A stretch of 38,241 nucleotides of DNA from Flavobacteriales bacterium (lineage in GTDB: Bacteria > Bacteroidota > Bacteroidia > Flavobacteriales > BACL11): contig DUAO01000014.1 in NCBI GenBank assembly GCA_012960805.1, positions 1 through 38,241 on the forward strand. The letters run 5' to 3'. Numbering within the stretch: position 1 is the first letter of the stretch; each line of letters begins with the position of its first letter. The position numbers and the translations under genes are program-made. This document shows positions 1-38,241 of the stretch, piece after piece. Below the pieces are notes generated by a model, which did not search any database, was not told where the DNA came from, and saw only the letters and a program-made list of their open reading frames with translations.

Positions 1-14
1 GAGTGGGTTTATTT

Positions 15-384
15 TGGTGGAGCTGGGGGGTATCGAACCCCCGTCCAAACAAGGAATGATATAATTTTCTACATGTTTATCTTATTTTATTTTTCGAAAC
101 TAGGCAGGAAACAAGCACCCAAACCTAATCCTTAGCTTTTTAAAGTTTCGCTAGTTTATAAAAGCAATAAACTAACTATCCTGAAATTTATTATGCCTCA
201 TAATCTATAGGAATCAGAAGGTCCTATAAAAGAGACAAAAGCTTACGTAATTATATAAATTAGGCAGCTAAAGCGTAATTGTTCTCGCCAATTAAAAAAG
301 TTGAATTTTGATATTTACGAGCTAAAATACAATGCTCGACATGCTTACTACAAAACGCGCTTGCAGTCAAATCCAGTCAGCCCC
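15..384 (-). ncRNA. ssrA: tmRNA (transfer-messenger RNA)
   Basis: Rescues stalled ribosomes by acting first as tRNA-Ala and then as a short mRNA for a degradation tag. On the minus strand the molecule starts at 384 with GGGGCTGACTGGATTTGACT, a standard tmRNA 5' end, and finishes at 15 with a tRNA-like T arm and an encoded CCA. The tag frame lies at 289-260 on the minus strand and reads G-E-N-N-Y-A-L-A-A then TAA, with GGC as the resume codon. The order is the one-piece form (5' tRNA half, tag, 3' tRNA half), not the permuted two-piece form. Length is about 370 nt, normal for the family. A TAATTTTG box lies just upstream of the 5' end. Confidence 0.97.
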
Positions 385-404
385 AAGAAATTAAAGAACA
401 ACTG

Positions 405-412
405 CAAAATTA
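405..412 (-). promoter_or_regulatory. -7 box of the tmRNA promoter
   Basis: On the minus strand this reads TAATTTTG, matching the Bacteroidota -7 consensus TAnnTTTG. Its position allows a primary transcript starting near 398, which RNase P would trim to the mature end at 384. I see no clear TTTG -33 element at the expected spacing, so the call rests on the -7 box and its placement. Confidence 0.45.
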
Positions 413-444
413 CAAAAATCACTAGTTAAGTGTTGTGTTTTTTT

Positions 445-452
445 TATTTTTG
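445..452 (+). promoter_or_regulatory. Probable -7 box for the LYS1-like gene
   Basis: TATTTTTG fits TAnnTTTG. A start of transcription near 458 would leave a leader of about 15 nt before the ATG at 473. It would also leave the GTG at 452 outside the transcript, which supports ATG 473 as the start codon. No good -33 box is visible. Confidence 0.35.
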
Positions 453-472
453 TGCCTGAAAAAAATATCATT

Positions 473-1675
473 ATGAAGATAGGAGTCTTAAAAGAAGAAA
501 AAACACCTACTGATAAACGGGTTCCCTTAACTCCTAAGCAGTGTAGAATACTTCTTGATACTTATCCTAATTTTGAAATTGTTGTAAAAACTAGCCCTAT
601 AAGATGTTTTACTGATGAAATGTATCGTGCTCAAGGAATAGATGTTGTTGATGATTTGAGCGATTGTAATGTCTTATTAGGGGTAAAGGAAGTTCCTAAA
701 GAATTATTACTTGCTAATAAAACTTATTTTTATTTTTCTCATACGATAAAAGAACAGCCTTATAATAGAGATTTGCTATTAAAAATGATGAAGTTAAATA
801 TCAGTATGGTAGATTATGAAGTGCTGAAAAATAAGCAAGGAAAACGCTTGTTAGGTTTTGGAAGGTATGCTGGAATTATTGGGGCATATAATGGCTTCCT
901 GACTTACGGATTAAAATCAGGAAGATATAATTTGAAAGCCGCTCATCAATGTGAGGATAGAGTAGAAATGGAAGGCGAGATGAGCAAGATAAAATTAACA
1001 AATGAAAAGATAATTGTAACAGGTAATGGTAGGGTAGGTGCTGGCATTTTAGAGATTATGAAGAAAGCAAATATTAGAGAAGTTTCAAAATTAGAATTTC
1101 TAAATGATACATTTAATGAAGCTGTTTTTGTGCATTTGAATACTATGGATTATAATGTTCGGAAAGATGGTTCTATTTCAGATAAGCAAGATTTCTATCA
1201 ACATCCTGAATTATACTGCTCTTCTTTTATAAAATTCGCAAAACAAGCTGATATATTTATAGCAGGACATTATTACAGTTCTGACTCTCCTTATTTGTTT
1301 ACTAGAGAGGATGCTAAAAATATAGATTTTAACCTGCAAGTAATAGCTGATATTTCTTGCGATATTGATGGGCCAGTTGCTTCAACTATTCGCTCTTCTA
1401 CTATTGAAAATCCTATTTATGGTTATAGTAAAATTTCAGAACAAGAAGTAGATTTCAAACAAGGTGATGCTATTGCAGTAATGGCAGTAAATAATTTACC
1501 TTGTGAATTACCAAAAGATGCTTCAGAAGATTTCGGAAATGAAATGTTGGAAAAGATTTTACCATCTTTAATTAATGGCGATAACCAGCAAATAATTGAA
1601 AACGCTACTATTTGCAAAAATGGAGATTTAACTCCAAATTTTGAGTACTTAAGAAATTATATTAACGGGAATTAA
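473..1675 (+). CDS. Saccharopine dehydrogenase-like (LYS1-type) AlaDH/PNT-fold oxidoreductase
   Basis: Predicted NAD(P)-dependent oxidoreductase of about 400 aa in the AlaDH/PNT superfamily. The N-terminal stretch MKIGVLKEEKTPTDKRVPLT is the characteristic opening of that fold. The segment FSHTIKEQ (His about residue 90 from ATG 473) and the preceding GVKE lysine (about residue 72) resemble the catalytic His and Lys region of lysine-forming saccharopine dehydrogenase (yeast Lys1) more than alanine dehydrogenase. A nucleotide-binding motif GNGRVGAGIL lies near residues 184-193. I chose ATG 473 over GTG 452 because the family homology starts there and a -7 box covers the GTG. The gene is single, and its TAA overlaps the stop codon of the convergent rpe by a few bases. 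The substrate is inferred; no other lysine-pathway gene is in the window. Confidence 0.75.
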   Translation: MKIGVLKEEKTPTDKRVPLTPKQCRILLDTYPNFEIVVKTSPIRCFTDEMYRAQGIDVVDDLSDCNVLLGVKEVPKELLLANKTYFYFSHTIKEQPYNRDLLLKMMKLNISMVDYEVLKNKQGKRLLGFGRYAGIIGAYNGFLTYGLKSGRYNLKAAHQCEDRVEMEGEMSKIKLTNEKIIVTGNGRVGAGILEIMKKANIREVSKLEFLNDTFNEAVFVHLNTMDYNVRKDGSISDKQDFYQHPELYCSSFIKFAKQADIFIAGHYYSSDSPYLFTREDAKNIDFNLQVIADISCDIDGPVASTIRSSTIENPIYGYSKISEQEVDFKQGDAIAVMAVNNLPCELPKDASEDFGNEMLEKILPSLINGDNQQIIENATICKNGDLTPNFEYLRNYINGN

Positions 1676-2322
1676 ACTGCTTTTAAATCAGCAATAGTTT
1701 GTGTAGGATTACCTGATTTAAAGACAAAACTACCCGCTACTAAAACATCAGCGCCAGCATCTAGTAATTTTCTGGCATTTGCTGTACTTACTCCACCATC
1801 AATTTCTATATGAGTATTTAGACCTTTTTCATTAGCCATTGTTCTCAGTTTTCTTACTTTCTGATAAGTTATTTCTTCAAATTTCTGACCACCAAAGCCT
1901 GGGTTTATTGACATTAGTAATACCATATAGCATCTAGGTAAAATGTCCTCTAAAACACTTACAGGAGTTGTTAAGTTTAAAACTACACCAGCCTTACATC
2001 CTGTATCTTCAATTTGAGTAAGTGTTCTATGCAAATGTATTGTTGATTCATAATGTACAGTAATAATATCTGCTCCAACTTTTGCGAATTCCTCAATATA
2101 GCGTTCAGGTTTCTCAATCATCAGATGTACATCAAGAGGTTTTGTTGCGTGTTTTTTTATAGCCTGAATTACTGGCATTCCATAAGATATATTTGGAACA
2201 AAATGACCATCCATTACATCAATATGAAACCAATCTGCTTGGCTATTATTTACCATTTCACAATCTCTTTGAAGATTACCAAAGTCAGCTGCTAAAATTG
2301 AAGGCGCTATCTTATGTGACAT
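1672..2322 (-). CDS. rpe: Ribulose-phosphate 3-epimerase
   Basis: Interconverts ribulose 5-phosphate and xylulose 5-phosphate in the pentose phosphate pathway, in the cytosol. The 216-aa product opens MSHKIAPSILAADFGNL, typical of Rpe, and is full length for this TIM-barrel family. Likely metal and catalytic residues are visible: His33 and Asp35 (FHIDVMDGHF), His66 (LDVHLMIE) and Asp175 (IEIDGG). The phosphate-binding motif MSINPGFGGQKF lies near 138-149. The start is the ATG at 2322; an in-frame TTG at 2340 lies inside the presumed -7 box. The gene is probably monocistronic, because the sigma-factor terminator lies upstream. Confidence 0.95.
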   Translation of the reverse strand: MSHKIAPSILAADFGNLQRDCEMVNNSQADWFHIDVMDGHFVPNISYGMPVIQAIKKHATKPLDVHLMIEKPERYIEEFAKVGADIITVHYESTIHLHRTLTQIEDTGCKAGVVLNLTTPVSVLEDILPRCYMVLLMSINPGFGGQKFEEITYQKVRKLRTMANEKGLNTHIEIDGGVSTANARKLLDAGADVLVAGSFVFKSGNPTQTIADLKAV

Positions 2323-2337
2323 ATTATAAATTTTTGG

Positions 2338-2345
2338 CAAATATA
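2338..2345 (-). promoter_or_regulatory. -7 box for rpe
   Basis: Minus strand reads TATATTTG followed by CC, matching TAnnTTTG, 15 nt before the rpe ATG. The same TATATTTGC form recurs before the aminotransferase and the Cys-rich gene. It lies just downstream of the sigma-factor terminator, as expected for an independent unit. Confidence 0.5.
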
Positions 2346-2351
2346 AGTAAT

Positions 2352-2378
2352 AAAAAAAGAGGGCTAAAAGCCCTCTTT
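2352..2378 (-). terminator. Rho-independent terminator of the sigma-factor gene
   Basis: A perfect 10-bp stem (AAAGAGGGCT / AGCCCTCTTT) with a 3-nt loop, followed on the minus strand by a run of T. It sits about 5 nt past the sigma-factor stop codon. Confidence 0.9.
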
Positions 2379-2382
2379 CAAA

Positions 2383-3246
2383 TTATCCTAAATAAGTTTT
2401 CAAGATTTTGCTTCTGGATGTTTGTTTCAGTCTTCTTATTGCCTTTTCTTTAATTTGCCTTACTCTTTCTCTGGTTAAATCAAACCTTTCACCAATTTCT
2501 TCTAGGGTCATAGAACATCCTGCATTTAAACCAAAGTAAGAAGAAACAACATCAGCCTCTCTTGGTGTTAAAGTGTCAAGCGCTCTTCTTATCTCTTCTC
2601 TTAATGATTCTAACATTAATTCAGCATCAGGATTTGGACTGTCTTCTGACCCCATAACATCATATAGGTTACTGTCTTCACCTTCAATTAAAGGGGCATC
2701 CATAGATACATGCCTTCCTGTATTTTTTAATGATTGTTGAACTTCAGTTAATGAAAGTTCAACCAATTCAGCAATTTCTTCAGGAGTTGGTGGACGTTCA
2801 TATTTTTGTTCTAAAACAGCATAGGCTTTATTAATTTTATTGATTGAACCAATTTTATTAAGTGGCAACCTAACAATACGCGATTGCTCAGCTAAAGCTT
2901 GTAAAATTGATTGACGAATCCACCAAACTGCATAGGAAATAAACTTAAAACCTCTAGTTTCATCAAAACGCTTAGCTGCTTTAATAAGTCCAAGATTTCC
3001 TTCATTAATCAAATCAGGTAGGGTTAGCCCTTGATTTTGATATTGTTTAGAAACTGAAACTACAAAACGCAAATTAGCTTTAGTTAATTTATCAAGAGCC
3101 CTATCATCACCAGCTTTAATCTTTTGTGCTAATTCTACCTCTTCTTCGGCTGTAATTAAATCTACTCTCCCAATTTCTTGTAGGTATTTGTCAAGTGATG
3201 CGGTTTCTCTGTTGGTAACCTGCTTTGTAATTTTTAGTTGTCTCAT
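2383..3246 (-). CDS. rpoD: RNA polymerase primary sigma factor (RpoD/SigA), short Bacteroidota form
   Basis: Housekeeping sigma factor of 287 aa. It begins [20 protein letters not shown] and runs straight into region 1.2 ([20 protein letters not shown]), so region 1.1 is missing, as usual in Bacteroidota. Region 2 is recognised by the [20 protein letters not shown] stretch and the following [11 protein letters not shown]. Region 3 follows, and region 4 ends with the helix-turn-helix [18 protein letters not shown]. This factor recognises TAnnTTTG -7 boxes, which fits the candidate promoters seen here. The ATG at 3246 is preferred over a TTG-initiated extension to 3279. The gene is 77 nt downstream of pnp and ends in a strong terminator. 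Confidence 0.96.
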
Positions 3247-3323
3247 CTGAATTCTTTTAGTTAATAATCTTTTGCACAATCCTTTTACGGATGGTTTTTC
3301 AAAAGGTTACAGTATTTTAAAAA

Positions 3324-5459
3324 TTATTTTGCTTGTTTTTCTGGCTTAGGTAAAAGTACTTTTCTTGATAATTTTAATTTACCACTTCTTTCGTCAATAG
3401 CAATTAATTTTACTTCAATAGTTTCTCCTTCCTTAAGTACATCTTCAACATTTTCAACTCTTTCCCAGGCTAGCTCAGAAATATGAACTAAACCATCAGT
3501 ATTAGGAGATATTCCAATAAATGCACCATAAGGCATAATTGATTTTACTTTCCCTTTATAGATTTGTCCAATTTCTGGCATAAATGCAATTGATTTAATT
3601 TTTTCAACAGCTTCATCAATTTTTGCTTGATCCGTTCCTAAAATTTCAACAACACCCATATCATCTACTTCTTCAATAGAAATATTAGTTTCAGTTGATG
3701 CTTGTAATTCTTGAATAATTTTTCCTCCAGGGCCAATAATTCCACCAATAGTTGATTTTGGAACTTTTAATACTACAATTTTAGGAGTTTGAGGTTTTAA
3801 CTGAATTCTTGGTTCAGCAATAGTTTCAATAATTTTTCCTAAAATATGTAATCTTCCTTCTTTTGCTTGGCTTAAAGCTTTGTCTAAAATTTCGTAAGAT
3901 AATCCTTGTACTTTAATGTCCATTTGACAGGCAGTAATACCATCAGCAGTACCACAGATTTTAAAGTCCATATCTCCTAAATGATCTTCATCACCTAAAA
4001 TATCAGAAAGTACAGCATAGTTATTTGGATCTTTTTCATCAGAAATTAATCCCATTGCAATACCAGAAACTGGTTTTTGAATTTTAATTCCTGCATCCAT
4101 AAGTGCCATAGTACCTGCACAAACAGTTGCCATTGAAGATGAACCGTTTGATTCTAAAATATCAGAAACAATTCGTACTGTATAAGGGTTGTCAGCCGGA
4201 ATCATTTTTTTCAATGCTCTTTGTGCTAAATTTCCATGACCGATTTCTCTTCTACTTACATTAAATTTCATTCTAGCTTCTCCTGTAGAGAAAGGAGGGA
4301 AGTTATAGTGTAAATAGAAACTTTCATGTCCTTGGTGAGTTACTCCATCCAAACGGTTGACATCAGTAGCTGAACCTAAAGTTACAGTTGTTAATGATTG
4401 AGTTTCACCCCTTGTAAACACTGCTGAACCATGAGGGCTATATAAATAATCTACTTCACACCAGATAGGTCTAATTTCAGTTGTTGCTCTTCCATCTAAT
4501 CTTTTTCCTTCTGATAATACTAGATTTCTTATCGCTTCTTTTTCTACATCATGGTAGTATATACCAATTAATTTAGCATCATACTTTTCAGCCTCATCTT
4601 CCGATAATCCTGCAATCCAATCTGTTTTTACCGCTTTAAATTTAGTTGATCTCTCATCTTTTCCTAAACCTTCAGCAGCTACAGCATAAACAGCATCATA
4701 AGTTTCTGCTTTAATTTTAGCTTTTAAATCTTCATCATGATTTTCATGACAGTATTCTCTTTTATCAGCTGAAACACCAACTTTAGCAGCTAATTCTAAT
4801 TGTGCAGCACATTGTACTTTAATTGCTTCATGTCCAATTTTGATTGCTTCAATCATTTCAGCTTCTGATACTTCACTCATTTCACCTTCAACCATTGCAA
4901 CACTGTCAGCTGTTGCACCAACCATAAGGTCAATATCTGCATTTTCTAATTGTGCTGATGATGGGTTAATAACGAAACTTCCATCAATTCTTGCTACTCT
5001 ACATTCTGAAATTGGCCCGTTAAAAGGGATGTCAGAAAGTGCAATTGCTGTTGAAGCAGCAAGTGCAGCTAAAGCATCAGGCTTTACTTCTGGGTCATGT
5101 GAGTTTAACGATATCATTACTTGCACCTCAGCATGGTAATCGCTAGGGAACATTGGTCTTAATATTCTGTCAACCAAACGCATTACCAAGATTTCTTGGT
5201 CAGTTGGCCTTGCTTCTCTTTTTAAGAATCCTCCTGGGAATCTTCCATCAGCTGAAAATTTCTCTCTATAATCTACTGTTAAGGGCAAGAAATCCACTCC
5301 TTCTCTTGCTTCAAAGCTTGATACTACTGTAGCTAACATATGTGTATTTCCCATTCTTACTTCTACCGATCCGTGAGCTTGTTTTGCTAATTTTCCTGTT
5401 GAGATAGTAATTTCTCTACCATCCTCTAGTTTAATAATTTGTTTTTCTTCTTTTATCAT
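3324..5459 (-). CDS. pnp: Polyribonucleotide nucleotidyltransferase (PNPase)
   Basis: 3'-5' phosphorolytic exoribonuclease in mRNA decay, 711 aa, the normal length. Two RNase PH domains are visible: the first includes [20 protein letters not shown] and the second starts around [23 protein letters not shown] domain near residue 575 contains the GxxG loop in [17 protein letters not shown]-terminal S1 domain contains [17 protein letters not shown] and [15 protein letters not shown]. The gene follows rpsO, the classic rpsO-pnp order, but a strong hairpin lies between the two. Confidence 0.98.
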
Positions 5460-5482
5460 CTTGTTTTCTTTGTTTATAAATT

Positions 5483-5512
5483 AAAAAAGGCAATAAAACT
5501 ATTGCCTTTTTT
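5483..5512 (-). terminator. Terminator or attenuator between rpsO and pnp
   Basis: A 13-bp perfect stem (AAAAAAGGCAATA with its complement) and a 4-nt loop AAAC, with T runs on both strands. It lies 19 nt past the rpsO stop and 24 nt before the pnp ATG. It can end rpsO transcription. If read-through is partial, it is also a likely processing hairpin in the pnp leader. Confidence 0.85.
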
Positions 5513-5530
5513 GTCTTTGTCTTTATTATT

Positions 5531-5800
5531 TTATCTTCTAAGACCTAAATCCTTTACTAGATCTCTGTATTTTAAAATGTCTTTACCTTTTAAGTAATCT
5601 AATAATTTTCTTCTTCTCCCAACTATTAACTGTAATGATCTTTGTGTTCCGTAATCTTTACGATTTACTTTTAAATGGTCAGTTAAATCTGAAATTTTCT
5701 TAGTAAATAAGGCTATTTGAGAGTAAACCGATCCTGAATCTTTGGCGTCATTACCAAATTTCTTAAATATTTTTTCTTTTTCTTGTGTTGTGATGCTCAT
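5531..5800 (-). CDS. rpsO: 30S ribosomal protein S15
   Basis: Primary 16S rRNA-binding protein of the small subunit, 89 aa, exactly the family length. Recognisable segments are DSGSVYSQIALFTKKISDLT, the helix HLKVNRKDYGTQRSLQLIVG and the tail RRRKLLDYLKGKD. It starts at ATG 5800 after a leader of about 30 nt from a TAAATTTG box, and ends 19 nt before a strong hairpin. Confidence 0.98.
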   Translation of the reverse strand: MSITTQEKEKIFKKFGNDAKDSGSVYSQIALFTKKISDLTDHLKVNRKDYGTQRSLQLIVGRRRKLLDYLKGKDILKYRDLVKDLGLRR

Positions 5801-5836
5801 GTTTTTCTGTTTAAAATCACTTTAATTTATGGGTTG

Positions 5837-5844
5837 CAAATTTA
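5837..5844 (-). promoter_or_regulatory. -7 box for rpsO
   Basis: Minus strand TAAATTTG followed by C, matching TAnnTTTG. The predicted transcription start is about 30 nt before the rpsO ATG. A -33 element is not clear. Confidence 0.45.
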
Positions 5845-5882
5845 GTAAAGTTATCAAATAAAAAACTCATTTTAAAAAGAAA

Positions 5883-6728
5883 TTATTTTTTAATAATTCT
5901 GAAGAGTTGTGCAAGCTTTTCCTTTAGGTCTTTTCTGTGTACAATAAAGTCAATAAAACCGTGTTCTTGCAAAAATTCAGCAGTTTGGAATCCTTCAGGC
6001 AAATCTTTCCCAATGGTTTCTTTTACAACCCTAGGTCCAGCAAAACCAATTAGTGCATTTGGCTCGGCAATATTCATGTCTCCAAGCATTGAAAAAGAGG
6101 CAGTAGCTCCACCAAAAGTAGGGTCAGTACATAATGAAATATAAGGCAAGCCAGCCTTACTTAATTGCGCTAATTTAGATGATGTTTTTACTAATTGCAT
6201 TAATGAAATAGCGGCTTCCTGCATACGAGCGCCTCCTGATTTTGAAATAATAATCATTGGATGCTTGTTTTTACGAGCATAATCAATTGCTCTTGCAATT
6301 TTTTCACCAACAACCGAACCCATTGAGCCTCCAATAAAACTAAAATCCATAGCGGCAATTACCACTCTTTCTCCTTTTAGTTTTCCGTAAGCAGTTCTAA
6401 CAGCATCTTTCAGTCCTGTTGCTTGTTGCATAGTCTTTATTCTGTCTGCATATTCTTTACTATCCTTAAAATTCAAAGGATCTTCAGGCGCTATATTAGT
6501 ATCTAATTCAGTAAACTTATTGTTGTCAAATAAGATTTCAAAATAATCGGCAGAGCCTATACGGCTATGATAATTGCAAGTAATACAGCAAAAAAGATTT
6601 TGTTTATGTTCCTCAGTTGTAACAATATTCTTACACTTTGGACATTTACTCCATAGTCCATCAGGAGTTTCCTTTTTTTCGTCTGTTGAAGTAGTAATTC
6701 CTTCTTTTCTTCTTGTGAACCAACTCAT
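5883..6728 (-). CDS. accD: Acetyl-CoA carboxylase carboxyltransferase subunit beta
   Basis: Transfers the carboxyl group from carboxybiotin to acetyl-CoA to make malonyl-CoA, together with AccA, which is not in the window. At 281 aa it has the usual length. An N-terminal zinc ribbon has Cys29, Cys32, Cys48 and Cys51. The crotonase-like carboxyltransferase core carries [20 protein letters not shown] and [19 protein letters not shown], both hallmarks of AccD. The gene lies 32 nt after the class I aldolase and may be co-transcribed with it. The biotin ligase gene birA is also in this window. Confidence 0.97.
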
Positions 6729-6760
6729 ATTTTAAAGTTTGGATTTTTTTTCAGTTGTTT

Positions 6761-7789
6761 TTATCGTGTCTCTAACATTTCGACATAAGAACCAAAAGTA
6801 GCTAAACTATTATTTTTTGCCCTTAACAGAAATGATTCTTGAGCTGCTTTTCTATTTTCTTTTTTACCCTTCCAAGAGTTTAAAGCATCATACTGAAGAG
6901 CTCTTCCATAGGAAAAAGTTAGATGCCAAGGCATGTCATTATATTTTTCATTCATTTTATTTAAATGAAAGGTAGCTAAATCTCCACTTTGTCCGCCTGA
7001 TAAAAAAGCAATTCCTGGCACATTTTCAGGAACATTTTCTTTTAAACAGGCATAAGTTAAATCAGCTACTTTTTCTATATCTGCCTGAATAGGACAATCA
7101 ATTGCTGATATAATCATATTAGGCTTTAAAATAATCCCTTCAAGCAGAACATTGTACATATGTAATTGCTCAAAAACGATCTTAAGTACTTTATTTGTAA
7201 CTGTATTACATGTTTCAATGGTATGCGTTCCGTCCATAAGAACTTCTGGCTCTACAATTGGAACAAGTCCTGCTTGTTGACATTTAGACGCATAACGTGC
7301 AAGTGAATGCGCATTTGCGTATATACAAGCTTCTGAAGGAATATTATCTCCTATTGTTATTACTGCTCTCCACTTTGCAAATCTAGCTCCTAGCTCATAA
7401 TACTCTGCTAATCTTTTATCTAATCCATCTAATCCATTAGTTGCTTTTTCGTTTGGAAATCCTTCAAGATCAATTACCCCTTGATCAACTTTTATGCCAG
7501 GAATAATGCCTTTTGAATTTAATAATTTAGTAAAAGGAATTTTCTCTTCACAAGTTGTGCTTTGTTTTAGTGTTTCGTCAAATAATATAACTCCACTAAT
7601 ATAATCCTCAATTTTATTTGAAGTGAATAACATATCTCGGTATTCATTTCTGCTCTCAAAACTGGACTCAACTCCTATTGAATCAAATCTTTTTTTACAT
7701 GTAGGATTACTTTCATCTGCGGCTAATATTCCTTTTCCTTTACGAGCTAAATTTATAGCTATTTGTTTTAACTGATTTTCATTACTCAT
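6761..7789 (-). CDS. Class I fructose-bisphosphate aldolase (eukaryote-like, Schiff-base type)
   Basis: Cleaves fructose 1,6-bisphosphate to dihydroxyacetone phosphate and glyceraldehyde 3-phosphate. The 342-aa product has the class I N-terminal signature GKGILAADES (residues 18-27) and the active-site motif VLLEGIILKPN, with the Schiff-base lysine at about 222. The C-terminal part carries FLSGGQSGDLATFHLN and LTFSYGRALQ. This is the long type related to animal and plant aldolases, not the short archaeal-type FbaB. The upstream 195 nt hold two -7-like boxes and an inverted repeat shared with another intergenic region. accD follows in the same direction. Confidence 0.95.
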   Translation of the reverse strand: MSNENQLKQIAINLARKGKGILAADESNPTCKKRFDSIGVESSFESRNEYRDMLFTSNKIEDYISGVILFDETLKQSTTCEEKIPFTKLLNSKGIIPGIKVDQGVIDLEGFPNEKATNGLDGLDKRLAEYYELGARFAKWRAVITIGDNIPSEACIYANAHSLARYASKCQQAGLVPIVEPEVLMDGTHTIETCNTVTNKVLKIVFEQLHMYNVLLEGIILKPNMIISAIDCPIQADIEKVADLTYACLKENVPENVPGIAFLSGGQSGDLATFHLNKMNEKYNDMPWHLTFSYGRALQYDALNSWKGKKENRKAAQESFLLRAKNNSLATFGSYVEMLETR

Positions 7790-7830
7790 TTGCTTTTAGA
7801 TTTTAATTAATTAATACTATTTTTTGTGAC

Positions 7831-7855
7831 TACAAGGTTAGTGTAATTTATACAC
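7831..7855 (-). promoter_or_regulatory. Candidate promoter/operator element upstream of the aldolase (copy A of a shared motif)
   Basis: On the minus strand a 25-nt element contains the inverted repeat GTGTA-TAAAT-TACAC followed by TAACCTTG, one mismatch from the TAnnTTTG -7 box, and then TA. The aldolase ATG lies about 41 nt downstream. A copy matching at 23 of 25 positions occurs at 9014-9038 on the plus strand. The symmetry suggests an operator, but this is inference. Confidence 0.35.
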
Positions 7856-7903
7856 TTAGCATAATATTTTATATTTTAATTATTTACATTAGTTTTCAAG
7901 GTA

Positions 7904-7911
7904 CAAAATTA
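7904..7911 (-). promoter_or_regulatory. Alternative distal -7 box for the aldolase gene
   Basis: Minus strand reads TAATTTTG, an exact TAnnTTTG match, giving a leader of roughly 110 nt. No convincing -33 box is present. It could be the main or a second promoter. Confidence 0.3.
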
Positions 7912-7984
7912 TAATAATGTTAGAACATCTGAGTTATTTTTAGAATTATTTCCTATCATTGGCAATAATTAAAATATTTTATGA

Positions 7985-8710
7985 ATGATTACAAAAAATC
8001 AGATTAAATATATCAAAGGGCTATCTCTGAAAAAAAACAGAATAAAGGAACAATGTTTTGTTGTTGAAGGAGAAAAGTGTTTGGCCGAATTATTAAATTC
8101 TTCTTTTGAGATAGTTGAATTGTTTGCGTTAAAAGATTGGATTGATGAAAATAAAGTGATCTTTGATAAAATACAAGCAGTAAGTTTCAAAGGGTTAGAA
8201 AGGATAAGTAATCTGAAATCACCTAATAAAGTATTGGCAGTTGTAAAATTGAAAAAACAAGAAATTCTACAGCAAGAATCAGTAGTTACTCTAGTTTTAG
8301 ATGACATTAATGATCCTGGAAATTTAGGAACTATAATAAGAATGTGCGATTGGTTTGGAGTGAAGCAAATTATATGTTCAGAAAATTCGGTAGATATTTA
8401 CAATCCAAAAGTTGTACAATCAACTATGGGTTCGCTTTTTAGGATACATATAATATATGCTAATTTGAGTACGTATTTAGCTAAAGTTACAACCCCTATT
8501 TATGGCGCTTATATGGATGGTAAAAATGTAAAAGATATTAAAATTAACCAGAAGGTTCATTTAGTGATGGGGAATGAAGCAAATGGAATTTCTGAAAAAA
8601 TAGAAAAATACATTAGTAAAAAAGTAGTAATAAAAAATATTGGAGGTAATACTGAATCATTAAATGTAGCAGTAGCTACATCAATTTTATTACATGAGTT
8701 TTGTAACTAA
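7985..8710 (+). CDS. TrmH/SpoU-family RNA 2'-O-methyltransferase
   Basis: SAM-dependent 2'-O-ribose methyltransferase acting on rRNA or tRNA. At 241 aa it has an N-terminal substrate-binding domain (VVEGEKCLAELL) and a C-terminal SPOUT knot domain. The three SpoU motifs are all visible: NDPGNLGTIIRMCDWFG, VMGNEANGIS and ESLNVAVATSILLHEF. The specific nucleotide target cannot be read from sequence, so no gene symbol is given. An ATG at 7981 is out of frame. The stop codon abuts the stop of the convergent zinc-ribbon gene. Confidence 0.92.
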   Translation: MITKNQIKYIKGLSLKKNRIKEQCFVVEGEKCLAELLNSSFEIVELFALKDWIDENKVIFDKIQAVSFKGLERISNLKSPNKVLAVVKLKKQEILQQESVVTLVLDDINDPGNLGTIIRMCDWFGVKQIICSENSVDIYNPKVVQSTMGSLFRIHIIYANLSTYLAKVTTPIYGAYMDGKNVKDIKINQKVHLVMGNEANGISEKIEKYISKKVVIKNIGGNTESLNVAVATSILLHEFCN

Positions 8711-8998
8711 TTACTTTTTTTTAGATTTTCCAGACTTATAGTTTTTGCCCCATCTTAATCCTTCCCAACCACAAGCTTTACATCTATAGCGTTTGTATTC
8801 AAATATTCTGAGGGTAATATTATATACTATTTTATCTTTATAAAGTCGTTGTACTCTATTAAGTGCTAAGCTACAGTCAGGACAACAATTACTCCAAGCA
8901 GAACTCTCCTTTTTAGCTCCTATTTCTAAATATCGTAAAATGAAAAGCAATACTATATAAGACACTATTATGATAAATACTATAAGAAATCTATCCAT
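8711..8998 (-). CDS. Small membrane protein with C-terminal zinc-ribbon-like cysteines
   Basis: I do not recognise the family. The 95-aa product has one N-terminal hydrophobic helix (about residues 4-22, rich in I, V, L and F). A predicted cytoplasmic part follows with two Cys pairs, CPDC (about 39-42) and CKAC (about 73-76), the spacing of a zinc ribbon, and a Lys-rich tail (KSGKSKKK). A minus-strand TATCTTTG box at 9043-9050 could drive it. It stands alone between a convergent methyltransferase gene and porT. The ATG start and full ORF look sound. Confidence 0.7.
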   Translation of the reverse strand: MDRFLIVFIIIVSYIVLLFILRYLEIGAKKESSAWSNCCPDCSLALNRVQRLYKDKIVYNITLRIFEYKRYRCKACGWEGLRWGKNYKSGKSKKK

Positions 8999-9013
8999 AA
9001 AATGATATTTAAT

Positions 9014-9038
9014 GTGTGTAAATTACACTAACTTTGTA
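9014..9038 (+). promoter_or_regulatory. Copy B of the aldolase-upstream motif, with a plus-strand -7 box and no obvious gene
   Basis: Matches the 7831-7855 element at 23 of 25 positions, differing only at the fifth and twentieth bases. It ends in TAACTTTG, an exact TAnnTTTG box on the plus strand. No plus-strand ORF follows; transcription would run into the antisense of porT. The minus-strand TATCTTTG box at 9043-9050 faces it. Confidence 0.3.
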
Positions 9039-9042
9039 TTGG

Positions 9043-9050
9043 CAAAGATA
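9043..9050 (-). promoter_or_regulatory. -7 box for the zinc-ribbon membrane protein gene
   Basis: Minus strand reads TATCTTTG, an exact TAnnTTTG match, about 45 nt before the ATG at 8998. No clear -33 element is visible. Confidence 0.35.
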
Positions 9051-9068
9051 ATAAATTATTTTCACTCA

Positions 9069-9098
9069 CACTAAGTTAGCTATCACTAAGTTAGCTAT
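9069..9098. repeat. Perfect tandem duplication of 15 bp
   Basis: CACTAAGTTAGCTAT occurs at 9069-9083 and again directly at 9084-9098, without mismatch. It lies in the 130-bp gap between the zinc-ribbon gene and the 3' end of porT. The lack of divergence suggests a recent slippage event or a two-site binding element. Confidence 0.9.
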
Positions 9099-9128
9099 AA
9101 AAATCTGATAAACAGACGCTAATCCTTT

Positions 9129-9842
9129 TTATTCAAATGTAAATGAGATCATCCAGCCATTTGTGTTTAAGCGATTTATTGATTTGGTATATATTGTTTC
9201 ATCTTCCGAAAGCAAATTAAGTATGCCATAAGATAACTTAATTTGAGGTGAAAATTTGAAGTATTCAAGGTAGTAATCAATTCCGAAACCAATTTCACCC
9301 ATTAGGTCATTTTTCTTCAATTTTACAATCTCTTGCCCCTCATCATTTATTTTCTCTTGTGAGGCAATGTCTAAGCTGTATTTCACTCCAGCAAGCACAT
9401 AGGTTCTGAAATTATTATACCTAGCTGATTTATATTTAATATAAACAGGAAAATCAATAAGTGTAGATTCAATTCGTTTTATTTTTTCATCACTTACTTG
9501 ATTGTTGTCAATAAATTCGTAATGCAAATGTCGCTCACCAAATACTAGAGTAGGAATGAAGCGTAAGTCGGTATATTTTCCTATTCTAAGGTTAGAAACA
9601 ATACCAAGGTTAAATCCTTTTTGACTATTGGAAAGCAGGGTTAATAATGTATCGTTTGTGATGGTATTACTATTTTTTTGTATGTTAAAATTTAGCTCAT
9701 TCATACCTAGTGTAAATCCAAAGTGGAGTTTCTGAAAATCATAGTGAATAAGGTTTTGAGGTTTTTTACGCCTTTGTCCATAGGAATCACTAATTCCTAA
9801 GAATAAAAGTAAGATAATGAGATATTTAATTAATTTCTGCAT
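9129..9842 (-). CDS. porT: PorT, type IX secretion system outer-membrane-associated protein
   Basis: PorT is needed for T9SS export and gliding in Bacteroidota. The 237-aa product has a signal peptide (MQKLIKYLIILLLFLGISDS, cleavage before GQRRKK). A predicted outer-membrane beta-barrel follows with alternating aromatic strands such as HFGFTLGMNELNFNI and MGEIGFGIDYYLEYF, ending in the aromatic strand GWMISFTFE. The identification is strengthened by position: it lies 20 nt after ubiE in the same direction, a gene order known for porT in Flavobacteria. It is the last gene of the aminotransferase-hldA-ubiE-porT operon. Confidence 0.88.
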   Translation of the reverse strand: MQKLIKYLIILLLFLGISDSYGQRRKKPQNLIHYDFQKLHFGFTLGMNELNFNIQKNSNTITNDTLLTLLSNSQKGFNLGIVSNLRIGKYTDLRFIPTLVFGERHLHYEFIDNNQVSDEKIKRIESTLIDFPVYIKYKSARYNNFRTYVLAGVKYSLDIASQEKINDEGQEIVKLKKNDLMGEIGFGIDYYLEYFKFSPQIKLSYGILNLLSEDETIYTKSINRLNTNGWMISFTFE

Positions 9843-9862
9843 GCGATCCGTAAACGATAAGG

Positions 9863-10585
9863 CTAATATTTTATTGCAACATATAATGATACGATACCAA
9901 AAGTTAATGGCACATGCTCACAATTTTTAAAGCCAGCTTTTTCTAATTCAGCTAGAAAATATTCCCCTGAAGGAAAAGCAATTACAGAATTTGGCAAGTA
10001 GGCGTAAGCATTTTTATCTTTTGAAATAATCCCTCCAACAAAAGGCAAAATATAATGAAAATATAAATTATAAAATTGTTTCAAAGGAAAACGAGTTGGT
10101 TCAGAAGGTTCCAATATGGTTACAATTCCTCCTGATTTTAACGTTCTGTTCATTTCGCAGAGTCCTTTGTTTAAATCTTCAAAATTACGCACACCAAAGC
10201 CAGCTGTTAGTGCATCAAAACTATTGTCATCAAATGGCAAATTTTCTGAATCAGCATGTTGTAAGTGTATCCTATCTGATAATCCTTTTTTAACTATTTT
10301 TTTATTTCCAACATCTAACATCCCTTGGGAAATATCTATTCCTGTAATTTGTGCTTTTGTGTGTTTGCTAGCACTGATGGCAAAGTCAGCAGTGCCAGTA
10401 GCAATATCCAAAATAGTAGCAGGATTATTTGTTAATTTTTTAATGGCAATTTTACGCCATACATTATCCATTCCTAAGGAAAGAGAATGATTTAAAAAAT
10501 CATAACTTTTAGCAATATTGTCAAACATTTGAGTGACTTGCTTTTTCTTATTATCTGTATTGTTATAAGGAGTTACTTTACTCAC
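9863..10585 (-). CDS. ubiE: Demethylmenaquinone methyltransferase (UbiE/MenG)
   Basis: Final C-methylation in menaquinone synthesis, SAM-dependent. At 240 aa it has family length. Motifs are FDNIAKSYDFLNHSLSLGMD near the N terminus, the SAM motif ILDIATGTADFAI, and GFGVRNFEDLNKGLCEMNRT. The start is GTG at 10585. It shares one base with the TAG stop of the preceding kinase gene, so translation is probably coupled. In Bacteroidota the likely substrate is demethylmenaquinone rather than a ubiquinone precursor. Confidence 0.96.
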   Translation of the reverse strand: MSKVTPYNNTDNKKKQVTQMFDNIAKSYDFLNHSLSLGMDNVWRKIAIKKLTNNPATILDIATGTADFAISASKHTKAQITGIDISQGMLDVGNKKIVKKGLSDRIHLQHADSENLPFDDNSFDALTAGFGVRNFEDLNKGLCEMNRTLKSGGIVTILEPSEPTRFPLKQFYNLYFHYILPFVGGIISKDKNAYAYLPNSVIAFPSGEYFLAELEKAGFKNCEHVPLTFGIVSLYVAIKY

Positions 10586-11559
10586 TATTGGATGAGTTTG
10601 ATTGCTTCAGAAAGTAATTTTTCTTTGTTAATAGGCATTACTCCAACCTCTTTACATACTATTCCTCCAGCTAAAGTAGACAGTACAGATAAATCGGTAT
10701 ACTTTATACCTGAAGCTAAGCAAAGGGAGGCTACTGCAATTACAGTGTCCCCAGCACCGGACACATCAATAATGTCACGCTTAAAAGCAGGGGTATGTTT
10801 GAATCCATCTGCTGAGTTTATGCAAATCCCTCTTTCCGATAAGGTTAATAAAATCCCTTTTGCATTAAGTAGTTTACGTAATTCAGTTGATGCTTTTTCT
10901 ATTTCAGAAACATTATCAGCATTAAAATCAATATTCATTCCTGCTTTAATTTCAGCTAAGTTGGGTTTGAATATTGTACAATTTTTATAGGAATTAAAGT
11001 TCTGTTTTTTAGGATCAACAATAGTTGAGATCCCTTTTTTATTAGCTAATTTTATCACTTTTTCAATTACTTCACAAGTAAGCACTCCTTTGTTGTAATC
11101 TTGTAATATAATGACATCAATATTCCCCATTAAACTTTCAGTAAGTTTCAGGAATTCACTTGAATCAATAATAGGAGAGGCTTCTTCTTCATCAATTCGT
11201 AATTGATGTTTATTATTGGCAATAACCCTTGTTTTGACAGTTGTTTTTCTCTCTGTTTTAGCAAGAATCCCTGCAGTTGATAGCTCAGCTTCTTGCATTA
11301 ATTTTAAGAATAATCTACCTCTATTTCCTATGCCTACTACTGAGCATAAAATAGGGTTTGATCCTAAAGCTTTTAAATTTAAAGCTACATTAGCCGCTCC
11401 GCCTAATCGGTTTTCGTGTTTCTTTACTTCAACTACTGGTACAGGGGCTTCTGGTGACATTCTATTTACTTCCCCCCACATATAAGCATCAATCATTGCA
11501 TCCCCTACAATGAGGACATTCTTTTGATTAAACCCTTCAAATAATGCTTTAAAATCCAT
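10585..11559 (-). CDS. PfkB-family kinase, heptose-7-phosphate kinase (RfaE domain I/HldA) type
   Basis: Predicted to phosphorylate D-glycero-beta-D-manno-heptose 7-phosphate in ADP-heptose synthesis for LPS core. The 324-aa product has the RfaE-specific stretch EVNRMSPEAPVPVVEVKK near residues 29-46, followed by RLGGAANVALNLKALG. The PfkB signature DVSGAGDTVIAVASLCLASG, with the catalytic Asp, is near the C terminus. Only the kinase domain is present; the adenylyltransferase half of bifunctional HldE is missing. Its ATG overlaps the stop of the aminotransferase gene (TAATG). The heptose substrate is inferred from the family. Confidence 0.85.
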   Translation of the reverse strand: MDFKALFEGFNQKNVLIVGDAMIDAYMWGEVNRMSPEAPVPVVEVKKHENRLGGAANVALNLKALGSNPILCSVVGIGNRGRLFLKLMQEAELSTAGILAKTERKTTVKTRVIANNKHQLRIDEEEASPIIDSSEFLKLTESLMGNIDVIILQDYNKGVLTCEVIEKVIKLANKKGISTIVDPKKQNFNSYKNCTIFKPNLAEIKAGMNIDFNADNVSEIEKASTELRKLLNAKGILLTLSERGICINSADGFKHTPAFKRDIIDVSGAGDTVIAVASLCLASGIKYTDLSVLSTLAGGIVCKEVGVMPINKEKLLSEAIKLIQ

Positions 11560-12755
11560 TAGTTCAATTGGGCTAATTGTTTTTTGATTCTATCCATTGC
11601 TTGCATGAGTTTCTCATCAGCAGCTGCATAAGAGATTCGTACACATTCAGGATTCCCAAAGGAATCACCTGCAACCAAAGCAACATGTGCAGAATTTAGT
11701 AAATACATACAAAAATCATCTGAATTATTTATAGTAGTTGTTCCGTCTGATTTCCCAAAATAATAACTTACATCAGGGAAAACATAAAATGCACCTTGAG
11801 GGACATTACATTTAATACCTTCTATATTATTTAATTCTGCTAAAATCATATCTCTCCTTTTTAGGAAAGTGTCTTTCATCTGTTGTGTTGTTGATCTTGG
11901 GTCGGCAAGCATTGCTCTTTCTGCAGCTTTTTGTGCTATTGCGCAAGTAGCAGAAGTAACTTGCCCTTGCACTTTATTACAGGCTTTTGCAATCCAAAGT
12001 GGTGCGCCAATAAAACCTACACGCCAACCCGTCATAGCAAATCCTTTTGAAACTCCATTAACAGTGATGGTACGATCCTTCATTGAAGGGATAGTGCCTA
12101 TACTAAAGTGTTTTTCAGTAAAATTAATATGCTCATAAATTTCATCTGCCACTACATAAATATCAGGATGTTTTTCTAACATTTTCGCTATAGCCTCCAG
12201 TTCTGATCGAGTATATACAGTCCCACTAGGATTACATGGGGAGCTGAACATTAACAGTTTAGTTTTTGGTGTAATTACAGCTTCTAACTGCTCAGGTGTT
12301 ACTTTAAAATCCGAATCAATTGTTGAGGGTACTTCTACCGGAACACCTTCTGCTAACTTTACAAGTTCAGTATAGCTAACCCAGTAAGGACAAGGTAAAA
12401 GCACTTCATCTAAAGGATTAAGTAAGCTTAAACAAAGATTGGCTAATGATTGTTTTGCACCAGTTGATGTAACAATTTGATCAGCAGTAAACTCTAAGTC
12501 ATTATCTCTTTTAAATTTTTGTACAATTGCACTTCTGAGCTCTGGTAAACCAGGAACTGGAGTGTAGTGCGAGAAATTATCATCAATTGCTTTTTTTGCT
12601 GCCTCTTTTATAAACTCTGGGGTGTCAAAATCTGGCTCTCCTAAGCTTAAGGCAATTACATCAATTCCTTTAGCTTGTAATTCTCTACTCATTCTTGCCA
12701 TAGCTAGAGTTGCTGATTCTGCTAATCGGTTTAACCTATCTGATACTTTTGTCAT
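11559..12755 (-). CDS. Aspartate-type aminotransferase (class I, PLP-dependent)
   Basis: Transaminase of fold type I, subgroup I-gamma by appearance, probably acting on aspartate or another amino acid with 2-oxoglutarate. At 398 aa it is full length. The N terminus has ALSLGEPDFDTP and HYTPVPGLPELR, and the PLP lysine lies in VNGVSKGFAMTGWRVGFIG. The substrate-carboxylate Arg lies in the C-terminal part (CVRISYAA). It is the first gene of the operon with the heptose kinase, ubiE and porT. A minus-strand TATATTTGC box lies about 30 nt upstream. The exact amino acid specificity cannot be read from sequence. Confidence 0.92.
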   Translation of the reverse strand: MTKVSDRLNRLAESATLAMARMSRELQAKGIDVIALSLGEPDFDTPEFIKEAAKKAIDDNFSHYTPVPGLPELRSAIVQKFKRDNDLEFTADQIVTSTGAKQSLANLCLSLLNPLDEVLLPCPYWVSYTELVKLAEGVPVEVPSTIDSDFKVTPEQLEAVITPKTKLLMFSSPCNPSGTVYTRSELEAIAKMLEKHPDIYVVADEIYEHINFTEKHFSIGTIPSMKDRTITVNGVSKGFAMTGWRVGFIGAPLWIAKACNKVQGQVTSATCAIAQKAAERAMLADPRSTTQQMKDTFLKRRDMILAELNNIEGIKCNVPQGAFYVFPDVSYYFGKSDGTTTINNSDDFCMYLLNSAHVALVAGDSFGNPECVRISYAAADEKLMQAMDRIKKQLAQLN

Positions 12756-12783
12756 GCTTGTTACTTATGGTTTTTAAAAGGAG

Positions 12784-12791
12784 CAAATATA
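12784..12791 (-). promoter_or_regulatory. -7 box for the aminotransferase-porT operon
   Basis: Minus strand TATATTTG followed by C, an exact TAnnTTTG match, with a leader of about 22 nt to the ATG at 12755. A -33 box is not clear. Confidence 0.5.
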
Positions 12792-12889
12792 GGTAATAGT
12801 AGTTAGTTGGTTGTTTTTAGTTGTCAGAAAATTAGAGGTCATAATGAATGAAAGTCTTTTTTGCAAATGATTTTCTATATATTTACAAA

Positions 12890-13225
12890 ATGAAAAAATT
12901 ATTATTTTTAACTGTATGCCTGTTGATTTCAGGAATCACAAATGCACAAAAGGTATTCTCGGTTGAATACGCAAGCCAAGCTGATGTAAAAGTATTTGTT
13001 GCTGATTATGAAAGCAGAGCTGATTTGTCTGTATTTAAAGTGGATTATGAAAGCCGTGCAGGAGAGAATGATGGAAATTGGTTTTTTGTAGATTATGCAA
13101 GTAGGGCAGACAAGAAAATATTTTTTGTGGACTACGCTTCACAAGCTGATGTTATCATTTTTTTTGCTGACCATAGCAGTAGGGCAGGGTGGAAGAAGAA
13201 AGAAAAAATGCATTTATTTTATTAA
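12890..13225 (+). CDS. Secreted repeat protein of the 'septoil knot' / DUF6150 type
   Basis: The 111-aa product has a clear signal peptide (MKKLLFLTVCLLISGITNA, cleavage before QKVF). The mature 92 residues are almost entirely six imperfect repeats of about 13 aa, consensus xVFxVDYxSxADx. They lie at about residues 21-33, 34-46, 47-59, 64-75, 76-88 and 89-101, with a short AGENDGN insert after the third. The tail ends KKKEKMHLFY. This VDYESQAD-type pattern matches what I recall of DUF6150, a family predicted to form a 7(1) knot (septoil knot). Its function is not known. I chose the ATG at 12890 because it starts the signal peptide; an in-frame ATG at 12848 adds 14 unneeded residues. A lipoprotein gene follows after 9 nt. 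Confidence 0.8.
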   Translation: MKKLLFLTVCLLISGITNAQKVFSVEYASQADVKVFVADYESRADLSVFKVDYESRAGENDGNWFFVDYASRADKKIFFVDYASQADVIIFFADHSSRAGWKKKEKMHLFY

Positions 13226-13234
13226 TAAAACAAA

Positions 13235-13843
13235 ATAAAAAAACTACTACTTATATTACTTTACTTGCCTTTACTTTTTACAACTTGCAAGAAAGAAGAT
13301 TCTTTGATAGAACCTTCTAATATTACTATTAATAATAAGTGGCAACTGTCAATGCAAAGTACTTCTCTTGCACAAGGGGACCAGTATGCTTCTGGTACCT
13401 GGATAGATTGGTTAGTAACAGGAACTGTTTACACTGGAAGGATAAATTATATAAGTTCAGGTTCAATTATGGTAAGTAACGATACTGTTTTCCCTGGTGT
13501 ATCTTCAAGCTATTCTTCAAGGGTTTGGAGTATTACTAAAAATCAGGTTACGGTAAATGGTCTTACTGCATCATCTATTATAGATACTTATTATGATGAG
13601 AATGGATTTTCTTATAATATATCGCAACATAATTTTACTAAAAATTTAGATACAATAGTTGTTAATTTTCAGTCAGGTGATATAAAGAAATTTGTAATAA
13701 ATGAATTAACTGCTGATAAATTGCATATTACTTCAATACCTGACACAAACTACATTCCAGTATTTGATATAAATGGTATTTATCAAGATACTGTTATGAT
13801 GAATCTTACTTCAGATAACTATTTCTTTGATAAAGCACAATAG
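13235..13843 (+). CDS. Lipoprotein of unknown function with an apparent ATA start
   Basis: The frame opens after a TAA at 13226. It reads N-K then ATA-AAA-AAA-CTA, giving (M)KKLLLILLYLPLLFTTC, a lipoprotein signal peptide with the lipidated Cys at about residue 19, followed by KKED. No ATG or GTG is available in front of this signal sequence. A TTG exists at 13265, but starting there would destroy the hydrophobic core. So either ATA at 13235 is the start, or an ATG has mutated to ATA. The 184-residue mature part is rich in Thr, Ser and Asn with beta-like segments (NNKWQLSMQ, IVVNFQSGDIKKFVIN), vaguely like lipocalin-type Bacteroidota lipoproteins, but I do not recognise the family. It is probably co-transcribed with the knot-type gene 9 nt upstream and is convergent with meaB. 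Confidence 0.65.
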   Translation: MKKLLLILLYLPLLFTTCKKEDSLIEPSNITINNKWQLSMQSTSLAQGDQYASGTWIDWLVTGTVYTGRINYISSGSIMVSNDTVFPGVSSSYSSRVWSITKNQVTVNGLTASSIIDTYYDENGFSYNISQHNFTKNLDTIVVNFQSGDIKKFVINELTADKLHITSIPDTNYIPVFDINGIYQDTVMMNLTSDNYFFDKAQ

Positions 13844-13853
13844 TTATAAATAA

Positions 13854-14795
13854 TTAAAAGCTACTTAATAACTGATAAATAGTTTTCCCTTTTATTAATT
13901 CTTTTTCCAGATCTTTAAGTTTTCTTTCAGCTAAAAGTAAGTTGTATTGTTTACTGCCTAGCTCTTCTTTTACTATATGGTGTAGCCAATAGATATTTTG
14001 CTTTTCTCTATTTTTATTTTTCCATCCACTAGCACTCATTTGGGAATCATAAGTAGTTATCATATCCCAAATTCCATCAATTCCTGTATTTTCCAAAGCA
14101 GAGCAGGTACTTACTTTAGGTGTCCATCCGTTTTCCATAGCCGGGAATAGGTGTAAGGCTCTTTTGTAAGCTAGTGAAGCATTCTTGGCATTTGTAATAT
14201 TATCGCCATCCGCTTTGTTAATGATAAGTCCGTCCGCCAATTCCATTATTCCCCTTTTTATCCCTTGCAATTCATCACCAGCGCCTGCAAGCATCAATAG
14301 TAAAAAGAAATCTACCAAATTACTAACTGTAGTTTCGCTTTGTCCAACGCCAACGGTTTCTACTAAAATAACCTCATAACCTGCCGACTCACACAAAATA
14401 ACGCTTTCTCTTGTTTTATTGGCCACTCCACCCAAAGTTCCGCTACTTGGGCTAGGGCGGATAAATGCATTCTCATTAGCTGCTAGTTCGTGCATACGGC
14501 TTTTATCCCCTAAAATACTGCCCTGTGTTTGTTCACTAGTTGGGTCAATAGCCAAAACAGCTACTTTCTTCCCTTGGCTAGTTAGTAGTTTGCCAAAAAC
14601 TTCAATAAAGGTACTTTTACCAACTCCTGGCACTCCTGTTATACCTACTCGTATTGATTTTCCACTATGGGGTAAGCATTCAGCAAGTAATTCCTGTGCT
14701 TGTTTTTCATGCTCAGGCAAGGTGCTTTCCAAAAGGGTAATTCCTTTTCCTAATGCAGTGCGATTCCCTTTAATTATTTGCTGAGCGAGTTCCAT
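13854..14795 (-). CDS. meaB: Methylmalonyl-CoA mutase-associated GTPase MeaB (ArgK-like)
   Basis: G3E-family GTPase that protects and loads cobalamin-dependent methylmalonyl-CoA mutase. At 313 aa the length is typical. Walker A is GVPGVGKST (about 54-62), and LVETVGVGQSE is the switch/Walker B region. NKADGDN is the base-specificity motif. The ATG overlaps the stop of ridA (TAATG). The mutase genes are not in the window, so the partner is inferred from family knowledge. It is the last gene of the long lpx-ser operon run. Confidence 0.94.
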   Translation of the reverse strand: MELAQQIIKGNRTALGKGITLLESTLPEHEKQAQELLAECLPHSGKSIRVGITGVPGVGKSTFIEVFGKLLTSQGKKVAVLAIDPTSEQTQGSILGDKSRMHELAANENAFIRPSPSSGTLGGVANKTRESVILCESAGYEVILVETVGVGQSETTVSNLVDFFLLLMLAGAGDELQGIKRGIMELADGLIINKADGDNITNAKNASLAYKRALHLFPAMENGWTPKVSTCSALENTGIDGIWDMITTYDSQMSASGWKNKNREKQNIYWLHHIVKEELGSKQYNLLLAERKLKDLEKELIKGKTIYQLLSSF

Positions 14796-15172
14796 TATTT
14801 TACGGCTATTACTGAGATTTCTACATTTACATTTTTTGGTAAAACTGAAACCTGCACTGCCTCACGAGCAGGAGGCTTATCCTCAAAATATTGAGCATAT
14901 ACAGTATTTATTGCTTTATAATCGTTCATGTTTTTCATAAAGATACTGCATTTTACCACATGGTTAAAATCCATTTCAACTTCCTTTAATACTGCCGCTA
15001 TATTTTGCATTACCTGAGTAGTTTCAGCTGTAATATTATCCATTACTAAATTACCTGTTGCGGGGTTAATTGCTATTTGCCCCGAACAATACAGGGTATT
15101 ACCACTAAGTATAGCTTGGCTATAAGGTCCAATGGCTGCCGGAGCATTGTGAGTACTGATTACTTTTTTCAT
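14795..15172 (-). CDS. ridA: RidA-family reactive intermediate/imine deaminase
   Basis: Hydrolyses reactive 2-aminoacrylate and other enamines released by PLP enzymes. The 125-aa product begins MKKVISTHNAPAAIGPYSQA, contains YCSGQIAINPATGNLV, and carries the key Arg in PPAREAVQVSVLP. The ATG at 15172 is preferred over a longer TTG-initiated form, because homology begins there and it clears the yggS stop by 4 nt. Its neighbours are the PLP-binding yggS and the serine pathway, both linked to PLP chemistry. Confidence 0.94.
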   Translation of the reverse strand: MKKVISTHNAPAAIGPYSQAILSGNTLYCSGQIAINPATGNLVMDNITAETTQVMQNIAAVLKEVEMDFNHVVKCSIFMKNMNDYKAINTVYAQYFEDKPPAREAVQVSVLPKNVNVEISVIAVK

Positions 15173-15176
15173 TTTA

Positions 15177-15818
15177 TTAGTTTCTGTGTCCAAATATAGC
15201 ACTTCCTACTCTAACCATAGTACTGCCTTGTTCTATGGCTAACGGATAATCGCCACTCATTCCCATTGATAAGGTAGTGATGTTGTCGTTTTTTATGCTG
15301 TTAAATACAGTTTTCAGGCTTTTGAATTCTTCTTTGATTTGATTATTATCATTCGTAAAAGTAGCCATTCCCATTAGGCCAACAATCCTGATATTTTTGA
15401 AAGATGAAGTAGCAAATAACACCTGTGTTACTTCCTGTATTCCAAAACCAAACTTTGTATCTTCCTTGGCAATATGTACTTGCAAAAGGCAGTCAATTTT
15501 CCTATTATTTTGTACTGCCCTTTTATCAATTTCTTGTAATAGTTTTAGGTTATCCACTCCGTGTATTAATGTAACAAAAGGAGCTATAAACTTTACCTTA
15601 TTTCTTTGCAAATGCCCAATCATATGCCACTGAATATCTTTGGGTAATTCTTCTTGTTTTTTTACTAATTCTTGTACTTTATTTTCGCCAAAAACTCTTT
15701 GTCCCTCACTATAAGCTTCCAGGATATCAGTATTGGGTTTTGTTTTGGAAACCGCTACTAAAGTTACTGTTTTAGGCAGCTTACTTTTTATACTTACTAA
15801 TTGGTCAGCAATAGACAT
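15177..15818 (-). CDS. YggS/PROSC-family PLP homeostasis protein
   Basis: Single-domain PLP-binding protein that balances free pyridoxal phosphate; no catalytic activity is known for the family. The 213 aa form one alanine-racemase-like barrel. The PLP lysine lies in LVAVSKTKPN (about residues 20-29). Other hallmarks are FGENKVQELVKK, WHMIGHLQRNKVK and LSMGMSGDYPLAIEQGSTMV, the phosphate-binding end. The start codon overlaps the stop of the DUF1015 gene, and ridA follows after 4 nt. Confidence 0.95.
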   Translation of the reverse strand: MSIADQLVSIKSKLPKTVTLVAVSKTKPNTDILEAYSEGQRVFGENKVQELVKKQEELPKDIQWHMIGHLQRNKVKFIAPFVTLIHGVDNLKLLQEIDKRAVQNNRKIDCLLQVHIAKEDTKFGFGIQEVTQVLFATSSFKNIRIVGLMGMATFTNDNNQIKEEFKSLKTVFNSIKNDNITTLSMGMSGDYPLAIEQGSTMVRVGSAIFGHRN

Positions 15819-17029
15819 TAGTCAAGTGAATAAATAGTTAAGCCAGAACGCAATTTTGGTTCAATATAGGTGCTTTTTGGAGGCATAAACCTATTGTTGT
15901 CTGCCACTTCCTTTAATGCATTAATAGGGATGGGTTTTAGGATAAAAGCTACAGAAAATTTACCGTTATCTACTTTTTGTTTTATTGCTGAAAGGGGAGT
16001 AGTTCCTGCTTCAAACACTATGTTTTTATCCGTTTTCTCATCTGTAATATTCAAGATAGGAGCCAAAATATTATCCGATAAAATAGCAGGATCCAATTTA
16101 CTCACACAATCGGTATTTAGTAGCTCTGGTTTTACAATTAAGGAATACCAATTTTCTGCTAAATACATTGAAATCTCATCTTTTAAAGTTGGAGAGTAGT
16201 TTTGCTTTCCTTTACCTTTAACAGTAAATGATTTTTCAATTTCAGTAATTAATTCATTTACCGTAAGTCCATTTGTGTGTTTTACTAATCGGTTAAAATT
16301 GATGATATTCAGCTGATTTTCATCAATCAAACAACTCATAAAATACTGACTATTTTCTTTGGCGCTTGTTTGTGCTAGTAAAGCTGAGGAAGCCGACCTA
16401 TGATGTCCGTCCGCAATGTATAAATTATCAATATTGGCAAAGGCATTAATAAGCGTGTTGCAATCAGTCTTATCATTAACTACCCATAGTTTGTGTACGG
16501 ATTTATTGGTAGTGGCGAATTCATACTCGGCTCTTTGCGATTTATATTTTTCAATTACTTCACTAATAGTTTTATTAGGCGCATGACTTAGTAGTACGGG
16601 GTCTGCATTAAAGCCTGTTATTTCCAAATAATTTTTAAACATTTCTTCCCTTTTAGTAAGGGTATGTTCGTGTTTTTTAATGATTCCGTTTTGATAATCC
16701 TTAATTGCTGTAGCAGCAATAATGCCTTCAAAGATATTACGGTTATTGTTTTGCTGATACAAGTAAAAACAAGGTTTATCCTCTTGTAATAAAATTCCTT
16801 TTTGCTGAAATTCTTGAAACTTTGCTTTTGTCATTTCAAATTTTTGAATTCCTGATTTTTTTTCTACATCTGAATAATCAGGATTAATGATATGCAAAAA
16901 AGTATAAGGATTGTGATCTAACTTTTCAGTTAAGGTTTCATCAGAATAGGATAGATACGACCTTGAAGCAACTAAATTAGCCTTATCTCTTGTAGGGCGG
17001 ATTGCTTTAAAAGGTTGTACGCTAGCCAT
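15818..17029 (-). CDS. DUF1015 family protein
   Basis: Protein of 403 aa that opens MASVQPFKAIRPTRDKANLV, a typical DUF1015 start, and contains the conserved segment LYIADGHHRSASSALLA, which looks like an active or binding site. The biochemical role is unknown to me. It lies 2 nt after serA and overlaps yggS, placing it inside a serC-serA-DUF1015 cluster, so a link to serine or one-carbon metabolism is plausible. No signal peptide or membrane segment is visible. Confidence 0.88.
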   Translation of the reverse strand: MASVQPFKAIRPTRDKANLVASRSYLSYSDETLTEKLDHNPYTFLHIINPDYSDVEKKSGIQKFEMTKAKFQEFQQKGILLQEDKPCFYLYQQNNNRNIFEGIIAATAIKDYQNGIIKKHEHTLTKREEMFKNYLEITGFNADPVLLSHAPNKTISEVIEKYKSQRAEYEFATTNKSVHKLWVVNDKTDCNTLINAFANIDNLYIADGHHRSASSALLAQTSAKENSQYFMSCLIDENQLNIINFNRLVKHTNGLTVNELITEIEKSFTVKGKGKQNYSPTLKDEISMYLAENWYSLIVKPELLNTDCVSKLDPAILSDNILAPILNITDEKTDKNIVFEAGTTPLSAIKQKVDNGKFSVAFILKPIPINALKEVADNNRFMPPKSTYIEPKLRSGLTIYSLD

Positions 17030-17031
17030 TT

Positions 17032-17991
17032 TTATTTATCAAAGTGAGTCGCAATTTGTTCTGCTAATTCTGTACCAATTCTGTCTTGTGCTTCTAGCGT
17101 TGCCGCCCCAATGTGTGGGGTAAGCGAAATGGCATTGTGCATAAGTAAGTGAATGCTAGGAGTTGGTTCATTTTCAAAAACATCAAGCCCTGCATAAGCC
17201 AATTTTTCTTTGTCTAAAGCAAACATTAAAGCAGTTTCATCAATTACACCCCCTCTAGCTGCATTTACAATGCCAGCACCTGTTTTCATCATCCCAATCT
17301 CTTTGGCTCCAATGACAGCTTTATTGCTAGTTTTAGGAATGTGTACGGTTACAAAATCGGAGTTAGACAAGACATTTATTAAACTATCAGTTTCAATAGT
17401 AAACGATTTTTTATCGCCATTAAAAAAGTTCAAAGTAATGTTTGCTTCTTCAATAAATGTATCGTGCGCCATAACATTCATGCCTAATCCTATTGCTCTT
17501 TTTGCAACCTCTTGCCCAATTCTTCCAAAGCCAATAATTCCTAAAGTTTGACCTGAAAGTTCTTGTCCCTTAGCGTATGATTTTTTTAATGCCTTAAAGT
17601 CAGTGTCACCTACTATTGGCATTTTACGATTACTATCAGATAAGAAACGCGTCATGCTAAATAAATGCGCAAATACTAATTCCGCTACTGAGGCAGAAGA
17701 AGCTGCTGGCGTATTGATTACATTGATGCCTTTTTCTCGAGCATAGTCTACATCAATATTGTCCATTCCAACACCTCCTCTTCCGATAATTTTTAAATGA
17801 GGACAAGCGTCAATTAAATCTTTCCGTACAGTAGTTGCACTCCTTACTAAAAGCACTTCATAATTTTCAGTATTTATAGCCTTAATTAAATCTGCTTGAG
17901 CAACATGCTCAGTAATTATATTAAATCCTTTGGCTGTTAAATTATCAACCCCAGCTTGTGAGATGCCATCATTTGCTAATACATTTATCAT
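17032..17991 (-). CDS. serA: D-3-phosphoglycerate dehydrogenase (short form)
   Basis: First step of serine synthesis: 3-phosphoglycerate to 3-phosphohydroxypyruvate with NAD+. The 319-aa product has the D-2-hydroxyacid dehydrogenase fold with NAD motif LGIIGFGRIGQEVAKRA. Catalytic residues lie in NAARGGVIDE (Arg), LDVFENEP (Glu) and LTPHIGAAT (His). The C-terminal ACT regulatory domain of the longer SerA forms is missing, so allosteric inhibition by serine through that domain is not expected. It lies directly downstream of serC with one base between, supporting SerA over other hydroxyacid dehydrogenases. Confidence 0.92.
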   Translation of the reverse strand: MINVLANDGISQAGVDNLTAKGFNIITEHVAQADLIKAINTENYEVLLVRSATTVRKDLIDACPHLKIIGRGGVGMDNIDVDYAREKGINVINTPAASSASVAELVFAHLFSMTRFLSDSNRKMPIVGDTDFKALKKSYAKGQELSGQTLGIIGFGRIGQEVAKRAIGLGMNVMAHDTFIEEANITLNFFNGDKKSFTIETDSLINVLSNSDFVTVHIPKTSNKAVIGAKEIGMMKTGAGIVNAARGGVIDETALMFALDKEKLAYAGLDVFENEPTPSIHLLMHNAISLTPHIGAATLEAQDRIGTELAEQIATHFDK

Positions 17992-17992
17992 T

Positions 17993-19057
17993 TTAATTTT
18001 GTTCTAATTTTTGCATTACATCTACTAATACTTGTATACTTTCTTTTGGCATAGCATTATAAATTGAAGCTCTATATCCTCCAACTGATCGGTGTCCTTT
18101 TATGCCACTAATTCCTGCTTCATTCCACATTTCATTGAATTGAGTTTCTTTACTTCCGTCTGTAAGTAAAAAACAAACATTCATATTTGATCGATCTTCC
18201 TTATTTGCAGTTCCTTCAAAGAGTGGGTTTCTATCAATCTCATTATACAATAAATCTGCTTTTTCCTGATTGATTTTTTCAATAGTAGAAATGCCACCCA
18301 AATTCTTTAGCCATTCTAGGGTAAGCATGGAAACATAAATTGGGAATACAGGCGGAGTATTAAACATGCTTCCGCTATCAATATGCGTTGTGTAATCTAG
18401 CATAGCAGGGATTTTTCTGCCTGTTTTTCCTAAAATTTCATCTTTTATTATTACAAGAGTAGTTCCTGCAGGGCCCATATTTTTTTGTGCACCAGCATAA
18501 ATTAAATCAAAGTTACTTACTTCAATCCTTCTACTAAAAATATCCGAACTCATATCACAAACCATAAGGGTAGGGCAGACAGGAAATTCTTTCATCTGTG
18601 TGCCGTAAATGGTATTATTAGAAGTACAGTGGAAGTAATCAATGTCTGCAGGTATTGTGTATCCTTTAGGAATGTAATTATAATTTTTATCTGAAGAATC
18701 ACCCACCATAATAATCTCTCCTAAATTCTTAGCTGCTGCAATTGCTTTTTTTGCCCAAACACCTGTATTGGTATAAGCTGCTTTTCCATCTACTTTCATG
18801 AGATTGAAAGCTACCATTAAGAATTCCATACTAGCTCCGCCTTGTAAGAATAATACGGAATATCCTTTAGGAACTTCTAGTAATTCCTTTACTAAATTTT
18901 GCGCTTTATTCATTACTTCAATAAAAGGCTGGCTCCTATGTGAAATTTCAATTAATGATAAGTTATCATTATTAAAATTAAGTAAAGCTTCTGATGCTTG
19001 TTGTAAGACCTCTTGAGGTAGAATGCTAGGTCCTGCAGAAAAGTTGTATTTTTTCAT
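17993..19057 (-). CDS. serC: Phosphoserine aminotransferase
   Basis: Second step of serine synthesis: 3-phosphohydroxypyruvate plus glutamate to phosphoserine. At 354 aa it has family length. It opens KKYNFSAGPSILPQEVLQQA, and SVLFLQGGASMEFLMVAFNL and IYAGAQKNMGPAGTTLVIIK (PLP lysine) are signature stretches. The C-terminal HRSVGGYRASIYNAM is also characteristic. It lies 31 nt after efp and 1 nt before serA. Confidence 0.97.
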   Translation of the reverse strand: MKKYNFSAGPSILPQEVLQQASEALLNFNNDNLSLIEISHRSQPFIEVMNKAQNLVKELLEVPKGYSVLFLQGGASMEFLMVAFNLMKVDGKAAYTNTGVWAKKAIAAAKNLGEIIMVGDSSDKNYNYIPKGYTIPADIDYFHCTSNNTIYGTQMKEFPVCPTLMVCDMSSDIFSRRIEVSNFDLIYAGAQKNMGPAGTTLVIIKDEILGKTGRKIPAMLDYTTHIDSGSMFNTPPVFPIYVSMLTLEWLKNLGGISTIEKINQEKADLLYNEIDRNPLFEGTANKEDRSNMNVCFLLTDGSKETQFNEMWNEAGISGIKGHRSVGGYRASIYNAMPKESIQVLVDVMQKLEQN

Positions 19058-19088
19058 GTACAGCTATTGGTTGTTAAATTTTTATGAT

Positions 19089-19655
19089 TTATTGTTTTAC
19101 TCTTTCTATATATGCACCTTTTTCAGTGTCAATTTTAATTTTATCTCCTTCATTAATAAACAAAGGAACATTAATATTCGCACCTGTTTCAGTAGTGGCG
19201 GGTTTAAATGTATTGGTAGCTGTATTTCCTTTTAATCCAGGTTCCGTATGTGCAATTTCCAGTATAACATTTGCCGGAAGTGTTGCTGATAAAGGCATTC
19301 CTTCATCAGCATGGAATAATACTTCTACATTTTCTCCTTCTTTTAAAAATTGCACATTATTAATAAAATCTTTAGATAACATGATTTGCTCATAATCATC
19401 ATTATTCATTAAATGACAATCATTTCCTTCAGCATAAAGGAACTGATATTTTCTATTTTCAATTCTGACAATATCTATCTTAACTCCTGAAGTAAATGTA
19501 TTGTCTAATAATCGTCCAGTATTTAAATTTCTGATTTTAGTTCGTACAAATGCAGGTCCTTTTCCAGGCTTTACATGCTGAAAAGATTCAATTTTCCAAG
19601 GTTCACCATTATGATTAATACATAATCCGTTTCTAAATTCTGCTGTAGTTGCCAT
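19089..19655 (-). CDS. efp: Elongation factor P
   Basis: Relieves ribosome stalling at polyproline. The 188 aa have three beta-barrel domains. The loop that reaches the peptidyl transferase centre reads HVKPGKGPAFVRTK, with the tip lysine at about residue 32. The C-terminal end matches the family (EKGAYIERVK). It lies 5 nt downstream of lpxA. No EF-P modifying enzyme gene is in the window, so the modification of the lysine is unknown. Confidence 0.97.
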   Translation of the reverse strand: MATTAEFRNGLCINHNGEPWKIESFQHVKPGKGPAFVRTKIRNLNTGRLLDNTFTSGVKIDIVRIENRKYQFLYAEGNDCHLMNNDDYEQIMLSKDFINNVQFLKEGENVEVLFHADEGMPLSATLPANVILEIAHTEPGLKGNTATNTFKPATTETGANINVPLFINEGDKIKIDTEKGAYIERVKQ

Positions 19656-19660
19656 AGTTT

Positions 19661-20443
19661 TTATTTTTGATTAAAACCTTTCATAATTCCTCTTCCTGAA
19701 TTTTGTATAAATGAGATGATTTCATCACGCTCAGGAGAAGCATTTATTTCAGTTTCAATTTTTAATAATGCTTGTGTAGTGTTTTTATTAGATTGAAATA
19801 AGATTCGATAAATATTTTGTATTTCCTGAATCTTCTCCTCTTTAAACCCTCTTCTTCTTAAGCCTATAGAATTAATACCAACAAATGAAAGAGGTTCTCG
19901 AGCTGCTTTCACAAAAGGAGGAATATCTTTCCTTACAAGCGCACCACCAGAAACCATTGCATGTTTACCGATACTTGCAAATTGGTGTACTGCTGATAAA
20001 CCTCCAATAATTGCATAGTCGCCTATAGTAACATGCCCACCAAGAGCAACACTATTAACAATAATACAATTATCACCAATTTTGCAATCGTGAGCAATGT
20101 GTGAATAAGCCATTATTAAGCAGTTTTCACCTACTTCAGTTTTACCAGTTACTGATGTGCCTCTATTGATGGTAGCACATTCTCTTACCGTAGTATTGTT
20201 GCCAATAATAGCAAGCGATTTTTCCCCTTCAAATTTTAAATCTTGAGGTATGGCAGAAATAACTGCTCCAGGAAAGATTCTACAGTTTTCTCCTATTCGA
20301 GCTCCTTCCATAATAGTTACATTGGAACCTATCCAAGTTCCTTTCCCTATTTCAACATTTTTAGCAATGGTAACAAAGGGATCTATTACAACATTGTCTG
20401 CAATTTTTGCATTAGGATGCACATATGAAAGTGGTTGTATCAT
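19661..20443 (-). CDS. lpxA: Acyl-ACP--UDP-N-acetylglucosamine O-acyltransferase (LpxA)
   Basis: First acylation in lipid A synthesis. The 260-aa product is a left-handed beta-helix of hexapeptide repeats (for example IADNVVIDPFVTIAKNVEIG), followed by a C-terminal helical domain (LRRRGFKEEKIQEIQNIYRI). The catalytic His lies in MAYSHIAHDCKIGDN, and CRIFPGAVISAIPQDLKF is an LpxA hallmark. It follows lpxC/fabZ after 3 nt in a compact lipid A block. Confidence 0.97.
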   Translation of the reverse strand: MIQPLSYVHPNAKIADNVVIDPFVTIAKNVEIGKGTWIGSNVTIMEGARIGENCRIFPGAVISAIPQDLKFEGEKSLAIIGNNTTVRECATINRGTSVTGKTEVGENCLIMAYSHIAHDCKIGDNCIIVNSVALGGHVTIGDYAIIGGLSAVHQFASIGKHAMVSGGALVRKDIPPFVKAAREPLSFVGINSIGLRRRGFKEEKIQEIQNIYRILFQSNKNTTQALLKIETEINASPERDEIISFIQNSGRGIMKGFNQK

Positions 20444-20446
20444 GTT

Positions 20447-21829
20447 TTATTTTTTAGGCATAATTTGTGCTAATAAATCTCCTTCTACTACAATATTTCC
20501 ATCTACAAACCCTTTGCCATGCATATGACATAACCCTCTTCTTATTGGAGAAATTAAGTTTAATCTAAAAATAATTGTATCTCCAGGTACTACTTTTTTC
20601 TTGAATTTAGCATTGTCAATCTTCATAAAGAAAGGTAAATAATCTTCAGGGCTGTCTACCGTACTTAAAATTAAAAAACCTCCAGCTTGTGCCATAGTTT
20701 CTAGTTGTAATACTCCAGGCATTACTGGTTCTTTAGGAAAATGACCTTTAAAGTAATCTTCATCAGAGGTAACAAATTTTGTTCCTATAATATAATCTTC
20801 CCCTAATTCTCTTATTTCGTCAATAAACAAGAAAGGTTCTCTGTGAGGTAAAATTGTTTTAATTTTAGCTTTATCATACAATGGAGCCTTATTAAAATTA
20901 ATTTCTGGTGCTATTTTATTCATAGTTTTTTTCATAATTTTTTTTAATTGCTTAGCAAATTCTATATTGCTTTTATGACCTGGTTTATAGGCTGTAATTC
21001 TTCCTTTTATTGGCTTTCCAACTAAAGCTAAATCACCAATTACATCTAATAATTTGTGCCTTGCAGGTTCGTTTTTATGTCTTAATTTAAGGTTATTTAG
21101 GATACCTCCTTCTCCAACCTTTATATCTGATTTATTAAAAGCAGTTGCTAATTTATTAAGTTTTTCCTCAGTAATTTCTTCCTCAACAATTACAATAGCG
21201 TTATTAACATCCCCTCCTTTTATAAGATTATTTGCTAATAAAACTTCAAGTTCATGTAAAAAACAAAAGGTTCGTGATGATGTAATTTCACTATTAAATT
21301 CTTTTATAGAATTTATTGCTGCTTTTTGAATTCTAAGTATTTCAGAATTGTAATCAATTTCAACTTTTACGGCATATTTATTTGAAGGAGTAGCCGTAAG
21401 TATAGTTCCGCTTTCTTTGTCAGTAAACGTAATCGTTCGTTTAATTTCAAAGAAATCTTTCTTTACATTCAGTTCAGTAGTGCCAGTTTGCTCAATTAGT
21501 TCAGTAAATTTTTTTGAACTTCCGTCCAAAATTGGAATTTCAATATTATCAACCTCAATAATTAGGTTGTCAATTTCAAATCCAACTACGGCTGCCAATA
21601 TATGCTCAACTGTATTTATTTCAGCTTTTTCATTCTTAAGTCCTGTACTTCTTTCGGTAGAAAAAACATTATCTACATCAGCTTTTATTACTGTTTTATC
21701 TAATAAATCTATTCTGATAAATGTAATTCCGGTGTTTGCTTCAGCAGGCTTTAAAGTCATATTAGTAGTAACCCCAGTGTGAATTCCAACACCTGAAACA
21801 GAAACGCTATTTTTAATAGTTTTTTGCAT
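20447..21829 (-). CDS. lpxC: Bifunctional UDP-3-O-acyl-GlcNAc deacetylase / 3-hydroxyacyl-ACP dehydratase (LpxC-FabZ fusion)
   Basis: The 460-aa product fuses two enzymes. The N-terminal LpxC domain (about 1-305) commits lipid A synthesis. Zinc ligands are visible at His76 (NTVEHILAA), His258 and Asp262 (ARHKLLDVIGDLA lies around 256-268), and a further His at about 285 (YKPGH). The C-terminal FabZ domain (about 315-460) has catalytic His363 in FKGHFPKEPVMPGVLQ and Glu377 in LETMAQ. The fusion is usual in Bacteroidota and ties lipid A and fatty acid supply in one chain. It starts 1 nt after the lpxD stop. Confidence 0.97.
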   Translation of the reverse strand: MQKTIKNSVSVSGVGIHTGVTTNMTLKPAEANTGITFIRIDLLDKTVIKADVDNVFSTERSTGLKNEKAEINTVEHILAAVVGFEIDNLIIEVDNIEIPILDGSSKKFTELIEQTGTTELNVKKDFFEIKRTITFTDKESGTILTATPSNKYAVKVEIDYNSEILRIQKAAINSIKEFNSEITSSRTFCFLHELEVLLANNLIKGGDVNNAIVIVEEEITEEKLNKLATAFNKSDIKVGEGGILNNLKLRHKNEPARHKLLDVIGDLALVGKPIKGRITAYKPGHKSNIEFAKQLKKIMKKTMNKIAPEINFNKAPLYDKAKIKTILPHREPFLFIDEIRELGEDYIIGTKFVTSDEDYFKGHFPKEPVMPGVLQLETMAQAGGFLILSTVDSPEDYLPFFMKIDNAKFKKKVVPGDTIIFRLNLISPIRRGLCHMHGKGFVDGNIVVEGDLLAQIMPKK

Positions 21830-21830
21830 T

Positions 21831-22856
21831 TTAGGAGTCTAATTCTTTTTTGATTTTATTTAATGTTTCGTATATTTCTGGCAATTTTTTAAATATGATA
21901 TAGGAACGTTGGAAATCTTTTATGTTAAAGGCCATTGGACCTTGTACAATTTTACCTACTTCTGTAATGCTAGAAGCAATCCCACTTTGTCCTGCAATTT
22001 TTACTTTATCAGCAATCCTAAGATGTCCTGAAATAGCAACCTGCCCACCAATCATGCAATTTTTTCCAATTTTTGAAGAACCAGCTATTCCGGTTTGAGC
22101 AGCAATTACAGTGTGCTCCCCAATTTCTACATTATGAGCAACTTGTATTAGATTATCTAATTTCACTCCATTTCCAATTATTGTTGAACCCATAGTTGCT
22201 CTATCAATAGTTGAATTGGCCCCAATTTCAACATTATTGTCAATAACTACATTCCCTATCTGACTAATTTTTTTGTAATTAGTGTTTCTATTAGCAGCAA
22301 ATCCAAATCCATCAGAACCGATTATCACTCCTGAATGAATAATGTTATTTGCACCAACTATACAATCATGATAAATTTTTACTCCAGAAAAAAGAATAGT
22401 ATTTTCTTTTATTGTAACATTTTCACCTATGTAGCAATTAGGGTAAATCTTAACATTTTTTTCAAGTATTACTCCTTCAGAAATGGAAGTAAAAGCTCCA
22501 ATAAATACATCATCACCAATAGTACTAGAAGTAGCAACATCTGCTTTTTTGGAAAGACCAACTTTATTGAACTTCATTTGATTATAAAGTTCTAAAATCT
22601 GACTAAATGATGCGTAGGCATCTTCAACTTTTATTAGTGTAGCATTAATATCTTTATCTGCAGTAAATGATTTGTCGACAATAACAATTGAAGCCTTTGA
22701 AGTATAGATATATGGAGTGTACTTTGGGTTTGCTAAAAAACTTAAATCCCCTTTTTCTCCTTCTTCAATTTTAGCTAATGATTTTACCTCAACAGCAGCA
22801 TTTCCTTGAATCTCTCCGTTAAGTATTTCGGCTATTTGATGGGCGTTAAATTTCAT
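21831..22856 (-). CDS. lpxD: UDP-3-O-(3-hydroxyacyl)glucosamine N-acyltransferase (LpxD)
   Basis: Third step of lipid A synthesis. The 341-aa product has an N-terminal uridine-binding domain (FNAHQIAEILNGEIQGN, then GDLSFLANPKY) and a long hexapeptide left-handed helix. The helix carries YHDCIVGANNIIHSGVIIGS and GFGF, followed by VEIGANSTIDRATMGSTIIG and the catalytic-type VQVAHNVEIGEHTVIA region (here LIQVAHN). It is the first gene of the lipid A block, 39 nt after the HD gene. Confidence 0.97.
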   Translation of the reverse strand: MKFNAHQIAEILNGEIQGNAAVEVKSLAKIEEGEKGDLSFLANPKYTPYIYTSKASIVIVDKSFTADKDINATLIKVEDAYASFSQILELYNQMKFNKVGLSKKADVATSSTIGDDVFIGAFTSISEGVILEKNVKIYPNCYIGENVTIKENTILFSGVKIYHDCIVGANNIIHSGVIIGSDGFGFAANRNTNYKKISQIGNVVIDNNVEIGANSTIDRATMGSTIIGNGVKLDNLIQVAHNVEIGEHTVIAAQTGIAGSSKIGKNCMIGGQVAISGHLRIADKVKIAGQSGIASSITEVGKIVQGPMAFNIKDFQRSYIIFKKLPEIYETLNKIKKELDS

Positions 22857-22895
22857 TTGGTAAATTTAATAATTTTAATTGTTTTATAGTGTTGA

Positions 22896-24128
22896 TTATT
22901 TCAATTTAGGATAACACAAAAAATACTTATTAACGGTTTTGTTTAAGGCCTCAATATTAAAATGGTCAGAAGCAGCAGTAATGTCAATTATATCTCCATT
23001 TTTCATTAAAATATTAATATTTGCTTTTTCATTATTATAGGTGCTATTGCTTACTTTGTCAGAGAAAACAAAATATCTTGCTTCCTGTTTTGAAATATTA
23101 AATTGCTGTTGAATCTTTTCTAATTCATTTTCAATTTCTGATGTGTTGAATATTGTGTTTTGTATTTTTATTTTTAATAATTTACGGTTCAATATCATAT
23201 CCGATAGTGAAGATAATACGAAATCAGGATTGTTTTTCCAGTATTTTAATGAGGCATAAATATCAAAATCATCTAATTCTGCAAAATAATTAAGTAGTTC
23301 TGGATTTGTGTCAAAATCATTAAGCGTATAATAATTATTTAAAAATACAGACAAACTAGCAGGAGCATAGACTTCCTTGCCAGCAGTAATTAAATCTTTT
23401 GCTCTTTGCAGTACTTTTTTAAGCATATTTTCAGCTGAAATAACTGTTTTATGTAAGTATACTTGCCAGTACATTAGTCTTCTTGCAATTAAGAATTTTT
23501 CAATAGAATAAATCCCTTTTTCTTCTACAACCAAATTGTCATTTACAACATCTAACATATTTATTATTCGTTCGGTCCCAATATTTCCTTCTGTAACGCC
23601 AGAAAAGAAGCTATCTCTTTTTAAATAATCCAATCGATCCATATCCAATTGTGAAGATACTAATTGGTGTAGAAATTGTTTTGGATATTTCCCATTAAAG
23701 ATTTTTATTGCCAAAGATAATTTTCCTTCAAATTGCTCGTTTAATCTCTGCATAAAAAGAGAGGATAGCTGCTCGTGTGAGACATTAGAAGCAATTGAAT
23801 GTTCCAAAGCATGAGAGAATGGTCCATGCCCAATATCATGTAAAAGAATAGCAATTTTTAAAGCTTCAGCTTCAGCTTCAGTTATTTCATGACCTTTGTC
23901 TCTGATTTGATTAATGGCTTTATTCATCAAAAACATACAGCCAATTGCATGATGAAAACGCGTATGGTGCGCGCCAGGATAAACTAGATAAGAAAGGCCC
24001 AGTTGAGATATTTTTCTTAATCTTTGAAAATAAGGATGGTCAATTAAATCAGTAATGATACCTTTATCAAGTTTTACAAAGCCATAAATGGGGTCGTTAA
24101 TTATTTTATCTTTTTTTCTGTTTTGCAT
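22896..24128 (-). CDS. HD-domain phosphohydrolase (SAMHD1/dGTPase-like)
   Basis: Predicted metal-dependent phosphohydrolase of 410 aa. The HD motif residues are HTRFHHAIG (about 55-63) and LLHDIGHGPFSHALEHS (about 96-112), with a third Asp in QLDMDRLDYLKRD. This pattern is typical of the family related to dNTP triphosphohydrolases; the true substrate is not known. It is divergent from porX with 53 nt between the start codons, and upstream of lpxD, which it may share a transcript with. Confidence 0.85.
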   Translation of the reverse strand: MQNRKKDKIINDPIYGFVKLDKGIITDLIDHPYFQRLRKISQLGLSYLVYPGAHHTRFHHAIGCMFLMNKAINQIRDKGHEITEAEAEALKIAILLHDIGHGPFSHALEHSIASNVSHEQLSSLFMQRLNEQFEGKLSLAIKIFNGKYPKQFLHQLVSSQLDMDRLDYLKRDSFFSGVTEGNIGTERIINMLDVVNDNLVVEEKGIYSIEKFLIARRLMYWQVYLHKTVISAENMLKKVLQRAKDLITAGKEVYAPASLSVFLNNYYTLNDFDTNPELLNYFAELDDFDIYASLKYWKNNPDFVLSSLSDMILNRKLLKIKIQNTIFNTSEIENELEKIQQQFNISKQEARYFVFSDKVSNSTYNNEKANINILMKNGDIIDITAASDHFNIEALNKTVNKYFLCYPKLK

Positions 24129-24181
24129 ATAGGCAAATAACGGATTTTTTTTAATTTTTGTAAACTATAAACGAATAAAAT

Positions 24182-25726
24182 ATGATACAAATACTTTGGG
24201 CGGATGATGAAATAGATTTATTAAAGCCACATATTATTTATTTAGAAGGAAAAGGGCATGCTATTACTCCAGCAAAAAGTGGAGATGAAGCTTTAGATTT
24301 ATTGGAAGAAAATAGCTACGATCTTATCTTTTTGGATGAGAATATGCCAGGATTATCAGGATTAGAGACCTTAACTATTATTAAGGAAAAATATATGAAT
24401 ACTCCTGTAATCATGATAACCAAGAGTGAGGAAGAAAGTATCATGGAAGAGGCCATCGGCTCTAAAATTGCTGATTATTTGATTAAACCAGTCAATCCAA
24501 GTCAGATTTTATTGGCTATAAAAAAGAATATTGACGCCACCAGATTAGTAGAGGAAAAGACCACAAGCAACTATCAGCAAGAATTTAGAAATATAAGCAT
24601 GTCTTTAGCGTCTTCTTTGAATAAAGAAGAGTGGTATGAAATATTTAAAAAATTAACCTATTGGGAGTTGGAGCTTGAGCGCTCAGGAGAACAAAGTGTA
24701 GAACAAATTTTAGAAATGCAAAAATCTGAAGCAAATACTCAATTTTTCAGATTTATTAAAAACAATTATAAAGACTGGATACAAGGGGAGGGAGCTCCTT
24801 TAATGTCACATAATTTAATCCGGAAAAAGGTTATACCGAAAATGGAAGATAATAAACCTACTTATCTTATTGTGATTGATAATTTGAGGTATGATCAATG
24901 GAAAATAATTGAGCCTTCTGTGTTGGAAGATTTTAGTGTTGTGAAGGATGAAATGTATACTTCTATTTTACCTACAGCAACACAATATGCCAGAAATGCT
25001 ATTTTCTGTGGAATGTTGCCGTCTGAAATCCAAAAACGCTTTCCAAATATGTGGAAAAATGATGAGGATGAAGGAGGCAAAAATATGTTTGAAGCAGAAT
25101 TTTTAGTAGATAATTTACAAAGGCTAGGAAAAGGGAGTTGTAAGCACTCTTATACAAAAATTACAAATATTGAATTTGGCAGAAAAGTGGTGAATAAAAT
25201 TCCTAATATGAAAAATAATGATTTGAATGTAATTGTTTATAATTTTGTAGATATGCTCTCTCATGCCCGTACGGACATGAAGATGATTAAAGAACTTGCT
25301 GATGATGATTCTGCTTATCGTTCACTTACTGCTTCCTGGTTTTCACACTCTCCTTTAAAAGAAATTATGAAACAAATAGCCAAGCAAAAAGCTAATTTGA
25401 TTATTACTACTGATCATGGTACAATTAATGTGAACAAGCCGTCCAAAGTAATAGGAGATAGAAATGTTAGCGCAAACTTAAGGTACAAACAAGGTAGAAA
25501 TTTGGATTATCAAAAATCAGATGTATTTGAGATAGCAAATCCTTTAGATTATTATCTGCCTATACAAAATGTGAGTAGTAAATACATTTTTGCAAAAGAA
25601 GACATGTATTTTGTGTACCAAAACAATTATAATCAGTTTGTTCAATTTTACAAAAATACCTATCAGCATGGGGGTATTTCAATGGAAGAGATGTTAATTC
25701 CTGTAATTACATTAAGATCAAAATAA
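24182..25726 (+). CDS. porX: PorX, response regulator with PglZ/alkaline-phosphatase-like domain (T9SS regulator)
   Basis: PorX regulates and supports the type IX secretion system. The N-terminal receiver domain (about 1-120) has acidic residues Asp8 and Asp9, phospho-acceptor Asp52 in IFLDENMPG, Thr80 and Lys102 (LIKPVNP). A helical linker follows. The C-terminal PglZ domain (about 210-514) has metal-binding motifs of the alkaline phosphatase superfamily: YLIVIDNLRYDQW, LPTATQYARNAIFCGM, IITTDHGTINV and YQHGGISMEEMLIP. At 514 aa it matches PorX length. The sensor partner PorY is not in the window. tsaE starts immediately after the stop. Confidence 0.93.
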   Translation: MIQILWADDEIDLLKPHIIYLEGKGHAITPAKSGDEALDLLEENSYDLIFLDENMPGLSGLETLTIIKEKYMNTPVIMITKSEEESIMEEAIGSKIADYLIKPVNPSQILLAIKKNIDATRLVEEKTTSNYQQEFRNISMSLASSLNKEEWYEIFKKLTYWELELERSGEQSVEQILEMQKSEANTQFFRFIKNNYKDWIQGEGAPLMSHNLIRKKVIPKMEDNKPTYLIVIDNLRYDQWKIIEPSVLEDFSVVKDEMYTSILPTATQYARNAIFCGMLPSEIQKRFPNMWKNDEDEGGKNMFEAEFLVDNLQRLGKGSCKHSYTKITNIEFGRKVVNKIPNMKNNDLNVIVYNFVDMLSHARTDMKMIKELADDDSAYRSLTASWFSHSPLKEIMKQIAKQKANLIITTDHGTINVNKPSKVIGDRNVSANLRYKQGRNLDYQKSDVFEIANPLDYYLPIQNVSSKYIFAKEDMYFVYQNNYNQFVQFYKNTYQHGGISMEEMLIPVITLRSK

Positions 25727-26146
25727 ATGAGTAAAATTCTTTTTGCTGAAAATTTGGAGCAGCTTAATAGTATTTCTGAACAAATCCTTAAGCATACCTT
25801 TCCTTATAAAAAATTTGCATTTTATGGAGAAATGGGAGTCGGGAAGACTACATTAATAAAAGCTTTATCTTTGCACTTAGGAGTTACTGATATGGTAAGT
25901 AGTCCTACTTTTTCAATTGTAAATGAGTATCGTATTAATGAAAGTGAAAAAATATATCATTTTGATTTTTTTAGGACAGAAGATGAACAGGAAGTGTACG
26001 ATATGGGATATGAAGAATATTTTCTCAGTAATGCTTATTGTTTTGTTGAATGGCCTGAAAAAATCACCAATTTGATTGAAGAAGATATGGTAAGGGTTAA
26101 AATGAGCACTGAAGGAACAACAAGAAGAATTGAAGTAATACTTTAA
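25727..26146 (+). CDS. tsaE: tRNA threonylcarbamoyladenosine biosynthesis ATPase TsaE
   Basis: ATPase partner of TsaB/TsaD in making the t6A37 modification of ANN-decoding tRNAs. The 139-aa product has Walker A GEMGVGKTT (34-42), the switch stretch SSPTFSIVNEY and the conserved DFFR and FVEWPEKI motifs. The ATG directly follows the porX stop codon, and the next gene starts 2 nt after its stop, so these genes are very likely one operon. Confidence 0.96.
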   Translation: MSKILFAENLEQLNSISEQILKHTFPYKKFAFYGEMGVGKTTLIKALSLHLGVTDMVSSPTFSIVNEYRINESEKIYHFDFFRTEDEQEVYDMGYEEYFLSNAYCFVEWPEKITNLIEEDMVRVKMSTEGTTRRIEVIL

Positions 26147-26148
26147 CT

Positions 26149-27354
26149 ATGAAAAAAGAAAAAATATTTAGTTCATTTGGAATACTTCCAAAAGAAGAAA
26201 TGCTAGAAGTAAAACCTAATTTCAAGCAATTGCAAATAGGAATTCCTAAGGAATCCTCATTTCAAGAAAATAGAGTGAGTTTAACTCCTGATTCTGTGGG
26301 CTTATTAATTGCAAATGGACATAGTGTAATTATTGAAAAAGGAGCGGGTTTGGCATCCAATTTCTCTGATAGTGAATATACTGATAAAGGAGCAGACATT
26401 GCTTATTCCAAAGAGGAAGTGTTTAAAGCAAGTTTCATCTTAAAAATTGAACCACCAACAAAAGAAGAGCTTTTTTTAATGCAAAAAGGACAGGAGCTGA
26501 TTTCAGCTGTACAAATGAGTACGCAATCAGATTCTTTTTTTAAAACTTTGAATCAAAAGAATATTACTGCTTTTGGTTTTGAGTTCATCAAAGACAAACA
26601 AAATAAATTGCCAATTGTTAGGAGTATGAGTGAAATTGCAGGCAATACAGCAATGCTTATTGCAGGCGAATATTTATCCAATACCAATGCAGGAAAAGGA
26701 TTGATGTTGGGTGGTATTTCAGGATTAATACCAACTAGTATTGTCATAATAGGAGCAGGTACTGTCGGTGAGTATGCTTGCAGAGCCTCATTAGGACTAG
26801 GAGCTTCAGTACTTATATTTGATAATTCGGTAACTAAACTTAGAAGATTACAAAACAATATAAATCATAGAATTAGCACTTCAACTTTACAGCCTAAAGC
26901 ATTAGGTAAAGCCTTGAGAAGAGCAGATGTAGTGATTGCAGCTTTGCAAATAGGAAACGGAAAAGTACCTTGTATTGTAAGTGAAGAAATGGTGATTAAA
27001 ATGAAGAAAGGTTCGGTAGTTGTTGATGTAAGTATTGATCAAGGAGGGTGCTTTGAAACCTCTGAGGTTACTTCCCATAAGAAACCAACTTTTATTAAGC
27101 ATGATGTAGTTCATTATTGTGTTCCGAATATAGCTTCAAGAGTATCGCGTACGGCATCTATGGCAATTAGTAACATCCTAACGCCTATTTTGTTGCGTAT
27201 AGCTGAAGAGGGTGGAGTGGAACACACTATTAGAAAATATGAATATTTAAGAAAGGGAGCATATACTTATCATGGTAACTTAACCAATGAAGTGCTGAGT
27301 AAGAATTTCAATATTCCTTTTGTAGACTTAGATTTAATAATGACAAGTCGATAA
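26149..27354 (+). CDS. ald: Alanine dehydrogenase-like protein (AlaDH/PNT family)
   Basis: NAD-dependent enzyme annotated in related Flavobacteria as alanine dehydrogenase (alanine to pyruvate plus ammonia). At 401 aa it is slightly longer than classical Ald (about 370) because of an N-terminal extension of about 25 residues. The AlaDH/PNT opening IGIPKESSFQENRVSLTPDS is near 30-49, and the Rossmann motif IGAGTVGEYACRASLGLGAS begins near 201. The stretch that normally carries the catalytic His of Ald reads LISAVQMSTQSD here, without a His. The enzyme is therefore divergent, and its activity is less certain than the name implies. It lies between tsaE and a small membrane protein gene. Confidence 0.8.
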   Translation: MKKEKIFSSFGILPKEEMLEVKPNFKQLQIGIPKESSFQENRVSLTPDSVGLLIANGHSVIIEKGAGLASNFSDSEYTDKGADIAYSKEEVFKASFILKIEPPTKEELFLMQKGQELISAVQMSTQSDSFFKTLNQKNITAFGFEFIKDKQNKLPIVRSMSEIAGNTAMLIAGEYLSNTNAGKGLMLGGISGLIPTSIVIIGAGTVGEYACRASLGLGASVLIFDNSVTKLRRLQNNINHRISTSTLQPKALGKALRRADVVIAALQIGNGKVPCIVSEEMVIKMKKGSVVVDVSIDQGGCFETSEVTSHKKPTFIKHDVVHYCVPNIASRVSRTASMAISNILTPILLRIAEEGGVEHTIRKYEYLRKGAYTYHGNLTNEVLSKNFNIPFVDLDLIMTSR

Positions 27355-27358
27355 AAGA

Positions 27359-27868
27359 ATGGGCAGAAGACTCTTATTTTTTGGATTTGGAGCATTAATC
27401 AGTATTTCTTTCCTTTCACTGGGACCTGAAAATAGACTGAAGAGTACTTTTTATGAGTATGTAAATTATTATAACCCTGAGAAAAGAGTTGTAAGTCAGT
27501 TATTGCAGAAAGAACATGATATTATTTATACAAATAATGATTCTTCTGAAATTGCAAATTTTTTAGAGGGTTCGTGGGTAAATCATGAACTAACAAATAA
27601 AGAGAGCTATCCTCAAATTTTTGTTTTGGATAACTTAGTAAAAGAAATTCCGTCTAGACTTAAAGTTCGTTTTTATAATAAAGAAGAGCGTAAGAGTGAA
27701 GGAGAGAGGAAAAGATATAGTAAAGCTGTTTTTCAGGAAATTGAAACAGGAATAACTCTTTCAAAAAGATCATATAAAAGTTATTACTCCTTAATAGGAA
27801 TCTTCTTTTTAATTATGATTCCAGTAAGTCTATTAGTCAGAAAATTAATAAAAAAAAGTAGTTCGTAA
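27359..27868 (+). CDS. Small membrane protein, possibly DUF4258-like
   Basis: The 169-aa product has an N-terminal hydrophobic segment (about 4-21, LLFFGFGALISISFLSL) and a C-terminal helix (about 143-161, YSLIGIFFLIMIPVSLLV) followed by KLIKK. Between them is a soluble loop containing NPEKRVVSQLLQKEHDIIYT. Proteins with an N-terminal helix and a similar PNxRVLxxL segment are encoded next to alanine dehydrogenase in other Flavobacteria (DUF4258), but I cannot confirm the match. It starts 4 nt after the ald stop and is convergent with the proline dehydrogenase gene. Confidence 0.7.
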   Translation: MGRRLLFFGFGALISISFLSLGPENRLKSTFYEYVNYYNPEKRVVSQLLQKEHDIIYTNNDSSEIANFLEGSWVNHELTNKESYPQIFVLDNLVKEIPSRLKVRFYNKEERKSEGERKRYSKAVFQEIETGITLSKRSYKSYYSLIGIFFLIMIPVSLLVRKLIKKSSS

Positions 27869-27871
27869 CTT

Positions 27872-29035
27872 CTAAATGTTCTTTCTCCTTTGTTTTTCTG
27901 CAATAATATTGCTGAGTTCACGTCCCATTTGTCCTGCTATTGAGGTATTTTCTTTTATTCTTCTTATAAGGTAAGGCAATACATCTCTTATTGGACCATA
28001 AGGAACATATTTGCTCACATTATAATTTGCTGATGAAAGATTATAGGAAATATGATCACTCATCCCCAAAAGTTGCGAGAAGTAAATCCTTTCATCATTT
28101 TTATTCAAATTATGTTTTTCTATTAAATCAACTAATAACTGTGCGCTTTTTTCATTGTGTGTTCCTGCGCAAACTGCAACACGTTTAATATTTTTAATAC
28201 AAAGCTCAAGCGCTGAATTATAGTCAGTATCTGTATTTGTTTTCACTGTGTGTACTGGACACGGATAGTTATTTGCTTTTGCTTTTGCAATTTCTTGTTC
28301 ATGATAGGCACCTCTTACTAGTTTTACTCCAATGAAATAGTTGTTTTCTGCACGCCTTAAAAAGGAATTAAGGTAGTCTATTCGATCTTTTCGGTATAGC
28401 TGAATAGTATTGTAAATTAAGACTTTTTGCTTATTGTACTTTTCCATCATTTGCTCAGCAATGCTATCAATAGCATCCTGAATCCAACTTTCCTCAGCAT
28501 CAATAAAAACAGCTACATTTTTATCAAATGCTAATTTGCAAATAGCATCTACTCTTGCTTCATATTCCTTTTTTTCTATTTTCTCATCAGCCGATAGGGG
28601 ATTGTTGTTATTTATTTTTTCTAGAATAGAAAATTTACACAGTCCTGTAGGTTTGAACACTGAAAAAGGAATGCTGTCAGAAACTGCAGCCTTTTCAATG
28701 GAGGCTAGGGTTTGCTTTAGTGCTCTATTGAAATCGTTAGCTGACTCTTTCCCTTCTGCTGAAAAATCCAATATGGTTCCAATATGTGATTGCCACAATT
28801 TATCAATTGTAGTTTGGCTTTCCTCAATAGTTTCGCCCCCACAAAAATGTTTATAAACAGTTGCTTTAATAATAAATTTTATTGGAAAATGTAGCTTTAA
28901 TGAAAATTGCACCAATCCTGTCAATATTTTTGAAACAAAACGATTGCTCATGCTTTTAAATAGGAGGTAGGCTCTATTTAAATCAGTATCTGATTTATCA
29001 GAAAAGGCAGTTTTTAGGTTATTGAAATTAATCAT
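27872..29035 (-). CDS. Proline dehydrogenase
   Basis: FAD enzyme that oxidises proline to pyrroline-5-carboxylate. The 387-aa product is a monofunctional PRODH barrel; the P5C dehydrogenase half of PutA is absent. Recognisable parts are VFIDAEESWIQDAIDSIAEQ, the FAD- and substrate-binding GVKLVRGAYHEQEIAKAKAN and, near the C terminus, YVPYGPIRDVLPYLIRRIKE, with the paired Arg that binds the proline carboxylate. It is probably a single-gene unit; the next gene on this strand ends 68 nt upstream. Confidence 0.94.
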   Translation of the reverse strand: MINFNNLKTAFSDKSDTDLNRAYLLFKSMSNRFVSKILTGLVQFSLKLHFPIKFIIKATVYKHFCGGETIEESQTTIDKLWQSHIGTILDFSAEGKESANDFNRALKQTLASIEKAAVSDSIPFSVFKPTGLCKFSILEKINNNNPLSADEKIEKKEYEARVDAICKLAFDKNVAVFIDAEESWIQDAIDSIAEQMMEKYNKQKVLIYNTIQLYRKDRIDYLNSFLRRAENNYFIGVKLVRGAYHEQEIAKAKANNYPCPVHTVKTNTDTDYNSALELCIKNIKRVAVCAGTHNEKSAQLLVDLIEKHNLNKNDERIYFSQLLGMSDHISYNLSSANYNVSKYVPYGPIRDVLPYLIRRIKENTSIAGQMGRELSNIIAEKQRRKNI

Positions 29036-29103
29036 TTAGTTAAAAATTTTCGGGTAAAAATAAGAATAATGATTGCTTGTTCTGTGGTTTTATCTTAGAC
29101 AAA

Positions 29104-29742
29104 TTACTTTACCTTTCTGGAAATCATTAAGCCATCTCGTACTGGTAAGAGCATAGTTTCAACTCTATCAGAAGCAAGCAATTTTTTATTGTATTTATCC
29201 AATGCAGTCGTTTCCTCATCCATCTTTTCTTTAGTTACTTTTCCGCTCCATAGTACATTGTCAGCTATAATGAGACCGCCAATATCCATTTTGTCAATTA
29301 TCGCATCAAAGTAATTTTTATAATTTTCTTTATCGGCATCAATAAAAGCCAGTTGAAAGTTACAAGCCAAGGTGGGTATGATGTCTAATGCCTGACCGAT
29401 ATGTTGTTGAATGTTATTGTTGAAATCGGATTCGTTAAAATAACGATTCGCTACTGAGGTATATTCCTCATTGATGTCAAGGGTATGCAATATACCATTA
29501 GACTTTAATCCTTCTGCTAAACAAAGTGCGGAATAGCCTGTGTAAGTTCCTATTTCTAAGATATTTTCAGGAGAAACTAATTTGCTAAACATGGATAAAA
29601 TACGCCCTTGCAAGTGACCCGAAAGCATTCTTGGCGTCATTATATTCGCCCAAGTTTCTCGGTTTAGTTTAGCTAATAATAGAGGTTCTTCAGTGGTATG
29701 CGCTAGTGTATATTCTTCAATTTTAGTAGGTAAAAATTCCAT
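29104..29742 (-). CDS. Class I SAM-dependent O-methyltransferase
   Basis: Catechol/caffeoyl-CoA-type O-methyltransferase (Methyltransf_3), about 212 aa. SAM motif I is ILEIGTYTGYSALCLAEGL, the metal-binding acidic stretch is LAFIDADKENYKNYFD, and IADNVLWSGKV follows. The ATG at 29742 is chosen because a GTG at 29766 falls within the upstream terminator hairpin and adds unrelated residues. The substrate is not predictable. Confidence 0.92.
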   Translation of the reverse strand: MEFLPTKIEEYTLAHTTEEPLLLAKLNRETWANIMTPRMLSGHLQGRILSMFSKLVSPENILEIGTYTGYSALCLAEGLKSNGILHTLDINEEYTSVANRYFNESDFNNNIQQHIGQALDIIPTLACNFQLAFIDADKENYKNYFDAIIDKMDIGGLIIADNVLWSGKVTKEKMDEETTALDKYNKKLLASDRVETMLLPVRDGLMISRKVK

Positions 29743-29757
29743 ATTTTTTGGTATAAA

Positions 29758-29781
29758 AAAAGCCACACTAGTGTGGCTTTT
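29758..29781 (-). terminator. Terminator of the Cys-rich protein gene
   Basis: A 24-nt perfect palindrome with arms AAAAGCCACA / TGTGGCTTTT around CTAG, followed on the minus strand by further T bases. It lies about 20 nt past the stop at 29800. Confidence 0.9.
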
Positions 29782-29799
29782 ATAGTATTTAACTATATA

Positions 29800-30279
29800 T
29801 TATTCTTTTTCTGGAGCAGCTTCTTCAATTGTTGGTGGTGGCGCACAACAAGGTTTAGTGCAATCCGCACCGCATTTTTTGGCTTTCTTTTTACAACACC
29901 CTTTCTTTGCTTTTTTACTACAAGAAGATTTCCCACCTCCATATCTGTTGCTTTTATTGAAGTTAAAGCCTCCTGATTTACTTTTGCTGCAAGAAGATTT
30001 TTTACTTTTAGAACAGCTTGTTTTTTTCTTGCCTTTGCAACACGTTCCTTTTGCTTTGTTTTTACAAGTAGCATTACATATTTTTCCTGTTTTTACACAG
30101 ACAAGTTTACCATCTTCATTGATAGTATATGGGCATTTGTCAGTTCCCCAATCAGGGCAGTTTGCTTTAATTTGTTCCACTGCTGAAATTTCGTTAGTAG
30201 CATCAGTTTCAGTTTGTGCATTTACATTAGCAATACCAATAAAAAGTACAGCTAATAATACGATTGATAATTTTTTCAT
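29800..30279 (-). CDS. Secreted Cys/Lys-rich protein of unknown function
   Basis: I do not recognise the family. The 159-aa product has a signal peptide (MKKLSIVLLAVLFIGIANVN, cleavage around NAQ-TET). The N-terminal mature part contains NCPDWGTDKCPYTINEDGKL. A very Lys- and Cys-rich section follows, with repeated SCSKSK/CCKKKAKK units, a Gly/Asn spacer (SGGFNFNKSNRYGGGK), and an acidic proline tail (CCAPPPTIEEAAPEKE). I count about 16 Cys, many in CC pairs, compatible with metal binding or disulfides. It has its own -7 box and terminator, so it is monocistronic. Overlapping ORFs in other frames are by-products of the repeats. Confidence 0.78.
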   Translation of the reverse strand: MKKLSIVLLAVLFIGIANVNAQTETDATNEISAVEQIKANCPDWGTDKCPYTINEDGKLVCVKTGKICNATCKNKAKGTCCKGKKKTSCSKSKKSSCSKSKSGGFNFNKSNRYGGGKSSCSKKAKKGCCKKKAKKCGADCTKPCCAPPPTIEEAAPEKE

Positions 30280-30306
30280 TTTTAATAATTTTTAATTTGT
30301 ATGGGG

Positions 30307-30314
30307 CAAATATA
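30307..30314 (-). promoter_or_regulatory. -7 box for the Cys-rich protein gene
   Basis: Minus strand TATATTTG followed by CC, an exact TAnnTTTG match, with a leader of about 20 nt before the ATG at 30279. A -33 element is not clear. Confidence 0.5.
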
Positions 30315-30342
30315 GTAAAATAGTTGATAGCTTATTGTTTTA

Positions 30343-30990
30343 CTAATAAGTTGTAATGATACTTTCTCCTCCAGTTACTTTTTGTTCTAGTGTTACATTT
30401 ATTTTTGTTCCTAGTGGAAAGAATAAATCAACCCTTGATCCGAATTTAATAAAACCAAATTCATCAGCTACTTTTACGGTATCTTCTACTTTGGAATAGG
30501 TAACGATTCTTCTGGCTACTGCACCGGCAATTTGTCTGAAGAGTATAGATATTTTATCATTTTCAACAACGACAGTACTTCTTTCATTATCAGTAGAAGA
30601 TTTTGGATGCCAAGCTACTAAAAATTTTCCTGGATGGTATTTAGTATATTTTACATTTCCACTAATTGGGTACACTTGATTATGTGCATTTAAAGGTGAC
30701 ATGAAAATAGACACTTGAATTCTTTTATCTTTGTAAAATTCGTTTTCAGTGGTTTCTTCAATCACTACTACTTTTCCGTCACATGGGGAATATACTACTC
30801 CCTCTTTTCTTACAAAATTTCTTTTTGGAATCCTGAAAAAATATACAGACATTAGAAATAAAAATACAGCAAGAGGTAGAGTGAAACACCAAAAAATAAT
30901 TTTCAAATTCCAATAAGCAATATAATTCACCAATGTAAAAATGAGGATTTCATTTAAAAGGATTTTATAACCTTCTTTGTGTAGTTTCAT
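30343..30990 (-). CDS. psd: Phosphatidylserine decarboxylase (short, self-cleaving type)
   Basis: Makes phosphatidylethanolamine from phosphatidylserine at the inner membrane. The 215-aa proenzyme has two N-terminal hydrophobic segments (about 10-25 and 30-52), the catalytic-domain stretches YSPCDGKVVVIEE and SIFMSPLNAHNQVYPISG, and the self-cleavage site KFGSRVDLF. Cleavage between Gly184 and Ser185 would create the pyruvoyl group. The short form is common in Bacteroidota and archaea. It is the last gene of the rsfS-ftsH-DUF2007-cdsA-psd run, 1 nt after cdsA. Confidence 0.94.
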   Translation of the reverse strand: MKLHKEGYKILLNEILIFTLVNYIAYWNLKIIFWCFTLPLAVFLFLMSVYFFRIPKRNFVRKEGVVYSPCDGKVVVIEETTENEFYKDKRIQVSIFMSPLNAHNQVYPISGNVKYTKYHPGKFLVAWHPKSSTDNERSTVVVENDKISILFRQIAGAVARRIVTYSKVEDTVKVADEFGFIKFGSRVDLFFPLGTKINVTLEQKVTGGESIITTY

Positions 30991-30991
30991 T

Positions 30992-31597
30992 TTACAATAA
31001 ATTGATTAAGATGTAAATAGTTGGAATTGTAATCATAAAAGCATCCATTCTGTCAAGCATTCCTCCGTGTCCTGGAATAAAATTCCCAGAATCTTTTACC
31101 CCTGCTTCTCTTTTGTAATGTGATTCTATAAAATCCCCAAGAGTAGCAGTGAACGGTAGAAATAAGCTAATAACAATTGCTTGATTAAGTTCAATTTCTA
31201 AAAAATAGTTTGCTGTAAGATAAACAGCAATTACCGTAAAAATAAATCCTCCTACAAAGCCTTCCCAAGATTTTTTAGGGGAAACAGTAGGCATTATTTT
31301 ATGTTTTCCAAATTTTACACCTACTAAATAAGCAAAGGTATCAAAGGTCCAAGTGAGGATAAACATAAGAAGTACTAATTCAGTTTTAATAAAATGAACT
31401 AATAAGAGAGGAGATAACACATAAAGGAAGGTAAGTATTTTTGTTTTCCCTTTTCTGAGCTTGTACATTTCATAAAGACATACTAAAAGAATAACTGCAA
31501 AAAGAATATGAAAAGAGAGTTCAGAACAGAAAGTTCCAAACCACATAATAGCAACATATATCGCTCCTGATAATGCTCTTTTAAGCGTTTCGTTCAT
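30992..31597 (-). CDS. cdsA: Phosphatidate cytidylyltransferase (short form)
   Basis: Makes CDP-diacylglycerol for all phospholipids. The product is a polytopic membrane protein of 201 aa, shorter than the usual 260-280, with several hydrophobic segments. The CDP-alcohol signature is intact: the segment SPKKSWEGFVGGFIFTVIA and the C-terminal stretch GDFIESHYKREAGVKDSGNF followed by IPGHGGMLDRMDA. The shortening is in the N-terminal membrane part. It overlaps the DUF2007 gene by 17 nt. The start at 31597 is an ATG; a longer version is not available without running further into that gene. Confidence 0.93.
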   Translation of the reverse strand: MNETLKRALSGAIYVAIMWFGTFCSELSFHILFAVILLVCLYEMYKLRKGKTKILTFLYVLSPLLLVHFIKTELVLLMFILTWTFDTFAYLVGVKFGKHKIMPTVSPKKSWEGFVGGFIFTVIAVYLTANYFLEIELNQAIVISLFLPFTATLGDFIESHYKREAGVKDSGNFIPGHGGMLDRMDAFMITIPTIYILINLL

Positions 31598-31787
31598 TGT
31601 GTTGTTCCTTTATCAGTTGTAAAGCAATTGTTTGATTTTCTTCTTTTACATATAAATCAATTGAACCAAACATATTGTAAGATGAATCTTGCTTATTTAA
31701 CATTACTGCAGTAATATTATTCTCTTCTAGCATTTGTTTTATAATTTCTACCTCTATAGGATTAGCTGAACTAAATATGTTAGTCAT
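31581..31787 (-). CDS. DUF2007-type small protein
   Basis: The 68-aa product fits the DUF2007 (putative signal-transducing) pattern: [20 protein letters not shown], then NITAVMLNKQDSSYNMFGSI and a C-terminal VKEENQTIALQLIKE helix. The fold is GlnB-like by repute, with no known role. It overlaps ftsH by 8 nt and cdsA by 17 nt, so expression is coupled to both. Confidence 0.8.
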   Translation of the reverse strand: MTNIFSSANPIEVEIIKQMLEENNITAVMLNKQDSSYNMFGSIDLYVKEENQTIALQLIKEQHNERNA

Positions 31788-33792
31788 TATTTTTTTTAGG
31801 GGTAGTTTTTTTTACAGCTACTTTGGTTTTCTTTGTGGATATTTTTTCTTCTTCATCCAATTTTAAAAGCTGTTCTTCTTCATATGATTTCCATTGTCTT
31901 TCGCCAAATATTTTAGTTAAATCATCTTTGAAGATAACTTCATTTTCTAATAATTCAGAGCCTAGTTTGTTCACTTTCTCTTTGTGTGTCAACAATATAT
32001 CTTTAGCTCTTTGATATTGCTGTTCAAGTATTTGCGAAACTTCTTTGTCAATCAATTGAGCTCTTTCTTCAGAATAAGGTTTTGTAAACCCTGATTGTTG
32101 CCCAGAAGAATCATAATAAGATATATTTCCAACCTTTGCACTTAAACCATAAACACTCACCATAGCATAAGCCATTTTAGTAACCTTTTCCAAATCGCTT
32201 AAAGCACCAGTTGATATTTTCCCAAAGAATACTTCTTCAGCAGCTCTACCACCCATAGCAGCACAAATTTCATCAAGCATTTGTTCAGTAGTAGTTAATT
32301 GTCTTTCTTCTGGTAAATACCAAGCAGCTCCTAATGATTTTCCTCTAGGAACAATAGTAACTTTTATTAGGGGAGAAGCGTATTGCAACATCCAACTTAC
32401 AGTTGCATGACCTGCTTCATGAAAGGCAATGGTTTTCTTTTCATTAGGAGAAATAATTTTTGATTTCTTTTCTAATCCTCCAATGATTCTATCTACAGCA
32501 TCCAAGAAATCTTGCTTACCCACTTCTTTTCTTTCTTTTCGAGCAGCAATTAATGCAGCCTCATTACAGACATTTGCAATATCAGCACCGCTAAAGCCAG
32601 GTGTTTGTCGAGCAAGGAAATTGACATCCATCTTTTTTGCTAATTTGATAGGTTTTAAATGAACTTCAAATATTTCTTTTCGTTCTACTAAATCAGGTAA
32701 ATCTACAAATATCTGTCGGTCAAATCTTCCCGCTCTTGTCAACGCCTTATCTAAAACATCAGCACGATTAGTGGCAGCCATAACGATAACACCTGAATTG
32801 GTGCCAAAGCCATCCATTTCAGTAAGTAATTGATTTAAAGTATTCTCTCTTTCATCATTACTTCCTGTCATAGCATTCTTGCCTCTTGCACGCCCAATAG
32901 CATCAATCTCGTCAATAAAAATAATAGCAGGTGCTTTTTCTTTTGCTTGTTTGAATAAATCACGCACTCGACTTGCCCCAACACCAACAAACATTTCTAC
33001 AAAATCAGAACCTGTTAAAGAAAAGAATGGAACTTTTGCCTCACCAGCTACCGCTTTTGCTAGTAAAGTTTTTCCTGTTCCTGGAAGACCAATTAGCAAT
33101 GCGCCTCTTGGGATCTTACCTCCTAGTTTTGTGTATTTCTCAGGTAATTTTAAAAAGTCAACTATTTCTGCTATTTCTTCTTTAGCTTCTTCAAGCCCCG
33201 CTACATCCTTAAAGGTTATTTTTATATTTTTTTTATCTACTAATTTTCCTTGTGTTTTCCCAATATTAAAAATTTGCCCGGCACCACCACCACCACTCAT
33301 TCTTTTCATAATAAATAGCCAAATAAAAATAAAGAAAGCCAAAGGAAGAATCCATCCTAGTATGTCACCAAAAACATCTTTTTCAGTTTTGCTTGTAGGA
33401 TATATTTTTTCAAACTCTTCAGTTTCAACTTGAGCATCTTCCATTTGCTTTAAAAAATGATCCACTGAGCTAATTTCAAAATAATAATGAGGACCATAAT
33501 TTGGCGTATCACCAAAAGTTTTTTTACTAACTTCTTTGAACTCTTCTTCTGCTAAAAACTCTTTTTTGATATATATATAGGCCTTTTCCTTGTTTACAAT
33601 TACAACCTTTTCTACTTTTTGGTTTTGTAGCATTTTTTGATTGAATTTCTGCCAGTCAGTAGGTTTAGTGACATCTGTCCCTATAAACTGCAAACCAATA
33701 AAGAATAGAAAAATAAGTGCATAAACCCAATATATTTTGAATTTAAAATCTTTAAATCCTTTTGGTAGTGTTGATTTTCTTTTGTTCGTCAT
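31780..33792 (-). CDS. ftsH: ATP-dependent zinc metalloprotease FtsH
   Basis: Membrane-anchored AAA+ protease that degrades membrane and regulatory proteins, in Gram-negatives often including LpxC. The 670-aa product has TM1 (about 22-38), a periplasmic domain, TM2 (about 143-163) and a glycine-rich linker (GGGGAG). The AAA module has Walker A GLPGTGKT (235-242; the family usually has GPPGTGKT), Walker [10 protein letters not shown] and the second region of homology ([20 protein letters not shown]). The zinc protease motif is HEAGH (458-462). It lies 10 nt after rsfS. Confidence 0.97.
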
Positions 33793-33802
33793 TAATATTT
33801 CT

Positions 33803-34168
33803 TTAGTCTTTATGTGTTATAAATTTAGCATCCCCCCATAAATCTTCTATATTGTAAAAAGCACGAGTTTTTTCTTGAAAAATATGGACTATTACATCAA
33901 AATAATCCATCAAGATCCATTCTCCAAGAGCATGACCTTCAATATGAGATGGTTTTTCGCCAAGGCCTTGTGATACTACTTTTTTTATATTGCCTTCAAT
34001 TGCATTAACATGGGTGTTAGATGTTCCTGTGCAAATTACAAAATATTTACATATTGCTGATTCTATTTTTCTTAAATCTAATGAGATAGTTTCATTTCCT
34101 TTTACATCTTGTATTGCAGCTACTATGTTTTCTAATAGAATATTTGTTGCATCAATTTTTTTAGCCAT
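33803..34168 (-). CDS. rsfS: Ribosome silencing factor RsfS
   Basis: Binds uL14 of the 50S subunit and blocks subunit joining in slow growth. At 121 aa it has family length. Signature stretches are VKGNETISLDLRKIE and YFVICTGTSNTHVNAIEGNI, with GEWILMDYFDVIVHIFQEKT at the C-terminal half. It is the first gene of the ftsH-cdsA-psd operon; a good -33/-7 promoter lies just upstream. Confidence 0.96.
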   Translation of the reverse strand: MAKKIDATNILLENIVAAIQDVKGNETISLDLRKIESAICKYFVICTGTSNTHVNAIEGNIKKVVSQGLGEKPSHIEGHALGEWILMDYFDVIVHIFQEKTRAFYNIEDLWGDAKFITHKD

Positions 34169-34177
34169 ATTTATTTT

Positions 34178-34185
34178 TAAATTTG
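34178..34185 (+). promoter_or_regulatory. Possible -7 box for birA
   Basis: TAAATTTG on the plus strand fits TAnnTTTG and would give a leader of about 47 nt to the TTG start of birA. It lies in the divergent gap next to the rsfS promoter. No -33 element is obvious. Confidence 0.3.
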
Positions 34186-34191
34186 CGTTTG

Positions 34192-34224
34192 CAAAAATAC
34201 ATTTTTTAAACCAATCATTTCAAA
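34192..34224 (-). promoter_or_regulatory. Promoter of the rsfS-ftsH-cdsA-psd operon
   Basis: On the minus strand TTTG at 34224-34221, then 21 nt, then TATTTTTG at 34199-34192, both matching the Bacteroidota -33/-7 consensus. The predicted transcription start near 34185 leaves a leader of about 17 nt to the rsfS ATG. This is the best complete promoter I see in the window. Confidence 0.65.
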
Positions 34225-34238
34225 ATAAATAAGCTGCT

Positions 34239-34967
34239 TTGTTTAGTAAAAAATACATAAAACTGGATAGTGTAGATTCCACTAACAATTATGCTTTAAG
34301 CATGAAAGGAACTTTGCCTTTTAAGGAGGGCTTAGTGGTTACTGCAAATTACCAAACTAGCGGAAATGGACAAAGAGGAAAGTTTTGGGAAAGTTCGGTG
34401 GGAGAAAACGTACTTGTTAGTATTGTTATTGAGTCTAATATTCCAGCCAAAGATCAATTTTCATTAAGTCAATGTGTTACTTTAGCGCTTTATGATTTAC
34501 TTACTTTATATACTGATGATGTAAGTATAAAATGGCCAAATGATATTTTAGTTGGTAAACAAAAGATTGCAGGAATTCTCATTCAGAATATATTGAAAGG
34601 AAACGAGATAACCCATTCAGTAATTGGTGTTGGTTTGAATGTTAATCAAACTAAGTTTAAAGTTTATTCTCCCCAAGCAACTTCTTTAAAGCTATTACTA
34701 AATAAAACATTTGATATTAGCATAATTCAAGAGGAATTATTAAAATATCTAGCAGAACGGATAAAGCAGTTAAGAAGTGGAGTTAATCAGCAAAAGGAAT
34801 ATCTTTCTGTTTTATTTTTAAACAATAAAGTTACTGTTTTTGAAAGTGAAGGTCAAAAATTTATGGGAATAATCAAAGGGGTAAGTCAAAGGGGAAAATT
34901 ACACATTCAGCTTGAAGATGATAGTGTTGCGGAATTTGATAATCAAGAGGTGAAATTTCTGTTTTAG
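34239..34967 (+). CDS. birA: Biotin--[acetyl-CoA carboxylase] ligase (catalytic-only BirA)
   Basis: Attaches biotin to the carboxyl carrier protein. The 242-aa product lacks the N-terminal DNA-binding domain of E. coli BirA. Motifs are LDSVDSTNNYAL, the biotinyl-AMP loop SGNGQRGKFW (usually GRGRxG) and SIKWPNDILVGKQKIAGIL. The C-terminal domain is SH3-like. The ORF opens after a stop at 34230 with Ala-Ala-TTG and has no ATG before the core, so the start is likely TTG at 34239. The 3' end overlaps the convergent SRPBCC gene by 4 nt. It serves accD's pathway. Confidence 0.9.
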   Translation: MFSKKYIKLDSVDSTNNYALSMKGTLPFKEGLVVTANYQTSGNGQRGKFWESSVGENVLVSIVIESNIPAKDQFSLSQCVTLALYDLLTLYTDDVSIKWPNDILVGKQKIAGILIQNILKGNEITHSVIGVGLNVNQTKFKVYSPQATSLKLLLNKTFDISIIQEELLKYLAERIKQLRSGVNQQKEYLSVLFLNNKVTVFESEGQKFMGIIKGVSQRGKLHIQLEDDSVAEFDNQEVKFLF

Positions 34968-35353
34968 AAATTAGCCATTTTTGAAGCTAGTACATCTAAG
35001 AATTGAGTTAATGGTTTTTCAACCATCATTTTCATCATTATGTTTAGTCCTGCATTTATTTCTAAACTAGCCTGACATTGCTCTCCTTTTTCAATAATAA
35101 TACAATCTAATGAAAATGGAACTTGACTGCCTTTGGCAGTAAGTGAAATTTTAGAAAAAGGCGTTTTTTCTCCCAATTCTAAATTTAGAGCAGGCATGCC
35201 TTTCATTTTAAAAGAACAGGTACTCTCAGTACTTTCAAAATCTTTGATGGAAGAAGGCATAATATCTTTTAAATTGTTCAGATTTCCAATTTTATTAAAA
35301 AAATCTTCAGCACTTTTGTTTACTATTACTTCTGGTGATTTAAATGTAGTCAT
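34964..35353 (-). CDS. SRPBCC-fold protein
   Basis: The 129 aa look like a START/SRPBCC ligand-binding fold: an N-terminal VIVNKSAEDFFNKIGNLNNL, central beta segments (CSFKMKGMPALNLEL, KISLTAKGSQVPFSLDCIII) and a long C-terminal helix (MMKMMVEKPLTQFLDVLASK). Such proteins bind hydrophobic ligands, but none can be named. It is 4 nt downstream of pyrE in the same direction and probably co-transcribed with it. Confidence 0.75.
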   Translation of the reverse strand: MTTFKSPEVIVNKSAEDFFNKIGNLNNLKDIMPSSIKDFESTESTCSFKMKGMPALNLELGEKTPFSKISLTAKGSQVPFSLDCIIIEKGEQCQASLEINAGLNIMMKMMVEKPLTQFLDVLASKMANF

Positions 35354-35357
35354 ATTT

Positions 35358-35999
35358 TTATTTTCCCCAAATGACAGGATTTTCTCTCCATTCTTTCAGG
35401 ATAGACAAATCAGATTTTTCAATATATTGTGATTTAATTGCTTGTGGTAATAATGTGTTGTAATCGCATAATGAAACATATTCACATTCGGCATTTTTAA
35501 AATTCTCAGCAGCTGCATCAAAGCCATAAGTAAAAATAGATATTATTCCTTTTACATTCATTCCTGCTTCTTTTAAAGTTGCTGCTGCTTCCAAGCTACT
35601 TTCCCCACTGCTGATTAAATCTTCAACTAGTATAACGGATTGTCCTTTTTCAAAATAACCTTCAATCTGGTTTTGTTTTCCGTGTTCTTTAGCTTTACTT
35701 CTGACATAGATAAAAGGTAATCCTAATTCTTCAGCGACCAAAACCCCATGAGGAATTCCTGCAGTTGCCACCCCAGCAATAACATTAGCTCCTTTGTAAT
35801 GATTTTTTACAATTGCAGCCAATCCTTGTCTGATATGATTTCTTATTTCAGGGTAGGAAAGTGTTTTCCGGTTATCGCAATAGATGGGAGAATTCCATCC
35901 TGCAGCCCATTTAAAAGGTTGATTAGGTTGTAAAATAATTGCGTTTATTTGCAATAAAGATTTAGCAATTTGTTTAGCAATATCAATATCATATATCAT
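35358..35999 (-). CDS. pyrE: Orotate phosphoribosyltransferase
   Basis: Makes orotidine 5'-phosphate from orotate and PRPP in pyrimidine synthesis. At 213 aa it has family length. Recognisable parts are PFKWAAGWNSPIYCDNR (substrate loop), VIAGVATAGIPHGVLVAEEL and the PRPP-binding loop VILVEDLISSGESS (about 122-135). The start codon at 35999 lies 2 nt from the divergent Nudix start. A TACTTTTG box at 36005-36012 on this strand lies inside the Nudix coding region and would give an almost leaderless mRNA. Confidence 0.96.
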   Translation of the reverse strand: MIYDIDIAKQIAKSLLQINAIILQPNQPFKWAAGWNSPIYCDNRKTLSYPEIRNHIRQGLAAIVKNHYKGANVIAGVATAGIPHGVLVAEELGLPFIYVRSKAKEHGKQNQIEGYFEKGQSVILVEDLISSGESSLEAAATLKEAGMNVKGIISIFTYGFDAAAENFKNAECEYVSLCDYNTLLPQAIKSQYIEKSDLSILKEWRENPVIWGK

Positions 36000-36001
36000 A
36001 A

Positions 36002-36472
36002 ATGCAAAAGTATAAAGTTTACATAAATAATAGCTTAGAAATTATAACAGAAAATTGGGGAAGTTTTTGTGCTGGTTACAAGCTTATAGAAGCAGCAGGA
36101 GGATTAGTGTATAATGATACAAATCAGCTGCTTATGATTTTTAGAAATGGAAAATGGGACTTGCCAAAAGGAAAATTAGAAGTTGGTGAAAATATTGAAC
36201 AGTGTGCAATTAGAGAGGTAGGGGAGGAGTGTGGAATTTCAGAATTACTAATTACTCAGCAATTGCAAAAAACCTATCATACTTACGAAATAAACGGACA
36301 AAAAATACTGAAACGTACCTATTGGTTTGAAATAAAATCTTCTTTTAAAGGTAACTTGCTTCCACAAACTATAGAGGGAATTACAGAAGCTGTTTGGGTA
36401 GATAAAGAAAATATTGCTGAAAAATTAAAGAATTCTTTTGAGAATATTAGAGAGCTCTTCAAGATAAAATAG
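36002..36472 (+). CDS. Nudix hydrolase
   Basis: Hydrolyses a nucleoside diphosphate linked to another group; the substrate is unknown. In the 156-aa product the Nudix box GX5EX7REUXEEXGU fits residues 57-79: Gly57, Glu63, Arg71, Glu72, Glu75, Glu76, Gly78. The preceding GNGKWDLPKGKLE is typical. The start is ATG 36002, 2 nt from the divergent pyrE ATG, so both promoters must lie in or over the other gene's coding sequence. Confidence 0.93.
   Translation: MQKYKVYINNSLEIITENWGSFCAGYKLIEAAGGLVYNDTNQLLMIFRNGKWDLPKGKLEVGENIEQCAIREVGEECGISELLITQQLQKTYHTYEINGQKILKRTYWFEIKSSFKGNLLPQTIEGITEAVWVDKENIAEKLKNSFENIRELFKIK
36005..36012 (-). promoter_or_regulatory. Possible -7 box for pyrE, inside the Nudix coding sequence
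   Basis: Minus strand reads TACTTTTG, an exact TAnnTTTG match. With the usual spacing transcription would start near 35998-36000, at or almost at the pyrE ATG, giving a leaderless message. No clear -33 element is seen. Confidence 0.35.
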
Positions 36473-36542
36473 ATGAGATGTTTTTTATATTTTTTGCTTT
36501 TTTATTTTTTTAAAATAACTTTCTCATTCCCTTGTTTGTATT

Positions 36543-36587
36543 TTCATCACCCTGAGGTCGGGAGTTTAAATCTCCCTCATGGCTCCA
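36543..36587 (+). pseudogene. tRNA 3'-half fragment (anticodon loop remnant, T arm, acceptor 3' strand, CCA)
   Basis: The T arm is perfect: GGGAG-TTTAAAT-CTCCC at 36560-36576. It is preceded by the variable region AGGTC and a stem-like CCCTG. The 7-nt acceptor strand TCATGGC is followed by a T and an encoded CCA at 36585-36587. The preceding loop TTCATCA places CAT at the anticodon position. The matching 5' half is missing: no GCCATGA acceptor, D arm or opposing anticodon stem is present upstream, where the DNA is a T-rich run. It sits just ahead of a strong terminator. It could be a decayed gene or the tRNA 3' end left by an integrated element. Confidence 0.7.
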
Positions 36588-36590
36588 TAA

Positions 36591-36618
36591 AAAAAGCCGA
36601 GCAAATGCTCGGCTTTTT
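36591..36618. terminator. Bidirectional terminator after the tRNA fragment
   Basis: A 12-bp perfect stem AAAAAGCCGAGC / GCTCGGCTTTTT with a 4-nt loop. T runs occur on both sides, so it can end both the plus-strand Nudix/tRNA transcription and the minus-strand T9SS cargo gene, whose stop is at 36638. Confidence 0.92.
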
Positions 36619-36637
36619 TATTTATTATTTTTTCTAT

Positions 36638-38230
36638 TTATTCAATAATAAGTTTTCGTTTTATTGATGTGTCTTTTGATTTAATATCAACAATATACAC
36701 CCCTTTTGAAAGAGTAGAGGTATTTAATCTAATTTGGTTAGCATTAACTTCATTAGCTAATACTAACTGACCATTTGTATTGTAAATATAAATGTTTTCA
36801 ATTCCAACGGTATAACTAACAATGTTTAAAACATTATTAGCAGGATTTGGATAGATTTCAGTTGTTTTAGCTATCAACTCATTTATTGCTAAAGCTGTTC
36901 CTAATCCTAGAGTTAAATACATTCTAGGGTTTAAATAACCTTGAACAGTATCTAAATATAAATTTCCATTTGCAGCTGACATATTAGGGTTTCCAAGTAA
37001 AGAATTAGCCGCTCCATATCCAGCTGGAGCACCATGAAAAGCCGCAAACATTGCATCATAAGTTGCATTGTCCCACTCTTCTTCCATTTCACCAAATGCA
37101 TTTGGTGTTGTAGATGGAGGTGGCGTTTTAAAAACATATAATCCATCATATCCACCATTATTTACATTAGCAGCTGTTGTATAAGAATCAGAAATATATG
37201 ACCATGCTCCATATGGATTATTATTATACATGCTTTGCGTAATTTGTATAGTTCTACTTCCCATAACTTCAACAACAAAATCTCCGGTTGTGGGTACAAT
37301 TACATCTCCTGTATCAATTGGAGCATAAGGATCTTTTTCACAATGAAAAGATACCATAGGAACATCACCAGCTTCAAGCCATGAGATATCAGCAAGAGCT
37401 CCGCCTAAATTAAATACCATATTTACATCATTACTATAACCAATATTATTTGGAATATTGAAAGGCATTTGACCGATTATCTGTCCATAAGTTGCGGAAG
37501 TTGTATCCGTATCATAAACTGGAGCGTAAGTACTATCTGTCCCATCAATATTACCAAATACTGGAGGGTAAACATAAGGAATAGGATTTGTAGGGTCAGA
37601 GAAATCTAAAAATTTAGGTAAATACAACTCCGATTCATCACTAAGAGTAGCATAGCCCAATGAAATATAAGCACCAGTTCCTTGCCCTCCTAATATAATT
37701 TTTGATTCATCAATTCCGTAAGGATTTCCTGTAGCTTCAGTCATTCTCATATATCTGACCATAGCTTTAGCATCTTGAATTCCTCTGTAAGCAGCTCCTA
37801 ATAAAGTTGAAGTTCTTACATTTTGGTCAGTAGATGTTGGATTCCATCCTAAACGATTATCCATAGCAACTGCAACATATCCCTTTTTTGCCCATCTGGT
37901 ACATTGTTCAACTATTGATAAATCTGTTTTAGATCCTGTTGCTTGCCCATTAACTACTGCAGGTAAAAAACTACCGGTATGTGCTAAAATAATTACAGGA
38001 CGATTAGTTAAACTATCTCCTGTTGGCTCATAAATGTCACAGTTTAAAGTTGCAGGGCCAGGAACCCCTCCTGTTAGCATAGGTAATATGCTAATATTTG
38101 TCGCATAAGTTACATCAGAAGTAACTGTTACTGCCGAAAAGACATCATCAAGATATCTATCTTGTGCACTTACTGAAAGCCCTAAACTTAAGAGAGCAAT
38201 TGTAAGTACGGATTGTAAAGTTGTTTTCAT
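36638..38230 (-). CDS. T9SS-exported alpha/beta-hydrolase-fold protein with type A sorting domain
   Basis: The 530-aa product has a signal peptide (MKTTLQSVLTIALLSLGLSV, cleavage before QDRYLDD). A carboxylesterase-like region contains LTNRPVIILAHTGSFL, KKGYVAVAMDNRLGWNPTS and GIDESKIILGGQGTGAYIS. The C-terminal domain (about 450-530) opens with EIYPNPANNVLNIVS and ends with KLIIE, the pattern of the T9SS type A sorting domain. It is therefore predicted to be secreted or surface-attached. The position expected to carry a GxSxG nucleophile reads GQGTG, so the Ser is replaced by Gly, and catalysis is doubtful. The gene starts at ATG 38230, 11 nt from the window edge. Confidence 0.85.
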   Translation of the reverse strand: MKTTLQSVLTIALLSLGLSVSAQDRYLDDVFSAVTVTSDVTYATNISILPMLTGGVPGPATLNCDIYEPTGDSLTNRPVIILAHTGSFLPAVVNGQATGSKTDLSIVEQCTRWAKKGYVAVAMDNRLGWNPTSTDQNVRTSTLLGAAYRGIQDAKAMVRYMRMTEATGNPYGIDESKIILGGQGTGAYISLGYATLSDESELYLPKFLDFSDPTNPIPYVYPPVFGNIDGTDSTYAPVYDTDTTSATYGQIIGQMPFNIPNNIGYSNDVNMVFNLGGALADISWLEAGDVPMVSFHCEKDPYAPIDTGDVIVPTTGDFVVEVMGSRTIQITQSMYNNNPYGAWSYISDSYTTAANVNNGGYDGLYVFKTPPPSTTPNAFGEMEEEWDNATYDAMFAAFHGAPAGYGAANSLLGNPNMSAANGNLYLDTVQGYLNPRMYLTLGLGTALAINELIAKTTEIYPNPANNVLNIVSYTVGIENIYIYNTNGQLVLANEVNANQIRLNTSTLSKGVYIVDIKSKDTSIKRKLIIE

Positions 38231-38241
38231 AATATTTGAAT

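Follow-up and report, generated by a model that had tools for sequence, protein, structure and literature searches.

What a protein made almost wholly of short repeats, and perhaps tied into a knot, does after leaving the cytoplasm is the question raised by a small gene in the stretch of DNA analysed here (the window, 38,241 nucleotides of contig DUAO01000014.1 of a Flavobacteriales bacterium); nothing on the function of knotted repeat proteins was found in the literature searched. An earlier note, made from the letters of the window, had described six repeats, and these are real: identities at a lag of 13 residues number 33 in the mature chain, as against 5.8 ± 2.3 (maximum 16) in 20,000 shuffled versions, a periodicity far in excess of chance. 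The repeats, of about 13 residues each, read QKVFSVEYASQAD, VKVFVADYESRAD and LSVFKVDYESRAG in the first half and (ENDGN)WFFVDYASRAD, KKIFFVDYASQAD and VIIFFADHSSRAG in the second, followed by the conserved tail WKKKEKMHLFY. The insert that the note had placed after repeat 3 amounts to three additional residues, so that repeats 3 and 4 are spaced by 16 residues where the usual step is 13. Of the Tyr, Ser and Ala described there as invariant, Ser and Ala do occur in all six repeats, whereas Tyr is present in five and replaced by His76 in repeat 6. Outside the repeats, W45 is invariant in the alignment and profile of the family discussed below, the tail residues W82, K87, L90 and Y92 are conserved in its profile, and some of these non-repeat features (W45 with G43; W82, K87 and Y92) may form a second site. 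Coordinates are collected in Table 1.

Table 1. Features of the repeat-protein gene and its product, in window coordinates
Feature	Position	Strand	Basis
DUF6150 gene, 111-aa precursor (coordinates include the stop codon)	12890..13225	+	Translation; PF19647 match; dN/dS
Sec signal peptide, 19 aa, predicted cut before Gln20	12890..12946	+	Sequence reading; family +1 Gln; Q-rule papers
Repeats 1-3, 13 aa each: strand plus Y-x-S-[QR]-A-[DG] turn	12947..13063	+	Lag-13 identity; model strands 2-5, 14-18, 27-31
Inter-repeat linker ENDGN, 3 residues beyond normal spacing, then invariant Trp45	13064..13078	+	Lag-13 identity; family alignment
Repeats 4-6	13079..13189	+	Lag-13 identity; model strands 44-47, 56-60, 69-73
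Tail WKKKEKMHLFY: predicted short seventh strand (~81-82, including the final residue of repeat 6) and C-terminal helix 85-91	13190..13222	+	Model; conservation

The same note had proposed the protein as a candidate member of DUF6150, which was borne out by a match to Pfam PF19647 (E 8.5e-22, 77.4 bits against a cut-off of 27, profile positions 6-97 of 98), also recovered by a profile search of the genome to which the window belongs. The hallmarks of the family in the profile and in an 83-member alignment, namely six repeats, a G-x-W linker after repeat 3 and a tail of the form W-x(4)-K-x(2)-L-x-[YF], are all found in the protein, whose membership we regard as practically certain on its sequence. 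DUF6150, whose Pfam/InterPro name we take to be '7(1) septoil knot', is a known but uncharacterised bacterial family to which the window adds one member, and no paper naming it, nor any described function, was found in the literature searched. Among the other profiles tried, Pfam ODC_AZ and AlcCBM31 (E 0.03-0.18) and NCBIfam GFO_1090 (E 0.065) scored under their own cut-offs and were rejected, and the PADLOC anti-phage defence profiles gave no match to the protein at E up to 1.

The gene is single-copy in its 1.57-Mb genome, and relatives were found in 12 of 13 genomes of the same genus, in 13 of 23 other genomes of the family, in one of 23 from elsewhere in the order and in 20 of 395 sampled over the phylum; from these counts, DUF6150 is patchy yet stably kept in this small-genome genus. 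Further relatives occur in 37 of 294 genomes of one other class and in 19 of 29 genomes of one family, some of these holding two or three copies. Scanning bacterial genomes gave 523 places encoding relatives, of which 80 were kept, nearly all labelled Bacteroidota. In genome G205, two divergent DUF6150 genes adjoin as a tandem pair (L041, ~700-1800; L046, 1390-2485). At another locus (L044, reverse strand, frame from 1420), the DUF6150 domain has five repeats and no signal peptide, and after it come a Ser-rich stretch, a probable membrane helix and an SH3_3-like domain (a weak match, below cut-off); five repeats would give a 5_1 knot in the idealised barrel considered below.

The export signal noticed earlier also held up on closer reading. 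The junction between the putative Sec signal peptide and the mature chain consists of MKKLLFLTVCLLISGITNA followed by Q, and this Gln at position +1 is nearly invariant across DUF6150 relatives in the family alignment and profile. Substrates of signal peptidase I in Bacteroidetes follow a Q-rule, with Gln at +1 (PMC5837995, PMC10653852). Since the near-invariant Gln fits this rule, the sequence gives good support for export into the periplasm or further out, and we consider export very probable for the window protein. The mature chain has 92 residues, no Cys and a pI of 5.6. A second in-frame ATG lies at 12848, 42 bases upstream, and the start was taken at 12890 because this one is common to the relatives. 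The dN/dS of the gene against its relatives is 0.04-0.15, equally low in the flanking enzymes, and strong purifying selection acts on it. Between positions 11559-14795 of the window and the related locus L048, dS is 0.40 in the DUF6150 gene and about 1.15 in both flanking genes, a difference that suggests interspecies exchange of the DUF6150 gene.

The earlier note had linked the gene to a lipoprotein gene, and a two-gene system would agree with the lipoprotein-like frame (13235-13843, IKKLLLILLYLPLLFTTCKKED...) that begins 10 bases past the stop codon. Its start codon here is ATA, however, or else a TTG at 13265 that leaves no signal; among the relatives, a single genome (L007/L054) has a homologue behind the gene, which starts with ATG and is frameshifted, and other close relatives lack one. 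The frame looks like a decaying lineage-specific gene and not a conserved partner, and a two-gene system is scarcely credible. The other neighbours, named from their sequences, are an aspartate aminotransferase, a MeaB-type GTPase, RidA and YggS, whose synteny is confined to the lineage of the window, PnuC- and NadR-like or unrelated neighbours taking their place elsewhere; operon logic was therefore set aside as a guide to function, no partner being conserved across lineages. Eleven contigs classified as viral (L128-L138, up to 348 kb) also encode DUF6150 proteins, with signal peptides in those read and with some neighbours matching phage DNA primase, DNA polymerase A or HNH endonuclease families, and no DUF6150 match was found in the isolate phage and plasmid records searched. 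That phages carry a gene for an exported protein would be in keeping with a role at the envelope, for instance in superinfection exclusion, although this is speculation. Elsewhere in the window, a tmRNA gene occupies positions 15-384 of the minus strand (tag GENNYALAA) and an exact 15-base tandem duplication, CACTAAGTTAGCTAT twice, lies at 9069-9098.

The structure prediction proposed in the earlier note yielded an ordered fold. With an alignment of 83 sequences, AlphaFold2 gave a pLDDT of 96.9 and a pTM of 0.86, and from the single sequence a useless model (pLDDT 42). The fold is confidently predicted to comprise seven short strands, six from the repeats (residues 2-5, 14-18, 27-31, 44-47, 56-60 and 69-73) and a two-residue seventh (81-82), with a one-turn helix after each repeat strand and a C-terminal helix (85-91). 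When this model was compared by Foldseek with 350,542 PDB chains, the first four of 49 matches were all Q9PR55 (8iwa, 8iwb, 8jrm), the protein in which a 7_1 knot, the most tangled known in any protein, was first predicted (PMC9278004) and then confirmed by crystallography (PMC13352647, PMC11223836), and which the title of entry 8jrm presents as 'Solution structure of a 7_1 knotted Q9PR55'. These matches are weak (E 0.018 and prob 0.75 at best, TM 0.32, rmsd 10 Å), the local environments agreeing and the overall superposition failing to, which could come from an error of repeat register or from a real difference in topology. Sequence searches of the PDB by phmmer and hmmsearch at E up to 10 returned no Q9PR55 chain, whether the query was the window protein, two family profiles, a diverse profile, the five-repeat relative or an idealised repeat, and a search of a viral fold library with the model gave no match. 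According to PMC10672856, moreover, AlphaFold2 ignores topological barriers.

A knot would arise in the following way. The chain would make about two circuits of a small parallel barrel, which would place strand i next to strands i+3 and i+4, and each crossover would pass over another strand, giving a (2,n) torus knot that would be 7_1 where the tail completes a seventh pass and otherwise 5_1; a published remark describes 7_1 as 5_1 plus one winding (PMC9278004). In idealised geometries, which take this strand order as a hypothesis, a seven-strand i+3/i+4 barrel has determinant 7 in most random closures, six strands most often give 5, five strands at 144 degrees also give 5, and a one-round strand order gives the unknot. 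As ideal barrels thus give 7 with seven strands and 5 with six, the window protein, with six repeats and a short seventh strand, would be 7_1 or 5_1. Mean-field covariation over all positions (Neff ~60) favours the i+3/i+4 neighbour set (permutation fraction 0.008-0.017) and does not favour i+1 neighbours (0.63-0.74), but without equivalent positions the i+3/i+4 set is no longer favoured (0.24; Neff ~60), and covariation is weak support for this order.

Two other topologies have to be weighed against a 7_1 barrel. An unknotted beta-solenoid or sheet with a single round of 13-residue coils, in which the equal turns would be stacked ladder-like on one face, would accommodate one strand and one turn per coil, much as insect antifreeze proteins have 12-residue coils; such a ladder would also favour equal turns, and the poor superposition on knotted Q9PR55 would be understandable. 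Nevertheless, none of the 49 Foldseek matches is an antifreeze protein or another beta-solenoid while Q9PR55 holds the leading places, the i+1 neighbours expected in a solenoid are those that covariation over all positions does not favour, and the mature chain lacks cysteine, which together leave the solenoid improbable. The protein may instead be knotted as 5_1 or another torus knot, its tail falling short of a seventh pass: only six repeats are full and the seventh strand has two residues, the six-strand ideal model most often has determinant 5, and P73136, a relative of Q9PR55 with 48% identity, is reported with a predicted 5_1 knot (PMC9278004). The strong conservation of W82, K87, L90 and Y92 in the tail, which is expected if the last pass matters, speaks against it, and we hold this alternative to be possible but rather unlikely. 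We consider that the window protein is probably knotted and that its knot could well be 7_1 specifically, at a little under even odds, a link that draws on the first four Foldseek places of Q9PR55 and on the geometric argument.

A clue to what the repeats do comes from their turns. Many DUF6150 proteins repeat one turn sixfold, be it YESQ, YASQ, YxNQ, YKSE, WKSD, YDYQ or YKYD. Among 30 sequences that share less than 70% identity when the turns are left aside, positions 9-11 of the turn were 63% identical between repeats of one protein and 28% between proteins at the same repeat, the corresponding values for strand positions being 33% and 45%. A companion shuffle test gave z of 13-22 for positions 8-11 and values about zero or below for strand positions 1, 3 and 5; these shuffles ignore the tree, and the turn effect persists in sets less than 50% identical. 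The turns of the window protein itself are less uniform (ASQ, ESR, ESR, ASR, ASQ and SSR). This concerted evolution of the turns seems unreported, being absent from the literature searched, and the equality within proteins indicates that selection acts on the turns as one ring of equals, which is likely to function as a unit. The simplest reading would be that the turns of the ring either pack together or share a partner that is itself symmetric or repetitive.

Concerted evolution is common in tandem repeats, and the equality could in principle reflect homogenisation of the DNA by gene conversion or repeat turnover, devoid of functional meaning. In this case, however, the turn alone is homogenised and the rest of the repeat is not. 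Both AGY and TCN codons are used by 66 of the 112 proteins having Ser in all six turns (those of the window are AGC, AGC, AGC, AGT, TCA and AGT), and the repeats have a codon identity of 0.53, the expected value being 0.50; since the codons are mixed and their identity is near expectation, homogenisation is very improbable. A closer contender is a purely structural cause, in which adjacent turns pack, substitutions spread round the ring and no ligand is involved. Strong couplings link a turn position in repeat i with its equivalent in repeat i+3 or i+4 (S23-S65, S10-S65 and R37-R79, ranks second to fourth), as packing would predict, whereas position 9 (E, A, S, K, D or P), which to judge from its residues is probably solvent-exposed, is nonetheless homogenised (z 22). 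Such packing is quite conceivable without being the favoured account, and a ligand-binding function of the ring is put forward as tentative.

Altogether, our preferred reading, to which we give a probability of about 0.5, is that of an exported DUF6150 protein under purifying selection that would form a barrel traversed twice and tied as a torus knot, with its ring of turns as a multivalent surface. In this reading the six (seven) short Y-x-S-Q-A-D turns would form one ring of near-equal sites acting as a unit, most likely binding, in the periplasm or at the envelope, a partner of repetitive or symmetric build, and the knot would confer resistance to unfolding and proteolysis outside the cytoplasm. 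It is weakened by the low similarity to Q9PR55 in structure and sequence and by the topological caveat on AlphaFold2, and likewise by the want of a conserved operon partner, the less uniform turns of the window protein and the covariation obtained without equivalent positions. A bolder version, in which the exported protein carries a complex knot, its six turns make a single cyclic binding face under so tight a constraint that they all evolve together, and Bacteroidota phages also carry the gene as an envelope-targeted accessory with a role between phage and host, we regard as unlikely. The concerted turns offer a concrete, testable clue to the role of a knotted repeat protein; moreover, should the knot be confirmed, DUF6150 would show that a protein can become very intricately knotted beyond the cytoplasm, once Sec has exported it, and with 523 matches in one scan of genomes the family provides hundreds of natural sequences for studying such folding.

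Compared with known systems, the window protein shares with PF19647 DUF6150 the repeats, the middle linker with its Trp and the tail, and nothing excludes it from that family. Q9PR55 of Ureaplasma (PDB 8IWA, 8IWB, 8JRM) provides its best structural matches in the PDB and is of similar length, at a TM of 0.32 and an E of 0.018 and with no sequence match at E up to 10; what sets the window protein apart from Q9PR55 is its export signal, its linker and its C-terminal helix. P73136, of 112 residues and predicted as 5_1, belongs by its published description to the same proposed series of torus knots (PMC9278004). The Knotted Solenoid of Brevundimonas, reported as exclusive to another bacterial group, is likewise a repeat protein with a torus knot, as the window protein would be, and is set apart by its description as a 3_1 knot in a solenoid nearest to pentapeptide-repeat proteins (PMC13123833).
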